Notes under the pieces: model-generated | What the model saw: the letters and a program-made list of their open reading frames with translations, nothing else | What the model was told of the DNA's origin: nothing | The model's database searches: none | Translations under genes and position numbers: made by a program | Shown here: positions 1 through 64,000 of the stretch, in pieces | Layout: the number at the start of each line of letters is the position of its first letter | Position numbering within the stretch: the first letter of the stretch is position 1 | DNA from: Pseudomonas cannabina | GTDB lineage: Bacteria > Pseudomonadota > Gammaproteobacteria > Pseudomonadales > Pseudomonadaceae | Length of the DNA: 64,000 bases | Assembly (NCBI RefSeq): GCF_900100365.1 | Contig: NZ_FNKU01000001.1 | Location: 4,415,501 to 4,479,500, forward strand | Direction of reading: 5' to 3'

Positions 1-722
1 TCGACATCGAATACCGGGTTATACGTCGCTTCCAGCCACACCACCCGACCATTCTTGCCAATGCGCTTGAACTGCCCGCCGACGAACTCGCCATGGTTCA
101 GTTTGCGCCAGAAGTCAGTGTATTCCGGGCTGTTGACCAGCGACGGTTCGCAGAATGTTCTGTGGTGTTTGCCTTTGATTTCGGTCAACGCATAACCCAT
201 GACATTCAGGAAGTTGCTATTGGCGGCGATCACATTGCCAGCGGGATCGAACTCACAGATCGCCATGGCGCGATCGACAGCGGCCAGCTTGCTGTTTGTC
301 TCGTTCTCGAGCATCACCTGGCGGGTCACATCCAGCGCGTACTTGACGACCTTGAAGACCTTGCCCTGCGCATCGCTCACCGGGTTGTAACTGGCCTCCA
401 GCCAGACATTGCTGCCGCTCTTGTTGATGCGTTTGAATTTCCCCGAGATAAATTTCCCGGCCCGCAGAGACGCCCAAAGATCAGCGTACTCGCGGCTGCG
501 GACCATCTCGGGCTCGCAGAAATCACGGTGCGTCTTGCTGGCAAGCTCTTCCGACCGATAGCCCATCGTCGTCAGAAAGTTCTCGTTTGCGCGAAGGATC
601 TTGCCATCGACGTCCATCTCAACGACAGCCATCGACCTTTCCAGCGCGTTCATCAATCCTTTGAGTCCATCTACCTCAGCCTTCATGGCGGTCAGTTCAG
701 CCTTGCTCTTGTTTCCGAACAT
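1..722 (-). CDS. PAS-domain methyl-accepting chemotaxis protein, BdlA-like (partial, C-terminus off the window)
   Basis: The reverse strand reads from an ATG at 722 to the window edge without a stop, giving about 240 residues. They hold a short coiled lead (MFGNKSKAELTAMKAEVDG) and two successive PAS domains of near-identical layout, roughly residues 25-140 and 145-240. Each carries the FCEP and KRI...WLEA(S/T)YNPV signatures of the PAS pairs found in BdlA/Aer-type chemoreceptors. A methyl-accepting signalling domain should follow but lies outside the window. By family, such proteins are soluble or membrane-associated sensors of redox or energy state feeding the CheA/CheW pathway; in P. aeruginosa BdlA controls biofilm dispersion. 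No transmembrane segment is seen in the visible part. The PAS call is secure. The receptor call rests on family resemblance, since a diguanylate cyclase output is not excluded by what is visible. Confidence 0.75.
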   Translation of the reverse strand, partial: MFGNKSKAELTAMKAEVDGLKGLMNALERSMAVVEMDVDGKILRANENFLTTMGYRSEELASKTHRDFCEPEMVRSREYADLWASLRAGKFISGKFKRINKSGSNVWLEASYNPVSDAQGKVFKVVKYALDVTRQVMLENETNSKLAAVDRAMAICEFDPAGNVIAANSNFLNVMGYALTEIKGKHHRTFCEPSLVNSPEYTDFWRKLNHGEFVGGQFKRIGKNGRVVWLEATYNPVFDV

Positions 723-1048
723 AACGTGCCCCTAGTGTTTTTACGGACGGATTGTGATCAGGCTATCGACGTGAATGACGGCGACATTAATTTGTCGGAC
801 AGCAAAACAGACAGACGGATTCTGACCCGTTTTCAGCGTCAAAATATGGACATGCGTTTGGATGGGAGCTTGTCGGAGAAGTCGTTGTGCGGATGCCTGG
901 CGGTGAAAGCAGGCGCTGACTGCCAGATGGGCTATCTGGCCAAACAGCAGACAAAGAAAAGCCCGCGATGGGGGAGCGGGCTTAAGGATTCACACTTGGG
1001 AGCAGCTCTACAATGCCGTGCCGACTGTGAAAAGTTTGTGAAGAGTTT
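723..1048. other. Gap between the chemoreceptor and the lipoprotein gene
   Basis: This 326-bp gap holds the chemoreceptor's promoter side (minus strand) and, at its far end, the terminator of the small lipoprotein gene. No convincing gene is seen. Confidence 0.6.
957..985 (-). terminator. Rho-independent terminator of the small lipoprotein gene
   Basis: On the minus strand AAGCCCGC pairs with GCGGGCTT across a short loop and is followed by a T-rich tail (TTTTTCTTT). It lies about 65 bp beyond the stop of the lipoprotein gene that ends at 1049. Confidence 0.75.
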
Positions 1049-1327
1049 TCACTTTTTTTCTGGCTGAATCGTGTTGGTCACTTCGGACGTCGGCACAAAG
1101 GTCTTCGACTCTTCGGCAGCAGCTTCTTTGGACGCCGCTTTATCCTTCGCCGCTTCAGTGTTCTCTTTGGCAGCCTCGTTCACCTTGTCCTGAGCAGACT
1201 CCATCTTCTCTTGGGATTTTTCCTGGTGAGCCTGAGCATCCTGTGCTTTCTGCTCGGACTTGCTGTCGCAGGCAGCCAGACCCAGGGTGGCGGCGATGAT
1301 GAGGGCAGAGGCAGTAAACTTGAGCAC
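1049..1327 (-). CDS. Small predicted lipoprotein, Ala/Lys/Glu-rich
   Basis: 92 residues. The N-terminus is a classical lipoprotein signal with a hydrophobic stretch and lipobox LAAC, placing the lipidated cysteine at residue 20. The mature part is almost entirely charged and alanine-rich (repeated EKAQDA, EKSQEK, KENTEAAKDKAA), so it should form an extended or coiled-coil helix. It ends in a short non-helical tail. Asp at +2 after the Cys (CDSK) would, by the E. coli rule, favour inner-membrane retention; the rule is less strict in Pseudomonas. The gene stands alone with its own terminator at 957-985. Function is unknown. Similar small helical lipoproteins are common in pseudomonads, and no enzymatic motif is visible. 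Confidence 0.8.
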   Translation of the reverse strand: MLKFTASALIIAATLGLAACDSKSEQKAQDAQAHQEKSQEKMESAQDKVNEAAKENTEAAKDKAASKEAAAEESKTFVPTSEVTNTIQPEKK

Positions 1328-1507
1328 GTGATTTTCCTTCGGATAGCAAATGTACGGCTTCGAGGGCGAGTGGGGGGAGTTAGTTCAATGGGATGGAGGT
1401 GGCAGGGTTCTGGAAGGCTGGTATGAGTAGCAGAAGGCTGCTGTGATCTTCTCAAGTGTTGCTTTGAACAGCAGCTTTACATGCCGCGAGACTAGTCACC
1501 CTGTGGG

Positions 1508-1945
1508 TCAAGCGACTTTCAGCTCGGACTCTTTCCACTGTGTTCCGTCCAATTCGAACGCGGCTCCTTCGTGGGGTTGAGCGTTTCGTTCGAAGATGAT
1601 CGGACCAAAATTGGCATGGATGTAGGCAGCGTAAAAAGCCCTCATGGCAACGTCAGCTGGTCCTGGTATTTCTTGAGATTCGCGCTTTTCCCAGTTGGCA
1701 ATGGTCTGCACATCGACCCGGAAAATGGCTGCAGCCTCCTCCTGAATGAGATCCTGCTCCTTTCTCAAAAAGCGAAACTGACGCCCGGTCATTGGCGTTT
1801 TCTGGCCAATGATATCCACAGCTATCGCCCGATGAAGTCCGTCGATATCTTCGATCTTCACACCCTCGCCGTACGGCGTTTCAACGATCGTATATCCATT
1901 TTTCAAGAAGATGCCGTCCAGTCCACTGCCTTTATATTTGTACAT
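1508..1945 (-). CDS. HTH (XRE-like) regulator, likely antitoxin of a DUF4258 toxin-antitoxin pair
   Basis: The start is placed at 1945 (MYKYKGSG), because GGGAGG at 1953-1958 then sits 7 nt away; an upstream ATG at 1951 would leave only one base. The product is 145 residues: an N-terminal part with GYTIVETPYGEGVKIED, then a helix-turn-helix around residues 50-90 (LRKEQDLIQEEAAAIF, VDVQTIANWE) like MqsA/HigA-type antitoxins. The start lies 2 nt after the toxin stop (TGAaaATG), and its Shine-Dalgarno is inside the last toxin codons, so translation is probably coupled. By analogy it should bind DNA, repress its own operon and neutralise the upstream protein. No Zn-binding CxxC pair is seen, which separates it from true MqsA. 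Confidence 0.75.
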   Translation of the reverse strand: MYKYKGSGLDGIFLKNGYTIVETPYGEGVKIEDIDGLHRAIAVDIIGQKTPMTGRQFRFLRKEQDLIQEEAAAIFRVDVQTIANWEKRESQEIPGPADVAMRAFYAAYIHANFGPIIFERNAQPHEGAAFELDGTQWKESELKVA

Positions 1946-1947
1946 TT

Positions 1948-2265
1948 TCATACCTCCCACACCGTAATTGCGAAAAGCTCGTCAGGCTCAGGACTTGGAT
2001 TGACGGCTACTACCATGCAGACAACATCCCTCGGCGCTAGCTCGCTCATCCTGAACTCGAAGTTGCCGTGCTTCTCGCTGTACGTAGGCCCTCGGATGAT
2101 TGCTCCTCGACGCAGGCATCTCAGGGCCTCGGTGGCGGTTATGCCGCGCTCAAAGAGGCGCTCCAGGCAGTGCTCGCGAAAGACGACTTTGGAGGAGTCT
2201 CTTGCCAGGACATGAACAAGATCCTCAAGCTGCTGCTTGCTCCATAAGGGCTGCCTGTTTTTCAT
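1948..2265 (-). CDS. DUF4258-family protein, probable toxin
   Basis: 105 residues from ATG 2265 (MKNRQPLWSKQQ); an in-frame ATG at 2295 would add ten residues and cannot be excluded. The central part, VVFREHCLERLFERGIT followed by GAIIRGPTYSEKHGNFEFRM, matches the DUF4258 layout (H..R...RGI then a beta-sheet core), a RelE/HigB-like fold often encoded just before an HTH gene. The order toxin then antitoxin with coupled translation resembles HigBA and MqsRA. The predicted role is an mRNA-targeting or growth-inhibiting toxin, inferred from family and context only. Two AT-rich palindromes lie just upstream (2270-2286 and 2320-2334) and may be operators. Confidence 0.7.
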   Translation of the reverse strand: MKNRQPLWSKQQLEDLVHVLARDSSKVVFREHCLERLFERGITATEALRCLRRGAIIRGPTYSEKHGNFEFRMSELAPRDVVCMVVAVNPSPEPDELFAITVWEV

Positions 2266-2269
2266 ACTG

Positions 2270-2286
2270 CCTATAATCCTTATAGG
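2270..2286 (-). promoter_or_regulatory. Palindrome upstream of the DUF4258/HTH pair
   Basis: CCTATAA-TCC-TTATAGG is a perfect 7-bp inverted repeat with a 3-nt centre, ending 5 bp before the preferred toxin start. It is a good candidate operator for autoregulation by the HTH protein. Its TATAA halves may also overlap a -10 element. Confidence 0.4.
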
Positions 2287-2555
2287 TGACACCATAGTAG
2301 GGTGTCGTCCTTGCGTCGTAAATAATGATTATTTTCCGCCTGGGGCAGCGCGCTTTGAGCCTTCGAAATTAGCGGGTTGTGGTTTGCCGAGGCTTGGCTA
2401 CCTTGTCACGCGCCGCGAAATGCAGGCAAGCGAATAAGCAGGATGGCGGCCGACGTGCAGCGCAGGAAGAGGCGACACGTGCAGTAGTCTGATTCGATAG
2501 GTCTCTTCTGCGCGGACAGGGTGCAGACACGTCTGTAATCCAAAAAATCAGACAA

Positions 2556-2582
2556 CAAAAAGCCCGCACGAGGCGGGCTTCT
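2556..2582 (-). terminator. Terminator downstream of tRNA-Phe
   Basis: On the minus strand AGCCCGC (complement of 2573-2579) pairs with GCGGGCT (complement of 2561-2567), and a TTTTTGTTG tail follows. It is about 45 bp beyond the tRNA 3' end and should end the yggX/tRNA-Phe transcript. Confidence 0.8.
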
Positions 2583-2589
2583 TGTGTGC

Positions 2590-2617
2590 TTTCAGGTGTG
2601 CTTGGCATCACCTGAAA
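2590..2617 (-). other. Hairpin in the tRNA-Phe trailer
   Basis: TTTCAGGTG (2590-2598) and CACCTGAAA (2609-2617) form a perfect 9-bp stem with a 10-nt loop, starting 8 nt beyond the tRNA CCA end. There is no T-tract, so it may be a processing signal in the precursor rather than a terminator. Confidence 0.5.
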
Positions 2618-2625
2618 ACGAAAGG

Positions 2626-2701
2626 TGGTGCCCAGAGACGGAATCGAACCGCCGACACGGGGATTTTCAATCCCCTGCTCTACCGACTGAGCTATCTGGG
2701 C
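2626..2701 (-). tRNA. tRNA-Phe (anticodon GAA)
   Basis: A 76-nt cloverleaf on the minus strand. The acceptor strands GCCCAGA/TCTGGGC are followed by an encoded CCA. The D arm contains AGCTCAGTCGGTAGAGC. The anticodon stem GGGGA/TCCCC encloses loop TTGAAAA with anticodon GAA, and the T arm contains GGTTCGATTCC. It lies about 100 bp downstream of yggX on the same strand, so it may be co-transcribed. Confidence 0.97.
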
Positions 2702-2802
2702 AACGGGGCGCATTAGACGTGTTTTTCAGGAGGTCGTCAAGCGTGTTTTTTCAAAAATTTGAATTATTACCGACGCTTACGACCTTCACTGCGTGAAACG
2801 CT

Positions 2803-3075
2803 TTATTTTTCGGGGGGAACGTAGCCTTCGGCCTGGGCGTATTCTTCGCCGGAGAGGAACTTGTCCATCTCGGTCTGGAGAAATTTGCGGTCTTCGGCGT
2901 TCATCATGTTCAGGCGACGTTCGTTGATCAGCAAGGTCTGGTGTTTCTGCCAGTCGGCCCATGCTTTCTGTGAAACGTGGTTGAAGATGTCTTCGCCTTT
3001 GGCGCCAGGGTATGGGGCGCGCTCCAGGCCGGGCAGTTCTTCTTTGTATTTGCGGCACATTACGGTGCGGGTCAT
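2803..3075 (-). CDS. yggX: YggX, probable Fe(2+)-trafficking protein
   Basis: 90 residues, the normal family length. The sequence starts [10 protein letters not shown] with the single conserved Cys at residue 7, followed by the family blocks [30 protein letters not shown] and NERRLNMM...[12 protein letters not shown]. In enterobacteria YggX protects Fe-S clusters and limits oxidative damage from labile iron. The gene overlaps the end of mutY by 4 bp (ATGA), the same coupling seen in other gammaproteobacteria. MutY is itself an Fe-S enzyme, so the pairing makes sense. Confidence 0.95.
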
Positions 3076-4139
3076 GACGACTCTCCTGCGTTCAATACGT
3101 CGGCTGCGCGTTTGAGCAGCTTTTTCACCGGGGCGGCAAGGCCCAGGCGTGGCGGGGTGGCGAGGTTATACCAGAGCCAGTCGGCCTCGGCCACGTGATG
3201 GGCGGACTCCTGAACTTCGATCAGCCAGGGTTCGATGCTCAACTGGAAATGGCTGAAGGTGTGTATCAGGCCCGGCAGCTCATGGTGCTCGCCCAGTTCC
3301 AGTGCGTGTTGGGTGGCCAGATGTTTCAGGTCTTCGAAGTCGTCCAGTTCCGGCAGGCTCCACAGGCCGCCCCACAAGCCGCTGGAGGGGCGACGATAAA
3401 GCAGAATCGCGCCCTCGCGGTTGGCAAGCATTGGCATGAGTGTGCGCTTCTGCGGAACCGTTTTGCGTGGCTTGGGGATCGGGTAGCGGGTTTCCAGGCC
3501 CAGCAGGTGCGCCTGACAGCCGCGTTCAAGCGGGCAGAGCAGGCAACTGGGTTTGCTGCGGGTGCAGAGCGTGGCGCCGAGGTCCATCATCGCCTGGGTA
3601 TAGTTGTTGACCCGGCTGTACGGTGTGAAGCGTTCGGCGGTGGCCCACAGCTGTTTGGCGACCTTGGGTTCGCCGGGGTAGCCTTCCTGCGCCGTGAAGC
3701 GCGCCAGCACCCGTTTGACGTTGCCATCGAGAATCGGCGCGCGCAGGCCCATGCTCAGACTGGCAATGGCCCCGGCGGTGGAGAGGCCAATGCCCGGCAG
3801 CAGGATCAGTTTTTCGATGTCGCGGGGAAACTCGCCGTCGTGATCGGCAACCACGATTTTTGCGGTTTTTTGCAGGTTGCGGGCGCGGGTGTAGTAGCCC
3901 AGCCCGGTCCACAGGTGCAGCACTTCGTCTTCGGGGGCTTCGGCGAGCGCCTGCACGGTCGGCAAGGCTTCCATGAAGCGGTCGAAGTAATTCAGGACGG
4001 TGCTGACCTGCGTCTGCTGCAGCATGATTTCCGATACCCAGACCCGATAGGGCGTGATGCCCTGTTGCCAGGGCAGATCGTGTCGGCCATGACGGTCGTA
4101 CCAGTCCAGCACGGCGCTGGAGAATTGTTCAGGTTGCAT
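3072..4139 (-). CDS. mutY: A/G-specific adenine DNA glycosylase MutY
   Basis: 355 residues when started at the ATG at 4139 ([13 protein letters not shown]), which matches known MutY N-termini; an upstream in-frame start at 4193 adds unconserved residues. Removes adenine mispaired with 8-oxoguanine or guanine. Catalytic Glu37 (EIMLQQTQV) and Asp138 ([10 protein letters not shown]) are at the E. coli positions. The [4Fe-4S] cysteines are C192, C199, C202 and C208 ([18 protein letters not shown]). The C-terminal third is the NUDIX-like domain that reads 8-oxoG. It lies between asmA upstream and yggX downstream, with a 4-bp overlap to yggX, which suggests one transcript. Confidence 0.97.
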
Positions 4140-4226
4140 GGCCGGGAGGGTTCTCGTCGTCGGGGTGTAAGGTCTTTGGCGGTGAAGCGTCACGGAGCGC
4201 CTTCATCGACGCTCCTGAGCGGTACG

Positions 4227-6449
4227 CTAGCGTTTGAACAGCCCCTTGAGGGCGTCCTTGAACTCGGGACTCACTTTGTCGCCCAGTTTCTCGTTCAGCT
4301 TGTCCTCAAGCTTCTCGCTGATCCGGTCGCCGGCCATTTTTGCAGCGATCTGGCCGACGCCTTCCTTGTCCAGGCGACAGGCTTTGGCGCCCAGTTCCAG
4401 CGGGCCACGGCACTGCACCGGCCATTCGATACCGACAAAGCGCGGGTTGATCTCGCAGGCCGGGTCCGGCATGTCGCTCTTGTCGCCTTCGACGATGATA
4501 CCGACACGGTAATTCATGCCCAATACGCGCAGATCGACATCGCCGTTGCCGTTGACGGCCATGCCCGGCGTGCGCACTTTGAGGTCCGGGTTGCTGGCCA
4601 CGCCGTTGCGCACCACCAGATTACCGTTGAGCTGCTGGAACGGCGTGTCCTTGGCGCGCGGTTCGCCGCTGAGGGTTTTGCGGTTCAGGATCGAAATCCC
4701 TTTGCACAGTTGCTGTTCGAGGTTGGCGTTGACCAGCACGCCATTATCGACGGCGAAACTGGCCGTGCCGTTCAGGCCATCGATCAGGGCTTTTTCACTG
4801 TTGCCTTTGCCTGACAGGTCGCTGTTGAGGGTCAACATGCCGCGCACCGGCGGATTCTGGCCCTGGCTTTCAAGAATGCGCTCGATCGGCACTCTGGCAA
4901 TGCGCGTCTGTACGCTGACCACCGGTACATCAGGACGAGTGTCCAGGTTACCTTTGACGTCGAAGTTGCCGTTATAAAGGTCGCCGCTCAACGTATCGAG
5001 CCTGATCACGCCAGCGTTGGCCTGGGTTTTGAGGGAGGCGTTGTTGATCGGCAGTTTTTCCAGGGTCAGCTTGCCGAAACTCAGGTCAGCCTCGACGTCC
5101 AGCGTGCGCAAGCGCTCCAGTGGCAGCAGTTTAGCGGTGCTCCACGCGGCTTTGGTCGGTTGCTCGGGCAGCGGCGAGTCACCTGCGACGGCAGCGGCTT
5201 CGCCACTCTGCACTTCTGACTGCCGCGCAGCCTTGGCGCCTTTGCTCTCTTCGCTTTCGGCAGGGCGGTAGCGGTCGGCGTCGAAGGTGTCGCCTTTGAG
5301 CTGCACACGCAGCGCCTGTCTGGTGAAATCTTCTACGGCAATACGACCGGTGAAGGTGCTCTCGTCGACTTTCACGCTCAGGCCTTCCAGCGCCAGGCTG
5401 GTGGGCGTGCCATTGAGGCGGGTGACCATCTCGACTTTGCTTAATGCGCCTTCGGCCATGGCTGGCAGCGGATGGCCAATGTTTTCCAGGAACGTGCGCA
5501 GATCGAGCTGGGCTATGGACAGGCCGCCACTGATTTGCGGCGTTTTATCCAAATCGCGGGCACGCAGTTCGCCCAGCGCGCGCAACTGGTTGGCGGAAAA
5601 CTTCAGGCTGTTCCATTCGGCGATATTGGCGGCCAGGTCCACCAGCAACTGACCCTGAGCCGAGAAGGTCACGGTCTTGCCTTGCAACGGTTCACCTGCG
5701 ATTTCACCGGACAGGCGCATGTCTTCGAACTGATAGCGCTTGAGCACACGATCCATGCGCAACTGGCCGACCAGCTCGGTCTTGGCGCGAACCACTGGCT
5801 GATTGGTGCTGAGGAAAGCCGTCAGTTTGATCGGAATATCCGACGCTTCGCGGATCGGGCCGGTGCTCAACTGGATGCTTTCGGCCATGAAGGTGCGGCC
5901 TTTTCTGGCATCGCTGTAGTCCACGCGGGCGTTGTTGACGGTAAGGCTGTCGATGTCCAGCCTGAGGGGTTGCGAGGGACGATCCGGCTTTGGTGCTTCG
6001 GGCGAAGGAGGCGGGGTTGTTTCAGGCGTTCCGGTCGATGAAACAGCCGGCTTGCCGATATCTTCCCAATTGCCATGACCGTTTTCGTCACGGTGCAGTG
6101 TCAGGTTGAGGCCTTCGACGCGGATGTCGCTCATCTGCACCTGGCGGCGCAGCAGCGGCAGGACTCGAACGGACAGGCCGAGCATCTGCACATCGGCGAA
6201 GGGCTGGTCCGGGGCCGTCAGGGTGGCGACGTGGGTGTCGTGCAATTCCAGGCCGAGCCATGGGAACAGGCTCCAGCCGATATCGCCATTGAGCGTCAGC
6301 TCGACGTTGGCTTTTTCACGGGCCAACTGTCGAATCTCGTCTTTATAGTCGTTGGGATCAAACAGGTGGGTCAGGGCAAAGCCGAGAGCCACGATGATCA
6401 GCAACAACCCGAGAATAAACAGCCCCAGGATTTTGCCGAACGCTTTCAT
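4227..6449 (-). CDS. asmA: AsmA family protein
   Basis: 740 residues. An N-terminal transmembrane helix (ILGLFILGLLLIIVALGFAL, about residues 8-27) anchors a long periplasmic part. The N-terminal block DPNDYKDEIRQLAREKANVEL and the C-terminal AsmA domain (LNGTASFAVDNGVLVNANLEQQL) are typical of AsmA. A Pro/Thr-rich linker near residues 135-160 and a low-complexity acidic linker near 395-430 separate beta-rich segments. AsmA-like proteins form elongated beta-groove structures thought to move phospholipids between membranes. The gene precedes mutY by 87 bp on the same strand, as in other pseudomonads. Confidence 0.93.
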   Translation of the reverse strand: MKAFGKILGLFILGLLLIIVALGFALTHLFDPNDYKDEIRQLAREKANVELTLNGDIGWSLFPWLGLELHDTHVATLTAPDQPFADVQMLGLSVRVLPLLRRQVQMSDIRVEGLNLTLHRDENGHGNWEDIGKPAVSSTGTPETTPPPSPEAPKPDRPSQPLRLDIDSLTVNNARVDYSDARKGRTFMAESIQLSTGPIREASDIPIKLTAFLSTNQPVVRAKTELVGQLRMDRVLKRYQFEDMRLSGEIAGEPLQGKTVTFSAQGQLLVDLAANIAEWNSLKFSANQLRALGELRARDLDKTPQISGGLSIAQLDLRTFLENIGHPLPAMAEGALSKVEMVTRLNGTPTSLALEGLSVKVDESTFTGRIAVEDFTRQALRVQLKGDTFDADRYRPAESEESKGAKAARQSEVQSGEAAAVAGDSPLPEQPTKAAWSTAKLLPLERLRTLDVEADLSFGKLTLEKLPINNASLKTQANAGVIRLDTLSGDLYNGNFDVKGNLDTRPDVPVVSVQTRIARVPIERILESQGQNPPVRGMLTLNSDLSGKGNSEKALIDGLNGTASFAVDNGVLVNANLEQQLCKGISILNRKTLSGEPRAKDTPFQQLNGNLVVRNGVASNPDLKVRTPGMAVNGNGDVDLRVLGMNYRVGIIVEGDKSDMPDPACEINPRFVGIEWPVQCRGPLELGAKACRLDKEGVGQIAAKMAGDRISEKLEDKLNEKLGDKVSPEFKDALKGLFKR

Positions 6450-7004
6450 GGGCGAGTCCTTGTGTCGATGTTCAAAAATAGCCCACGAGTATACCGCCCC
6501 TGCGCGTGTCTCGGGCTGTGGATACCGTTATTGCCGAGCGAATCCTTTTTTGCGGGTTCGGCCGTCTTCGAATGCTCGGTACCGCTGGCGGGTAAAGGTC
6601 AGGGATGAGCGGATTTTTCTGATCATCTGCGCGGCATTGGCAGCAGGTGAAAGTGCGCTTTTCAGCGCCGCACGATATAGCTTTCGGGTTTGTTACAGCG
6701 TCATTTCTATAACAAGTTTGTTGGCTATGAATAAACAGAAACGCTGTTTTATCGGGTGATTAATCGGTTGCCTCTATGGGCTAATAGATGGCGTGGATTG
6801 ACGCGCGGATTCTGATAATAAAAAGGCTGTAACAAGATGCTTATTTGCCATCAGACAGTGGTAGTCTCCGTTTTTGCTGGCTAAGGTGCGTCTTTTTGTC
6901 ACGTATCTGAATACCCTGCCGATAAAACAGACATGGCCGCATGGCATCGAGTCTGTGGCGGGCCAGCGGACCATCTGCGAGCTTCACACATTGGGGTAAT
7001 TATA
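6450..7004. other. Divergent promoter region between asmA and the OFA transporter
   Basis: About 555 bp that should carry the asmA promoter (minus) and the transporter promoter (plus). The stretch 6690-6850 is AT-rich and contains ACAGCGT/ACGCTGT halves about 45 bp apart and a small AACAA/TTGTT repeat. No convincing gene or RNA is seen. Confidence 0.5.
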
Positions 7005-8666
7005 ATGAGCACAAGCACAGCCTTGGGCGGCGAAGCCGTTCAGCCTGCGTTCTTGTCCAAAGAGCGCATTATCGCCAAGCCCGGTTTCAACCGTTGGCTT
7101 GTTCCACCAGCAGCACTGGCAATCCATCTTTGCATCGGCATGGCTTATGGCTTTTCGGTGTTCTGGTTGCCGCTGTCGAAGGCTATCGGTGTTACCGCAC
7201 CTGTCGCTTGTACACCGGACATGGGTTTCTTCGCGCAGATGTTCGCGTCGACCTGTGACTGGCAGATATCCATGCTGGGCTGGATCTACACGCTGTTCTT
7301 CATCTTCCTGGGTTGCTCGGCTGCCATTTGGGGTGGCTGGCTGGAGCACGCGGGTCCGCGCAAGGCCGGTGTCGTTTCGGCACTGTGCTGGTGTGGTGGT
7401 CTGCTGATTTCCGCGCTGGGTATTTACACGCACCAGATCTGGCTGATGTGGCTGGGCTCGGGGGTGATCGGCGGTATCGGTCTGGGGTTGGGCTATATCT
7501 CCCCGGTGTCGACCCTGATCAAGTGGTTCCCGGACAAACGCGGCATGGCGACCGGCATGGCGATCATGGGCTTTGGTGGCGGCGCGATGGTGGGCGCACC
7601 GCTGGCTACTGCGCTGATGGGCCATTTCGCTTCGGCTGAAGGCGTGGGCGTCTGGCAGAGCTTCGTGGTGATGGCGGTGATTTACTTCGTCTTCATGATC
7701 GGCGGCGCCTTGGGCTACCGTGTTCCGCCAACCGGCTGGAAACCCGAAGGCTGGACCGCTCCGGCTGCCAAGGCCAAGAACTCGATGATCACCAACCGTC
7801 ACGTGCATGTCAGCGTGGCCTGGAAGACACCGCAGTTCCGTCTGGTCTGGCTGGTGCTGTGCCTCAACGTGTCGGCCGGTATCGGCATCCTGGGCATGGC
7901 TTCGCCACTGTTGCAGGAAGTGTTCGCCGGCAAGCTGCTGGGCAACGATCTGACCTTCGGCGAGCTGAATGCCGATCAACTGAAAGCCATTGCTGCAATC
8001 GCTGCCGGTTTCACGGGGCTGTTGAGCCTGTTCAACATCGGTGGTCGATTCTTCTGGGCGTCGTGCTCGGACTACATCGGTCGTAAAGCAACGTACTTCG
8101 TGTTCTTCGCGCTGGGCTTCCTGCTTTACGCGTCGGTTCCGACCCTCGGGCACATGGGCAGCATCGCGCTGTTCGTGGCCGCATTCTGCGTCGTGCTGTC
8201 GATGTACGGTGGCGGTTTCGCGACGGTTCCGGCGTATCTGGCCGACCTGTTCGGTACACAGATGGTCGGCGCGATCCACGGTCGTCTGCTGACTGCGTGG
8301 GCTGCGGCAGGTGTTCTGGGTCCGGTATTGGTCAACTACCTGCGCGAGTATCAACTCAGCCATGGTGTTGCGCGTGCCGATGCCTACAACATCACCCTGT
8401 ACATCCTCGCCGGTCTGTTGGTGCTGGGTTTTATCTGCAACCTGCTGATTCGTCCGGTTGCCGACAAGTACTTCATGACTGACGCCGAACTGGCCGCTGA
8501 ACAAGCCATCGGCCACGACAAGGGCGCCAATGCCACCACTTCGCTGGAGTGGAAAGCATCCGCCAGCAGCAAGCCGATGGTCATCGCGGCCTGGCTGGCG
8601 GTCGGCATCCCGCTGGCGTGGGGCGTCTGGATCACCCTGCAAAAGACCGCAGTGCTGTTTCACTAA
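7005..8666 (+). CDS. OFA-family major facilitator transporter (oxalate/formate antiporter-like)
   Basis: 553 residues from ATG 7005 (MSTSTALGGE); the longer reading frame from 6933 adds residues with no membrane character. There are about 12-14 hydrophobic segments. MFS signatures include the loop GWLEHAGPRKAG near the first repeat, FPDKRGMATGMAIMGFGGGAM in the middle, and GGRFFWASCSDYIGRKATY, which is typical of the OFA (TC 2.A.1.11) subfamily. The two CxxD-like loops near residues 65-85 (PVACTPDMGF, STCDWQ) and the extra C-terminal helix fit longer OFA members annotated in pseudomonads. The substrate is a carboxylate by family; which one cannot be read from sequence. A strong terminator follows at 8683-8718. 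Confidence 0.88.
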   Translation: MSTSTALGGEAVQPAFLSKERIIAKPGFNRWLVPPAALAIHLCIGMAYGFSVFWLPLSKAIGVTAPVACTPDMGFFAQMFASTCDWQISMLGWIYTLFFIFLGCSAAIWGGWLEHAGPRKAGVVSALCWCGGLLISALGIYTHQIWLMWLGSGVIGGIGLGLGYISPVSTLIKWFPDKRGMATGMAIMGFGGGAMVGAPLATALMGHFASAEGVGVWQSFVVMAVIYFVFMIGGALGYRVPPTGWKPEGWTAPAAKAKNSMITNRHVHVSVAWKTPQFRLVWLVLCLNVSAGIGILGMASPLLQEVFAGKLLGNDLTFGELNADQLKAIAAIAAGFTGLLSLFNIGGRFFWASCSDYIGRKATYFVFFALGFLLYASVPTLGHMGSIALFVAAFCVVLSMYGGGFATVPAYLADLFGTQMVGAIHGRLLTAWAAAGVLGPVLVNYLREYQLSHGVARADAYNITLYILAGLLVLGFICNLLIRPVADKYFMTDAELAAEQAIGHDKGANATTSLEWKASASSKPMVIAAWLAVGIPLAWGVWITLQKTAVLFH

Positions 8667-8682
8667 AAGCCTGTAGATAGCT

Positions 8683-8718
8683 AAAAGCGCTTGCACCTCG
8701 GTGCAGGCGCTTTTTTTT
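8683..8718 (+). terminator. Rho-independent terminator of the OFA transporter
   Basis: GCGCTTGCAC (8687-8696) pairs with GTGCAGGCGC (8701-8710) with one wobble position, followed by eight T. The flanking AAAA makes it usable on both strands. Confidence 0.9.
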
Positions 8719-8837
8719 GCCCACAGACTCAACACGTTGCCGTTGAATGAGTCGGTTGGCTCGATGCACCGCCCGTTTCCCTGCAGACGCTGCTACATTA
8801 GCAACCCCTGTGTTTATTGCCTGAAGGAGTTGTTTGC

Positions 8838-10037
8838 ATGCTAGCCCACGTGGAGTCGTACGCCGGTGATCCGATCCTTTCGCTCATGGAAACCTTTGGC
8901 AAGGATTCACGTGCAGACAAGGTCAATCTGAGCATCGGTCTGTATTACGACGCTGAAGGCCGTATCCCGCAGCTGGCATGCGTCGCCACAGCGCAAAAAC
9001 AATTGGCTGAAGGCGAGCAGGCTGCTTCTGTGTACCTGCCGATGGAAGGCTTGGCGGCTTACCGGCAGGCGGTGCAAACCCTGCTGTTCGGTGCCGACCA
9101 TCCGCTGGTGCAGGCCGGTCGCGTGGCGACTATCCAGACCGTGGGCGGTTCGGGCGCGCTGAAGGTGGGTGCCGACTTCCTTAAATATGCATTCCCTGAT
9201 TCTCAAGTGTGGGTCAGTGATCCGACCTGGGAAAACCACCTTGCGCTGTTCGGCGGGGCGGGCTTCAAGGTCAATACCTACCCTTACTTCGATGCCCAGA
9301 CTGGCGGCGTCAGGTTCGAGGCCATGCTCGACACCGTGCAGGGTCTGCCGGCGCAAAGCATCCTTTTGCTGCACCCGTGCTGCCACAACCCGACTGGCGC
9401 GGATTTGTCCGTCGAGCAGTGGGACCGCTTGATCGAAGTGATCAAGGATCGCCAGCTCATCGCGTTTCTGGATATCGCCTATCAGGGCTTCGGCAAAGGC
9501 ATCGACGAAGACGCCTACGCCATCCGTGCGATGGCCGACGCGGGCATCACCACGCTGGTCAGCAACTCGTTCTCGAAAATCTTCTCACTGTATGGCGAGC
9601 GGGTCGGCGGGCTGTCGGTGGTTTGCGAAGACACCGCATCGGCCGCCAACGTATTCGGCCAGCTCAAAGCCACTGTGCGTCGCAACTATTCCAGCCCGCC
9701 TGCGCATGGCGCGTTTCTGGTGTCGAATGTGCTCAACACACCGCACCTGCGTGATCAGTGGCTGAGCGAAGTCGAAGCCATGCGCTTGCGTATCATCGAC
9801 ATGCGCAAGCGTCTGGTTTCGGTGCTGACGCAGAAAGTCCCCGGACGGGATTTCAGCTTTATACTCAGGCAAAGCGGTATGTTCAGCTACACCGGGCTGA
9901 CGCCGCAGCAGGTTGACGAGCTGAAAGACGTCCACGGTATTTATATGCTTCGCAGCGGCCGGGTGTGCATGGCAGGTCTGAACGAAGGGAATATCGACAA
10001 GGTGTGTGACGCAATCGCGAGCCTGTTCACGCACTAA
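8838..10037 (+). CDS. Class I aromatic/aspartate-type amino acid aminotransferase
   Basis: 399 residues from ATG 8838, with AAGGAG at 8823-8828 as ribosome site. This is a PLP-dependent transaminase of the AspC/TyrB group: the N-terminus [27 protein letters not shown], the [11 protein letters not shown] cofactor loop, [11 protein letters not shown], the PLP lysine in [16 protein letters not shown], and the C-terminal [16 protein letters not shown] with the substrate arginine region ([11 protein letters not shown]). The HPCCHNPTG motif, normally HACCHNPTG, fits the TyrB-like branch. Likely activity is tyrosine/phenylalanine/aspartate with 2-oxoglutarate. It lies 92 bp before hisB, but a good promoter between them suggests separate expression. 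Confidence 0.9.
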
Positions 10038-10061
10038 ATGCCCTGCTGGTCGTCTGTTTGC

Positions 10062-10090
10062 TTCATGGCGAGCGCTTCTGAGCCTATAAT
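10062..10090 (+). promoter_or_regulatory. Predicted sigma-70 promoter for hisB
   Basis: A perfect -10 TATAAT at 10085-10090 with a weak -35 (TTCATG, 10062-10067) at 17-bp spacing. Transcription would start about 35 bp before the hisB ATG. This suits a housekeeping biosynthetic operon. Confidence 0.55.
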
Positions 10091-10129
10091 GCTCGCCTTT
10101 TTTCGCCCAATGATTTTGCGGAGCTGGTG

Positions 10130-10723
10130 ATGGCCGAACGTAAGGCGTACGTCGAGCGCAATACTCTGGAAACCCAGATCAAAGCCTCGATCAACCTGGA
10201 TGGCACCGGAAAGGCCCGATTCGATATCGGCGTGCCTTTCCTTGAGCACATGCTCGACCAGATCGCCCGGCACGGGTTGATCGACCTGGACATCGAGTGC
10301 AAAGGTGATCTGGCAATCGACGATCACCATACCGTCGAAGACGTCGGGATCACGGTGGGTCAGGCGTTCAGCCAGGCCATCGGTGACAAGAAGGGTATTC
10401 GTCGTTATGGCCACGCCTATGTGCCGCTCGACGAAGCGCTGTCGCGTGTGGTCATCGATTTCTCGGGTCGCCCGGGTTTGCAGATGCATGTGCCGTACAC
10501 CCGCGCCACCGTTGGCGGCTTTGATGTGGACCTGTTTCAGGAGTTCTTTCAGGGCTTCGTCAACCACGCGAACGTGACACTGCACATCGACAACCTGCGT
10601 GGCACCAACACTCACCACCAGATCGAAACCGTGTTCAAGGCGTTCGGTCGTGCGCTGCGCATGGCGGTCGAGCTGGATGAGCGTATGGCCGGGCAGATGC
10701 CATCCACCAAGGGTGTGCTCTGA
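10130..10723 (+). CDS. hisB: Imidazoleglycerol-phosphate dehydratase HisB
   Basis: 197 residues from ATG 10130; a GTG immediately before it in frame is unlikely to be used, as GGAG sits at 10120-10123. Sixth step of histidine synthesis. It is the monofunctional bacterial form without the N-terminal phosphatase domain of E. coli HisB. The two metal-binding histidine motifs are present: [13 protein letters not shown] and DDHHTVED in the first repeat, [14 protein letters not shown] and NTHHQIE in the second. The stop overlaps the hisH start (TGATG), so translation is coupled. Because this HisB lacks a phosphatase, histidinol-phosphatase must come from elsewhere; the HAD protein at 59376-60032 is a candidate. 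Confidence 0.98.
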
Positions 10724-11361
10724 TGCAGACGGTTGCGGTCATCGATTACGGCATGGGCAACCTGCACTCGGTCGCCAAGGCGCTGGAGCATGTGGGCGCA
10801 GGCCGTGTACTGATTACCAGTGACGCCAAGGTGATTCGTGAAGCCGACCGTGTGGTGTTTCCGGGTGTGGGCGCAATTCGCGACTGCATGGCTGAAATCC
10901 GCCGTCTGGAATTCGATTCGCTGGTCAAGGAAGTCAGTCAGGATCGTCCGTTTCTGGGCATCTGCGTCGGCATGCAGGCATTGCTCGACAGAAGCGAAGA
11001 AAGCGGCGGCGTAGACTGCATCGGCTTGTTTTCCGGTCAGGTGAAGTTTTTCGGCAAGGACCTGCATGAAGAAGGCGAGCACCTGAAAGTGCCGCACATG
11101 GGCTGGAATCAGGTAACTCAGGCGGTCGATCATCCGCTGTGGCATGACATTCCAGACCTGGCGCGCTTCTACTTCGTGCACAGCTTCTACATCGATGCCG
11201 CCAACCAGCGTCAGGTGGTCGGGCGTGGTCACTACGGCCTCGACTTCGCTGCCGCACTGGCCGACGGTTCGCGTTTCGCCGTGCAGTTCCACCCGGAGAA
11301 GAGCCACACCCACGGTCTGCAATTGCTACAGAACTTCGCCGCCTGGGATGGTCGCTGGTAA
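10723..11361 (+). CDS. hisH: Imidazole glycerol phosphate synthase glutaminase subunit HisH
   Basis: 212 residues. A class I glutamine amidotransferase supplying ammonia to HisF. The nucleophile is C81 in [10 protein letters not shown] (usually GICLGMQ), and the His-Glu pair is in QFHPEKS (H190, E192). The N-terminus [18 protein letters not shown] is typical. It starts inside the hisB stop codon. Its partner hisF is two genes downstream, with a DUF2164 gene and hisA between. Confidence 0.97.
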
Positions 11362-11365
11362 GCGC

Positions 11366-11626
11366 ATGAGCAAAGCCAAAGGCAAGCCACCCATTCTGAC
11401 CCTTTCGCCCGAGCACGAGCAGCAGGCGATTGACAAGCTCAAGCGCCTGTTTGCAGATCGCTTCGAGCTGGAATTGGGAACATTTGAAGTGGCGGAAGTG
11501 CTAGAGCTGTTCACGCGCGAAATCGCCCCGCATTACTACAATCGCGCCATTTTCGATGTTCAGCAGCACCTCAAAGAGCGGTTCGAGAGCATCGAAAGTG
11601 ATTTGTGGTCACTCGAAAAGAATTAG
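11366..11626 (+). CDS. DUF2164 family protein
   Basis: 86 residues starting at ATG 11366, 4 bp after the hisH stop. The sequence (LTLSPEHEQQAIDKLKRLFADRFE, APHYYNRAIFDVQQHLKERFESI) matches DUF2164, a small, mostly helical family with no known function. Its place between hisH and hisA is shared by many pseudomonads, so co-expression with histidine genes is likely, but no catalytic motif is seen. Codon use matches the neighbours. Confidence 0.9.
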   Translation: MSKAKGKPPILTLSPEHEQQAIDKLKRLFADRFELELGTFEVAEVLELFTREIAPHYYNRAIFDVQQHLKERFESIESDLWSLEKN

Positions 11627-11731
11627 ATAAAGCAGCTTCAAGCGTTGAGCTTCAGGCTGCAAGAATTGGTGAGTACGCATATTTGCAGCTAATCGCTTGC
11701 AGCTTGCCGCTCTTTTGACGAAGGAATAAGC

Positions 11732-12469
11732 ATGCTGATTATCCCCGCTATCGATCTCAAGGACGGCGCCTGCGTACGTCTGCGTCAGGGCCGGATGGAA
11801 GATTCCACGGTGTTCTCCGATGACCCGGTAGCCATGGCTGCCAAGTGGGTCGACGGTGGCTGCCGCCGTCTGCATCTGGTTGACCTGAACGGTGCGTTCG
11901 AAGGTCAGCCGGTCAACGGTGACGTGGTTACGGCCATCGCCAGACGCTACCCGAACCTGCCGATTCAGATCGGTGGCGGCATTCGTTCGCTGGAAACCAT
12001 CGAGCACTACGTCAAGGCGGGTGTGAGCTACGTCATCATTGGCACCAAGGCGGTCAAAGAGCCGGAGTTCGTGGCCGAAGCCTGCCGTGCGTTCCCCGGC
12101 AAAGTGATCGTCGGTCTGGACGCCAAGGACGGTTTTGTCGCCACCGACGGCTGGGCTGAGGTGAGCAGCGTGCAGGTCATCGATCTGGCCAAGCGCTTTG
12201 AAGCCGACGGCGTGTCGGCCATCGTGTACACCGACATCGCCAAAGACGGCATGATGCAGGGCTGCAACATCCCGTTCACCGCAGCATTGGCGGCCGCCAC
12301 GCGGATCCCGGTGATCGCGTCGGGCGGCATTCATAACCTGGGTGACATTCAGGCGCTGTTGAACGCAAAGGCTCCGGGCATCATCGGCGCAATCACCGGC
12401 CGTGCGATCTACGAAGGCACGCTGGATGTGGCTGAAGCGCAGGCGCTCTGCGACCGCGAACAACGCTGA
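11732..12469 (+). CDS. hisA: ProFAR isomerase HisA
   Basis: 245 residues, (beta/alpha)8 barrel. It converts ProFAR to PRFAR in histidine synthesis. The general-acid/base aspartates are D8 ([10 protein letters not shown]) and the Asp in [11 protein letters not shown]. Phosphate-binding loops IGGGIRSLE and [10 protein letters not shown] are intact. AAGGAA lies just before the ATG. A 105-bp spacer after the DUF2164 gene contains imperfect AAGCTGCAAG-type repeats that could fold, but no clear terminator, so read-through from hisBH is plausible. Confidence 0.98.
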
Positions 12470-12488
12470 ATAGCTGGAGACTGACTCT

Positions 12489-13259
12489 GTGGCCCTAGCC
12501 AAACGCATCATTCCTTGCCTGGACGTCGACAACGGTCGAGTGGTCAAGGGCGTAAAGTTCGAGAACATTCGCGATGCTGGCGATCCGGTTGAAATTGCGC
12601 GTCGTTACGATGAGCAGGGCGCCGACGAAATCACTTTTCTCGACATCACGGCCAGCGTGGATGGCCGTGACACCACGCTGCATACCGTCGAACGCATGGC
12701 CAGTCAGGTGTTCATTCCGCTGACCGTGGGCGGTGGCGTGCGGACCGTGCAAGACATCCGCAACCTGCTCAACGCCGGCGCCGACAAGGTCTCGATCAAC
12801 ACCGCCGCCGTGTTCAACCCGGAGTTTGTCGGTGAAGCGGCTGCCCGTTTCGGCTCGCAGTGCATCGTGGTCGCTATCGATGCCAAGAAGGTCTCCGGCC
12901 CCGGCGAAACCCCGCGCTGGGAAATCTTCACCCACGGTGGACGCAAGCCTACCGGGCTGGATGCGGTGCTCTGGGCGAAAAAGATGGAAGACCTGGGCGC
13001 TGGCGAAATCCTCCTGACCAGCATGGATCAGGACGGCATGAAAAACGGCTTCGACCTGGGCGTTACTCGCGCCATCAGCGATGCGCTGGGCATTCCGGTG
13101 ATCGCTTCGGGCGGCGTCGGCAACCTTGAGCACCTGGCTGCCGGCGTGATCGAAGGCCACGCCAGTGCCGTGCTGGCGGCGAGTATTTTCCACTTTGGCG
13201 AATACACCGTTCCCGAGGCCAAGGCTTACATGGCCAGTCGCGGTATTGTGGTGCGTTAA
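12489..13259 (+). CDS. hisF: Imidazole glycerol phosphate synthase cyclase subunit HisF
   Basis: 256 residues, starting with GTG (GTG GCC CTA GCC). A barrel enzyme that uses ammonia from HisH to form IGP and AICAR. Catalytic Asp12 ([15 protein letters not shown]) and the Asp in VVAIDAKKV are present, as are the phosphate loops [10 protein letters not shown] and [10 protein letters not shown]. It lies 19 bp after hisA. A strong terminator at 13277-13332 ends the operon. Confidence 0.98.
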
Positions 13260-13276
13260 ATCGTGCTGCAAAAAAG

Positions 13277-13332
13277 CGAGCGTCGCCTGTTTCAGACTAT
13301 GAGCTTGAAACAGGCGGTGCTCGTTTTCGTTT
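13277..13332 (+). terminator. Long-stem terminator of the his operon
   Basis: Left arm 13277-13294 pairs with right arm 13306-13323 (CGAGC, a GT interior mismatch, then CGCCTGTTTCA against TGAAACAGGCG and GCTCG), followed by GTTTTCGTTT. The stem is about 16 bp with an 11-nt loop. Confidence 0.88.
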
Positions 13333-13446
13333 CAGGCCCTTCGTCACGGTTTATTGTCTGTATGCGACATCGCAGAGTACCGGGCTAGACAGTGCTCCGG
13401 GTTACCGGCACTCTGCATGCGTCGTCCACGATCGAGTGCCGGAACA

Positions 13447-14202
13447 ATGTTCAAACGTCTGCTTTTTGCCCTGATCGGGGTCGGCGTCCTGTTGAGTGAT
13501 GGAGCTCGTGCCAGCAACTCACCGCCCTATTCCATGGTGCTGCTGACCGAGAATTTCCCGCCGTTCAATATGGCGGTCGATGGCAAGAACTTCGCTCAGG
13601 AAAACAACATTGACGGCATTTCCGCCGAAGTCGTGCGCGAGATGTTCAAACGCGCCAATATCGGCTACAGCATGACCCTGCGCTTCCCTTGGGACCGCGT
13701 TTACAAGCTTGCCCTTGAAAAGCCCGGCTACGGCGTGTTCTCCACCACACGTTTGCCCGAACGCGAGAATCTTTTCAAATGGGTTGGCCCGGTAGGTTCT
13801 TATGACTGGATCATGCTTGCGCGTGGCGACAGTCCCATCACCCTGACTTCGCTGGAGCAGGTCCGGAATTACAGAGTGGGTGCCTATAAAGGCGACGCCA
13901 TTGGCGAGCGCCTGAACACTATGGGGCTCAATCCGATCCTGATGTTGCGTGATCGGGACAACGTTAAAAAGCTGGTCAACGGGCAGATCGATCTGTGGGC
14001 GGTAGGTGACCCGGTAGGGCGCTATCTGGCGAAGCTGGAAGGCGTCACCGGGCTGAAGACGGCGTTGCGTTTCAACAGCGCCGAGTTGTACTTGGCCATC
14101 AACAAAAGCACGCCCGACGAGATCGTCAATCGCTTGCAAAAAGCCCTCGACGCAATGCGCGCCGAAGGCTGGGTCGACGCCGTCAAGGCGCGCTATCAGT
14201 AA
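13447..14202 (+). CDS. Periplasmic substrate-binding protein (SBP_bac_3-type)
   Basis: 251 residues from ATG 13447. A signal peptide (LLFALIGVGVLLSDGARA) is followed by a small bilobed binding-protein fold: YSMVLLTENFPPFNMAVD, then GISAEVVREMFKRANI, FPWDRVYKLALEKPGYGVFSTTRLPERENLFKWVGP, and VGAYKGDAIGERL. This is the short, orphan type of amino-acid-like binding protein (ArtJ/HisJ superfamily) with no permease or ATPase gene nearby, so it may have a sensory role or serve a distant transporter. Its last 20 bp overlap the end of the convergent protease gene. Confidence 0.85.
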   Translation: MFKRLLFALIGVGVLLSDGARASNSPPYSMVLLTENFPPFNMAVDGKNFAQENNIDGISAEVVREMFKRANIGYSMTLRFPWDRVYKLALEKPGYGVFSTTRLPERENLFKWVGPVGSYDWIMLARGDSPITLTSLEQVRNYRVGAYKGDAIGERLNTMGLNPILMLRDRDNVKKLVNGQIDLWAVGDPVGRYLAKLEGVTGLKTALRFNSAELYLAINKSTPDEIVNRLQKALDAMRAEGWVDAVKARYQ

Positions 14203-15699
14203 CTGCTGAGCCTGCTGCGGGAACGATATCCTCGCGTACGGCGGAGGGCTGCCCATTGATGTCATGGGCATAGGTGCAGATCTTCAACGGCAGCGACTTG
14301 GCACGCAGTGTCAAATCGCGGAACAGAGTTTTGAAACCTTGCGGGTCGGCACAGTCAGTAGTGTTCGGCGGGCCCATCTTGACCGTGTAATGGTCGATCA
14401 GGCGATGTTCGTATGACCAACTGACCGTTGATGCGCCAAAGCGGTTTTTGCCAATAATCACCTGTGCCTCAGGCGTTGGTCCCGCCGGTTGCAGCTCGAT
14501 GGCGAGTGTCAGTGCATTGCGCATCAGACCGACAGTGGGTAGGTGTTGCGCCGAAGACACGCCGATCATGCACAGCCAGTTGATTCCGATCTGCCTATCC
14601 ACAGGATCATCAATGGCCGCATCCTGTGAGCTGATGGTGTGGCTGTAACCCACCGGGTCTTCGCATTGCATGGCAGAGTCGACTTTCTTGTAGCGGTACA
14701 GCGGCGTGTCGATCAGAAACCTCAGGTCCCAGGATGGATAGACATTTCTGCCTTCGGCATCCAGTTGCACCCTTGCAAGCCGCGCCGGCTGCCTGCCCAG
14801 CATATCAAAGTCGACCGAGAACGTTGGAAATAGGTCACAGATTGCCGGATCCGTACTCAACGTGCCGCCGCCAAAGCATTTTTTCAGCAGCGTGACAGGG
14901 TTGCCATAGTTACTGTCGGCGACCATGGGTGGAAAGCCGGGTATTTCATCACTGAAGTCTTCAGTGGCGTCAGCCGACGAGGCTTGGTTGGTGAGGTTCA
15001 GGACCGCATAAATCTCGTTGTTTTTCCGGGTCAGAAGCGGGCTGCCGGAGGCCCCGGTATCGACATCCCTGCATTGATTGCGAACCGTGTGACGCCAGAC
15101 CCAAGGCTGCTCCATGATCACCTCCGACGTCTGATGAACACACGCGGCCATGCGCAGATGGCCCGTGTCTTTGTTGAGCGGAGCTCCTACCCATAGAATT
15201 TCGCGGTCCTGCTCCGGCATCTCGCTGGCCAGTTTGAGCGGCTGAATGCCGTCGTCGATCAGCGATTTGAGCGTTGGCTGCAGTTCGACAATGGCCAGGT
15301 CCACACCCTGCATGCTGCTCCAGTTGACGCGTTTCAGCGGGTAGCTGCGTGCCGTGCTGTCAGTGAAGAAGTTGAACTGGACGCTGCCTTCAATCGCGCT
15401 GTCGGTGATGATCACGCCGTTCTGCCGACTGATGCAATGGCCGCTGGTGAGCACATAGGCCGGAGCGTCGGCGGGCTGTCCGCGCTGCGCGTGTCGATCA
15501 GTGACGCGGTACAGCTCGACCCGCCCTTGCTCTGGATGCGGCCGATACCGTTCCAGTGGTCGCGTGAGCTATCGGCGTTGAGCAAAACTCTGGACGGGGC
15601 AAGGGAAAGCATTCCCTCGCCCAGATCGGTGGCGTGCGCAGAAAAGGGCATCAGTGCAACGACGCAGAATGCCCCGGTGGTTGTAAGCAGCTTCATCAT
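14183..15699 (-). pseudogene. Secreted trypsin-like serine protease, frameshifted
   Basis: Two overlapping frames make one protease. The first (start 15699, AAGGA upstream) encodes signal peptide LLTTTGAFCVVALMPFSAHA and continues to SSCTASLIDTRSAD. The second resumes as ADAPAYVLTSGHC and runs to 14183. Adding one base near 15465-15478 (minus strand ...AGCCCGCCGACG...) joins them into about 505 residues. All three S1-type residues are visible: His in TSGHC, Asp in VDLAIVEL, Ser in DTGASGSPLL. The long C-terminal part (about 250 residues) is of unknown fold. As written the protein cannot be secreted in active form. Either a real inactivating deletion or a sequencing error would look the same. 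The tail overlaps the convergent gene by 20 bp. Confidence 0.75.
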
Positions 15700-15919
15700 T
15701 ATCGTCCTTGATAATCGTGTCTTGGCCTCCGTTGTAGAGGCCTTATCCTTTAAGCCGGAATTGACAGGGTTATCAAGACTGAAACGGTGATGGGCAATAA
15801 AAGCAGATTTTGCTTACTTCTTTTTTGGAAAGTGCTTACGCAGAACAGGCGGTTTCGCTTCCGGACAGGGTTCAGGCTGCGTTATAGAGGCGGCCGAACC
15901 TTGCCCGATCACTGCCCGC

Positions 15920-17525
15920 TTAGTTAACGTAAGGCCGGATGGCGCTCAAGCGTTGTGAAGGGTAGGGGAAGCCGAGTGCGTTCACAGCGACCCACACTTC
16001 GGTGTCCTTGATTTTAAGCAGACCCCAGTCGGCAAAAAACTCCGTGAGGTTGCGCTTGGCCGCAATACACGCCGAGAGCACGAAATATTTAAGGTCTCGT
16101 TTTTCGCCAGGATTTTCTCTGATGTAACGATGCCATGCAGGCATAAAGCCTTCGCCAAGTCCTTTGCGAAGTTGGCCAAGCATGGCTAGCGGGTCCGACT
16201 CAGGCGCGCCGTATATTTTTGCGGTGCGTGGTAATGACAGCCAGTTCACAGTGCCAGGCCAGCGATCAGGGAAGACGTATGTGTATTCGTTTATGTAGTG
16301 CAGACCGACTGCAAGGGCATATAAATTGACGGTGACTTCGCCAAAAGGACCGTACGAGTTGTAAGAGGTCTGATAATGATGGCCATATTCGTGCAATGTA
16401 ACCCATCGCTCGGCTGCCAGCCCCCCAAGTAGGGACTCGTTATACTGGCTGATATGGTCCGTGTGGGGCAGGGCGATGCAACCTGTGGTTGCATGGGGGT
16501 TTGCAGTGCCTGAACCTTCCACTGCATAGATCAACAAAGCAGGCCTGGTATGAATAGGGGCAGAGCCATCCAGCCCGCTGACCTCTGCTTCCAGTCGCAT
16601 CACTTCTTCATGAGAGTGCATCACCGCTTGAGCGTCGACATTCGAGAACTTGAGCGCCGTCTCTTTAAGCGCCGCAACGACTATGCGTGCACCCACCAAC
16701 TCCACTTCGGGCGCTTCTGTCAGCAGCAGCATTAATAGCCATTGTAGTTGGGCAGTGGCACCACTGACATAGTAGGGCATCGGTATCGCCCCACGCATAA
16801 ACACAATCCGAGCTGCGCCGGACGTGTTTCCGATTAATTTACGGATGTGAACCGCGCCTCCCAAGGGATCTCGAATAATGTTCTTTCCTCGGAATAGCGG
16901 TGTCTCCCGCATGTTTTCGGATTGCCTGAACGGGTTGTTTCGGTCCGCCATGCCTTGTGTGCCGACCAGCACGGTCAAGTTCTCAGTATTGCCCGATATC
17001 CATAGCTCAACGTCTGTTCCCGCCGGCGCAAAATATCCTGTTGGCTGATAATCGGCCCACCTTAATCGCCAAGACATCGCCGCCTGCTCTGCTGCGGCAG
17101 ATTGCAGCGGTTGAATAAGCACCGACCGTGGATGAGGGAAGCTGACCCCCGACCACCGAGCCGATAGAGGCCCAGATGCCGTCCGCTCTGAACGCCTCAA
17201 CTCTCGCCCCAGGCGCTCCGCTGACGCCGACGATAACCTCGACCTGATCATCTGAAATGGCCGCTATGCTGGTTGCGACAATTGAAATTGCACGCGTTGA
17301 TTGCTCTTCAGGGTATGAAATGTCGGTGCCGCAGATAAATTCTTGCGCACCCTTTGCTCCTGCATTGACTGTCGTAAAGTCGTCCCATTGAATCATTACC
17401 TCTTGCTGCCCCGAATACGTTGTATCCAGGAAAAACAGTCGGGTAGGGTAAGCATCGCGGGTGAGACACCGTGCGCTCGCGCCTACAATCGTCTGGTACA
17501 ACAAAAGGGGGGGGGACGGGTGCAA
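15920..17525 (-). pseudogene. M60-family (enhancin-like) metallopeptidase, frameshifted
   Basis: Two frames overlap at 17007-17251. The downstream frame (to 15920) holds the M60-like domain: RLRWADYQPTGYFAPAGTD near its start, then gluzincin motif HEYGHHYQ with the third ligand Glu in GPFGEVTVN, and LTEFFADWGLLK near the C-terminus. The upstream frame holds a beta-rich region with VEVIVGVSGAPGARVEAFRADGIWAS. Removing one G from a G5 run (about 17145-17150; codons GTC GGG GGT) joins them. M60 proteases attack mucin-type glycoproteins and are usually secreted, often by host-associated bacteria. The true N-terminus is uncertain: a run of nine G lies at 17506-17514 next to the best start (TTG 17525), and no signal peptide is evident in the open frame. 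Confidence 0.7.
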
Positions 17526-17642
17526 CAGGATGCTGCCTACCGCGCTGTTACCGCCATGTCCAAACCAGTTCAGCGCAGTATGAGTCGGCTCTTGGCAAAA
17601 GATTACTAGCAGAACTGATAGGTGCGTTTGTCGCTTGCAGAA

Positions 17643-18425
17643 TCAGCGATACAGCCCGTTCTTGCCATGCGCCGCACTCGCCTGATTACCGCGTTCGCTG
17701 ATCATGCTGCGCAGGTCGATCCATTCGACACCTTGAGCCTTGAGCTTGGGCAGCTCGCGTTCCAGCACGTCCAGCGTGACCGGGTAGGGGTGACCGATGA
17801 CCGCGGCCGAACCCTGCTTTTTGGCCAGTTTGATTGCCGTCTGCAATTGCCGGGTGATGGCTTCGGCAGTGCGCTCGTCGTCCAGAAACACATCGCGCGA
17901 GACGCTGGCCAGACCCGAGCGTTGCGCCTCGGCGGCGGCCACGGTTTTCGCGCTGGTGCGGCTGTCGACGAAAAACAGGTGACGTCGCTGCAATTCCGCC
18001 ATCAGCCAGGCCATGGCCACAGGTTCGGCCGTCATCCTGCTGCCCATGTGGTTATTGATACCGGCGGCATACGGCACTTTCAGCAGCGCGGCATTGAGGC
18101 GGCTTTCCAGTTCCGCCAGGGGCAGTTCAGGGTGCCAGGCGTAAGGGCCGGTCGCCGGGTCCATCGGCATGTGCAGCATCACCGTTTTACCGGCGCGATG
18201 AGCCTGGCGGGCGAAATCGGTGGCGTGCGGGGTGTCGGGCATGATCGCCAGCGTGACCGGGCCCGGTAACGCCAGCGTGCGGCTGTCGCGCTCCGGATTT
18301 TGCCCCAGGTCGTCGATGATCAGGCTGAGGTAGGCCTTCGCAGGTTTTTCAGCATGCTCGGCTGACGCTGCATGCGCAGCGCCAGTGATCGAGAGTGCCA
18401 GCAGCAACGAACCGAGAAAACGCAT
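17643..18425 (-). CDS. YibQ-like divergent polysaccharide deacetylase family protein
   Basis: 260 residues with signal peptide RFLGSLLLALSITGAAHAA. The divergent deacetylase domain (former DUF610) starts SLIIDDLGQNPERDS and includes VTLAIMPDTPHATDFARQAH, VMLHMPMDP, GINNHMGSRMTA, LFFVDSRTSAKTVA and AAVIGHPYPVTLDVL. It sits directly after ctpA (3-bp gap) and envC on the same strand, the classic envC-ctpA-yibQ order, so a role in periplasmic peptidoglycan or envelope processing is inferred. Substrate is unknown. Confidence 0.9.
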   Translation of the reverse strand: MRFLGSLLLALSITGAAHAASAEHAEKPAKAYLSLIIDDLGQNPERDSRTLALPGPVTLAIMPDTPHATDFARQAHRAGKTVMLHMPMDPATGPYAWHPELPLAELESRLNAALLKVPYAAGINNHMGSRMTAEPVAMAWLMAELQRRHLFFVDSRTSAKTVAAAEAQRSGLASVSRDVFLDDERTAEAITRQLQTAIKLAKKQGSAAVIGHPYPVTLDVLERELPKLKAQGVEWIDLRSMISERGNQASAAHGKNGLYR

Positions 18426-18428
18426 CCG

Positions 18429-19760
18429 TCAGTTGCCGCGGGTGATGCTCAGCCCCTTCAGCAGACTGAGCGCCTGGCTGAGCTGGAAGTCATCATCCTG
18501 TGGACGCGCCTTGGCCGCAGCGCCACCTTTGACGGTCGGCTTGTCCGCGCCACCGTTGCCATTGCCCAAGTGGCCCAGCAGATCGGCTTCCTTATAGTTC
18601 TCGCCGTCTGCTTCGCTGGTGACCTTGGCCCGACGAACCACGATGTCCGGGTTGATGCCCTGCGCCTGAATGGAACGGCCGTTCGGCGTGTAGTACAGCG
18701 CCGTGGTGATTTTCAGCGCCCGGTCGTTGTTCAGCGGCAGCACGGTTTGCACCGAGCCTTTACCAAACGTGTCGGTGCCCATCAGGATGCCGCGTTTCTG
18801 GTCTTGCAGGGCACCGGCGACAATTTCCGATGCCGAGGCGCTGCCACCGTTGATCAACACCACCAGCGGAACGCCTTCGCTGGCGTCTGCCGGGTCTGCC
18901 GAGAAGCGTAGTTCGGAGTTGGCAATGCGGCCCTTGGTGTACACGATCAGGCCTTTGGTCAGGAAGTGATCCGCCACCTGCACCGCCGATTGCAGCACGC
19001 CACCCGGGTTGTTGCGCAGGTCGAGAATCAGCCCGCTCATTTTCTTGCCGTTTTCCTTGCGGAACTGGGCCAGCGCCTTGCCGACTTCATCACCGGTCTT
19101 GACCTGGAACTGGGTAATGCGGATATAGCCGTAGCCGTTCTCCAGCATCTGCGCCTTCACGCTCTTGACCTGAATGGTCGCCCGCGCCAGTGTCACATCA
19201 AACGGTGTACCGCCGTCGCGCACCAGCGTCAGGGTGATCTTCTCGCCGATCTTGCCGCGCATCTTGTCGACCGCTTCCTGCATGTTCTGACCTTGGGTCG
19301 GCGTGCCGTTGATCTTCACGATCAGGTCACCTGCCTCGATGCCAGCCTTGGACGCCGGTGTGTCGTCGATGGGCGAAACCACTTTGACGAAACCGTCTTC
19401 GACGCCCACTTCGATGCCCAGACCGCCGAACTCGCCGCTGGTGCTTTCCTGCAACTCCTGGAAATCTTCCGGGCCGAGGTAGGCGGAGTGCGGGTCAAGA
19501 TTGCTGAGCATGCCCTTGATGGCGTTCTCGAGCAGCGTTTTGTCGTCCACTGGCTCGACATAGGCGGCCTTGACCCGATCCATGACCTCGGCAAACGTAC
19601 GCAGCTCGTCCAGAGGCAGCGGCGGTTTTGCATTGGCATTGGCAGGCGCAGCTGCTGCAGGAGCGGCTGGCGCGGTCTTTTCGGCAGCTTGCGCCAGCGG
19701 CGCGCCGATAACGATGGCAATTGCCAGGGCCAGCGAGGTGAGGCGGGACAAATGCAGCAT
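18429..19760 (-). CDS. ctpA: S41-family carboxy-terminal processing protease CtpA
   Basis: 443 residues. A signal peptide (SLALAIAIVIGAPLAQA) precedes an Ala/Pro-rich linker, then an N-terminal helical region with DRVKAAYVEPVDDKTL and GMLSNLDPHSAYLGPEDF. A PDZ domain follows (about 95-175; GGLGIEVGVEDGFVKVVSPIDDTPAS). The Ser-Lys catalytic core has GGSASASEIVAGAL (Ser nucleophile) and DTFGKGSVQ (Lys). In P. aeruginosa CtpA works with lipoprotein LbcA to degrade peptidoglycan cross-link hydrolases. It lies 33 bp after envC, in a cluster of amidase activator, protease and deacetylase-like protein. Confidence 0.95.
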   Translation of the reverse strand: MLHLSRLTSLALAIAIVIGAPLAQAAEKTAPAAPAAAAPANANAKPPLPLDELRTFAEVMDRVKAAYVEPVDDKTLLENAIKGMLSNLDPHSAYLGPEDFQELQESTSGEFGGLGIEVGVEDGFVKVVSPIDDTPASKAGIEAGDLIVKINGTPTQGQNMQEAVDKMRGKIGEKITLTLVRDGGTPFDVTLARATIQVKSVKAQMLENGYGYIRITQFQVKTGDEVGKALAQFRKENGKKMSGLILDLRNNPGGVLQSAVQVADHFLTKGLIVYTKGRIANSELRFSADPADASEGVPLVVLINGGSASASEIVAGALQDQKRGILMGTDTFGKGSVQTVLPLNNDRALKITTALYYTPNGRSIQAQGINPDIVVRRAKVTSEADGENYKEADLLGHLGNGNGGADKPTVKGGAAAKARPQDDDFQLSQALSLLKGLSITRGN

Positions 19761-19793
19761 GTCTAACGAACTCCTACAGATATTGGTGCCGGC

Positions 19794-21116
19794 TTATCCT
19801 TGAGTGCGGCACCATTGGGCCGGATCGCTCGGGCGACCCTGCTGACGAATAGCAAAGTACAGCGCTGCCGTGTCCTGACCGCCACTATTGCCGACCGTGG
19901 AAATCGCTTCACCGGCTTTTACAATGTCACCTGCCGACTTGAGCAGGCTCTGGTTGTGCCCATATAGGGTCAAATAGCCATTGCCATGGTCGAGAATGAC
20001 CAGAAGCCCGGCACCGCGCAACCAGTCTGCGAACACCACTCGTCCGCCGTGCACCGCATGCACCTGACTTCCGGCTGCCGCGCTGATCATGACGCCGTCC
20101 CATTTGGTCCGTTCGTCATCACCGCGGGCCTCACCGAAACGCGCAAGCAGTCGACCATTCACGGGCCATGGAAGTTTTCCCCGGGCCTCGGCAAATGGTC
20201 CGCCGTAAGAAACACCGGCACTGGAAACGACTGCGCCGGGGGCTTTGACCGGGCGACGCGGTGCTGGTTCATCGTCGGCCTTGCTGCTGGTGCTATCGTT
20301 GTTGCGGGCCACGGCCTCAGCTTCGCGCTGACGCTTCTCTTCGGCTTCGCGAGCGGCAACCAGCGCCTTCTGACGAGCCTCTTCGGCTTCACGGGCCTGA
20401 CGGGCCAGGGTTTCTTCGATGGTCTTGAGAACCTTGGCCAGATCGGCCTGATCCTGCTGGCGGGCCTGCAATTTCTGATCGCGGGCCTTGTAGTCCTGAT
20501 TCAGCCTGGCCAGCGCCTGTCGGCGTTCCTGGCGAACCTTGGCCAGTTCTTCGGTCTGGTTTTCCAGGTTGCTTTTCTGCACCAGCAATTGCGCCTGTTG
20601 CTGATCGATATCTTTTTCGACGCCGGCCAGCTGGCGCAGCGTTTCATTGAAGCTGCGCAATTGCTCTAGGCGCGCCTTGCTCAGGTAATCGTAATAGGTA
20701 AGGGTGCGAGCGAACTTCTCGGGGTGCTGCTGGTTGAGCAGCAGTTTGAGGTATTCCTGGCGACCGCTCTGGTAGGCGGCGCGAGCCTGGATGGCAATCA
20801 GGCGTTGCTGTTCAACGCGAGCGGCGTTGAGTTTTTTTTTCTCACTGTCGAGCTTTTGCAGCTCGGCTTCGGTCTTTTTTAGTTCCTTTTGCAGGACCTC
20901 GACCTGCTTTTCCAACTTCCCCATGTCGGTTTCAGTGGTGCGCAGATCCTTCTGGACGCCTGCACGTTCTTCCTGAAGTTTGCTCAGGGCTTGCTGCAGC
21001 TCCGTCACGTCCTGACGCGCAGCATCTATCTGTTTTTGGGTTTGCACACGCTCGTCTTCGGCAAACGCCGGATTGAGCAGGCAGATCAAAGCAAGGGCAA
21101 TCAAGGCGCGGAGCAT
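19794..21116 (-). CDS. envC: Murein hydrolase activator EnvC (degenerate LytM)
   Basis: 440 residues from ATG 21116 (MLRALIALALICLLNPAFA signal peptide); the longer frame to 21224 runs through a terminator hairpin and is rejected. Residues about 25-265 are a long coiled coil rich in QKEL/RQER heptads. The C-terminal M23/LytM domain has WDGVMISAAAGSQVHAVHGGRVVFAD and LDHGNGYLTLYGHNQSL. The first zinc-ligand motif is degenerate (RTKWDG where active enzymes have HxGxD), so it should activate the AmiA/AmiB amidases at the division site rather than cut peptidoglycan, as known for EnvC. Two terminator-like hairpins separate it from gpmI. Confidence 0.95.
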   Translation of the reverse strand: MLRALIALALICLLNPAFAEDERVQTQKQIDAARQDVTELQQALSKLQEERAGVQKDLRTTETDMGKLEKQVEVLQKELKKTEAELQKLDSEKKKLNAARVEQQRLIAIQARAAYQSGRQEYLKLLLNQQHPEKFARTLTYYDYLSKARLEQLRSFNETLRQLAGVEKDIDQQQAQLLVQKSNLENQTEELAKVRQERRQALARLNQDYKARDQKLQARQQDQADLAKVLKTIEETLARQAREAEEARQKALVAAREAEEKRQREAEAVARNNDSTSSKADDEPAPRRPVKAPGAVVSSAGVSYGGPFAEARGKLPWPVNGRLLARFGEARGDDERTKWDGVMISAAAGSQVHAVHGGRVVFADWLRGAGLLVILDHGNGYLTLYGHNQSLLKSAGDIVKAGEAISTVGNSGGQDTAALYFAIRQQGRPSDPAQWCRTQG

Positions 21117-21181
21117 GTGGGTGGGCGATACCGAGGAATTGTGAGAAAAAATGTCAGGCCTAGTATGCCCGCCATGCGCTG

Positions 21182-21214
21182 CAAAAAAAACGCCTCGAAG
21201 CCACTGCTTTGAGG
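21182..21214 (-). terminator. Second hairpin terminator between gpmI and envC
   Basis: Minus strand: GCCTCAAAGC pairs with GCTTCGAGGC (one A-C mismatch) around a 3-nt loop, then G and eight T. It lies only about 65 bp before the envC start. Confidence 0.7.
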
Positions 21215-21224
21215 CCTTGAGCAT

Positions 21225-21262
21225 AAAAAAACGGCCCTGCCTAATGGCTAAGGGCCGGTTTT
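21225..21262 (-). terminator. Terminator of gpmI
   Basis: Minus strand: CGGCCCT pairs with AGGGCCG, with an inner GCC/GGC pairing in the loop, followed by seven T. Placed 10-40 bp beyond the gpmI stop. Confidence 0.85.
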
Positions 21263-21269
21263 CAGCGGT

Positions 21270-22802
21270 TCATTCGTTCACGAGGATCGAATGGCCGGTC
21301 ATTTCCGGTGGTCTCTCCATGCCCAGCAGATGCAGCATGGTCGGCGCCACGTCAGCCAGAACGCCGCCTTCGCGAACGTTCAGCGGGCGTTTGCCTACGT
21401 ACACGAACGGCACCGGTTCCGAAGTGTGCGCAGTATGCGCCTGGCCGGTGGAGTCATCGGTCATCTGTTCGACGTTGCCGTGGTCGGCCGTGATCAACGC
21501 TTCGCCGCCGACTTTTTCCAGCGCTTGGGTGATGCGCCCGACGCAGACGTCCAGGCATTCAACCGCTTTGATCGCCGCCTCCATGATGCCGCTATGGCCG
21601 ACCATGTCGCCATTGGCATAGTTGACGATGATCACGTCATAACGCTGATGCTCGATGGCATCGACGATTCTGTCGGTCACTTCCGGCGCGCTCATTTCCG
21701 GTTGAAGGTCGTAGGTCGCGACTTTCGGCGATGGAATCAGGATGCGCTCCTCGCCGGGAAACGGTTCTTCACGTCCGCCGGAGAAGAAGAAGGTGACGTG
21801 TGCGTATTTTTCCGTCTCGGCGATGCGCAACTGGGTCTTGCCGTTGGCTGCCAGGTACTCGCCCAGCACGTTCTTCAGGCTGCCCGCAGCAAAAGCGGAC
21901 GGTGCCGGGATGCTGGCCGCGTACTGAGTCAGCATCACATAGTTGACCTTCGGCTGGCGGGCGCGCTCGAAGTCCTTGAAATCGCCTTCCACGAATACGC
22001 GGGTCAGTTCACGGGCGCGGTCGGCGCGGAAGTTCATGAACACCACTGCGTCGCCGTCTTCCACCCGTGCGGGTTCGCCGATGCGTGTGGCTTTGACGAA
22101 CTCGTCGTTCTCGTCGCGTGCATAGGCCGCTTCAAGCCCGGCAACGCCTGATTCAGCGTGAAATTCCGCGGTGCTGTCAACGATCAGGTTGTAGGCAGAT
22201 GCAACCCGGTCCCAGCGGTTGTCACGGTCCATGGCGAAATAACGGCCGATGATCGTGGCGATGCGGCCCTTGCCCAGGCGAGCGAAGGTCTGGTCCATCA
22301 ATTCCAGGGATTTCTTCGCGCTGCGCGGTGGTGTGTCGCGACCGTCGAGGAATGCGTGAAGGTAAATTTTGTCGGCGCCGCGCCTGACGGCCAGTTCGGC
22401 CATGGCGACCAGATGATCCTGGTGGCTGTGAACGCCGCCATCGGACAGCAGGCCCATGATATGCACGGCCTTGCCTGCGCTCACTGCTTTATCCACCGCA
22501 GCACAGATGGTCGGGTTCTCGAAGAACTCGCCGTCCCGAATCGCTTTGGTCACGCGAGTGAAGTCCTGATACACCACACGACCGGCACCGAGGTTCATGT
22601 GCCCGACTTCGGAGTTACCCATCTGTCCATCCGGCAGACCGACATCCATGCCCGATCCGGAAATCAGGCCATTGGGCATGGTTTCGTAGAGACGATCCAT
22701 GACTGGCATCTTGGCGGCCAGAATGGCATTGCCCTTGTGGCTTTCGCTGTGTCCGAAGCCATCCAGGATGATAAGGACCAGAGGTTTTGGCGTGGCAGTC
22801 AT
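21270..22802 (-). CDS. gpmI: 2,3-bisphosphoglycerate-independent phosphoglycerate mutase
   Basis: 510 residues from ATG 22802 ([17 protein letters not shown]). It interconverts 3- and 2-phosphoglycerate in the cytosol using two Mn ions. Alkaline-phosphatase-superfamily metal motifs are present: ILDGFGHSE at the N-terminus, the phosphorylated Ser in [14 protein letters not shown], and the C-terminal [12 protein letters not shown] and [11 protein letters not shown]. In-frame starts up to 22874 lack conserved sequence. It heads the minus-strand cluster with envC, ctpA and yibQ, but two hairpins downstream suggest limited read-through. Confidence 0.97.
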
Positions 22803-22946
22803 AGAACCCACTCGATGCTGGTTGGATAAAGTACAAGGGAACGGCATTTTAAGGACAAGTTCAAACGGCGTCACTGCCGTACGGACTTTGGCCGACCTTG
22901 GCTGCTGTGTATACTGGCCGACATTTTAACGCCCTGGAACCTACTG

Positions 22947-23360
22947 ATGGTTGCTCACCTGCTTGAATTCGCCACTAACCACTATTTGATCACCAGTGCC
23001 TTCGTCATTCTGCTGGCACTGCTGATCGCTTACGAACTGAGCAAAGGCGGCGCCAGCCTGAGCACCCGCGAGCTGACTGCGATGGTCAATCGCGATGAGG
23101 CGGTGGTCATCGACGTACGCTCGAAAAAGGATTTCACAGCAGGCCACATCGTCGGTTCCCTGAACTTTCCGCAGGACAAGGTGCTGACCCGCACCGCCGA
23201 ACTGCAGAAATACAAGGACAAGACGTTGATCATAGTCGATGCAATGGGGCAGCATGCGGGCAGCACCGCCCGTGAACTGCTCAAATCCGGCTTCAAGGCG
23301 GCCAAGCTGTCCGGTGGTATTTCCAGCTGGCGCGGCGATAACCTCCCTCTGGTGAAGTGA
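22947..23360 (+). CDS. Rhodanese-fold membrane-anchored protein, catalytic Cys absent
   Basis: 137 residues. One N-terminal transmembrane helix (YLITSAFVILLALLIAYEL, about 13-31) is followed by a single rhodanese domain: LSTRELTAMVNRDEAVVIDVRSKKDFTAGHIVGSLNFP ... GGISSWRGDNLPLV. The active-site loop, which should start with Cys after the beta strand, reads IIVDAMGQHAG, so no catalytic cysteine is present. It is likely a structural or binding protein, like E. coli YibN, also encoded beside grxC and secB. The grxC start lies 2 nt after its stop, so the genes are coupled. Confidence 0.9.
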   Translation: MVAHLLEFATNHYLITSAFVILLALLIAYELSKGGASLSTRELTAMVNRDEAVVIDVRSKKDFTAGHIVGSLNFPQDKVLTRTAELQKYKDKTLIIVDAMGQHAGSTARELLKSGFKAAKLSGGISSWRGDNLPLVK

Positions 23361-23362
23361 AA

Positions 23363-23614
23363 ATGGCTCAAGTCATCGTTTATTCCAGCGACTACTGCCC
23401 GTATTGCATACGTGCCAAACAGTTGTTGCAGAGCAAAAGCGTGGCTTTCGAGGAAATCCGTGTGGACGGCAAGCCGCAGCTCCGCGCCGAGATGACGAAA
23501 AAAGCCGGTCGCACTTCTGTACCGCAGATCTGGATCGGCCCGACCCATGTGGGCGGCTGCGATGATCTGTTCGCGCTGGAGCGTGCCGGCAAGCTCGATG
23601 CGCTGCTGGCCTGA
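23363..23614 (+). CDS. grxC: Glutaredoxin 3 GrxC
   Basis: 83 residues from ATG 23363. A dithiol glutaredoxin with active site C12-P-Y-C15 (SSDYCPYCIRAKQLL), the cis-Pro block TSVPQIWIG and the glutathione-binding GGCDDLFALE. It reduces disulfides with glutathione. It sits between the rhodanese-like gene and secB in the conserved yibN-grxC-secB order. Confidence 0.96.
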   Translation: MAQVIVYSSDYCPYCIRAKQLLQSKSVAFEEIRVDGKPQLRAEMTKKAGRTSVPQIWIGPTHVGGCDDLFALERAGKLDALLA

Positions 23615-23654
23615 TTCCCTTTAATCTTTCAGCCCTATCTGACAAGGATCCGAG

Positions 23655-24143
23655 ATGACCGATCAACCGAACACTGGCGCTGTTGAAAACGAAGAAAACG
23701 GCCCACAATTTTCCCTGCAGCGTATCTACGTTCGCGACCTGTCGTTCGAAGCGCCAAAAAGCCCGGCGATCTTCCGTCAGGAATGGACGCCAACCGTCAG
23801 CCTCGACCTGAACACCCGCCAGAAGCAACTGGAAGGTGATTTCTACGAAGTCGTGCTGACCTTGTCCGTGACCGTCAACAACGGCGACGAAGTGGCCTTC
23901 ATCGTTGAAGTGCAGCAGGCCGGCATCTTCCTGATCAAGGGCCTGGACGACGGCGCAATGAGCCACACGCTCGGCGCGTTCTGCCCGAACATCCTGTTCC
24001 CATACGCTCGCGAAGCCATCGACAATCTGGTCGTCCGCGGCTCGTTCCCTGCGCTGATGCTGGCCCCGGTGAACTTCGACGCGCTGTACGCGCAAGAGCT
24101 GCAACGCATGCAGGAAGCTGGCGAAACGCCAACTGTTCAGTAA
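23655..24143 (+). CDS. secB: Protein-export chaperone SecB
   Basis: 162 residues, the normal length. A cytosolic tetrameric chaperone that keeps precursors unfolded and delivers them to SecA. Conserved blocks include [19 protein letters not shown], the acidic-rich core with VEVQQAGIF, and [27 protein letters not shown] precedes the ATG. The gene ends at a bidirectional terminator shared with trmL. Confidence 0.98.
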
Positions 24144-24160
24144 GCGTTACCGCTGCACGC

Positions 24161-24187
24161 AAAAAGCGCCTTTCGGGGCGCTTTTTT
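24161..24187. terminator. Bidirectional terminator between secB and trmL
   Basis: AAAAAGCGCC (24161-24170) and GGCGCTTTTT (24177-24186) form the stem; A- and T-runs on either side suit both converging genes. Confidence 0.88.
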
Positions 24188-24204
24188 GTGTGCGGTCGAT
24201 GGCG

Positions 24205-24660
24205 CTACGCAAACCCGTGCTGACGCCAGGCTTCATAGACAGCCACAGCGACGGTATTGGACAGGTTGAGGCTGCGGCAGCCTTCGCGCATGGGCAGTCG
24301 CAGACGATGATCGCTGTCCAGTGAATCGAGAATGTCGGCGGGCAGCCCTCGGCTTTCCGGGCCGAACAGAAAAGCGTCGCCCGGCTCGAAGCTCGCATCG
24401 TGAAAAGGTCGCGAGCCCTTGGTGGTGAAGGCGAACAAGCGTGGGTTGCCGATTTTTTCCAGGCAACTGGCCAGGTCAGCGTGGGTCTGTAGCGTGGCAT
24501 ACTCGTGATAGTCGAGACCGGCACGCCGCAGGCGCTTGTCGTCCAGTTCGAAACCCAAGGGTTCGATCAAATGCAGGGTGCAGCCGCTGTTGGCGCATAG
24601 CCTGATGACGTTGCCGGTATTCGGCGGAATTTCTGGTTGAAAAAGGATGACGTGAAACAT
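24205..24660 (-). CDS. trmL: tRNA (cytidine/uridine-2'-O)-methyltransferase TrmL
   Basis: 151 residues from ATG 24660 ([26 protein letters not shown]). A SPOUT methyltransferase whose knot motifs are visible: [13 protein letters not shown] and [19 protein letters not shown]. By family it methylates the wobble ribose of tRNA-Leu species. The longer open frame to 24960 overlaps the divergent gene and is not conserved. It shares a very short divergent region with the membrane protein starting at 24686. Confidence 0.95.
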
Positions 24661-24685
24661 GCACGGCTCCGAACGAAAGGACGGG

Positions 24686-25099
24686 ATGCATTCTACCCCC
24701 GAAGAGGACCCGAGACCGAAGCTATGGCCGCGTGTTCTGGGTTCGATGGCGATTGTCGGTTTCACTGTGGGCACAATTATCGGTCGCCTGCAGCAGCCAG
24801 ACCCTGTCGAACTGGAGCAGATCGAGGAATTGCCGGCGGGCCTGGCGCTCTGGTTCAACGAAGAGCCGAAGTATCGGGGCACGACGGTGGATGGCGCTGT
24901 GGTGCTCAACGTCGACGCGTCAGGGCGGCCATGGACGGGCCAACTGAGATTCGACAACAAGGTGGCGCGCTGGAAGGTGGAGCGAGGAGAGAAGGGCTTG
25001 GTGCTGACGCTCCTGGCGGCCCGTCCACTTCATGGCGACTGGCGCACTGAGAAGGTGGACGGGCGCTGGAGACTGGAGGTCAGTCTCCGGGAGGAATAA
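24686..25099 (+). CDS. Conserved membrane-anchored protein of unknown function
   Basis: 137 residues from ATG 24686, preceded by AAGGACGG; an earlier in-frame ATG at 24659 overlaps the trmL start and is less likely. After a short cytoplasmic lead ([16 protein letters not shown]) one helix ([17 protein letters not shown]) anchors a small beta-rich domain rich in Trp and charged residues ([19 protein letters not shown] ... [12 protein letters not shown]). No known domain is recognised. The gene is divergent from trmL with 25 bp between starts. Confidence 0.75.
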
Positions 25100-25815
25100 A
25101 AGAGGGGAATCCCCGGCCTGCCTGTACCAAGGTCCCCAAAACTGGTTATGTATAAGCTAATGCAGAGGGCGTGCCAGTTTTCATCAATTAGCCCTCGGAA
25201 ATGCTCTTATCGGCGGGCTCAGGCTGTGCCTTTTCAGTCTCCGTATCTTTTATGAATTCATAACTATTTGAATTAATTGTTTTTTATGTGCCTTGGCGCA
25301 TCCGTCGCCGTGCATGGTTGTCCGCCAAAAAGCTTCGATCTTTTTTAAGATCACCCTCTCCCGAGCCTGCCTGCTTTCAGAGCCGCACTCAATTTGCGCA
25401 CCAGAGCAGCGCATCAACCCATCCTGATGCACTTGCTTGTTTGAGCCCAGCGCTCAGCCTGGTGTTCTCCTGCACATAAATGCCGCATTGCGCATCTGCC
25501 AACTGGCTTCACGGTGCTGCACGACACTGAAATTGCCTTTTTGTTCATCTGAGCTACAGTGAGATACGGGTTTTTAGCGCCAAAAAGCCTTGGAAATGGC
25601 CCAAAAAACCAATGTGAATATTTTTTTTTGTGCTACGAGAAGGTGCATCGCTGAAGTGATGACAACTGTCACATTAACTGGCTAGTCTCCCAGAAGTGCC
25701 CGGACTGCAAGGCTTTCATCGGTTGGCCACTATTGTGCCTGCTGTGAAAATCGTGACCGGATCGGCTGCATTTTTGCGGTCGAGCACAAAAAAACAAGAG
25801 ATCTGACGAACGGTA

Positions 25816-25831
25816 CCAAAATATATTTTGG
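25816..25831. promoter_or_regulatory. Perfect 16-bp palindrome upstream of the porin
   Basis: CCAAAATATATTTTGG reads the same on both strands. It lies 275 bp before the porin start in AT-rich DNA. A candidate operator; the cognate regulator is unknown. Confidence 0.4.
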
Positions 25832-25903
25832 GAAATGGGTAATTAGGTCGATACACTCCGTGACGTTGGTGCTGACACGAGTTGTGACATATGACTGAAA
25901 GTT

Positions 25904-25918
25904 CTCAAGACTCTTGAG
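25904..25918. promoter_or_regulatory. 15-bp palindrome upstream of the porin
   Basis: CTCAAGA-C-TCTTGAG is a perfect 7-bp inverted repeat around one base, 188 bp before the porin ATG. Candidate regulatory site or leader hairpin. Confidence 0.35.
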
Positions 25919-26105
25919 GCGATTTCTTCAGTGCATAAAGGTAGTTCGTCAACGTGTTGCCACCGACAAACGCGGTCTAGTCAAAAGTCAGGGTCAACAG
26001 AATCCATTGATCTCGGATCGGGACTGTCGCCTATCGCTAATCCGTGGGTCAGGGCAAAGCCCGGCACCATGGATATAAAAAATTAGATTCACGAGGAGCG
26101 TAGTA

Positions 26106-27461
26106 ATGAAGAAGTCCACCCTGGCTTTGGCCGTCACTGTCGGTGTATTGGCTCAGCAGGCCAGCGCAGCTGGTTTCCTGGAAGACAGTAAAGCGTCCGT
26201 CAGTTCTCGTACCCTGTATTTTGACAATGATTTCCGCGAAGGCACCACTCACAACAACCGTGAGACAGCCACTGGCCTGAAATTCGACTACCTGTCGGGC
26301 TTCACCCAAGGCACTGTCGGCTTTGGTCTGGACCTGCAAGGTCTGGTCGGTGTTCATCTTGATGGTGGTCGTGGCAACCATTCTGCTGCACTCAATGGTG
26401 GCATTCTGCCTACCGACAGCGACGGTTCTGCTGTCAACGAGCGGAGCCGTCTGGGCGCCAACGGTAAAGTGCGCTTCTCGAAAACCGAGCTGAAAGTCGG
26501 TAACGCACTGGCGCCGAACCTGCCGATTCTGGTCAGCAACGACGGTCGTCTTCTGTCTCAGGCTTTCCAGGGCGGCATCCTGACTTCCAAAGATCTGGAC
26601 AACGTGACCTTCACTGCTGGCCAACTGGACAAATCCATCGGCCGTGCCTCGAGCAACTGGACTGACCTGTCCATTGCCGGCGCTTCGCAGACCAGCGATC
26701 AGTTCCGCTTCGCCGGTGCCGACTGGAAAGTTACCAAAGACCTGACCTTGCAGTACTACTACGCCAACCTGGAAGACTTCTACAAGCAGCACTTCCTGGG
26801 TCTGGTTCATGTTTACCCGATCAGCGACAACCAGTCTTTCAAGACTGACCTGCGTTATTTCAACAGCAGCTCTGACGGCAAAAACAGCGACGCCGCGACT
26901 GGCTACCGTTTCAACAACAACGGTTATGCCAAGAACGCTGGCGAAGTGGATAACTCCACCTGGTCTGCCATGTTCACTTACGCCTTGGGCGGTCATGCGT
27001 TCATGGTTGGTCATCAGCAGATTGGCGATGACGGCGGTATGGTTTTCCTGAACCAGGGTAACGTCACCAAAGACGGCACCACCCGCACTGGCCTTGAAGG
27101 CAACGGCGGTTCGAGCTTCTACCTGTTCACTGACTCGATGATCAACGGCTTCAACCGCGCCGGTGAGAACACCACCTTCGGTCAATACTCGTATGACTTC
27201 GCCAAACTGGGCGTTCCAGGCCTGAAAGCAGCTGTTGCCTACCTGCACGCAGACGACATTCGTGACCGTACTACCGGTAACGAAGAGTACTCCGAGTGGG
27301 AAACCGACATGCGCGTTGACTACGTCATCCAGAGTGGTCCAATGAAGGGCTTCGGTACTACCTTGCGTCACGGTACCTACCGCGCCGATGGCGACCTGAA
27401 CAACTCGACCAACACCGATCAAACCCGTCTGATCTTCAACTACACCTACAACTTCATGTAA
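26106..27461 (+). CDS. OprD-family outer-membrane porin
   Basis: 451 residues. Signal peptide MKKSTLALAVTVGVLAQQASA is followed by the family start AGFLEDSKASVSSRTLYFDNDFR and alternating beta strands typical of the 18-stranded OprD barrel. Family blocks include RLGANGKVRFSKTELKVG, LLSQAFQGGILTSKDL and, at the end, TRLIFNYTYNFM with the terminal Phe-Met (usually aromatic) membrane-insertion signal. The closest type appears to be OprE/OprQ-like. OprD members take up amino acids, peptides or carboxylates; the specific substrate is not readable. Codons are strongly biased, suggesting high expression. GAGGAGCG at 26093-26100 is the ribosome site. Confidence 0.92.
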   Translation: MKKSTLALAVTVGVLAQQASAAGFLEDSKASVSSRTLYFDNDFREGTTHNNRETATGLKFDYLSGFTQGTVGFGLDLQGLVGVHLDGGRGNHSAALNGGILPTDSDGSAVNERSRLGANGKVRFSKTELKVGNALAPNLPILVSNDGRLLSQAFQGGILTSKDLDNVTFTAGQLDKSIGRASSNWTDLSIAGASQTSDQFRFAGADWKVTKDLTLQYYYANLEDFYKQHFLGLVHVYPISDNQSFKTDLRYFNSSSDGKNSDAATGYRFNNNGYAKNAGEVDNSTWSAMFTYALGGHAFMVGHQQIGDDGGMVFLNQGNVTKDGTTRTGLEGNGGSSFYLFTDSMINGFNRAGENTTFGQYSYDFAKLGVPGLKAAVAYLHADDIRDRTTGNEEYSEWETDMRVDYVIQSGPMKGFGTTLRHGTYRADGDLNNSTNTDQTRLIFNYTYNFM

Positions 27462-27480
27462 GTGTATTGATGTTCAAAGG

Positions 27481-27507
27481 AACCCCGCCCCGCGCGGGGT
27501 TTCTTTT
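27481..27507 (+). terminator. Terminator of the porin gene
   Basis: AACCCCG pairs with CGGGGTT within 27481-27502 and is followed by TTCTTTTGTC, 20 bp beyond the porin stop. Confidence 0.85.
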
Positions 27508-27629
27508 GTCTTTTTTTTGATATGCCCGATGGGTATAGGGCGATGATTATTTATTCTTTTTGATTTTCCGCTTTCAAGCGCACAGTGAGGTTAGAGCACG
27601 ACATCCCGAACATGACCAGGAGCAACACC

Positions 27630-28268
27630 ATGACACTGCGACTTGGCGACATCGCCCCGGACTTCGAGCAGGAATCCAGCGAAGGTCGTATCCGTTTCCA
27701 TGAGTGGCTCGGCAACAGCTGGGGCGTATTGTTTTCCCACCCGGCAGACTTCACGCCTGTTTGCACCACCGAGTTGGGCTTCACTGCCAAATTGAAAGAC
27801 GAGTTTGCCAAGCGCGGCGTCAAGGCGATTGCGTTGTCGGTAGATCCGGTCGATTCGCACATCAAGTGGATCGAAGACATCAACAGCACTCAAAACACCC
27901 AGGTCAACTTTCCCATTCTGGCCGACGCGGATCGCAAGGTTTCCGACCTGTACGACCTGATTCATCCCAATGCCAATGACACGCTGACTGTTCGCTCGCT
28001 GTTCGTCATCGATCCGAACAAGAAAGTGCGCCTGACCATTACCTATCCGGCCAGTACCGGGCGTAATTTTCACGAAATTCTGCGCGTCATCGACTCCTTG
28101 CAACTGACCGACAACTACAAAGTTGCCACGCCTGCCAACTGGGTAGATGGCGATGATGTCGTGATCGTGCCGTCGATCAAGGACGAAGCCGAGATCAAAG
28201 AACGCTTCCCCAAAGGCTACAAGGCCGTCACGCCTTACCTGCGCCTGACGCCACAGCCAAACCGCTGA
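27630..28268 (+). CDS. lsfA: 1-Cys peroxiredoxin LsfA
   Basis: 212 residues from ATG 27630 (MTLRLGDIAPDFEQ). Peroxidatic Cys45 lies in HPADFTPVCTTELG. The long C-terminal extension with VATPANWVDGDDVVIVPSI and FPKGYKAVTPYLR marks the Prx6 subfamily. LsfA was first described as a sulfonate-starvation-induced protein in Pseudomonas and reduces peroxides. Its place 500 bp before ssuA agrees with that regulon. A terminator at 28298-28321 ends it, so the ssu genes have their own promoter. Confidence 0.93.
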   Translation: MTLRLGDIAPDFEQESSEGRIRFHEWLGNSWGVLFSHPADFTPVCTTELGFTAKLKDEFAKRGVKAIALSVDPVDSHIKWIEDINSTQNTQVNFPILADADRKVSDLYDLIHPNANDTLTVRSLFVIDPNKKVRLTITYPASTGRNFHEILRVIDSLQLTDNYKVATPANWVDGDDVVIVPSIKDEAEIKERFPKGYKAVTPYLRLTPQPNR

Positions 28269-28297
28269 TCTCCGGTTTACCAAGTGTGGGGTTATTC

Positions 28298-28321
28298 GGG
28301 CCGATTTATCGGCCCTTTTTT
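28298..28321 (+). terminator. Terminator of lsfA
   Basis: GGGCCGAT (28298-28305) and ATCGGCCC (28308-28315) followed by six T, 30 bp after the stop. Confidence 0.9.
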
Positions 28322-28374
28322 ATGAACTGTCGAACATCTTTTGTTCACTTCAGCGCATGGCTACCAGGATCGGA

Positions 28375-28540
28375 CGCAGAGCGTCCAGAACGGCATGCCG
28401 ACGCGGAGCGTCGCACGATAGTCGAGATTGTCCCTGTGGGAGCGAGCTTGCTCGCGAAGAGGCCGGGGCAGCCCCCAGAAACAGGGCGTCTGGACCAGTA
28501 TCTTCGTGAGCAATGCGGATTGCCGCCCCGGTCCACTCCC
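28375..28540. repeat. REP/BIME block after lsfA
   Basis: Contains the 46-nt unit 28375-28420 (CGCAGAGCGTCCAGAACGGC...), the REP core GTGGGAGCGAGCTTGCTCGC near 28436-28458, and its partner GTGAGCAATGCGGATTGCCG near 28508. The 46-nt unit recurs inverted at 50630-50675, and the REP core plus partner recurs twice at 62978-63208. Confidence 0.85.
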
Positions 28541-28632
28541 GCACACCACTTATCTCATGACCGACCGCAGAGCAAATCTGTGCCTATCGCCAGTTCAAGA
28601 CCGGATGCAAAGCGTGAGAGCGATCATTCTTA

Positions 28633-28661
28633 TATTCATTTATGGAATAACTAAATGAATA
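28633..28661 (+). promoter_or_regulatory. Perfect 10-bp inverted repeat upstream of ssuA
   Basis: TATTCATTTA (28633-28642) and TAAATGAATA (28652-28661) flank a 9-nt spacer, 110 bp before the ssuA start. A LysR-type site (CysB, or a SftR-like sulfur regulator) is a reasonable guess for a sulfonate operon, but no consensus was checked. Confidence 0.45.
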
Positions 28662-28771
28662 AATAAGATTTATGGATATAAAAAACAGCTGTTAAGGTCA
28701 TCCATATTCCCGTCTCGTTCGCCTATGACTGGCTGAGCAGGCACTACCCAATACCCGGTAAAGGAGCGCAT

Positions 28772-29737
28772 ATGCGCACTGTCATCTTGCGTCGAGGCCT
28801 TGTTGCGCTGTTTGCGGCTGCAGTCGCTCTTGGGGCGGTCACGCAGGCTCAGGCCGAAGACCTGCGCATCGGTTATCAGAAATACGGCACGCTGGTCTTG
28901 CTCAAAGCCAAGGGTTCGCTGGAAAAGCGCCTCGCCGAGCAGGGCGTCAACGTGCAGTGGACCGAATTCCCGGGCGGCCCGCAGCTGCTTGAAGGCCTGA
29001 ACGTAGGCTCGATCGATTTTGGTGTAACGGGTGAAACACCGCCGGTTTTCGCTCAGGCAGCGGGCGCTGATCTGCTGTATGTCGCCTACGAGCCGCCAGC
29101 CCCGACCAGCGAAGCGATTCTGGTGCCCAAAGATTCACCGATCACCTCGGTCAAGGACCTGAAAGGCAAAAAGGTCGTCCTTAACAAAGGCTCGAACGTT
29201 CACTACCTGCTGGTGAAAGCGCTGCAAGACGCAGGCCTCAAATACACCGATATCCAGACCGTGTTCCTGCCGCCAGCCGATGCGCGTGCCGCTTTCGAGC
29301 GGGGCAGTGTGGACGCCTGGGTTATCTGGGACCCGTACCAGGCTGCGGCTGAACAGCAATTACAGGCGCGCACGTTGAAAGACGGCACCGGCATCGTCGA
29401 TAACCATCAGTTCTATCTGGCGACCAAACCTTACGCACAGAAGAATCCGAAAGTGATTCAGGCGCTGATCGAAGAAGTCCGCGCGGTTGGCGAGTGGTCC
29501 AAGGCTCACCCGGAAGAAGTGACCAAACAAGTCGCGCCGTTGCTGGGCCTGCCAGCTGACATCACCCTGACCTCGGTTAAACGCCAGGGCTACGGTGCGC
29601 TGTTCATGACACCGCCGGTCGTGGCAGCGCAGCAGAAAATCGCTGACACGTTCTACCAGCTCAAACTGATTCCCAAGCCGCTCAGCATTGCTGATGTGGT
29701 CTGGACGCCACCTGCTGCTGTGGCCCAGGCACAGTGA
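28772..29737 (+). CDS. ssuA: Sulfonate ABC transporter substrate-binding protein SsuA
   Basis: 321 residues, with ribosome site AAAGGAG 9 nt before the ATG. Signal peptide LVALFAAAVALGAVTQAQA, then the SsuA/TauA-type bilobed fold: LRIGYQKYGTLVLLKAKGSLEKRL, QWTEFPGGPQLLEGLNVGSIDFGVTGE, DLKGKKVVLNKGSNVHYLL, FERGSVDAWVIWDPY. The protein collects alkanesulfonates in the periplasm. Unlike the usual Pseudomonas order ssuEADCBF, it is followed directly (28 bp) by ssuC with no ssuD. Confidence 0.93.
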   Translation: MRTVILRRGLVALFAAAVALGAVTQAQAEDLRIGYQKYGTLVLLKAKGSLEKRLAEQGVNVQWTEFPGGPQLLEGLNVGSIDFGVTGETPPVFAQAAGADLLYVAYEPPAPTSEAILVPKDSPITSVKDLKGKKVVLNKGSNVHYLLVKALQDAGLKYTDIQTVFLPPADARAAFERGSVDAWVIWDPYQAAAEQQLQARTLKDGTGIVDNHQFYLATKPYAQKNPKVIQALIEEVRAVGEWSKAHPEEVTKQVAPLLGLPADITLTSVKRQGYGALFMTPPVVAAQQKIADTFYQLKLIPKPLSIADVVWTPPAAVAQAQ

Positions 29738-29765
29738 TCAACAGGCCCTTCGAGGAGAAAACTCC

Positions 29766-30563
29766 ATGAGCCTCAGCGCTTCACAACGCATCGTTCATCG
29801 GCTGGCACCTTGGGCACTTCCGGTTCTGCTGCTGGCGGTGTGGCAACTGTCGGTCAGCGCCGGCTGGCTGTCCACACGCATACTTCCCGCACCCAGCGCC
29901 GTCATCGAGGCAGGCGTCAACCTGGTGGCCAGTGGTGAAATCTGGACACACCTGGCAATCAGCGGCTGGCGCGCCGGGATCGGCTTTGCCATCGGCGGCG
30001 GCATCGGGCTGGCGCTCGGCTTCATCACTGGCCTGAGCAAATGGGGCGAGCGCCTGCTGGACAGCTCGGTACAGATGATCCGCAACGTGCCGCACCTGGC
30101 GCTGATTCCACTGGTCATCCTGTGGTTCGGCATCGACGAAACCGCCAAGATATTTCTGGTCGCGCTGGGCACCCTGTTTCCTATTTACCTGAACACCTAT
30201 CACGGCATCCGCAATATCGATCCGGCGCTGGTAGAAATGTCGCGCAGCTATGGCCTGTCAGGCTTCAGTCTGTTTCGGCACGTGATCCTGCCGGGTGCCA
30301 TGCCCTCGATTCTGGTCGGCGTGCGCTTTGCGCTGGGCTTCATGTGGTTGACGCTGATCGTAGCGGAAACCATTTCGGCCAGCTCGGGTATCGGCTATCT
30401 GGCGATGAATGCGCGGGAATTCATGCAAACCGACATCGTGGTACTGGCCATCGTGTTGTACGCCGTCCTCGGCAAGCTGGCCGATCTGGCGGCGCGTGGC
30501 CTTGAACGTGTCTGCCTGCGCTGGCATCCGGCCTATCAAACGAGCAAAGGCGGTGCCGCATGA
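29766..30563 (+). CDS. ssuC: Sulfonate ABC transporter permease SsuC
   Basis: 265 residues from ATG 29766, with GAGGAG upstream. An inner-membrane permease with about six helices ([20 protein letters not shown] at the N-terminus). The ATPase-contact EAA loop reads [29 protein letters not shown]. It overlaps ssuB by 4 bp (ATGA). It should pair with SsuB to take sulfonates into the cytosol. Confidence 0.95.
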
Positions 30564-31372
30564 CCAGTCTGAAACAACAACCCCCGCACTTGCTGCGCGG
30601 TATTCCGCTGGCGGTACAAAACCTGAAAAAGGCTTTTGGTACCCGCGAAGTGCTCAAGGACATCGACCTGCACATTCCGGCCGGTCAGTTCGTCGCCATT
30701 GTCGGTCGCAGTGGCTGCGGCAAAAGCACCTTGCTGCGCCTGCTTGCCGGTCTCGACAAACCAACCGAGGGCCAGTTGCTCGCAGGCTCTGCGCCGTTGG
30801 ACGATGCCCGCGAAGACACGCGCTTGATGTTCCAGGAGGCACGCTTGCTGCCCTGGAAGAAAATTATCGACAACGTCGGCCTGGGCCTCAGTGGCAACTG
30901 GCGACCGCAGGCACTCGAAGCGCTTGAGGCCGTCGGGCTCGCTGAACGCGCCAACGAGTGGCCAGCGGCATTGTCCGGCGGCCAGAAGCAACGCGTTGCA
31001 CTGGCTCGCGCGCTGATTCACAAGCCGCGCCTGTTGCTGCTCGATGAACCACTGGGCGCGCTGGATGCGCTGACACGAATCGAAATGCAGCAACTGATCG
31101 AAAAGCTGTGGGGCCAGTACGGCTTCACCGTGCTGCTGGTCACCCACGATGTCAGCGAGGCCGTTGCGATTGCCGACCGCGTGATCCTGATCGAAGAAGG
31201 CCAGATAGGCCTGGACCTGTTGGTCGATCTGCCTCGTCCACGCGCCCGCGGCTCGCATCGTCTTGCGGCGCTGGAAGCCGAAGTGCTCAACCGCGTATTG
31301 GCCATCCCTGGCTCGCCACCCGACCCCGAACCATTTTCGCCACTGCCCACGCAACTGCGCTGGGCAAATTAA
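30560..31372 (+). CDS. ssuB: Sulfonate ABC transporter ATP-binding protein SsuB
   Basis: 270 residues. Walker [11 protein letters not shown]-loop [12 protein letters not shown], signature [15 protein letters not shown], Walker [16 protein letters not shown], and the switch His in [10 protein letters not shown]. The short Q-loop region and the [12 protein letters not shown] block are typical of the Ssu/Tau ATPase group. It starts inside the ssuC stop and is followed by ssuF. Confidence 0.95.
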
Positions 31373-31398
31373 CCCTGATCCTCAAAGGAAGACACGCC

Positions 31399-31614
31399 AT
31401 GACTATCAAAGCCATCAATGTTCGCAACCAGTTCAAAGGCACCATCAAGGAAATCGTCCACGGCGACGTATTGTCGGAAATCGACGTACAAACCGCCTCG
31501 GGCGTCGTGACCTCGGTCATCACCACCCGCTCGGTAAAAGAGCTGGAACTGGTCGTAGGCAGCGAAGTGATTGCCTTCGTGAAATCGACCGAAGTCTCCA
31601 TCGCCAAGCTGTAA
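31399..31614 (+). CDS. ssuF: Molbindin-like TOBE-domain protein SsuF
   Basis: 71 residues from ATG 31399, with AAAGGAAG upstream. One Mop/TOBE domain: INVRNQFKGTIKEIVHGDVLSEIDVQT, GVVTSVITTRSVKELELVVGSEVIAFVKSTEVSIAKL. In P. putida SsuF is needed for sulfonate use although its role is unclear; molbindins bind oxyanions such as molybdate. It closes the ssu operon just before a strong terminator. Confidence 0.93.
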   Translation: MTIKAINVRNQFKGTIKEIVHGDVLSEIDVQTASGVVTSVITTRSVKELELVVGSEVIAFVKSTEVSIAKL

Positions 31615-31630
31615 ACGATGAGTAAAAAAC

Positions 31631-31662
31631 ACCCCGGACGGTCCCGACCCTCCGGGGTTTTT
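31631..31662 (+). terminator. Terminator of the ssu operon
   Basis: ACCCCGGA (31631-31638) pairs with TCCGGGGT (31651-31658), followed by a T run; 17 bp beyond the ssuF stop. Confidence 0.9.
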
Positions 31663-31747
31663 GCTGTTTACCTAGTAGTTTTGCGAGGTAGGCGGTGTAA
31701 CGGTTTTGCTGGATGCTGAAGGCTGATTCCCTCTGAAGCATCTGGCC

Positions 31748-32674
31748 ATGACTTCTTCAAATCAAACAGTGTTATGCCGCTACAGTTATGACCCGCTGGA
31801 CCGTCTGGCTTCCAGCATGCCGAATGGCCAGGCGGGTATTCAGCGCTTCTATCAGAAGAACCGTTTGGCGACCGAGATACAGGGCGCGCTACGGCGTACG
31901 GTCTTTCAGCATGAAGACCTGTTATTGGCCCAGCAACGGCGTGTTGACGGTGCGCTGGAAACCACACTGTTGGCGACCGATCAGCAGCGTTCTGTCTTGC
32001 AGCTTGTGGACAAGGCTGGCACTGAGCCTATTGCTTACAGTCCCTACGGTCACCATCCGACTGAAAGCGGCTTGACCAGTTTGCTGGGGTTCAATGGCGA
32101 GCGACGCGATCCGGTGACCGGGCATTATCTGTTGGGGAATGGGTATCGGGCTTATAACCCGGTGCTGATGCGGTTCAATAGCCCGGACAGTTTGAGCCCG
32201 TTTGATGAGGGCGGGTTGAATGCGTATGGATATGTGGGTGGGGATCCGGTTGGGTTTGTGGATGAGACGGGGCATATGCCGTTTAAAAAATCCTGGAATA
32301 ACCTACCAAGGCGCGCGATGCGCAATGCTACGGTGGCTCGTGAAGAAAGCATTAGGCTTTACAGAGCTTGGGACCGTCCGATCAGGCGCAACGTCAAGGC
32401 GCTCAATCGAAATACGCCAAGCCCATTAGTAAATGAGCTGGCAGCGATAACAGCACATACCTCAGCAGGCCCTGACTCTCCAATTGCTTCAACCTCAAAT
32501 TACAGCGCGGGCGCAAGCTCTCCAAGGGGAGCGTCATTGTCCGAACAGGAATTGAAGAATACTCGGGCTAGGGAGACGCTGATTTATTCTAAAACCCAGC
32601 TGTTGCCCCCAGATAAATCAAGGCCTCCAGAGCGTTGCAGGGACGAAAAATCGAATAAATCAGCGCCTCCCTAG
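31748..32674 (+). CDS. Orphan RHS-core protein, C-terminus replaced by MITE sequence
   Basis: 308 residues as it stands. The N-terminus CRYSYDPLDRLASSMPNGQAG and RFYQKNRLATEIQGALRRTVFQHEDLLLAQQ are typical of short, free-standing RHS proteins of pseudomonads. The RHS-associated core follows (DPVTGHYLLGNGYRAYNPVLMRFNSPDSLSPF, GLNAYGYVGGDPVGFVDETGH, ending near residue 177), then a variable tail. The last 34 residues (from about 275) are encoded by the inserted element at 32572-32670, whose right target copy CTAG supplies the stop codon. The original reading frame continues downstream to 32936. Core-plus-variable-tail proteins are usually toxins or effectors; the start has no good ribosome site. 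Confidence 0.8.
   Translation: MTSSNQTVLCRYSYDPLDRLASSMPNGQAGIQRFYQKNRLATEIQGALRRTVFQHEDLLLAQQRRVDGALETTLLATDQQRSVLQLVDKAGTEPIAYSPYGHHPTESGLTSLLGFNGERRDPVTGHYLLGNGYRAYNPVLMRFNSPDSLSPFDEGGLNAYGYVGGDPVGFVDETGHMPFKKSWNNLPRRAMRNATVAREESIRLYRAWDRPIRRNVKALNRNTPSPLVNELAAITAHTSAGPDSPIASTSNYSAGASSPRGASLSEQELKNTRARETLIYSKTQLLPPDKSRPPERCRDEKSNKSAPP
32568..32674. mobile_element. 99-bp MITE with 18-bp terminal inverted repeats and CTAG target duplication
   Basis: The element spans 32572-32670. Left end GGAGACGCTGATTTATTC (32572-32589) and right end GAATAAATCAGCGCCTCC (32653-32670) are inverted repeats matching at 17 of 18 positions. Both ends are bordered by CTAG (32568-32571 and 32671-32674), a 4-bp target duplication of the type made by the IS5 group (YTAR targets). 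The internal 63 bp cannot encode a transposase, so it depends on a full-length relative in trans. Removing 103 bp (element plus one CTAG) rejoins the flanking RHS frame exactly. Confidence 0.85.
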
Positions 32675-32677
32675 GCT

Positions 32678-32936
32678 AAGCTATAGGTTGGCCGATGGTA
32701 TGTCTGACAGTGAGCATACTGCAAAAAATACTTTAACAATTCGTCAGAACAGGGTGGCGGATGCTAAAAAGATGAAAGAATATTACCGCGGTTCTGATGT
32801 TGATTATTTTAAGTTCTTCAAAGACGTTTTAAAGCGCGAGAAGCTTGAGTTAAAAGATTACAGCAAAGCTTTTTATATCAAGCATCCCCATTTCATACGA
32901 AACCCTGATCCACCTACTTTGGGGTCAGCTACATAA
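32678..32936 (+). pseudogene. Severed 3' end of the RHS gene (C-terminal toxin-like tip)
   Basis: After the MITE the frame LSYRLADGMSDSEHTAKN continues to a stop at 32936. It is in phase with the RHS gene only if the 103-bp insertion is removed, giving a 361-residue ancestral protein. The tip (QNRVADAKKMKEYYRGSDVD, FKFFKDVLKREKLELKDYSKAF) is lysine-rich and notably AT-rich compared with its surroundings, as usual for exchangeable RHS C-terminal domains. It could still be translated from ATG 32700, but that start has no clear ribosome site. Toxin class is not recognised, and no immunity gene is evident before the convergent TetR gene. Confidence 0.75.
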
Positions 32937-32946
32937 GTACGATAGA

Positions 32947-33621
32947 TCACGCTTTGGCTATGATCAGTCTCTTCCCCAAAAACACCGGCAAATACAACCC
33001 CAAATAAGCATCAAACACCCGCATGCCTTCCTCGGCCATGCGCGGTGTAATTTCATCATGCAACTGAATCGACCGCGCATACACCCGATCCCCCAGTTCC
33101 ATTGCCAGCGCAAACACGTCCACGTCATCCGGTAGCGCAGGCAACTGGAAGTGGCGATCAAACACCTCGAGCATCAACTGCCCCAGTTCGATGTCGTGCT
33201 GGCGGTCGGCCTGGTTGATTTCGGTCAGGCCGTGCTGGGCGAGGATCAGTTGGCGGGCGGCGGCGTCGGCGTTGTAAATGGCGAGCATGCGCAGTTCGAC
33301 GATGCGTGACAGGTCGCGCCAGGTGGTGAGCTGTTCATGATCGATGGGCGCTTGCAGCGATGCGCGGAAAGCGGCGTGGATGTCGGCGGTCAGTGCTTCA
33401 AGCAGCGCCGGAACGCTGGCGAAGAAATGGTACACCGACGAAGGTGGAATACCGGCGCGCTCGGCAACACTGTAGATCGACAGGCTGGCCACCCCTTGCT
33501 CGGCAAGCAACGTGCGCGCGGCTTCGAGAATCGAATCGATTCTGGCCTGGCTGCGTGCTTGCGGTTTGCGGGGAGTGGCGGCGCGTGTCATGGGCGTGGC
33601 TCTTGATTGGGCTGGCGGCAT
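32947..33621 (-). CDS. TetR-family transcriptional regulator
   Basis: 224 residues from 33621; a start at ATG 33591 (MTRAATPRKPQAR) giving 214 is equally possible. N-terminal helix-turn-helix: RIDSILEAARTLLAEQGVASLSIYSVAERAGIPPSSVYHFFAS, the standard TetR DNA-binding head. The C-terminal helical domain (about 80-224) would hold the ligand pocket. It lies 300 bp downstream of the minus-strand glutamine-synthetase-like gene of the polyamine cluster and could regulate it, but this is only suggested by position. Confidence 0.88.
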   Translation of the reverse strand: MPPAQSRATPMTRAATPRKPQARSQARIDSILEAARTLLAEQGVASLSIYSVAERAGIPPSSVYHFFASVPALLEALTADIHAAFRASLQAPIDHEQLTTWRDLSRIVELRMLAIYNADAAARQLILAQHGLTEINQADRQHDIELGQLMLEVFDRHFQLPALPDDVDVFALAMELGDRVYARSIQLHDEITPRMAEEGMRVFDAYLGLYLPVFLGKRLIIAKA

Positions 33622-33704
33622 TGTAAGGGATTCTGATGGAGCGAATCTTGATCGTTCTCGCGCAGAGCTATATGCACGTCTACTTCAGATTCTGGCCGGA
33701 GGCC

Positions 33705-33834
33705 GTGGGAGCGGACTTGTCCGCGATCTGCCGGGAACCGGCAGCAAAGCCGGTGCACACGGTACATCAGGTAAAACCGAGGTCACAGACTTTGGGGCCG
33801 CTTCGCAGCCCATCGCGGACAAGTCCGCTCCCAC
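33705..33834. repeat. Convergent REP pair (BIME)
   Basis: GTGGGAGCGGACTTGTCCGC begins the unit at 33705-33727, and its exact reverse complement occurs at 33812-33834. Between them lies a CTGCCGGGAACCGGCAG hairpin and a variable spacer. Confidence 0.9.
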
Positions 33835-33875
33835 GCCCTCCGGGCAGAAACCGCGTTTTCGGGCTATCCGCATAC

Positions 33876-33912
33876 AAAAACGCCGCAAAGCTTCAGGCTT
33901 TGCGGCGTTGTG
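33876..33912 (-). terminator. Terminator of the minus-strand glutamine-synthetase-like gene
   Basis: AACGCCGCAAAGC (33879-33891) and GCTTTGCGGCGTT (33897-33909) form a perfect 13-bp stem with a 5-nt loop; on the minus strand it ends in TTTTTG. Confidence 0.92.
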
Positions 33913-33928
33913 TATTGCTCAGCCTCAA

Positions 33929-35305
33929 TCAGACCGTATGCAGATACCAGTTGTATTCCAGGTCGGAGATGGAGTGTTCGAACTCTTCCAGCTCGCTTTC
34001 CTTACACGCCACGAAGATATCGATGTATTTCGGATCGATGTACTTGGCCATGACCGGGTTGTCGTCCAGCTCGCGCAGGGCGTCGCGCAGGTTATTGGGC
34101 AGGCTTTGCTCGTGCTGTTCGTACGAGTTGCCTTCTACCGGAGCGCCCGGTTCGATCTTGTTGACCAGACCGTGATGCACGCCCGCCAGTACCGAAGCCA
34201 TCACCAGATACGGGTTGGCATCGGCGCCGGCAACGCGGTGTTCGATACGCACGGCATCCGCCGAACCGGTGGGCACGCGGACCGCGACAGTACGGTTGTC
34301 CAGGCCCCAGGTCGGCGAATTGGGCACATAGAACTGCGCACCAAAGCGCCGGTACGAATTGACGTTCGGGCACAGGAACGCCATCTGCGCAGGTAGGGTC
34401 TCGAGCACACCGCCGATCGCGTGACGCAATGCGGCGTTCTGCTCGGGATCCTCGCTGGTGAAGATGTTCTTGCCATCGCGATCGAGAATCGAGATGTGGA
34501 CGTGCAGACCATTACCCGCCTGGCCCGGATAGGGCTTGGCCATGAAGGTCGTGTCCATTTCGTGGTCGTAGGCGATGTTCTTGATCAGGCGCTTGAGCAG
34601 AACGGCGTAATCGCACGCCTTGATCGCATCGGCAACGTGGTGCAGGTTCACCTCGAACTGCGCCGGGGCGCTTTCCTTGACGATGGCGTCGGCAGGAATG
34701 CCTTGCTCCTTCGCACCTTCGAGGATGTCCTGCAGGCAGTCGACATATTCGTCGAGATCGTCGATCAGGTAAACCTGAGTCGAGTGCGGGCGTTTGCCGG
34801 AGATCGGCGAGCGCGGCGGCTGCGGACGACCGTTCACGTTCTCCTGATCGATCAGGTAGAACTCCAGCTCGAACGCGGCGCAGATGGTCAGCCCCATTTC
34901 ATCGAACTTGGCGACGACCTGGCGCAATACTTCACGCGGGTCAGCGAAAAACGGATCGCCTTCGAGCTCGTGCATGGTCATCAGCAATTGCGCGGTAGGG
35001 CGCTTCTGCCAAGGCTCGTTGCACAGGGTGTCAGGAATGGGATAACAGATTCGGTCAGCATCGCCGATGTCCAGGCCCAAGCCAGTGCTTTCCACCGTGG
35101 AGCCATTGATATCCAGAGCAAATAAAGAGGCAGGCAGGTTGATGCCCTTCTCGTAAACCTTATGGAGGCTGGTGCGTTCGATGCGTTTGCCACGCACCAC
35201 ACCATTCATATCTGCAATCAGAAGGTCAACGTACAGAACCTCAGGATGTTCCTTAAGGAACGCGTTCGCTTCGTTAAGCTGAACGGCACGCGGGGGTACC
35301 GACAT
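33929..35305 (-). CDS. spuI: Gamma-glutamylpolyamine synthetase-like (glutamine synthetase family), SpuI type
   Basis: 458 residues. A type I glutamine synthetase-like fold: the N-terminal beta-grasp part has VLYVDLLIADMNGVVRGKRI. The catalytic part has FELEFYLID, PAQFEVNLHH, FMAKPYPGQAGNGLHVHISILD and NSPTWGLDNRTVAVRVP with RIEHRVAGADANPYLVMASVLAG. True GlnA adenylylation Tyr and length are absent, placing it in the PuuA/Spu group that links glutamate to putrescine or longer polyamines. In P. aeruginosa the spuI gene is divergent from the spuABCDEFGH operon, the same arrangement as here except that spuA is missing. A perfect inverted repeat lies 29 bp upstream. Confidence 0.88.
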   Translation of the reverse strand: MSVPPRAVQLNEANAFLKEHPEVLYVDLLIADMNGVVRGKRIERTSLHKVYEKGINLPASLFALDINGSTVESTGLGLDIGDADRICYPIPDTLCNEPWQKRPTAQLLMTMHELEGDPFFADPREVLRQVVAKFDEMGLTICAAFELEFYLIDQENVNGRPQPPRSPISGKRPHSTQVYLIDDLDEYVDCLQDILEGAKEQGIPADAIVKESAPAQFEVNLHHVADAIKACDYAVLLKRLIKNIAYDHEMDTTFMAKPYPGQAGNGLHVHISILDRDGKNIFTSEDPEQNAALRHAIGGVLETLPAQMAFLCPNVNSYRRFGAQFYVPNSPTWGLDNRTVAVRVPTGSADAVRIEHRVAGADANPYLVMASVLAGVHHGLVNKIEPGAPVEGNSYEQHEQSLPNNLRDALRELDDNPVMAKYIDPKYIDIFVACKESELEEFEHSISDLEYNWYLHTV

Positions 35306-35333
35306 GATGCAACACCTTTGTTGTTAAAAATAT

Positions 35334-35349
35334 CAATCATCAATGATTG
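35334..35349 (-). promoter_or_regulatory. Inverted repeat upstream of the spuI-like gene
   Basis: CAATCAT-CA-ATGATTG is a perfect 7-bp inverted repeat centred about 37 bp before the start codon of the minus-strand gene. Candidate operator for a polyamine-responsive repressor (PauR/PuuR type or the nearby TetR). Confidence 0.4.
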
Positions 35350-35862
35350 CGGATCTCAGTCAATCCGAAAGCCATGATGAAGTCAATAGAGCCTTTTTTG
35401 CCCTAAAACTGCGCCATTTGGCCTTTTTTGCTGCTATTTAGGGCGTTTTTTCCTGTTTTTGGCCGGCGTTAAATGCGCGCTGCCACAGCCTGTCTTCTAT
35501 CTTTAACGGGTTGTTGTATAAAAAAATGAACGAGGCTAAGCTCGATCGCAACCCATGGCGCAACAACAGCGGGTGTTCGATGTTTCACCGTCCGCCGATC
35601 GGCACGCAGATATCCAGCCCGTACAGCGCTCATCATGCCTGTGATATCAGTGCTCGTGGTGTTTTGACGCACATTGCACCATTCCCCGAGCGGCCAGCGG
35701 GGCTCGCCTGTTCTACGCTCACTCCTCGACACTATCACTATAGCGGCCATGTCTGTGTGACGGTGGCTGTCTGGAATGTCGAGCCGACAAGTGCCACTTT
35801 ACCCCTAATCGGCTCCTGCCGAAACGAGTTGTACACCATGACGCCGATGCGTCTAGAAAACG

Positions 35863-35878
35863 CCTGATCGCGATCAGG
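35863..35878 (+). promoter_or_regulatory. Perfect 16-bp palindrome before the spuB-like gene
   Basis: CCTGATCGCGATCAGG is fully self-complementary and ends 22 bp before the ATG at 35901, just ahead of the ribosome site TGAGG. With no loop it is more likely a protein-binding site than an RNA hairpin. Confidence 0.4.
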
Positions 35879-35900
35879 ACATGAAAACCCTGAGGTATTT

Positions 35901-37259
35901 ATGAGTACCAACCTCGACCAGCTCACCGATTGGTTGAAAGAACACAAGATTACCGAAGTCGAATGCATGATGTCCGACCTCACCGGGATCACTCGCGGCA
36001 AGATCTCGCCGACCAACAAATTCATTGCTGAAAAGGGCATGCGTCTGCCCGAAAGCGTTTTGTTGCAAACGGTTACCGGCGACTACGTGGAGGACGAGAT
36101 CTACTACGAGTTGCTGGACCCGGCGGACATCGACATGATCTGCCGCCCCGACCAGAACGCGGTGTATCTGGTGCCCTGGGCCGTAGAGCCTACCGCGCAG
36201 GTGATCCACGACACCTACGACAAGCAAGGCAACCCCATCGAGCTGTCGCCGCGCAATGTGCTGAAGAAGGTCCTCAAGCTCTACGCCGATCAAGGCTGGC
36301 AGCCCATTGTGGCGCCGGAGATGGAGTTTTACCTGACCAAGCGCAGCGACGACCCGGATTACCCGTTGCAGCCGCCTATCGGCCGTTCCGGGCGTCCTGA
36401 GACCGGGCGTCAGTCGTTCTCGATTGAAGCCGCCAATGAATTCGATCCGCTGTTCGAAGACGTCTACGACTGGTGCGAGCTGCAGAATCTGGATCTGGAC
36501 ACGCTGATTCACGAAGACGGCACGGCGCAGATGGAGATCAACTTCCGTCACGGCGATGCCCTGTCGCTGGCGGACCAGATTCTGGTGTTCAAGCGCACCA
36601 TGCGTGAGGCCGCGCTCAAGCACAACGTTGCGGCGACCTTCATGGCCAAGCCCATGACCGGCGAGCCTGGCAGCGCAATGCATTTGCACCAGAGCATCAT
36701 CGACATCGAGACCGGCAAGAACATCTTCTCCAATGAAGACGGGACCATGAGCGAGCTGTTTCTCAACCACGTCGGCGGTTTGCAGAAATTCATCCCCGAG
36801 CTGTTGCCGCTGTTCGCGCCCAACGTCAACTCGTTCCGCCGCTTCCTGCCCGACACCTCGGCACCGGTAAACGTCGAATGGGGCGAAGAAAACCGCACCG
36901 TCGGCCTGCGGGTGCCGGACGCCGGGCCGCAGAACCGGCGCGTTGAAAACCGCCTGCCGGGTGCCGATGCCAACCCGTATCTGGCCATCGCCGCCAGCCT
37001 GCTGTGTGGCTTCATCGGCATGGTCGAAGGCATCAACCCGAGTGCGCCGGTGGTCGGGCGCGGCTACGAGCGTCGCAATCTGCGTTTGCCGTTGACCATC
37101 GAAGACGCACTGGAGCGCATGGAAAACAGCAAGACCATCGAGAAGTACCTGGGCAAGAAATTCATCATCGGCTACGTCGCGGTCAAGCGCGCCGAGCATG
37201 AAAACTTCAAGCGTGTGATCAGCTCGTGGGAGCGGGAATTCCTGCTCTTCGCCGTCTGA
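35901..37259 (+). CDS. spuB: Gamma-glutamylputrescine synthetase-like (glutamine synthetase family), SpuB type
   Basis: 452 residues. Glutamine-synthetase fold with VECMMSDLTGITRGKISPTNKFI at the N-terminus, then APEMEFYLT, EDGTAQMEINFRHGD, TFMAKPMTGEPGSAMHLHQSI, WGEENRTVGLRVP and RRVENRLPGADANPYLAIAASL. By family it ATP-dependently glutamylates putrescine, the first step of its catabolism. It is about 45 percent alike by eye to the divergent paralogue. SpuC, encoded 68 bp downstream, offers the alternative transaminase route, so both are probably induced together by polyamines. Confidence 0.9.
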   Translation: MSTNLDQLTDWLKEHKITEVECMMSDLTGITRGKISPTNKFIAEKGMRLPESVLLQTVTGDYVEDEIYYELLDPADIDMICRPDQNAVYLVPWAVEPTAQVIHDTYDKQGNPIELSPRNVLKKVLKLYADQGWQPIVAPEMEFYLTKRSDDPDYPLQPPIGRSGRPETGRQSFSIEAANEFDPLFEDVYDWCELQNLDLDTLIHEDGTAQMEINFRHGDALSLADQILVFKRTMREAALKHNVAATFMAKPMTGEPGSAMHLHQSIIDIETGKNIFSNEDGTMSELFLNHVGGLQKFIPELLPLFAPNVNSFRRFLPDTSAPVNVEWGEENRTVGLRVPDAGPQNRRVENRLPGADANPYLAIAASLLCGFIGMVEGINPSAPVVGRGYERRNLRLPLTIEDALERMENSKTIEKYLGKKFIIGYVAVKRAEHENFKRVISSWEREFLLFAV

Positions 37260-37327
37260 TTCCGCAGAGCGCCGCCGAACCTCAGCGCGGCGCTCTGATT
37301 ACTGACCTGAAACAAAGGAAGTGCTGC

Positions 37328-38695
37328 ATGAGTGCCAACAACAACCCGCAAACCCTCGAATGGCAGACCCTGAGCAGCGAGCACCACCTGGCACCGTTCA
37401 GCGACTACAAACAACTGAAAGAAAAAGGCCCGCGCATCATTACCCGCGCCGAGGGCGTTTATCTGTGGGACAGCGAAGGCCATAAAATCCTCGATGGCAT
37501 GTCCGGTCTGTGGTGCGTGGCCATTGGTTATGGGCGCGAAGAGCTGGCCGATGCGGCCAGCAGACAGATGCGCGAGCTGCCGTATTACAACCTGTTCTTC
37601 CAGACCGCCCATCCGCCGGTGCTGGAGCTGGCCAAGGCCATTTCCGAGATCGCTCCGCCGGGCATGAACCATGTGTTCTTCACGGGTTCTGGCTCTGAAG
37701 GCAACGACACGATGCTGCGCATGGTTCGCCATTACTGGGCACTGAAAGGCCAGCCGGACAAGAAAACCATCATCAGCCGCGTCAACGGCTATCACGGCTC
37801 CACAGTTGCCGGTGCCAGCCTGGGCGGCATGACGTATATGCACGAGCAGGGTGATCTGCCGATTCCGGGCATTGTTCACATTGCGCAGCCCTATTGGTTT
37901 GGTGAGGGCGGCGACATGACGCCCGACGAATTCGGCGTGTGGGCTGCCGAGCAACTGGAACAGAAAATCCTCGAACTGGGCGTCGAGAACGTCGGTGCTT
38001 TCATCGCCGAACCGATTCAGGGCGCTGGCGGTGTGATTGTTCCGCCCGATTCTTACTGGCCGAAGATCAAGGAGATCCTGGCCCGCTACGACATTCTGTT
38101 CGTCGCCGATGAGGTGATCTGTGGTTTCGGGCGCACCAGTGAGTGGTTCGGTAGCGATTTCTATGGTCTCAAACCGCACATGATGACCATCGCCAAAGGG
38201 CTTACCTCCGGTTACGTGCCGATGGGCGGCCTGCTGGTGCGTGATGAAATCGTCGCGGTGCTTAACGAGGGCGGCGATTTCAACCATGGATTCACCTATT
38301 CAGGGCATCCGGTAGCCGCCGCTGTGGCGCTGGAAAATATTCGTATCCTGCGCGAAGAAAAGATCGTCGAACGGGTCAAGTCGGAAACGGCACCGTATTT
38401 GCAGAAGCATTTGCGTGAACTGGACGATCATCCGCTGGTGGGCGAAGTACGTGGCGTCGGGTTACTGGGGGCCATCGAGCTGGTAAAAGACAAAGTCACC
38501 CGCGAGCGCTACACCGACAAGGGCGCGGGCATGATCTGTCGAACCTTCTGCTTCGACAATGGCCTGATCATGCGCGCCGTGGGCGACACGATGATCATTG
38601 CGCCGCCACTGGTGATCAGTTTTGCGGAAATCGATGAGCTGGTGGATAAAGCCCGCAAGTGCCTCGATCTGACGCTGGCGGCCTTGCAGGGCTGA
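37328..38695 (+). CDS. spuC: Putrescine-pyruvate aminotransferase SpuC
   Basis: 455 residues from ATG 37328, with AAAGGAAG upstream. A class III PLP aminotransferase: ILDGMSGLWCVAIGYGREEL, FFTGSGSEGNDTMLRMVRHYW, SRVNGYHGSTVAGASLGG, IAEPIQGAGGVIVPP, LFVADEVICGFGRTS, with the PLP lysine in TIAKGLTSGYVPMGG. It matches the P. aeruginosa SpuC pattern (putrescine to 4-aminobutanal with pyruvate as acceptor), also active on related polyamines. It lies between the spuB-like synthetase and the spuDEFGH transporter. Confidence 0.93.
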   Translation: MSANNNPQTLEWQTLSSEHHLAPFSDYKQLKEKGPRIITRAEGVYLWDSEGHKILDGMSGLWCVAIGYGREELADAASRQMRELPYYNLFFQTAHPPVLELAKAISEIAPPGMNHVFFTGSGSEGNDTMLRMVRHYWALKGQPDKKTIISRVNGYHGSTVAGASLGGMTYMHEQGDLPIPGIVHIAQPYWFGEGGDMTPDEFGVWAAEQLEQKILELGVENVGAFIAEPIQGAGGVIVPPDSYWPKIKEILARYDILFVADEVICGFGRTSEWFGSDFYGLKPHMMTIAKGLTSGYVPMGGLLVRDEIVAVLNEGGDFNHGFTYSGHPVAAAVALENIRILREEKIVERVKSETAPYLQKHLRELDDHPLVGEVRGVGLLGAIELVKDKVTRERYTDKGAGMICRTFCFDNGLIMRAVGDTMIIAPPLVISFAEIDELVDKARKCLDLTLAALQG

Positions 38696-38825
38696 ATCTG
38701 TAGAAAGTGTGGGGATGTGCGTTGTTTAACAAGGGGTAGCTTGAAAGCCTGCCCTGGAACTTGCCAGACTAATGGCTACAAGCCGCTAACCGACGGTCAG
38801 TGATAAAAATACAGTGGAGCTACGC

Positions 38826-39923
38826 ATGAAAAAATTTGGCAAGACCCTTCTCGCGCTGTCCCTGATGGGCGTCGTGGCTACCGCTGCGCAGGCCGATGAC
38901 AAAGTGCTGCACGTCTACAACTGGTCCGATTACATCGCGCCGGACACCGTTGCCAAATTCGAGAAAGAATCGGGCATCAAGGTGGTTTACGACGTTTTCG
39001 ACAGCAACGAGACGCTGGAAGCCAAATTGCTGGCCGGCAAGTCCGGTTATGACATCGTCGTACCGTCCAACAACTTTCTCGCCAAGCAGATCAAGGCCGG
39101 TGTTTATCAGGAGCTGGACAAGTCCAAACTGCCGGACTGGAAGAACCTGAACGAATCGCTGCTCAAGGCCGTATCGGTCAGCGACCCGGACAACAAGCAC
39201 GCTTTCCCGTACATGTGGGGCTCGATCGGTATCGGCATCAACCCGGACAAGGTCAAGGCCGCGCTGGGTGCGGATACGCCGGTCAACTCGTGGGACTTGC
39301 TGTTCAAGCCGGAGAACGCTGCCAAGCTGAAGTCGTGCGGCATCAGCTTCCTTGATTCGCCAACGGAAATGCTGCCGATTGCGTTGCATTACCTGGGCTA
39401 CCCGACCGACTCTCAGGACAAGAAGCAGCTCGCCGAAGCGGAAGCGCTGTTCCTGAAGATTCGTCCGTCGATTGGCTATTTCCACTCGTCCAAGTACATC
39501 TCGGACCTGGCCAACGGCAACATCTGTGTCGCGGTCGGCTATTCGGGTGATATCTACCAGGCCAAGTCGCGCGCCTCAGAGGCCGGTGGCAAGGTCAAAG
39601 TCGCTTACAACATTCCGAAAGAAGGGGCTGGCAGCTTCTACGACATGGTCGCCATCCCCAAGGATGCCGAAAACGTCGAGGGTGCCTACAAGTTCATGAC
39701 CTTCCTGATGAAGCCGGAAATCATGGCTGAAATCACCAACGCCGTGCGTTTCCCGAATGGTAACGCGGCAGCGACAGCGCTGGTCGACAAGGAAATCACC
39801 AGTGACCCGGGCGTTTACCCGCCTGCCGACGTTCAGTCCAAACTGTATGCCATTGCGGACTTGCCGGCGGCGACCCAGCGGATCATGACCCGTAGCTGGA
39901 CCAAGATTAAGTCAGGTAAATAA
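38826..39923 (+). CDS. spuD: Putrescine-binding periplasmic protein SpuD
   Basis: 365 residues from ATG 38826, with GTGGAG upstream. Signal peptide [18 protein letters not shown], then a PotF/SpuD-type fold beginning [26 protein letters not shown]. Other blocks are [60 protein letters not shown] and the C-terminal [11 protein letters not shown]. In P. aeruginosa SpuD binds putrescine and SpuE binds spermidine. The next gene is a clear paralogue with the same ends, so this is an in-tandem duplication. Confidence 0.93.
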
Positions 39924-40025
39924 GCCTGTCATGAAACCTGTGGATGCTGCGTAGCCTTGGCCGCGCAGCCTCCGGCAGACAGGAATATTGCCTAAACCTT
40001 TGCTGGTTGCACTCATAGGCGGTAA

Positions 40026-41189
<1,164 letters not shown>

Positions 41190-41244
41190 CTTTTCAGCAC
41201 CCGGTCGTTTTGGCCGGGTTGCCTACCTGTTGGGAGTTTCACCC

Positions 41245-42387
41245 ATGGCAGTTGCCTCCGGCGCCTACAAGAAAGCCATCGAAGGCGGTCAGCAACCCAA
41301 AGAGGTGCTGGTCAGGATCGATCGGGTCACCAAGAAGTTCGACGAGACGATTGCGGTGGACGACGTGTCCCTGCAAATCAACAAGGGTGAGATTTTTGCC
41401 CTGCTCGGCGGCTCGGGCTCCGGCAAGTCGACGCTGCTGCGCATGCTGGCCGGTTTCGAGCGTCCGACCGAGGGGCGTATCTACCTCGACGGCGTCGACA
41501 TCACTGACATGCCGCCGTACGAACGTCCGATCAACATGATGTTCCAGTCCTACGCACTGTTTCCGCACATGACCGTGGCCGACAACATCGCCTTCGGTCT
41601 CAAGCAGGACAAACTCGCCAAGTCGGAAATCGAAGCGCGCGTGGCGGAAATGCTCAAGCTGGTGCAGATGACCCAGTACGCCAAGCGCAAGCCGCATCAG
41701 CTTTCCGGTGGTCAACGCCAGCGTGTGGCCCTAGCTCGCTCCCTGGCCAAGAAACCCAAGCTGCTGCTGCTCGATGAACCGATGGGCGCGCTGGACAAGA
41801 AACTGCGCTCGCAGATGCAACTGGAGCTGGTGGAGATCATCGAGCGCGTTGGCGTGACCTGCGTGATGGTGACTCACGATCAGGAAGAGGCCATGACCAT
41901 GGCCGAGCGCATCGCGATCATGCACCTGGGCTGGATCGCGCAGATTGGCAGCCCGATCGACATCTACGAAACCCCGACCAGCCGTCTGGTCTGCGAGTTC
42001 ATCGGCAGCGTCAACCTGTTCGAGGGCGAAGTGATCGAGGACATGGAAGGCCATGCGCTGATCCGCAGCCCGGAGCTGGAGCGCAACATCTATGTCGGCC
42101 ACGGCGTCAGTACGTCAGTGGAAGACAAGCACATCACCTACGCCCTGCGCCCGGAAAAGCTGCTGGTCACCACCGAGCAGCCGGCCTTCGAATACAATTG
42201 GTCACGCGGCAAGGTCCACGACATTGCTTATCTGGGCGGCCATTCGGTGTTCTACGTCGAGTTGCCGGGCGGCAAACTGGTGCAGTCGTTCGTTGCGAAC
42301 GCCGAGCGTCAGGGCGCGCGACCTACCTGGGGCGATGAAGTCTACGTCTGGTGGGAAGACGACAGCGGCGTGGTACTGCGCTCATGA
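41245..42387 (+). CDS. spuF: Polyamine ABC transporter ATP-binding protein SpuF
   Basis: 380 residues from ATG 41245, with GGGAG upstream. ATPase of the PotA/PotG type: Walker A LLGGSGSGKST, Q-loop MMFQSYALFPHMTV, signature LSGGQRQRVALARSL, Walker B LLLLDEPMGALD, switch His in VTHDQEEAM. A C-terminal TOBE regulatory domain covers about residues 290-380. Its stop overlaps the spuG start (ATGA). Confidence 0.95.
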   Translation: MAVASGAYKKAIEGGQQPKEVLVRIDRVTKKFDETIAVDDVSLQINKGEIFALLGGSGSGKSTLLRMLAGFERPTEGRIYLDGVDITDMPPYERPINMMFQSYALFPHMTVADNIAFGLKQDKLAKSEIEARVAEMLKLVQMTQYAKRKPHQLSGGQRQRVALARSLAKKPKLLLLDEPMGALDKKLRSQMQLELVEIIERVGVTCVMVTHDQEEAMTMAERIAIMHLGWIAQIGSPIDIYETPTSRLVCEFIGSVNLFEGEVIEDMEGHALIRSPELERNIYVGHGVSTSVEDKHITYALRPEKLLVTTEQPAFEYNWSRGKVHDIAYLGGHSVFYVELPGGKLVQSFVANAERQGARPTWGDEVYVWWEDDSGVVLRS

Positions 42388-43304
42388 AAATACGCAAGAT
42401 CAAGCGCGCGTTCGAGCGCATAAAGCCCACCGGGCGGCAGATGGTCATCGGCGTGCCGTTCCTCTGGCTGTTCCTGTTCTTTGCCTTGCCGTTTTTGATT
42501 GTGCTCAAGATCAGCTTCGCCGAAGCCGACGTCGCGATCCCGCCGTACACCGAGATCTTCAGCTACGCCGACGAAAAGCTGCAGATGGCCCTGAATTTCG
42601 CCAACTACACCTTGCTCAGCGGCGATGACCTGTACGTTTCGGCGTATCTGGGCTCGCTGAAAATGGCCTTCATCAGCACCTTGCTGTGCCTGTTGATCGG
42701 TTATCCGATGGCCTACGCCATCGCTAGCGCCCGCAAAGACCTGCAAACCGTGTTGTTGCTGCTGATCATGATGCCGACCTGGACCGCGATCCTGATCCGC
42801 GTCTATGCGTGGATGGGCATTCTCAGCAATAACGGCCTGCTCAATGCCTTCCTGATGTGGCTGGGCCTGATCGACGCGCCATTGCAGATCCTCAATACCA
42901 ACCTGGCGGTGTACATCGGCGTGGTCTATTCCTACCTGCCGTTCATGATCCTGCCGCTGTACGCCAACCTCGTGAAGCACGATACCAGCCTGCTGGAAGC
43001 CGCGTCCGACCTGGGCTCCAGCACCTTCAACAGCTTCTGGAAAATCACCGTGCCGCTGTCCAAGAACGGCGTGATCGCTGGCTGCATGCTGGTGTTCATC
43101 CCGGTGGTCGGTGAATTCGTGATTCCCGAGCTGCTCGGTGGCCCGGAAACCCTGATGATCGGCCGAGTGCTGTGGCAGGAATTCTTCAATAACCGTGACT
43201 GGCCCGTGGCTTCGGCGCTGGCGGTCATTATGCTGCTGGTGCTGATCGTGCCCATTATCCTGTTCAACCGCAGTCAGGCTAAAGAACTGGAGGGCAAGGC
43301 ATGA
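42384..43304 (+). CDS. spuG: Polyamine ABC transporter permease SpuG
   Basis: 306 residues from ATG 42384, PotH type. Six predicted helices (VIGVPFLWLFLFFALPFLIVL first). The EAA loop reads EAASDLGSSTFNSFWKITVPLSKNGVIAG. It overlaps the previous gene and the next gene by 4 bp each (ATGA), so SpuF, SpuG and SpuH are translationally coupled. Confidence 0.94.
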   Translation: MKIRKIKRAFERIKPTGRQMVIGVPFLWLFLFFALPFLIVLKISFAEADVAIPPYTEIFSYADEKLQMALNFANYTLLSGDDLYVSAYLGSLKMAFISTLLCLLIGYPMAYAIASARKDLQTVLLLLIMMPTWTAILIRVYAWMGILSNNGLLNAFLMWLGLIDAPLQILNTNLAVYIGVVYSYLPFMILPLYANLVKHDTSLLEAASDLGSSTFNSFWKITVPLSKNGVIAGCMLVFIPVVGEFVIPELLGGPETLMIGRVLWQEFFNNRDWPVASALAVIMLLVLIVPIILFNRSQAKELEGKA

Positions 43305-44182
43305 ACCGCTTTCGATTCTCGAACCTGATGCTGGTCCTGGGTTTGCTGTTCATCTACGCGCCGATGGTGATTCTGGTCATCTACTCGTTCAACGCCTCGC
43401 AACTGGTAACGGTCTGGGGTGGCTGGTCGGTCAAGTGGTATGTCGGCCTGCTGGACAACTCGCAACTGATGGGCTCAGTGATGCGCTCGCTGGAAATCGC
43501 CTGTTACACCGCCGTCGCGGCGGTGGCACTGGGCACGATGGCAGCGTTTGTCCTGACCCGCATCAGCCGCTTCAAGGGCCGGACGTTCTTTGGCGGGCTG
43601 GTCACGGCGCCGCTGGTGATGCCGGAAGTGATCACCGGTCTGTCGCTGTTGCTGCTGTTCGTAGCCATGGCGCAGATGATCGGCTGGCCGCAGGAACGCG
43701 GCATCATGACCATCTGGATCGCCCACACGACGTTTTGCGCGGCCTACGTGGCGGTGGTGGTATCGGCGCGCCTGCGCGAGCTGGACCTGTCGATCGAAGA
43801 AGCCGCAATGGACCTGGGCGCGCGTCCGTGGAAGGTGTTCCTGCTGATCACCATTCCGATGATTGCACCGTCGCTGGCAGCCGGGGGCATGATGTCGTTT
43901 GCGCTGTCGCTGGACGACCTGGTGCTCGCCAGTTTCGTTTCCGGGCCGGGCTCGACAACCTTGCCGATGGAAGTGTTCTCCGCCGTGCGCCTGGGCGTGA
44001 AGCCTGAAATCAACGCCGTCGCGAGCCTGATCCTGCTGGCCGTGTCACTGGCAACCTTCCTGGTCTGGTTCTTTACCCGCCGCGCGGAAAACAACCGCAA
44101 ACGCGCGATCCAGCAAGCCATCGAAGAAAGCGCCGCAGACGGCTGGAAGCAGCCCGACCCAAGGCGTGCGCCAGCAGCGTGA
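43301..44182 (+). CDS. spuH: Polyamine ABC transporter permease SpuH
   Basis: 293 residues, PotI type. Six helices (NLMLVLGLLFIYAPMVILVIYSF first). The EAA loop reads EEAAMDLGARPWKVFLLITIPMIAPSLAAGG. The C-terminus is a charged Arg/Lys/Asp tail. It closes the spu transporter operon; a REP pair follows immediately. Confidence 0.94.
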   Translation: MNRFRFSNLMLVLGLLFIYAPMVILVIYSFNASQLVTVWGGWSVKWYVGLLDNSQLMGSVMRSLEIACYTAVAAVALGTMAAFVLTRISRFKGRTFFGGLVTAPLVMPEVITGLSLLLLFVAMAQMIGWPQERGIMTIWIAHTTFCAAYVAVVVSARLRELDLSIEEAAMDLGARPWKVFLLITIPMIAPSLAAGGMMSFALSLDDLVLASFVSGPGSTTLPMEVFSAVRLGVKPEINAVASLILLAVSLATFLVWFFTRRAENNRKRAIQQAIEESAADGWKQPDPRRAPAA

Positions 44183-44232
44183 GGACCTTCGTGCGTGATA
44201 CGCAAGTCCGCTCTTGATTCTGCCCGCAGGGC

Positions 44233-44377
44233 GTGGGAGCGGGCCGGGCGACGCTTCGCTTGCTCGCGAACTGCCGGGGACCGGCAGCAAGGTCAGTGCG
44301 CGTGTTCAATCAGATGCAACCTGGTTAGCAGGTTTTGCTGCCGGTCCCCGGCAGTTCGCGGACAAGTCCGCTCCCAC
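44233..44377. repeat. REP pair between spuH and the acylase gene
   Basis: GTGGGAGCGGGCCGGGCGAC starts one end. GCGGACAAGTCCGCTCCCAC ends the other (44371-44377 CTCCCAC). Internal CTGCCGGGGACCGGCAG and its counterpart CTGCCGGTCCCCGGCAG add inner hairpins. It lies between converging transcripts. Confidence 0.88.
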
Positions 44378-44395
44378 AAGGAATTGTGGTGATCG

Positions 44396-46783
44396 CTACT
44401 CCCCCGGCACCAACCGCAAAACCCCTTCCGTATGCTCCGCTACATCCTTTTCGCTAAAGCGCTGCGGCAGGTACTCGCCTTTCACGAACGCCTTGGCCTG
44501 ATCCGAGTAATGCTTGTCGAACGCTACGCCGCTCTGGCCGACCGGGTTAATGCCCAGGCTGTGGGCCGGGTCGGCGAAGTCAATCAGGCGGCGGGTCGAG
44601 GGGCCGTAGCCAACAGGCCATGGGGCAGGGCGGATGCTGGAGGACAGGTTGTTCGGCACTTCATGGGTGCCCGGCGCCGCGTAAGGGCCGACGTTGAAGA
44701 TTTTACCCAGTGGCGGCTGTGAGCCCATCGGGTGGCTTTGGGTGAGGGTGTGAGCCCTGCCCCAGACCCATTCATCCGGGTTGTTGCCGTACAGCGACTT
44801 GAGGTGCGAAACGCTGGCCCGCCAGGCGACCTTGACGGTGTTGGCGCGGCTCTCTTCGTGCGGCGAGTTGCGGTTGTTCCACCACGGCGAATCGGCATCG
44901 GCGGCCAGGCGCGGCAAGGCAGAGTCCAGGACACGTGATGACAGCAGGGTTTCGAAAAAGGCATCGCCCAGCTCGTCGTGAAAGGTCTCTTCAGTCAAAT
45001 CGAACAGGAACTGGGTGAACAACGTGGCACCGACCGAATCGACCGGGTAATCGCCTTTCCAGTTGGCCAGTCGCTCGACCAGCGCTTGCTCGTCCGGGTC
45101 GCTGACGACGCTGCGCAGCACCGGTATCAACGGTTTGAGAATGCTCGGTGCGTAATCGGTCCGGGTTTCCAGCTGCAAGGCTTTATTGGCGTTCAGGTCC
45201 CATTTCACCGTTGAATCGCTCAACTGGCGGTACAGTTCCTGGCCACGTTCGGCCGGGTTGTAGTAGCCCGGAATCGGCATGCCGGTCGGCGATTCTGGCT
45301 GGAAGTTGGCGGACACAATGTAACCCCGCGCCGGGTTTTCTTCGTGCGGGTTGGCGCTGAACGGATAGAAGCCGAGCTTATCGGCCTGCGCCGTGCTGCC
45401 ATCCAGAATGAAGGCCGGGTTGACGCCTTCCGGGCGGATCGGCAACTGCGCCGCTGCCCACCAGCCAATGTCGCCGTTGGCGTTGGCCCAGACAATATTA
45501 ACGCCCGGCGACTGAATCTTTTCGGCAGCGCTGCGCATCTTGCCCAGCGTGTCGGCGCGATTGGCCTCGTAGAGACCATCGAGCACCGGGTTGGCGGACA
45601 TCAGGAATGACCACCACATCGCGATGGGTGCCTTACCGGCGTTCTTGCCCACCACGTTGTTGACGATCGGGCCGTGCGGTGATTCAAGCAGCGTAAGGCT
45701 GATCGGGGCCTGGCCTTTCACCGCGATCTGCTGCTCGGTTCGGGTCATGTCCACCCATTGGCCGTGATACCAGACCTGATTCGGATTCTCGGGATTGGTC
45801 TTTTCGGCGATCAGGTCCACGTCGTCATTCTGGAACATGGTCAGGCTCCAGCCGAAATCCATGTTGTGGCCCAGGAATGCGAACGGGTTGAGCGCCGGAA
45901 AGTGCCCGTACAGCTCGAAACCCGGCGCGGATAATTGGGCTTCGTACCACACCGACGGTACCGAGAAGCGGATATGCGGATCACCGGCGAGGATCGGTTT
46001 GCCGCTTTGCGTCCGGCTGCCGGAAATCACCCAGGCATTGCTGCCCTCGAATTGCGGCAGGCCGGCGTCTTCAAGCGCCTTGTGGCTCAACTGTGCCAAC
46101 TGATTCAGGCTTTTCCAGTCAGCGCTGACCAGTGCCGGTTTCGAGTCGAGCACGCCGTCCGGGTGCCAGTCCAGATCAAATACCTGCAAATACTGCGGAC
46201 CCAACTGATCGCGCACGTAGGTCAGCAGCGGTTCAGTCCTGAAGGCTGCCGCAAAGCTGTATGCCAGATAGCCGCCGACGCTGAGCGTGTCCTCGGCAGT
46301 GAAGCGCCGTCTCGGGATGCCCAGCACGTCGAATTCGATGGGTTTGGCGTGGGTGTCCTGATACTGGTTGATGCCATCGATGTAGGCTTCCAGCGCTTTC
46401 CAGGTGGGAGAGTTTTTGTCCTGACGGGCGACATAGGCATCAGCGTGCTCACGAATGCGCAGGCTGCGAAACAGGGTGTCGGTCTCGATCAGATTCGGAC
46501 CAAGGATTTCGGCAAGCTCGCCGCGCGCCAGACGGCGCAGCATTTCCATCTGGAACAGCCGGTCCTGAGCGTGGGCGTAACCCAGCGCCCGATACAGGTC
46601 CGCTTCGTTTTCAGCCCGTATGTGCGGGACGCCGCGGTCGTCGTAACGCAGGGTGACCGGCGCCTGAAGACGGCTCATCGAGATCTCGCCATCACGTACT
46701 GGCTGCTTGCTGTTGATGTACCAGCCAGCGCCGCCGGCAAGAATGGCGAGAATGATGGCAAGAATGACGAGGCTGCGTTTCAT
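44396..46783 (-). CDS. hacB: Penicillin acylase-family enzyme, probable N-acylhomoserine lactone acylase HacB
   Basis: 795 residues from ATG 46783 (MKRSLVILAIILAILAGGAGWYI, a signal-anchor-like start). An Ntn-hydrolase: alpha chain with VTLRYDDRGVPHIRAENEADLYRALGYAHAQDRLFQMEM, then the autocleavage Gly-Ser in FEGSNAWVISGSRT, whose Ser becomes the beta-chain nucleophile, and ILAGDPHIRFSVPSVWYEAQL. In P. aeruginosa PA0305 (HacB) and P. syringae B728a HacB are AHL acylases of this family next to the polyamine cluster, so the same function is likely here. Substrate chain length cannot be told from sequence. The longer frame upstream to 46966 has no signal-like conservation. Confidence 0.85.
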   Translation of the reverse strand: MKRSLVILAIILAILAGGAGWYINSKQPVRDGEISMSRLQAPVTLRYDDRGVPHIRAENEADLYRALGYAHAQDRLFQMEMLRRLARGELAEILGPNLIETDTLFRSLRIREHADAYVARQDKNSPTWKALEAYIDGINQYQDTHAKPIEFDVLGIPRRRFTAEDTLSVGGYLAYSFAAAFRTEPLLTYVRDQLGPQYLQVFDLDWHPDGVLDSKPALVSADWKSLNQLAQLSHKALEDAGLPQFEGSNAWVISGSRTQSGKPILAGDPHIRFSVPSVWYEAQLSAPGFELYGHFPALNPFAFLGHNMDFGWSLTMFQNDDVDLIAEKTNPENPNQVWYHGQWVDMTRTEQQIAVKGQAPISLTLLESPHGPIVNNVVGKNAGKAPIAMWWSFLMSANPVLDGLYEANRADTLGKMRSAAEKIQSPGVNIVWANANGDIGWWAAAQLPIRPEGVNPAFILDGSTAQADKLGFYPFSANPHEENPARGYIVSANFQPESPTGMPIPGYYNPAERGQELYRQLSDSTVKWDLNANKALQLETRTDYAPSILKPLIPVLRSVVSDPDEQALVERLANWKGDYPVDSVGATLFTQFLFDLTEETFHDELGDAFFETLLSSRVLDSALPRLAADADSPWWNNRNSPHEESRANTVKVAWRASVSHLKSLYGNNPDEWVWGRAHTLTQSHPMGSQPPLGKIFNVGPYAAPGTHEVPNNLSSSIRPAPWPVGYGPSTRRLIDFADPAHSLGINPVGQSGVAFDKHYSDQAKAFVKGEYLPQRFSEKDVAEHTEGVLRLVPGE

Positions 46784-47073
46784 GCGATTTCTCTGTGTGT
46801 AACGTGGTGAATGGCGTGAGGCATGGGTGCAGGCTATGGTTGTGCAATACGGCAACGGACTGGCGCGACGCTCGGGCAATACAGCGCAAAAGCCTACCGC
46901 GATTGAGTACAGAGCCAACATGAAGATCGTGTTAGTTGCCGCACGGGCCCGTGCCGACAGACTCATTCATGACTCAAGTGTGCAATTGCGGCGGCGCAGC
47001 TTGCCATGCCGGAGCATACAGAAGAATATCGTTACACAATTTTACTCACCGTTTGCCGGAATCTGGAAGCCAC

Positions 47074-48015
47074 ATGTCCGCCACGTTCGACCCCGATAAA
47101 CTGCGCGCCAGCCTGCTGCCGCTGAATATCACCGATCCGCTTTCCATGGACGGGCTGGCCTATCAGCGCTTCTATGGTCTTGCCGGACTGGGCGGCGAAA
47201 GCGTCATACGCAGTTGGCTGGGGCGTCTCGACGTCGCGGGCTACGAGATTGTGGGCCAGGTGTGGCTGCCCGACAGCCCGGTTGCCACGCTGTTCTTGTT
47301 TCACGGTTTTTACGACCACATGGGGCTGTACCGGCATGTGATCGAGTGGGCGCTGGACCAAGGGTTTGCGGTCATCGCCTGCGACCTGCCGGGGCATGGG
47401 CTGTCCAGCGGCAATCGGGCCAGTATCAATGATTTCGCCGAGTATCAGGTGGTGTTGCAACGCCTGCTGCACGAAGCCGAAGGGCTTGGATTGCCGCATC
47501 CCTGGCACCTTTGCGGGCAGAGCATGGGCGGTGCGATCGTCACGGATCATCTGCTTTATCACGGTACTGACACGCCGGCGCAAGGTGAAGTGATCCTGCT
47601 GGCGCCACTGGTCAGGCCAAGAGCCTGGGGCTGGTCGCGTGTCAGTTATCACCTGCTTCGGCCATTCGTGAACGGCATCGCCCGTCGTTTCACAGAAAAC
47701 TCCAATGCCCCGGCGTTCCTGCCTTTTCTGCTGGCAGACCCCTTACAGCCCAATCGTCTGCCAACCGCGTGGGTGGGAGCGCTGGAAAAGTGGGTCAGGC
47801 GTATTGAAGGCGCGCCCCGCAGCCAGCGCAGCCCGATCATCGTTCAGGGAGAAGCCGACATGACGGTCGACTGGTCGCATAACCTGACGGTCTTGAAAGA
47901 CAAATTCAGCCAGCCGCAAATCCTCATGCTGGGCCATGCTCGCCATCACCTGGCGAATGAATCGCCGGAAATGCGCGAGCGCTATCTGGACTTTCTTTCC
48001 GCACGAATGCGTTAA
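47074..48015 (+). CDS. Alpha/beta hydrolase (monoglyceride lipase-like)
   Basis: 313 residues from ATG 47074 (MSATFDPDKLRASLLPLN). Serine hydrolase lip_4-type fold: oxyanion loop FLFHGFYDHMGLYRHVIEW, lid-preceding ACDLPGHGLSSGNRASI, nucleophile elbow HLCGQSMGGAI, Asp/His pair in QGEADMTVDW and GHARHHLANE. No signal peptide, so cytosolic. Family members cleave monoacylglycerols or lysophospholipids; the true substrate is unknown. Divergent from the acylase gene. Confidence 0.87.
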   Translation: MSATFDPDKLRASLLPLNITDPLSMDGLAYQRFYGLAGLGGESVIRSWLGRLDVAGYEIVGQVWLPDSPVATLFLFHGFYDHMGLYRHVIEWALDQGFAVIACDLPGHGLSSGNRASINDFAEYQVVLQRLLHEAEGLGLPHPWHLCGQSMGGAIVTDHLLYHGTDTPAQGEVILLAPLVRPRAWGWSRVSYHLLRPFVNGIARRFTENSNAPAFLPFLLADPLQPNRLPTAWVGALEKWVRRIEGAPRSQRSPIIVQGEADMTVDWSHNLTVLKDKFSQPQILMLGHARHHLANESPEMRERYLDFLSARMR

Positions 48016-48019
48016 GGTC

Positions 48020-48205
48020 TCAGACCTTGCCAGCCTGCAACGCCTTGACCTGTCGGCGCAGGCGAAAGTTATCGACGGTCAGCACCACCACCACCATCAG
48101 CGTGCCGAGGACGGCGAAGGCATCCTGGCCCAGAGAACTCCAGAACAGCCAGGCGAAGAAAGCCATGGCGACCGCGGTGGCGAGCAGGGCGATAGAGTCT
48201 TTCAT
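48020..48205 (-). CDS. Small membrane protein of unknown function
   Basis: 61 residues with two hydrophobic segments (SIALLATAVAMAFFAWLFW, AFAVLGTLMVVVVLTVDNF) and a short basic tail RLRRQVKALQAGKV. No family recognised. It lies between two real genes with no overlap, and its hydrophobic pattern fits a two-helix inner-membrane protein; the ribosome site is weak. Confidence 0.6.
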   Translation of the reverse strand: MKDSIALLATAVAMAFFAWLFWSSLGQDAFAVLGTLMVVVVLTVDNFRLRRQVKALQAGKV

Positions 48206-48256
48206 ACGATAGTGTCCATTCTTTTGAACTCCGGCGCTTTGTAGCCTGAAGGGGTT

Positions 48257-49015
48257 TTACTGCCCCGGGTTCAAACTCGACGCACTTTGTCCGACTGCCA
48301 GCCCCGCACGAATCGCGGCCAGTGCGGCTTGATAATAGGCTTTGCCTTCCGGCGACTCGGCGAAGGTCGAGAACTCTTCAAGCTCCGGGTCGGACAGGTC
48401 GCGGTAGACGTACAGCAACGTGTTGTTCAGGTCGGCGCTGATCTGCGCCATGAGGCGTTCGCGCTGGCCTTCGAGCATGCCCTGCGCCTGACCGCCGCCC
48501 AGCAGCCCGGGAATCATCTGACTCAGGCTGTCGGCCGCAACGCCTGCAATGGCCAGGCTGACCTCGGCACCGGCCTCTTTGGCAGGAAGCGCCTGGGCCA
48601 GGTGACCGATCAGCAACTGGCGTGTTGCATCCGCTTCCATGTGCGGGATGCCTTGGGCGTGCTTGGCCAGTTGATCGGCGCGTGTGGCAGTCAGCTCGGC
48701 GTTGACGATCTTGCGGCCGAGCGGCGACTGGAAGAACTGCAGCGCCGGAGCAGGGTCTTTTAGGCTGTCGCGCAGACGCTTTGCTGCGCGTTGATCCATG
48801 GCTTGGGGGGCGAAGCGCTGATTGCTGTTGCTGACCAGCGCCTGATAAACCGCAGGCGGCAGGTTGCTGCTGTAGCGTTGCTGGGCAGCCTTGAGGGCAT
48901 CGTTGAAATGCGCGCGTTGTTCCGGCCAGCCTGCGGCCTTGTACAACTGGTCGTAGCCGTCTGCCCAGGCAGGCATGGTGCAGAATATCAACAGCAAAAC
49001 AAACAAACGACGCAT
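48257..49015 (-). CDS. DUF2059 domain protein, periplasmic
   Basis: 252 residues from ATG 49015. Signal peptide RRLFVLLLIFCTMPAWA. The mature part is helical, with a C-terminal DUF2059 segment LLYVYRDLSDPELEEFSTFAESPEGKAYYQAALAAIRAG, which matches the family's typical DLS.EE...F..S..G..... pattern. Role unknown. The 5' part of the longer frame (to 49120) is dropped because the signal peptide begins at 49015. Confidence 0.85.
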   Translation of the reverse strand: MRRLFVLLLIFCTMPAWADGYDQLYKAAGWPEQRAHFNDALKAAQQRYSSNLPPAVYQALVSNSNQRFAPQAMDQRAAKRLRDSLKDPAPALQFFQSPLGRKIVNAELTATRADQLAKHAQGIPHMEADATRQLLIGHLAQALPAKEAGAEVSLAIAGVAADSLSQMIPGLLGGGQAQGMLEGQRERLMAQISADLNNTLLYVYRDLSDPELEEFSTFAESPEGKAYYQAALAAIRAGLAVGQSASSLNPGQ

Positions 49016-49147
49016 TGGGGACTCCTGTCGGCAGACAGCTATTCTCCCGGTGTTAGCGTGGATTTGTCGAGTTATGACTGTCCTCCACGAATGAAATCTC
49101 GCGCAGATGACGCTGTGCATGCAAGCCGCTGTCGGATTTCAGGGCTT

Positions 49148-49792
49148 ATGGATACTATGCACGCCATGCGCATACCCTCTGACCACCCATTACTGCTGCG
49201 AATCGTCGACGACCTAGCCGCCAATGGCTGGTCGCAGCAGAATATTTTCCTGCCCGAAGCTCTGACCCTGGAGCTGGAACAGGAATGCCGCAAACGCGCT
49301 GCCGAGGGCGAACTTGAGCCTGCGGGTGTTGGCAGAGGGCCGGCACTGGAAGTCCGCGAGGGCATTAGGGGTGATCGCATTCAGTGGCTGGAAGCGGGGC
49401 AGGTGCAGTGCTGCGACAGCTATCTGGAACTGATGGACAGCTTGCGCGAGGCACTCAATCGCGGCCTGTTTCTGGGGCTCGATGATTATGAAAGCCACTT
49501 TGCGCTTTACCCGCCGGGGGCTTTCTATCTTCGGCACGTGGACCGCTTTCGCGACGACGACAAGCGCATGGTGTCAGCGGTGCTCTACCTCAATAATGCC
49601 TGGTTGCCGGAGCATGGCGGTCAATTGCGCATGTACCTCAAGGATGACTTGGCGTATGACGTCCAGCCCACAGGCGGGTGTCTGGTGGTTTTCCTTTCCG
49701 GTGATATCCCCCACGAAGTCATGCCCGCGACCCGCGATCGGCTCTCGTTGACCGGCTGGTTCCGGCGTCGTGGCAACGATCTGTTTCAGTGA
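49148..49792 (+). CDS. 2OG-Fe(II) dioxygenase family protein
   Basis: 214 residues from ATG 49148; two more in-frame ATGs (49157, 49166) are possible and no ribosome site decides. A prolyl-4-hydroxylase-type double-stranded beta helix: iron ligands H130 and D132 in GAFYLRHVDRF, distal H189 in LSGDIPHEV, and the 2-oxoglutarate arginine in ATRDRLSLTGWFRR. Such proteins hydroxylate amino-acid side chains or small molecules. The neighbourhood gives no substrate clue. Confidence 0.88.
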   Translation: MDTMHAMRIPSDHPLLLRIVDDLAANGWSQQNIFLPEALTLELEQECRKRAAEGELEPAGVGRGPALEVREGIRGDRIQWLEAGQVQCCDSYLELMDSLREALNRGLFLGLDDYESHFALYPPGAFYLRHVDRFRDDDKRMVSAVLYLNNAWLPEHGGQLRMYLKDDLAYDVQPTGGCLVVFLSGDIPHEVMPATRDRLSLTGWFRRRGNDLFQ

Positions 49793-49934
49793 TATGCCCG
49801 TCCGTCTCATGAAAACTGTTTCATGAACGAAGCCCGCTATTGCGCCTGCCAGCGGGCTATCGTGAGAATCCATGAACCGGGAGTTCTAGTGCCGGTCGGA
49901 CTTATGTCAATTGAATCTGGATCTGGAGCAATCA

Positions 49935-50372
49935 ATGAAATCCTTATTTTCTGGAGCGGTGGTGGCTGGCCTGTTGCTGAGCGCATCCATGCTGGTCAGC
50001 GCCGACGACATGCCGCGCACCGCATCGCCCGAAGGGGCTGAGGTGTACATCATTTCGCCCAGTGATGGTGAGACGGTGACGTCGCCGTTCAAGGTTCAAT
50101 TCGGCCTTAAAGGTATGGGTGTTGCGCCAGCCGGTGTGGACGTTCCCGAGACCGGTCACCATCACCTGCTGATTGATGTGAAAGACCAGCCCGCTGCGAA
50201 TATGCCGTTGCCGGTCAGCGACCACATCCGCCACTTCGGCAAAGGCCAGACCGAAACCGAAATCAACCTGCCGCCAGGCCAGCACACCCTGCAACTGCTG
50301 ATGGGCGACAAAGGCCACATGCCGCTGAACCCATCGGTCGAGTCGAAGAAGATCACGATCAATGTGAAGTAG
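49935..50372 (+). CDS. DUF4399 periplasmic protein
   Basis: 145 residues from ATG 49935, with GGAGC upstream. Signal peptide SLFSGAVVAGLLLSASMLVSA. One DUF4399 domain: AEVYIISPSDGETVTSPFKVQFGLKGMGVAPAG, ETGHHHLLIDVKDQPA and LPPGQHTLQLLMGDKGHMPLNP. The HHH cluster suggests metal binding but the function is unknown. It stands alone, convergent with serA across a REP block. Confidence 0.85.
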   Translation: MKSLFSGAVVAGLLLSASMLVSADDMPRTASPEGAEVYIISPSDGETVTSPFKVQFGLKGMGVAPAGVDVPETGHHHLLIDVKDQPAANMPLPVSDHIRHFGKGQTETEINLPPGQHTLQLLMGDKGHMPLNPSVESKKITINVK

Positions 50373-50683
50373 GTATTTGATTTCACGTGCCGGGGTTTGA
50401 CGCGGAGCGTCACGCAAGGCGTTCCCACGCTGGAGCGCTCATCGTTATGCACAAGTCTGCTTTTGATTCTGGCCGAAGGCCGTGGGAGCGAACTTGTTCG
50501 CGAAGGGGCCCATGTAGTCGAAGAAGATGCATCGTCTGACGCACCGTCTTCGCGGACAAGTCCGCTCCTACATGTCGCACGGTCCGCTTCCACGCCCTTT
50601 GGGCAGAATCAGAAGCAGACTCAGTCAATTATCGTGCGACGCCCCGCGTCGGCATGCCGTTCTGGACGCTCTGCGCGGTCAGA
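50373..50683. other. Gap between the DUF4399 gene and serA, filled with REP repeats
   Basis: About 310 bp with no gene. It consists almost wholly of repeats (50482-50675) between two converging genes. Confidence 0.8.
50482..50675. repeat. REP/BIME block next to serA
   Basis: GTGGGAGCGAACTTGTTCGC at 50482-50504, the partner CGCGGACAAGTCCGCTCCTA at 50551-50570, and the 46-nt unit 50630-50675 that matches 28375-28420 in reverse orientation at 45 of 46 positions. Confidence 0.88.
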
Positions 50684-51913
50684 TCAGAACAACACGCGGC
50701 TGCGGATAGTGCCTTTGATGTGCTGCAGCTTGGCCTGGGCCAAATCCGAGTATTCGGCGTCGACGTCGATGACCACGTAGCCGACCTTCTCGTTGGTCTG
50801 CAGGAACTGACCGGAGATGTTGATGCCGTTTTCGGCGAAGACCTTGTTGATCTCGCTGAGTACGCCCGGGATGTTTTCGTGGATGTGCAGCAGGCGGTGT
50901 TTGCCTGGGTGCGCAGGCAGCGCCACTTCCGGGAAGTTGACCGAGGACACCGACGTACCGTTGTCGCTGTACTTGACCAGCTTTTCTGCCACTTCCAGGC
51001 CAATATTGGCCTGCGCCTCGGCAGTGGAACCACCGATGTGCGGGGTCAGGATCACGTTGTCCAGGCCACGCAGCGGGCTTTCGAAGATATCGTCATTCGA
51101 GCGAGGCTCGACCGGGAACACGTCGATGGCGGCGCCGATCAGGTGCTTGTCCTTGATCGCGTCAGCCAGGGCGTCCAGCTCGACAACCGTACCGCGAGCG
51201 GCGTTGATCAGGATGCTGCCCTTTCTCATCGCACGGATTTCTTTTTCGCCGATCATCCACTGGGTTTCGGTGGTTTCCGGAACGTGCAGGGTGACGATGT
51301 CAGACATGCCCAGCAGCTCGTTCAGGCTGGAAACCTGGGTGGCGTTGCCCAGCGGCAGTTTGGTCAGCGTGTCGTAGAAGTACACCTGCATGCCCAAGCC
51401 TTCAGCCAGAACCGACAATTGCGTACCAATCGAGCCGTAGCCGATGATGCCGAGCTTCTTGCCACGGATCTCGAAGGAATTGGCCGCGCTTTTGATCCAG
51501 CCGCCACGGTGGCAGGAAGCGTTCTTCTCGGGGATACCGCGCAGCAGCAGGATCGCTTCGGCCAGCACCAGTTCGGCGACCGAACGGGTGTTGGAGTACG
51601 GCGCATTGAACACCGCGATACCGCGCTCGCGCGCTGCGTTCAGATCAACCTGATTGGTGCCGATGCAGAAGCAGCCGACCGCGACCAGCTTTTTGGCGCT
51701 GTCGAACAGCTCTTCGGTCAACTGGGTGCGGGAACGGATGCCAATGAAATGAGCGTCGGCGATCTTTTCCTTCAGTTCGGCTTCCGGCAGAGACTTGGTG
51801 TGGTACTCGATGCTGGTGTAGCCGGCTGCCTTGAGGACGTCGACAGCGGACTGATGAACGCCTTCGAGAAGAAGGAACTTGATCTTGCTCTTGTCGAGGG
51901 AAGTCTTGCTCAT
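50684..51913 (-). CDS. serA: D-3-phosphoglycerate dehydrogenase SerA
   Basis: 409 residues from ATG 51913 (MSKTSLDKSKIKFLLLEGVHQ). First step of serine synthesis. NAD-binding GKKLGIIGYGSIGTQLSVLAE, catalytic Arg in NAARGTVVE, Glu in DVFPVEPRSND and His in TPHIGGSTAEAQ. A C-terminal ACT domain (about 338-409; HENIPGVLSEINKVFAENGINISGQ) mediates serine feedback inhibition. Type matches E. coli SerA, which turns over 2-oxoglutarate to D-2-hydroxyglutarate; the divergent neighbour encodes the enzyme that would reverse this. Confidence 0.96.
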   Translation of the reverse strand: MSKTSLDKSKIKFLLLEGVHQSAVDVLKAAGYTSIEYHTKSLPEAELKEKIADAHFIGIRSRTQLTEELFDSAKKLVAVGCFCIGTNQVDLNAARERGIAVFNAPYSNTRSVAELVLAEAILLLRGIPEKNASCHRGGWIKSAANSFEIRGKKLGIIGYGSIGTQLSVLAEGLGMQVYFYDTLTKLPLGNATQVSSLNELLGMSDIVTLHVPETTETQWMIGEKEIRAMRKGSILINAARGTVVELDALADAIKDKHLIGAAIDVFPVEPRSNDDIFESPLRGLDNVILTPHIGGSTAEAQANIGLEVAEKLVKYSDNGTSVSSVNFPEVALPAHPGKHRLLHIHENIPGVLSEINKVFAENGINISGQFLQTNEKVGYVVIDVDAEYSDLAQAKLQHIKGTIRSRVLF

Positions 51914-51985
51914 CTGCTTAAACCTGTGTCCCGGAGAAAATGGCAGGGGGTGGCCGGATCGGCGCTGGGCACGATTCACGGGGGG

Positions 51986-52001
51986 CGTATGCTAGCATAC
52001 G
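51986..52001. promoter_or_regulatory. Perfect palindrome between serA and the D-2-hydroxyglutarate dehydrogenase-like gene
   Basis: CGTATGCTAGCATACG reads the same on both strands and contains a TATGCT -10-like hexamer facing each way. It lies 73 bp from the serA start and 73 bp from the opposite start, so it is placed centrally for coordinate control. Regulator unknown. Confidence 0.45.
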
Positions 52002-52073
52002 AGCCCCGCGAAACCCCATTCCAGAACGTGAACCGTTCTCAGGATGCCCATGAATTGTCCGAGAGTTGAGTCG

Positions 52074-53468
52074 ATGACCGATCCCGCTTTGATTGATGAG
52101 CTCAAGACCCTGGTCGACCCCGGCAAAGTGCTGACTGACAGCGGTTCTCTGGAAACCTACGGCAAGGACTGGACCAAACAATTCACCCCTGCGCCGCTGG
52201 CCATCGTGTTTCCCAAGACCACCGAACAGGTCCAGGCCATCGTGCGCTGGGCCAACCAGCGGCGGGTTGCGCTGGTGCCGTCTGGCGGGCGGACCGGTCT
52301 TTCAGCGGCGGCGGTGGCCGCCAATGGCGAAGTGGTCGTGTCATTCGATTACATGAACCGGGTGCTGGAGTTGAACATCACCGACCGCACGGCGGTCTGC
52401 CAGCCGGGTGTCATTACTCGCCAGTTGCAGGCGCTCGCTGAAGACAACGGCCTTTATTACCCGGTCGATTTCGCCTCTTCGGGCTCCAGCCAGATCGGCG
52501 GTAATATCGGCACCAATGCTGGCGGGATCAAGGTCATTCGCTATGGCATGACCCGCAACTGGGTGGCGGGACTCAAAGTGGTCACCGGCAAGGGCGACCT
52601 GCTTGAGTTGAACAAGGACCTGATCAAGAACGCCACCGGTTACGATTTGCGACAGCTGTTCATCGGCGCCGAGGGCACGCTGGGGTTCGTGGTCGAAGCC
52701 ACGATGCGCCTTGATCGCGCGCCGAAGAACCTCACCTCGATGGTGCTGGGCACTTCTGACTTCAACTCGATCATGCCGGTGCTGCATGCCTTTCACGGCA
52801 AGCTCGACCTCACAGCCTTTGAGTTCTTCTCGGACAAATCCTTCGCCCGGGTCATGGCGCGTGGTGATGTGCCGTCGCCCTTCGACACACCGTGCCCGTT
52901 CTACGTGCTGCTGGAATTCGAAGCGACCACCGAAGACCTGGCCGATCAGGCGCTGGCGACCTTCGAGCATTGCGTCGAGCAAGGTTGGGTGCTCGACGGC
53001 GTGATGAGCCAGAGCGAGCAGCAACTGCGCAACCTCTGGAAGTTGCGCGAATACATTTCCGAGACCATCTCGCATTTCACGCCCTACAAGAACGACATCT
53101 CCGTCACGGTCTCGAAAGTGCCGGAATTTCTGGCCGAAATCGATGCGATTGTCGCCGAACACTACCCGGACTTTGAAGTGCTGTGGTACGGCCACATCGG
53201 CGATGGCAACCTGCACCTGAACATCCTCAAGCCCGAAAGCCTCGACAAGGACGAGTTCTTCGTCAAATGTGCGCGGGTCAACAAGTGGGTGTTCGAAACG
53301 GTGGAGAAGTACAACGGCTCGATTTCCGCCGAACACGGGGTCGGGATGACCAAGCGCGACTATTTGACGTACAGTCGCTCGCCAGTCGAAATCGAATACA
53401 TGAAGGCACTGAAGGCGGTGTTCGACCCCAACGGGATCATGAATCCCGGGAAAATCTTCGCCGTTTGA
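52074..53468 (+). CDS. FAD-linked D-2-hydroxyacid dehydrogenase, probable D-2-hydroxyglutarate dehydrogenase
   Basis: 464 residues from ATG 52074. VAO-type FAD-binding domain with VALVPSGGRTGLSAAAVA and FASSGSSQIGGNIGTNAGG, then the FAD-oxidase C-terminal domain with WYGHIGDGNLHLNIL (metal/FAD His) and ISAEHGVGMTKRDYLTY. The GlcD/D2HGDH group oxidises D-2-hydroxyacids, passing electrons to ETF. In Pseudomonas the gene next to serA was shown to be a D-2-hydroxyglutarate dehydrogenase that drives SerA forward by removing the by-product, and divergent placement here supports that call. Confidence 0.9.
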   Translation: MTDPALIDELKTLVDPGKVLTDSGSLETYGKDWTKQFTPAPLAIVFPKTTEQVQAIVRWANQRRVALVPSGGRTGLSAAAVAANGEVVVSFDYMNRVLELNITDRTAVCQPGVITRQLQALAEDNGLYYPVDFASSGSSQIGGNIGTNAGGIKVIRYGMTRNWVAGLKVVTGKGDLLELNKDLIKNATGYDLRQLFIGAEGTLGFVVEATMRLDRAPKNLTSMVLGTSDFNSIMPVLHAFHGKLDLTAFEFFSDKSFARVMARGDVPSPFDTPCPFYVLLEFEATTEDLADQALATFEHCVEQGWVLDGVMSQSEQQLRNLWKLREYISETISHFTPYKNDISVTVSKVPEFLAEIDAIVAEHYPDFEVLWYGHIGDGNLHLNILKPESLDKDEFFVKCARVNKWVFETVEKYNGSISAEHGVGMTKRDYLTYSRSPVEIEYMKALKAVFDPNGIMNPGKIFAV

Positions 53469-53516
53469 TCCGCCCCAATGACAAGCAGGCCACATCTATC
53501 AGCCTCAGGAGACGTC

Positions 53517-54182
53517 ATGAGCTACCAGCACAAATATGTCGATGGAACGAGCATTCACTTCCCGCTGGGCAAAGTGGTGTGTATCGGCCGTAACTACGCC
53601 GAACACGCCAAGGAACTGGGCAATCCGGTGCCTACCGAGCCGCTGTTGTTCATGAAGCCTGGCAGCGCCGTGGTTGCGCTGGAAGGCGGTTTCACCATCC
53701 CGGCCGACCGTGGATCAGTGCATTACGAAGCCGAAATCGTGGTGCTGATCGGCAAGCCGCTGAGCAAGAATCCTTCCCGCGAAGAAGTGCTCGACGCAAT
53801 CAGCGGGTTTGCGCCCGGGCTGGACTTGACCCTGCGCGACGTCCAGTCGCGTCTGCGCGAAAAAGGCCTGCCGTGGGAACTGGCCAAGTGCTTCGACGGC
53901 GCAGCTGTCATCCCGCCGTTCGTTCCGGCCAGTACCTTTCCTGACCTGACCGACATCGGCATCCGCCTGACCATCAACGGCAAAGTTGTGCAGGACGGCA
54001 ACAGCAGCCTGATGCTCAACCCGATCGTACCGATGATCCAGCACATGGCCGCCAACTTTTCGTTGCAGGCCGGCGACCTGATCATGACCGGCACGCCTGC
54101 TGGCGTAGGCCCGTTCGAAGCCGGTGACCAAATCGTTCTGGAACTGGTCGGGCAAACCCCGTTCGGCAGCGTCGTTCGCTGA
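53517..54182 (+). CDS. Fumarylacetoacetate hydrolase-family protein
   Basis: 221 residues from ATG 53517, with CAGGAG upstream. FAH fold: VVCIGRNYAEHAKELGNPVPTEPLLFMKPGSAV, metal ligands in HYEAEIVVLIGK, RDVQSRLREKGLPWELAKCFDGAA, and GDLIMTGTPAGVGPFEAGD. Such proteins act as acylpyruvases, oxaloacetate decarboxylases or tautomerases; the E. coli YcgM/FAHD1-like type is closest. It follows the FAD enzyme by 48 bp and may share its transcript. A hairpin at 54210-54237 follows. Confidence 0.87.
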   Translation: MSYQHKYVDGTSIHFPLGKVVCIGRNYAEHAKELGNPVPTEPLLFMKPGSAVVALEGGFTIPADRGSVHYEAEIVVLIGKPLSKNPSREEVLDAISGFAPGLDLTLRDVQSRLREKGLPWELAKCFDGAAVIPPFVPASTFPDLTDIGIRLTINGKVVQDGNSSLMLNPIVPMIQHMAANFSLQAGDLIMTGTPAGVGPFEAGDQIVLELVGQTPFGSVVR

Positions 54183-54209
54183 CCGGATAGCGGTTTCAAG
54201 TAATACCCA

Positions 54210-54240
54210 AGCCACACGGGACCATGCCCGGGTGGCTGTT
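54210..54240 (+). terminator. Hairpin terminator of the FAH-family gene
   Basis: AGCCAC-A-CGGG (54210-54220) pairs with CCCG-G-GTGGCT (54227-54237) with one mismatch and a 6-nt loop, followed by TTGTCTGT. A weak T-tract lowers confidence. Confidence 0.55.
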
Positions 54241-54364
54241 GTCTGTGCGGTGGCTGATAGCTCAGTCGCTTTTTGCGTTTTTTTCACACCTGCTCTGGAT
54301 AATCCTGCCGTCCCTTCAAGGGCACCAAGTCGTCATGAAGTCCCATCTGCTCAGGAACACTTGA

Positions 54365-55297
54365 ATGGTCAGTCCCGCCTCAGCGCCACCTCGCGTCACT
54401 AAACGCTTCGCTTTCATACGCAAAATGCGCTGGTATTCGTGGTTGTTACTGGCTGTCCTGCTGGGCTATGGGCTGGCGTTCATCATGCATTGGGATGATC
54501 GCGCGCTGCTCTGGTTTCAGGAACGCTTCGAGACCAAGGCCGGTCGGCATGCCAGTATCTGGTTGCCGGACTATCATGTAGATATCGATGCCAAACCGTT
54601 GCAGGGCATGGAAAAGGACGAGGCGTCGGACCTATCTTATGACCCGGTCAGCAAAACGCTGTTCGCGGTCATGGGCAAAAATGCCTTTCTGGCAGAGTTG
54701 ACGCTTAAGGGCGATGTGCTACGCAAGATTCCGCTGGTGGGCTGGAGTAATCCCGAAGGGGTTGCGGTCATGAAAAATGGCCTGATTGCCATCACTGATG
54801 AGCGTCAGCACAAATTGACCATCGTCAAGGTAACGGCGGACACCAAGACACTGAACATCGCGGACTTCCCCAAGTACGAATTGGGCAAGTCGGATAACCC
54901 GAACAAAGGTTTCGAGGGCATTGCCTGGGACCCGCTGCGCCAGCAACTGATACTGGGTGAAGAGCGCCCACCGGCCTTGTACACCTGGAAAAGCGATGGC
55001 AGCGATGTGCTGACCGGCGACAAGCAGGCACTTCCGAGCCGTTCGCTGGACATGCGCAACCTGTCGTCACTGAGCATCGACCCGCGCACGGGCCATACGC
55101 TGGCGCTGTCGGCTGATTCGCACCTGCTGCTGGAAGTGGACGAGCAGGGCGAGCAGGTGAGTTTCATGACCCTGCTGGGCGGCATGAATGGTTTGAAAGA
55201 CACGATTCCGCGTGCAGAAGGCGTGGCACTGGATGAGGCTGGAACGCTGTACATGGTCAGCGAGCCGAACCTGTTCTATTCGTTTCGCAAGCACTGA
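54365..55297 (+). CDS. SdiA-regulated-type membrane-anchored beta-propeller protein
   Basis: 310 residues. A signal-anchor (MRWYSWLLLAVLLGYGLAFIM, about 20-41) precedes a periplasmic propeller (SdiA-regulated/YjiK family) starting LQGMEKDEASDLSYDPVSKTLFAV, with repeats VTDERQHKLTIVKV-like, GFEGIAWDPLRQQLILGEERPPAL, RDLSSLSIDPRTGHTLALSADSHLLLEVD and the terminal AEGVALDEAGTLYMVSEPNLFYSF. The family is a six-bladed propeller related to esterase-like folds; no function is known. A paralogue follows directly on the same strand. Confidence 0.85.
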   Translation: MVSPASAPPRVTKRFAFIRKMRWYSWLLLAVLLGYGLAFIMHWDDRALLWFQERFETKAGRHASIWLPDYHVDIDAKPLQGMEKDEASDLSYDPVSKTLFAVMGKNAFLAELTLKGDVLRKIPLVGWSNPEGVAVMKNGLIAITDERQHKLTIVKVTADTKTLNIADFPKYELGKSDNPNKGFEGIAWDPLRQQLILGEERPPALYTWKSDGSDVLTGDKQALPSRSLDMRNLSSLSIDPRTGHTLALSADSHLLLEVDEQGEQVSFMTLLGGMNGLKDTIPRAEGVALDEAGTLYMVSEPNLFYSFRKH

Positions 55298-55423
55298 GCC
55301 AGGACGGCTGCGACAAAAACGGCCGATACATAATCGGTAAACAAACAGCACCACGCCATTAAGCTTGCTTTCAGAATGGCGTGGTATCAATTCCGCCCGC
55401 TCAACCCGTCCGAGTCACCCGTC

Positions 55424-56329
55424 ATGCGTCGCTCTACTCGCTCTTTAGTCCTGCTTCTCGCTCTTGTGCCACTGGTTGTGATCTTCGTGCTCGCCAACCA
55501 GAGATACCGCTATGTGGAAAGCGCCCTGTTTGACTGGCAAATGTTCTGGCAGGCCGATTCGCTTCATTCCATCGGTCTGGATCAGTATCGCGTCACGACA
55601 GAAGCCCACGTGCTCGACGGGCTCAGAGATGACGTCTCCGGCCTCAGTTACGACCCTGACCGCAAGAGCCTGTTTACGGTGACCAACCAGAATGCCCAAC
55701 TGATCGAGTTGAGCCTGGACGGCCGCGTGCTGCGGCGCATTCCGCTGACAGGGTTTGGCGACGCAGAAGCCATCGAATACATCAGCCCCGGCACGTATGT
55801 GATCAATGACGAGCGGCGGCTGCGGCTGATTCAGATTCACGTCGATGACAACACCCAAAGCCTGAACGCGGCCGAGGCCGAGCAACTGACGCTGGGCATC
55901 GATGCTGGCGGCAACAAAGGCTTTGAAGGGCTGGCTTACGACTCGGTCGGCAAGCGCCTGTTTGTCGCCAGAGAGCGTGACCCGGTGCAGATCATCGAGG
56001 TGCGCGGTTTCCCCAGGACCAACCCCGACGGGCCTGGCAATCTACAAGTGATCTCCAACAGCAAGCGCGACGGCAGGCTGTCCGTTCGCGATCTGTCCAG
56101 CCTGCAATTCGATGAAACCAGCGGCCATTTGCTTGCGCTGTCCGATGAATCGAAGCGGATTCTCGAGCTCGACACCAGCGGCCATCCGATTGGCAGCAGC
56201 TCGCTGGCGAAAGGGTCGATGGGGCTGAGCAAGGGCGTGCCGCAGGCTGAAGGGATGGCGATGGACGCTGAGGGCACGCTGTATCTGGTGAGCGAGCCAA
56301 ACCTGTTTTACGTGTTCCGCAAGCCCTGA
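55424..56329 (+). CDS. Second SdiA-regulated-type membrane-anchored propeller protein
   Basis: 301 residues from ATG 55424; signal-anchor SLVLLLALVPLVVIFVLA. Same layout as the preceding protein: LDGLRDDVSGLSYDPDRKSLFTV, NEEDR..GFEGLAYDSVGKRLFVARE-like block, VRDLSSLQFDETSGHLLALSDESKRILELD and the end AEGMAMDAEGTLYLVSEPNLFYVFRKP. The pair is clearly a tandem duplication that has since diverged. Between the two genes lie 126 bp with no clear terminator. Confidence 0.85.
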   Translation: MRRSTRSLVLLLALVPLVVIFVLANQRYRYVESALFDWQMFWQADSLHSIGLDQYRVTTEAHVLDGLRDDVSGLSYDPDRKSLFTVTNQNAQLIELSLDGRVLRRIPLTGFGDAEAIEYISPGTYVINDERRLRLIQIHVDDNTQSLNAAEAEQLTLGIDAGGNKGFEGLAYDSVGKRLFVARERDPVQIIEVRGFPRTNPDGPGNLQVISNSKRDGRLSVRDLSSLQFDETSGHLLALSDESKRILELDTSGHPIGSSSLAKGSMGLSKGVPQAEGMAMDAEGTLYLVSEPNLFYVFRKP

Positions 56330-56337
56330 GCCGTTGA

Positions 56338-56366
56338 GGCCATGCCCACTTTGCGTGGGCATGGCC
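56338..56366. terminator. Perfect hairpin between the propeller gene and rpiA
   Basis: GGCCATGCCCAC (56338-56349) and GTGGGCATGGCC (56355-56366) form a perfect 12-bp stem with a 5-nt loop between converging genes. It has no T-tract on either side, so termination would be imperfect. Confidence 0.6.
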
Positions 56367-56374
56367 GGGGTACA

Positions 56375-57046
56375 TCAGCGGGTAAGGGTTTTCACGCCTT
56401 CAGCGGTGCCCAGCAGCAACAGATCAGCCGGGCGAGCGGCGAACAGGCCGTTGGTGACCACGCCGACGATGGCGTTGATGTTCGCTTCCAGCTCCACCGG
56501 GTTGGTGATGCTCATGTTGTGCACATCGATGATGATATTGCCGTTATCGGTCAGCACGCCTTCACGATAGACCGGGTCGCCGCCCAGCTTCACCAGTTGC
56601 CGTGCCACATGGCTACGGGCCATCGGAACAACTTCGACCGGCAACGGAAACGCGCCCAGCACCGGCACCAGCTTGCTGCCGTCGGCGATGCAGATGAAGG
56701 TCTTGGCCACGGCGGCGACGATTTTCTCGCGAGTCAATGCAGCGCCGCCGCCCTTGATCAGGTTCAGGTGCTCATCGCTTTCGTCCGCACCATCGATGTA
56801 GAACTCCAGATCGCTGACCGTGTTCAGCTCGTAGACCGGAATGCCATGGCCCTTCAGGCGTGCCGCGGTGGCTTCGGAGCTGGCGACCGCGCCGTCGAAC
56901 GCACCTTTGTGTCTGGCCAGTGCATCGATGAAGCAATTGGCCGTGGAACCGGTGCCGATGCCGACAATGCTCTTGTCATCGAGCTTCGGAAGGATGAAAT
57001 CGACAGCGGCTTGGGCGACTGCCTGTTTGAGTTGATCCTGGGTCAT
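56375..57046 (-). CDS. rpiA: Ribose-5-phosphate isomerase A
   Basis: 223 residues. Pentose-phosphate enzyme interconverting ribose- and ribulose-5-phosphate. Active-site blocks present: [17 protein letters not shown] (phosphate loop), [27 protein letters not shown] (catalytic Asp/Lys), and [12 protein letters not shown]. Its 5' end lies 165 bp from the divergent ilvA gene. Confidence 0.97.
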
Positions 57047-57211
57047 GCGGGCTCCACGGTGCCTGATGTAGATGAAAGGGGGGAAGGGGAAGCAAAACGG
57101 CCCGCATTATAGCGGCGACTGCGCCGCAAAGCCCTGTCATTCGTATGGTCGTCCTCCAGCACGCAGGGTAGACTTCCCGACCTTGCCCGCTTCGTCAGTG
57201 ATGCCGCCCCG

Positions 57212-58726
57212 ATGCTTGAACAGTACGTCAAGAAAATCCTCACCTCCCGCGTCTACGACGTCGCCATCGAAACGCCGCTGCAGGGCGCTCGTCAGCTGTC
57301 CGAACGGCTGGGCAATCGGGTGTTGCTCAAGCGCGAAGACTTGCAGCCGGTGTTCTCGTTCAAGATTCGCGGCGCGTACAACAAGCTCGCGCAATTGACC
57401 GCCGAAGAAGCGGCGCGCGGCGTGGTCACTGCTTCGGCGGGCAACCACGCGCAGGGCCTGGCGCTGGCGGCGAAAGAGCTGGGCATTCTGGCGACCATCG
57501 TCATGCCGCGCACCACGCCGGAGATCAAAGTCGAAGGCGTGCGTTCGCGCGGTGCGACGGTGGTGCTGCACGGCGATTCGTTCCCCGAAGCGCTGGCCTA
57601 CTCGCTGAAACTGGTCGACGAGCAGGGCTTCGTTTACATCCACCCGTATGACGACCCCGACACCATTGCCGGGCAAGGCACCGTGGCGATGGAAATCCTC
57701 CGTCAGCAACCGGGCCGGCTGGACGCGATCTTTGTGCCGGTCGGTGGCGGCGGCTTGATTGCCGGTATCGCCGCGTACGTGAAATACCTGCGCCCGGAGA
57801 TCAAGGTGATCGGCGTCGAGCCGGACGACTCCAATTGCCTGCAAGCGGCGATGGCGGCCGGTGAGCGTGTGGTGCTGAGCCAGGTCGGGCTGTTTGCCGA
57901 TGGCGTGGCAGTGGCGCAGATCGGTTATCACACTTTTGAAGTGTGCCGTCATTACGTCGATGAAGTGATCACCGTCAGCACCGACGAAATCTGTGCGGCG
58001 ATCAAGGATATCTACGACGACACCCGCTCGATCACCGAGCCGTCCGGTGCGCTGGGCGTGGCAGGCATCAAAAAGTATGTCGAACAACGCGGCGTGAGTG
58101 GCCAGACGCTGGTGGCGATTGATTCCGGCGCCAACGTCAATTTTGATCGCCTGCGCCACGTGGCCGAGCGCGCCGAGCTGGGTGAGGGTCGTGAGGCGAT
58201 CATCGCCGTGACCATCCCCGAGCAGCCCGGCAGCTTCAAGGCGTTCTGCGAAGCCATCGGCAAACGGCAGATCACCGAATTCAACTACCGTTACCACACC
58301 GACCGCGAAGCGCACATTTTCGTCGGCGTGCAGACCCATCCGGAGAACGACCCGCGCAGCGCACTGATCGCCAGCCTGACCGGGCAAGGCTTTCCGGTGC
58401 TGGACCTGACCGACAACGAACTGGCCAAACTGCACATCCGCCACATGGTCGGCGGGCATGCCGAGCGGGTCGAGGATGAAGTGGTGCTGCGTTTCGAGTT
58501 CCCCGAACGCCCAGGCGCGCTGTTCAACTTTCTCAATCGCCTTGGCGGGTGCTGGACCATCTCGATGTTCCACTACCGTAACCATGGCGCGGCAGATGGT
58601 CGGGTGGTGGCGGGTCTGGTGGTGCCGGAGGATGAACGGCACCTGGTGAGCGCGGCGCTGGACGAGATTGGTTATCCATATTGGGACGAGAGCGAGAACC
58701 CGGCGTATCGGTTGTTTTTGGGGTGA
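57212..58726 (+). CDS. ilvA: Biosynthetic threonine ammonia-lyase IlvA
   Basis: 504 residues. Isoleucine pathway enzyme deaminating threonine to 2-oxobutyrate. PLP lysine K51 in QPVFSFKIRGAYNKL, PLP phosphate loop VPVGGGGLIAG, substrate loop ASAGNHAQGLALAA, and SGANVNFDRLRHVAERAE. The C-terminus has two ACT-like Thr_dehydrat_C regulatory repeats (about 320-500; VTIPEQPGSFKAFCEAIG and FEFPERPGALFNFLNRLG) for isoleucine/valine control. Length matches the regulated E. coli form rather than the short catabolic TdcB. Confidence 0.97.
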   Translation: MLEQYVKKILTSRVYDVAIETPLQGARQLSERLGNRVLLKREDLQPVFSFKIRGAYNKLAQLTAEEAARGVVTASAGNHAQGLALAAKELGILATIVMPRTTPEIKVEGVRSRGATVVLHGDSFPEALAYSLKLVDEQGFVYIHPYDDPDTIAGQGTVAMEILRQQPGRLDAIFVPVGGGGLIAGIAAYVKYLRPEIKVIGVEPDDSNCLQAAMAAGERVVLSQVGLFADGVAVAQIGYHTFEVCRHYVDEVITVSTDEICAAIKDIYDDTRSITEPSGALGVAGIKKYVEQRGVSGQTLVAIDSGANVNFDRLRHVAERAELGEGREAIIAVTIPEQPGSFKAFCEAIGKRQITEFNYRYHTDREAHIFVGVQTHPENDPRSALIASLTGQGFPVLDLTDNELAKLHIRHMVGGHAERVEDEVVLRFEFPERPGALFNFLNRLGGCWTISMFHYRNHGAADGRVVAGLVVPEDERHLVSAALDEIGYPYWDESENPAYRLFLG

Positions 58727-58760
58727 TGCTGGGCGCGGAGCAGGCTTCTGCCCGGAGGGC

Positions 58761-58905
58761 GTGGGAGCGGACTTGTCCGCGAAGGGCTGCGAAGCGGCCT
58801 TGAAACCGGTAACCTCGGTTGCGTCTGATATACCGTGTGTACCGGTTTTGCTGCCGGTGCCCGGCAGATTCGCTGACAAGCGAAGCGACGCCCGGTCCGC
58901 TTCTA
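58761..58905. repeat. REP pair after ilvA
   Basis: GTGGGAGCGGACTTGTCCGC starts at 58761. The opposite end (58860-58905) is degraded, with CCCGGCAGATTCGCTGACAA and CCGGTCCGCTTCTAC. It lies just before the membrane-protein gene at 58934. Confidence 0.85.
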
Positions 58906-58933
58906 CATTTCGATTTAAAAGGAACACCCCGCA

Positions 58934-59362
58934 ATGGAATCCATCACAGCCCTCACCACCCTGCACATCGTCGCCATCACGGTGCTGTTGATCAGCGTTC
59001 TGGTGCTGGCCAGCGCGGTGATCAAGGTTCGTCTGGAGGGTGACGCGACCATTCAGCACCGTCTGCTCAAGCGGCCGTTGGTGTTTTTCTGGGCGGTGAT
59101 GGCCGTGTGTCTGGCGACTCTGCCGTTCAGCGGCTGGTGGCTGGTGCACCTGAAAGGGTTATCGCTGGGCCAGACCTGGGTGCTCGGCAGCAGCGTGCTG
59201 TACACGGTCGGGCTGTGCAGTTGGGTCTGGCTGGTCGTCAGGCTGAATCGGTTGCGCCTCGGGAAGATAAAGAGCAAGCGCGGATTCACCCTGACGCTGA
59301 GCGTGATCAGTGCCTTGTGTTTTGTGGCGCTGGCCGGCCTGATGGGCTTCAAACCGGCCTGA
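58934..59362 (+). CDS. DUF2269-like inner-membrane protein
   Basis: 142 residues with four predicted helices (VAITVLLISVLVLASAVI, LVFFWAVMAVCLATLPFSGWWLV, TWVLGSSVLYTVGLCSWVWLVV, FTLTLSVISALCFVALAGLMGF). The helix spacing and the HIVAITVLLIS/AVMAVCLATLP blocks recall DUF2269-type small membrane proteins, though this call is by appearance. AAAAGGAAC precedes the ATG. Function unknown. Confidence 0.75.
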   Translation: MESITALTTLHIVAITVLLISVLVLASAVIKVRLEGDATIQHRLLKRPLVFFWAVMAVCLATLPFSGWWLVHLKGLSLGQTWVLGSSVLYTVGLCSWVWLVVRLNRLRLGKIKSKRGFTLTLSVISALCFVALAGLMGFKPA

Positions 59363-59375
59363 GTGTTCCCGCGAG

Positions 59376-60032
59376 TCAGTGACGCAAGGTGATGACCGGC
59401 CAGCCACGCTGCTCGGCTTCGGCGCGCAATCGGGCGTCTGGGTCGACTGCAACCGGGTTGGCGACTTGCTCCAGCAACGGCAGGTCATTCATCGAGTCAC
59501 TGTAAAAATAGCTGTCTTCCAGGCTGAACGCATTGTCTTCCAGCCACTGATTAAGGCGTGTCACCTTGCCCTCACGGAAGCATGGAACGCCCGTAGTGCG
59601 GCCTGTGTAGCGGCCTTCGACCATTTCGCACTCGGTTGCCAACAGCGTGTCGATGCCCAGGCGCGCCGCAATCGGTGCAGTCACGAAACGATTGGTCGCG
59701 GTGATCACCACCAGCTTGTCGCCCGCATCACGATGCTTGCCAATCAGCTCCAGTGCCTTGGGCAGAATCATGGGTTCGATACGATCGCGCATGAACTCAC
59801 GATGCCATTCCTCGAGCTGCGCCCTGTCAGTCTTGCCCAGAATGTCCAGCGAGAAATTCAGGTAGTCGGTCATGTTCAGCGTGCCAGCCACATAATCCTG
59901 ATAAAACTCGTCGTTACGGGCTTTGTGAGTAGCCGCATCGAGAATGCCGCGCTGGCACAGGTAATCGCCCCAGGCATGATCGCTGTCGCCGCCCAGAAGG
60001 GTGTTGTCGAGGTCGAATAAAGCCAGACGCAT
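59376..60032 (-). CDS. HAD-superfamily phosphatase, probable histidinol-phosphate phosphatase
   Basis: 218 residues from ATG 60032 ([21 protein letters not shown]). HAD motifs are intact: [12 protein letters not shown] (motif I, nucleophile D8), VVITATNRF (motif II Thr), a distal Lys in [11 protein letters not shown], and [11 protein letters not shown] (motif IV). It belongs to the SerB-like IB group. The P. aeruginosa orthologue at this locus (PA0335) has been reported as the histidinol-phosphatase needed for histidine synthesis, which would complete the pathway opened by the phosphatase-less hisB at 10130. That equivalence is inferred from position and motifs. Confidence 0.85.
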
Positions 60033-60174
60033 AGGGTTACTCGCTGAAATAGTTGAAAAAAGAGCCCCAGAATACGAGGTTTTCACAAGTCTTCACATAA
60101 GGTGATAAGCCTCGTTGCTGGTTTGATCGCCTTTGTGGAACAATGCGGCGACATGCGTTTGCGAGGTTGTTGCC

Positions 60175-60654
60175 GTGATCGACCCCGATGGTTTCCGTCC
60201 TAATGTCGGGATTATTCTGACAAACGATGCTGATCAGGTCCTATGGGCTCGGCGTATTAACCAGGATGCCTGGCAGTTTCCTCAGGGGGGTATCAACCCG
60301 CAGGAGACGCCGGAAGACGCTCTTTATCGTGAATTGAACGAAGAAGTCGGGCTTGAACGACACGATGTTGAAATACTTGCCTGCACACGGGGCTGGTTGC
60401 GCTATCGTCTGCCGCAAAGACTGGTCCGTACCCACAGCCAGCCGCTGTGTATCGGTCAGAAGCAAAAATGGTTTCTCCTGCGCCTGATCTCCAACGAGCA
60501 GCGGGTGCGGATGGATTTGACCGGTAAACCGGAGTTCGATGGCTGGCGTTGGGTCAGCTATTGGTACCCGTTAGGCCAGGTGGTGACATTCAAGCGCGAG
60601 GTGTATCGACGCGCACTCAAAGAGCTTGCCCCGCGCCTTTTGTCGCGCGACTGA
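60175..60654 (+). CDS. rppH: RNA pyrophosphohydrolase RppH
   Basis: 159 residues with a GTG start at 60175 (GTG ATC GAC CCC), the family-typical start [15 protein letters not shown]; the longer frame to 60133 is not conserved. Nudix box at residues 38-60 ([17 protein letters not shown], then NEEVGL) fits GX5EX7REUXEEXGU. It removes pyrophosphate from the 5' end of mRNAs, starting RNase E-dependent decay. It precedes ptsP by 21 bp, as in many gammaproteobacteria. Confidence 0.96.
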
Positions 60655-60675
60655 CACGGAGTTCGACCCCGAGCC

Positions 60676-62955
60676 ATGCTCAATACGCTGCGCAAGATCG
60701 TCCAGGAAGTTAACTCCGCCAAGGATCTCAAGGCGGCGTTGGGCATTATTGTGCTGCGCGTCAAGGAGGCCATGGGCAGCCAGGTCTGCTCGGTCTACCT
60801 GCTCGATGCCGAAGTGAACCGTTTCGTGCTGATGGCCTCCGAAGGCCTCAACAAGCGCTCCATCGGTAAAGTCAGCATGGCGCCGAACGAAGGCCTCGTC
60901 GGTCTGGTCGGTACGCGCGAAGAACCGCTGAACCTCGAAAACGCCGCCGATCACCCGCGTTATCGCTACTTCGCCGAGACCGGTGAAGAGCGTTACGCGT
61001 CTTTTCTGGGCGCGCCGATCATCCACCACCGTCGTGTGGTCGGTGTACTGGTCATCCAGCAAAAGGAGCGTCGTCAGTTCGACGAGGGCGAAGAAGCCTT
61101 CCTGGTCACCATGAGTGCGCAACTGGCGGGCGTTATCGCGCACGCCGAGGCGACGGGCTCGATTCGTGGTCTGGGTCGCCAGGGCAAGGGCATTCAGGAA
61201 GCCAAATTCGTCGGTGTGGCCGGTTCGCCGGGCGCAGCGGTCGGTGTGGCGGTGGTCATGCTGCCGCCCGCCGATCTGGAAGTGGTCCCGGACAAGACCG
61301 TCACTGACATCGCTGCCGAGCTGGCGCTGTTCCAGAACGCACTGGAAGGCGTGCGCAGTGACATGCGCACCCTGTCGGCCAAACTCGCTACGCAGCTGCG
61401 TCCTGAAGAGCGTGCGCTGTTCGATGTCTACCTGATGATGCTCGACGACGCCTCGCTGGGTAGTGAGGTGACCGACGTCATCAAGACCGGCCAGTGGGCG
61501 CAGGGTGCATTGCGCTCGGTGGTCAGCGAGCACGTAAAACGGTTTGAACTGATGGACGACGCCTACCTGCGCGAGCGGGCTTCGGACGTCAAGGACCTGG
61601 GCCGCCGTCTGCTGGCCTATCTCCAGGAAGCGCGGGAACAGACACTGGTTTATCCCGACAACACGATTCTGGTCAGTGAAGAATTGACCCCGGCCATGCT
61701 GGGCGAAGTGCCGGAAGGCAAACTGGTCGGTCTGGTCTCGGTGCAGGGCTCCGGCAACTCCCACGTCGCGATTCTGGCCCGCGCCATGGGCATCCCGACG
61801 GTCATGGGGCTGGTGGATTTCCCGTATTCCAAGGTCGATGGCATCAGCCTGGTCGTTGATGGCTATCACGGCGAAGTCTTCACCAACCCCAGCGAAATCA
61901 TGCGCAAGCAGTTCGGCAAGGTGGTTGAGGAGGAGCGTCAGCTTTCCCAAGGCCTGGATGCGCTGCGCGAACTGCCGTGCGTCACTCTCGACGGGCATCG
62001 CATGCCGTTGTGGGTCAACACCGGTTTGCTGGCTGACGTGGCTCGCGCCCAGCAGCGAGGCGCCGAAGGCGTTGGTCTGTACCGCACCGAAGTGCCGTTC
62101 ATGATCAATCAGCGTTTCCCGAGCGAAAAAGAACAGTTGGCGATTTATCGCGAGCAACTGGCAGCCTTTCATCCACTGCCGGTGACCATGCGCAGCCTGG
62201 ATATCGGTGGTGACAAGTCGCTGTCCTACTTCCCGATCAAGGAAGACAACCCGTTTCTTGGCTGGCGCGGTATTCGCGTCACCCTCGACCACCCGGAAAT
62301 CTTTCTGGTCCAGACCCGCGCCATGCTCAAGGCCAGCGAGGGCCTGAACAACCTGCGCATTCTGTTGCCGATGATTTCCAGCACCCACGAAGTGGAAGAA
62401 GCATTGCACCTGATCCACCGCGCTTGGGGCGAAGTGCGCGACGAAGGCACCGACGTGCCAATGCCGCCTGTGGGCGTGATGATCGAAGTACCGGCTGCGG
62501 TCTACCAGACTCGGGATCTGGCGCGCCAGGTGGACTTCCTCTCGGTCGGCTCCAATGACCTGACCCAGTACCTGTTGGCAGTCGACCGTAACAACCCGCG
62601 GGTGGCCGATCTCTACGATTACCTGCACCCGGCGGTACTTCAGGCGCTGCAAAGCGTCGTGCGTGATGCGCATGCCGAGGGCAAACCGGTGAGCATCTGC
62701 GGCGAAATGGCCGGCGACCCGGCTGCGGCCGTGCTGCTGATGGCAATGGGCTTCGACAGCCTGTCGATGAACGCCACCAACTTGCCGAAAGTGAAGTGGA
62801 TGCTGCGCCAGATCAACCTCAGTAAAGCCAAGGAACTGCTGGCGCAACTGATGACCAACGATAACCCGCAAGTCATCAGCAGCTCGCTGCAACTGGCACT
62901 GAAAAACCTCGGTCTGTCGCGCATGATTAACCCGAGCTCGGTCAAAGGGCACTAG
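60676..62955 (+). CDS. ptsP: Phosphoenolpyruvate-protein phosphotransferase PtsP (EI-Ntr)
   Basis: 759 residues. Nitrogen PTS enzyme I: an N-terminal GAF domain (about 15-160; KAALGIIVLRVKEAMGSQVCSVYLLD, GTREEPLNLENAADHPRYRYFA), then the EI N-domain with the phosphohistidine in GSGNSHVAILARAMGIPTVM. The C-terminal PEP-binding barrel carries SLDIGGDKSLSYFP, ILLPMISSTHEVEEAL and FLSVGSNDLTQYLLAVDRNNP, with the catalytic Cys in SICGEMAGDP. It phosphorylates NPr and affects nitrogen, K+ and virulence control; the GAF domain senses glutamine or 2-oxoglutarate in other species. Confidence 0.97.
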   Translation: MLNTLRKIVQEVNSAKDLKAALGIIVLRVKEAMGSQVCSVYLLDAEVNRFVLMASEGLNKRSIGKVSMAPNEGLVGLVGTREEPLNLENAADHPRYRYFAETGEERYASFLGAPIIHHRRVVGVLVIQQKERRQFDEGEEAFLVTMSAQLAGVIAHAEATGSIRGLGRQGKGIQEAKFVGVAGSPGAAVGVAVVMLPPADLEVVPDKTVTDIAAELALFQNALEGVRSDMRTLSAKLATQLRPEERALFDVYLMMLDDASLGSEVTDVIKTGQWAQGALRSVVSEHVKRFELMDDAYLRERASDVKDLGRRLLAYLQEAREQTLVYPDNTILVSEELTPAMLGEVPEGKLVGLVSVQGSGNSHVAILARAMGIPTVMGLVDFPYSKVDGISLVVDGYHGEVFTNPSEIMRKQFGKVVEEERQLSQGLDALRELPCVTLDGHRMPLWVNTGLLADVARAQQRGAEGVGLYRTEVPFMINQRFPSEKEQLAIYREQLAAFHPLPVTMRSLDIGGDKSLSYFPIKEDNPFLGWRGIRVTLDHPEIFLVQTRAMLKASEGLNNLRILLPMISSTHEVEEALHLIHRAWGEVRDEGTDVPMPPVGVMIEVPAAVYQTRDLARQVDFLSVGSNDLTQYLLAVDRNNPRVADLYDYLHPAVLQALQSVVRDAHAEGKPVSICGEMAGDPAAAVLLMAMGFDSLSMNATNLPKVKWMLRQINLSKAKELLAQLMTNDNPQVISSSLQLALKNLGLSRMINPSSVKGH

Positions 62956-63426
62956 TTTGCACCTGCCTATAAGTCCTGTGGGAGCGAACTTGTTCGCGAA
63001 GGCGGATTAATTGTTCAGCAAATCTTCATTGGCTGTACCGGCCCCTTCGTGAGCAATGCGGATCGCCGCCCCGGCCACTCCCACAGGATGATGTTCACTT
63101 GTGGGAGCGAGCTTGCTCGCGAAAGCAGGCTGACTGATCAGTGAATATTCAGCGGCTGCACCGACCTGTTTGTGAGCAATGCGGATCGCCGCTGCGGTCA
63201 CTCTCACCCATGCGCCGCCTGTTTCAAAACCGGACGCAGAGCGTCTAGAAAGGCGCTACCACGCGGAGCGTGGGAGCGATACCGCACGGCTGGACACATC
63301 AGGCGGATCTTTTTTCACTTTGTTCAGCCAGCTTCCATCGGTCGCCGCTAGAGCATCCTGCCGGGCTCCGGTAACATGCGCGCCTGATTCAGTCGCTCGC
63401 TAGAGCGTTCCAATTGAGGATTCGCA
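62956..63426. other. REP-rich gap between ptsP and lgt
   Basis: About 470 bp without a gene. Most is repeat (62978-63277); the last 150 bp should hold the lgt promoter, but no clear -35/-10 pair was picked out. Confidence 0.7.
62978..63277. repeat. Tandem BIME array before lgt
   Basis: Two direct copies of a REP unit: GTGGGAGCGAACTTGTTCGC at 62978-63000 with partner GTGAGCAATGCGGATCGCCG at 63049-63087, then GTGGGAGCGAGCTTGCTCGC at 63101-63122 with partner at 63173-63208. A CGCAGAGCGTCTAGAAAGGC/ACGCGGAGCGTGGGAGC unit follows to 63277. Confidence 0.88.
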
Positions 63427-64000
63427 ATGCTGCCTTACCCGCAGATTGACCCGGTAGCCGTCGCTATCGGCCCGCTGCAAATTCACTGGTACGGTTTGAT
63501 GTACCTGGTCGGCATCGGTGGCGCCTGGCTGCTCGCGTCGCGTCGTCTGAATAAATTCGACCCGACCTGGACCAAGGAAAAGCTCTCCGACCTGATTTTC
63601 TGGCTGGCCATGGGCGTGATCGTCGGTGGGCGGCTGGGCTACGTGCTGTTCTACGACCTGTCAGCGTACATCGCCAATCCGCTGCTCATCTTTGAAGTCT
63701 GGAAGGGCGGCATGGCGTTCCACGGCGGCTTTGTCGGGGTCATGATCGCTGCCTGGTGGTTCGGCAAGCGCAATGGCAAAAGCTTCTTCCAGCTGATGGA
63801 CTTCGTCGCCCCGCTGGTGCCGATCGGCCTGGGTGCCGGGCGTATTGGCAACTTCATCAACGCCGAGCTGTGGGGCAAGCCGACCGACGTGCCGTGGGCC
63901 ATGGTTTTCCCGCCGTACAGCGACCCTGCGCAACTGGCGCGCCACCCGTCGCAGCTGTATCAGTTCGCGCTGGAAGGCGTCGCACTGTTCATCATCCTCA
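63427..64000 (+). CDS. lgt: Prolipoprotein diacylglyceryl transferase Lgt (partial, C-terminus off the window)
   Basis: 191 codons are visible to the window end. Inner-membrane enzyme adding diacylglycerol to the lipobox Cys of prolipoproteins. Conserved features seen: [53 protein letters not shown] and the Lgt signature [31 protein letters not shown] precedes the ATG. It follows ptsP after a REP-rich gap, the order known in P. aeruginosa. Confidence 0.96.

What the first reader, a model, noticed from the sequence alone, without database searches (positions are those of the whole stretch)
31748..32936. A 99-bp MITE cleanly interrupts an orphan RHS toxin-type gene
The sequence shows an element with 18-bp inverted ends (17 of 18 matching) flanked by CTAG duplications at 32568-32571 and 32671-32674. 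The RHS frame (31748) and the downstream frame (through 32688) differ by one base in phase. Deleting exactly the element plus one target copy (103 bp) puts them in one frame of 362 codons including the stop. The present protein therefore ends in element-encoded residues, with the stop inside the right CTAG. Its AT-rich C-terminal tip, expected to be the toxic domain, is cut off. Inactivation of an RHS toxin tip by a transposition event with an exactly reversible footprint is an unusual and testable case; precise excision would restore the toxin.
Basis: seen in the sequence. Interest (0 to 1): 0.75.

Follow-up and report, generated by a model that had tools for sequence, protein, structure and literature searches.

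The report
Abundant mini-transposon cuts RHS gene tip
A 99-base repeated DNA element, present in at least 218 near-identical copies in this bacterial genome, sits inside the variable end of a short RHS-family gene and cuts its reading frame short; it was likely moved there by a resident insertion sequence with matching end bases, and in seven of the genome's ten RHS genes the reading frame runs into one of these two elements.

Summary
Window 32572-32670 is a 99-bp element with 17/18-bp inverted ends and CTAG on both sides. It is a high-copy MITE: 218 copies with at most 3 mismatches in this genome. In an evenly spaced 1.264-Mb sample, 47 of 52 full copies have identical 4-bp flanks, mostly YTAR. 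The likely driver is a resident 1,209-bp IS5-family IS whose terminal 11 and 10 bases equal the MITE's left and right ends. A relative (G056) carries the same RHS gene at the same locus without the element, and no MITE was found in that genome. The gene has an RHS core and a variable end of unknown function. 'Toxin' is not supported: no domain found, no gene between its stop and the convergent TetR gene, dN/dS in the end about 0.9-1.1. Extra: in 7 of 10 RHS genes here the frame runs into this MITE or its IS, largely explained by the pair's strong bias for AT-rich DNA. MITE inactivation of P. syringae genes is in print; this is a new, very abundant member of that kind.

The parts
31748..32674 (+). 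Open frame of the interrupted short RHS gene as it stands now (308 aa), ending in element-derived residues and a stop in the right CTAG
32036..32275 (+). RHS repeat-associated core domain (TIGR03696, 77.7 bits, cut-off 32.5)
32276..32567 (+). Variable end of the RHS gene, piece before the element; 86% DNA identity to G056 (query 32270-32567)
32568..32571 (.). Left copy of the CTAG target duplication
32572..32670 (+). 99-bp MITE
32572..32589 (+). Left terminal inverted repeat, 18 nt; first 11 nt equal the left end of the 1,209-bp IS
32613..32628 (.). Internal degenerate copy of the right end (88% identical over 16 nt)
32653..32670 (-). Right terminal inverted repeat, 18 nt; last 10 nt equal the right end of the 1,209-bp IS
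32671..32674 (.). Right copy of the CTAG target duplication; holds the stop codon of the present frame
32688..32936 (+). Open frame of the variable end beyond the element (82 aa), in another phase; 74.4% aa identity to the end of the G056 gene
32947..33621 (-). Convergent TetR-like regulator gene (name recalled from its sequence, no family search made); this DNA has relatives in 387 of 398 genus genomes

Best explanation
A 99-bp IS5-type MITE flanked by CTAG duplications interrupts the variable end of a short RHS-family gene; it was likely mobilised in trans by the resident 1,209-bp IS5-family insertion sequence, and the gene is predicted to have lost the function of its variable domain. Shown: the element, its copy number and 4-bp duplications, the terminal bases shared with the IS, the homologous gene in G056 without the element, and the present frame ending in element-derived residues. 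Inferred: that this IS's transposase moved the MITE, that insertion was recent (many identical copies), and that the truncated product is non-functional. The pair sits mainly in AT-rich DNA, which includes RHS variable ends, so this is one of seven RHS reading frames in the genome that run into one of the two elements.
For: 218 copies with <=3 mismatches, 0 in the reversed control. In the 1.264-Mb sample, 44 of 52 full copies round to 100% identity and 47 of 52 have identical 4-bp flanks: CTAA/TTAG 22, CTAG 13, TTAA 8, other 4. The IS ends GGAGACGCTGA / GGAGGCGCTG match MITE left/right including the A/G asymmetry, and the IS has the same kind of flanks. Its transposase hits NF033581 'IS5 family transposase' (335.6 bits, cut-off 140) and PF01609. 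Of 105 18-nt ends in the sample, 104 lie in full MITE copies and one in a copy cut off by the end of its stretch. Each RHS piece hits only G000 and G056 of 298 genus genomes; in G056 the matches lie 5 nt apart in one 359-aa frame. G056 has no MITE hit.
Against: The IS matches only the terminal 10-11 bp, not all 18, and the MITE interior shows no significant match to it (best E 0.07). The uninterrupted state rests on one homologue. dN/dS of the variable end is already about 0.9-1.1 against 0.22 in the core, so the end may have been weakly constrained before insertion, or diversifying. The 308-aa frame's product could still do something. Five of 52 copies in the sample do not have identical flanks.
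Confidence: 0.87

Rival explanations
1. The 99 bp is ordinary coding sequence of this RHS gene that happens to be repetitive, and the frame change is a separate mutation.
For: The element is open in the frame in which it is read here (34 codons).
Against: 218 near-identical copies elsewhere with 4-bp duplications and a homologous gene without it.
Confidence: 0.02
2. The MITE is mobilised by another resident IS5-family transposase, such as the 340-aa class, rather than by the 1,209-bp IS.
For: Several PF05598 transposase classes are present; the 340-aa class also hits NF033581, and the left flanks of its elements in L032 and L031 read CTAG and CTAA.
Against: Those elements begin GGAAACTCTGAAAAAG (left end only), a poorer match than GGAGACGCTGA/GGAGGCGCTG; that end is closer to the MITEPsy1 ends printed in PMC3189936 (passages seen).
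Confidence: 0.1
3. The insertion is a functional switch: element-derived tails or reversible excision give alternative alleles of the RHS protein.
For: The element reads through with 34 (same orientation) or 27 (opposite) codons in one frame; 18 of 31 upstream open frames of >=80 codons in the sample enter in that frame. In NZ_LT963411.1 an annotated CesT chaperone gene ends inside a copy of the MITE.
Against: The target's own TAR closes one frame, so two remain, and 18 against 11 (2 in the third frame) is no clear bias. I saw no excised site and did not look for one within the lineage; G056 shows no MITE at all, so its site is more likely ancestral.
Confidence: 0.06

Closest known systems
MITEPsy1 of P. 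syringae pv. phaseolicola (PMC3189936; abstract and found passages seen)
   Same: About 100 bp, 18-nt inverted ends, 4-nt duplication at CTAG or YTAA, listed there as 'IS5?', shifts the reading frame, interrupts genes (avrPphE/hopX1)
   Different: Different terminal sequence (GGAAGGTCTGAAAAAGCC printed there); linked there to ISPsy2; six copies in 1448A against at least 218 here
MITEPsy3 of P. syringae pv. actinidiae (PMC6053426; found passages seen)
   Same: High-copy (78) MITE of 102 bp that inactivates genes such as hopAV1
   Different: Attributed there, as probable, to ISPsy25 (IS630 family); its sequence is not in the passages I saw, so identity could not be tested; fewer copies
Short RHS genes of Pseudomonas beside the TetR gene
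   Same: RHS core followed by a species-specific end, next to the same TetR gene
   Different: No MITE end was seen in the relatives' stretches of that locus

Membership tests
MITE of the IS5 group | Short, no transposase gene, terminal inverted repeats | tested here: met
   99 bp, 17/18 inverted ends
MITE of the IS5 group | 4-bp target duplication, YTAR-type target | tested here: met
   47 of 52 identical flanks; 43 of those 47 are YTAR types
MITE of the IS5 group | Ends shared with an autonomous IS in the genome | tested here: met
   11/11 and 10/10 terminal bases shared with the 1,209-bp IS; the inner 7-8 bases of the ends are not
MITE of the IS5 group | Mobilised in trans by that IS's transposase | not testable with these tools
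   needs an assay
MITEPsy1 | Terminal repeats GGAAGGTCTGAAAAAGCC / GTATCCTCTGAAAAAGCC | tested here: not met
   Ends differ (against the table)
MITEPsy3 | Same 102-bp sequence | tested here: inconclusive
   Sequence not in the text seen
RHS polymorphic toxin | RHS core domain | tested here: met
   TIGR03696 77.7 bits
RHS polymorphic toxin | Recognisable toxin domain after the core | tested here: not met
   No Pfam or NCBIfam toxin hit for either piece, none in Pfam for the whole G056 gene; other libraries were not searched
RHS polymorphic toxin | Immunity gene directly downstream | tested here: not met
   RHS frame ends 32936, convergent TetR ends 32947; the same layout in G056
RHS polymorphic toxin | Variable ends on a conserved core at one locus | tested here: met
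   Core 65.7-88% identical but different ends at this locus in G094, G155, G335, G022

The most novel reading that the evidence does not exclude
A paired burst of one MITE and its driver IS has disarmed most of a bacterium's RHS arsenal: 7 of 10 RHS genes are cut, six after the core and one inside it, and loss of the variable ends was favoured rather than only tolerated.
Probability: 0.2. Interest if true: 0.65.

Novelty: new member of a known kind. Interest (0 to 1): 0.42.

Why it matters
It adds a very abundant bacterial MITE (at least 218 near-identical copies in 6.39 Mb) with a clear candidate driver IS in the same genome, which makes trans-mobilisation testable. It also shows that RHS gene ends in this genome are a common landing place for such elements, so short or orphan-looking RHS genes should be checked for element-derived tails before they are called toxins.

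Tried and rejected
Specific targeting of RHS ends: it first looked strong (7 insertions in the first 450 element-free bases after 9 cores, against 1.3 expected per YTAR site, P 0.0004; the split core was left out). It faded when matched for local AT content: expected 2.6 (P 0.017) at AT >= 0.46 and 4.6 (P 0.18) at AT >= 0.50; without the window's own gene, 6 against 2.5 (P 0.045) or 4.5 (P 0.29). The test was made after seeing the pattern. I leave specific targeting as unproven.

Gene avoidance: both flanks open on one strand at 32, 17 and 14 of 52 copies for 40, 60 and 80 codons; unoccupied target sites give 0.60-0.63, 0.39-0.44 and 0.28-0.33, random positions 0.89, 0.77 and 0.63. So little or no avoidance beyond target choice.

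Target is only TA (IS630 type): rejected, since a CAAG copy and the identical 4-bp flanks fit a 4-bp duplication.

Named genome collection: the 82-aa downstream piece gave 45 pattern matches, none confirmed, and an exact 36-base MITE pattern found 0; the tool warns that records near the window's genome may be left out. Papers. (four end strings) and one search found no paper. From the others I saw listings, and passages of four papers, and no description of this element in what I saw; supplements were not available. One search found no length for IS52 in its listing, and my recollection that IS52 is about 1.2 kb stays an untested lead. (RHS in P. syringae) was seen as a listing only.

Full report
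Observation. The element at 32572-32670 has ends GGAGACGCTGATTTATTC and (reverse complement) GGAGGCGCTGATTTATTC, 17 of 18 identical, with CTAG on both sides. The frame opened at 31748 runs through it and stops in the right CTAG at 32674; another open frame, 32688-32936, lies beyond it in another phase and matches the end of the G056 gene.

The element family. In the window's genome (6,388,314 bases, 9 contigs) 218 places match all 99 bases with at most 3 mismatches, and the reversed control gives 0; the 22-base end pattern with up to 2 mismatches gives 253 + 254. In 60 evenly spaced 20-kb stretches of contig 1 plus the window (1.264 Mb) I found 53 matches: 52 full and one cut by the end of a stretch. 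Of the 52, 44 round to 100% identity and 47 have identical 4-bp flanks. The five others have two different YTAR-like flanks (one side ATAA in one copy), as recombination between copies would give (inference). Related copies occur in 38 of 72,556 plasmid records, all Pseudomonas, four of them at >=99%. Among 298 genus genomes only the own genome and three distant matches (79-84%) ring; that search scored at most three candidates per genome. Of seven close relatives searched again, one (G326) has three copies at 90-96% and the other six none.

The likely driver. The genome has 141 PF05598 matches. By my count of that table, 94 share the score pattern of one class, mostly with a 338-aa frame. In locus L054 this IS is 1,209 bp, lies between two MITEs and shares CTAG with both. 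Its ends begin GGAGACGCTGA and GGAGGCGCTG, the same as the MITE's left and right ends including the A/G difference; the rest of the MITE does not match it significantly. Of the 11 other loci printed with both ends, 8 have identical 4-bp flanks (CTAG, CTAA, TTAG or TTAA) and 3 have two different ones of these. The transposase is an IS5-family DDE protein. Identical copies lie on Pseudomonas plasmids, among them pPMA4326A. In the sample the only 18-nt MITE end outside a full copy belongs to the copy cut by the end of a stretch, so no longer element with the full ends was seen there. That the IS moves the MITE is inference.

The interrupted gene. The frame carries an RHS core. Of 298 genus genomes, only G056 besides the own genome holds either variable-end piece. 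There the two matches are 5 nt apart inside one 359-aa frame, next to the same TetR gene and with the same transporter genes on the other side, one more short RHS gene standing in between. No MITE is found in that genome. So the uninterrupted state there looks ancestral, and the window lineage gained the element (inference from one relative). Six further close relatives have the TetR neighbour at 89-95% identity. In their fetched stretches (1.5 kb either side) none matches either piece of this end; G094 has a short RHS gene with another end, G212 a 37-residue match to the core (51%), and the other four no core match. More distant G155, G335 and G022 have short RHS genes with other ends there, G147's place in the table (L147, genome G066) has none. 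Pieces compared apart, dN/dS is 0.22 in the core (0.060/0.273), 0.87 in the first piece of the end and 1.11 in the second: fast or weakly constrained evolution. No toxin domain was found in Pfam or NCBIfam and there is no room for a downstream immunity gene. 'Toxin' therefore remains a guess.

Beyond the finding. TIGR03696 finds 11 core matches in the genome. Two are halves of one core split by the 1,209-bp IS, so I count 10 genes. In 7 of 10 the reading frame runs into the MITE (window gene, C1:225614, C1:5170867) or the IS (C1:4798567, C1:4985862, C1:4104633, and the split core) and stops in it, at its right flank (window gene), or 10-18 bases past its border. Only for the window gene do I have an uninterrupted relative. 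The other three are C1:4992066 (172 codons after the core, a MITE about 150 bp beyond its stop), C1:2431897 (184 codons, neither element in the 1.5 kb read) and C1:2450665 (57 codons, a MITE about 165 bp beyond its stop). In the sample, insertions per YTAR site rise from 0.003 where local AT is under 42% to 0.10 where it is at least 50%. With AT matched, the RHS excess is weak (expected 2.6-4.6, seen 7). The sober reading is that AT-rich DNA holds most of these elements and RHS ends are part of it.

Comparison with what is in print. MITEPsy1 (PMC3189936; abstract and passages) is the closest in kind: 100 nt, 18-nt ends, CTAG/YTAA duplications, frame-shifting insertion in effector gene avrPphE/hopX1, linked to ISPsy2. 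Its ends differ from this element's. MITEPsy3 (PMC6053426; passages) is a 78-copy, 102-bp MITE that inactivates hopAV1 and restriction genes, attributed to ISPsy25. The mechanism here is thus known; the element, its copy number and its IS partner are new as far as searches show.

Verdict. Real and well explained; a new member of a known kind. The RHS-wide pattern is the most interesting part and needs strain comparisons before selection is claimed.

Noticed in passing
G000 RHS loci L168, L171-L173, L175-L178: In 7 of 10 RHS genes of the genome the reading frame runs into this MITE or the 1,209-bp IS, six after the core and one inside it.
   Followed up: partly
1.264-Mb sample: Insertions of MITE plus IS per YTAR site rise about 30-fold from AT-poor to AT-rich surroundings.
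   Followed up: partly
L054:647-2061 and the sample: MITE and IS stand in chains that share one 4-bp junction; 5 of 52 MITE copies adjoin a full IS and 2 another MITE this way.
   Followed up: partly
L065:11232-13491 (G056): Two short RHS genes stand in tandem where the window has one; window 31501-31800 (upstream stretch and first bases of the gene) aligns to the start region of the first, the rest resembles the second.
   Followed up: partly
L167 (NZ_LT963411.1:19669-20049): The 3' end of an annotated CesT-family type III chaperone gene lies inside a copy of the MITE.
   Followed up: no
1.264-Mb sample: Only 1 of 52 MITE copies sits at the stop codon of a frame of at least 80 codons, against 0.21 of unoccupied YTAR sites; unexplained.
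   Followed up: no
32613-32628: The MITE holds an internal degenerate copy of its own right end, which would mark off a 57-bp sub-element; none was seen alone in the sample.
   Followed up: partly
G000: A third transposase class with PF05598 (494-aa frame) has 35 copies by my count of the table.
   Followed up: no
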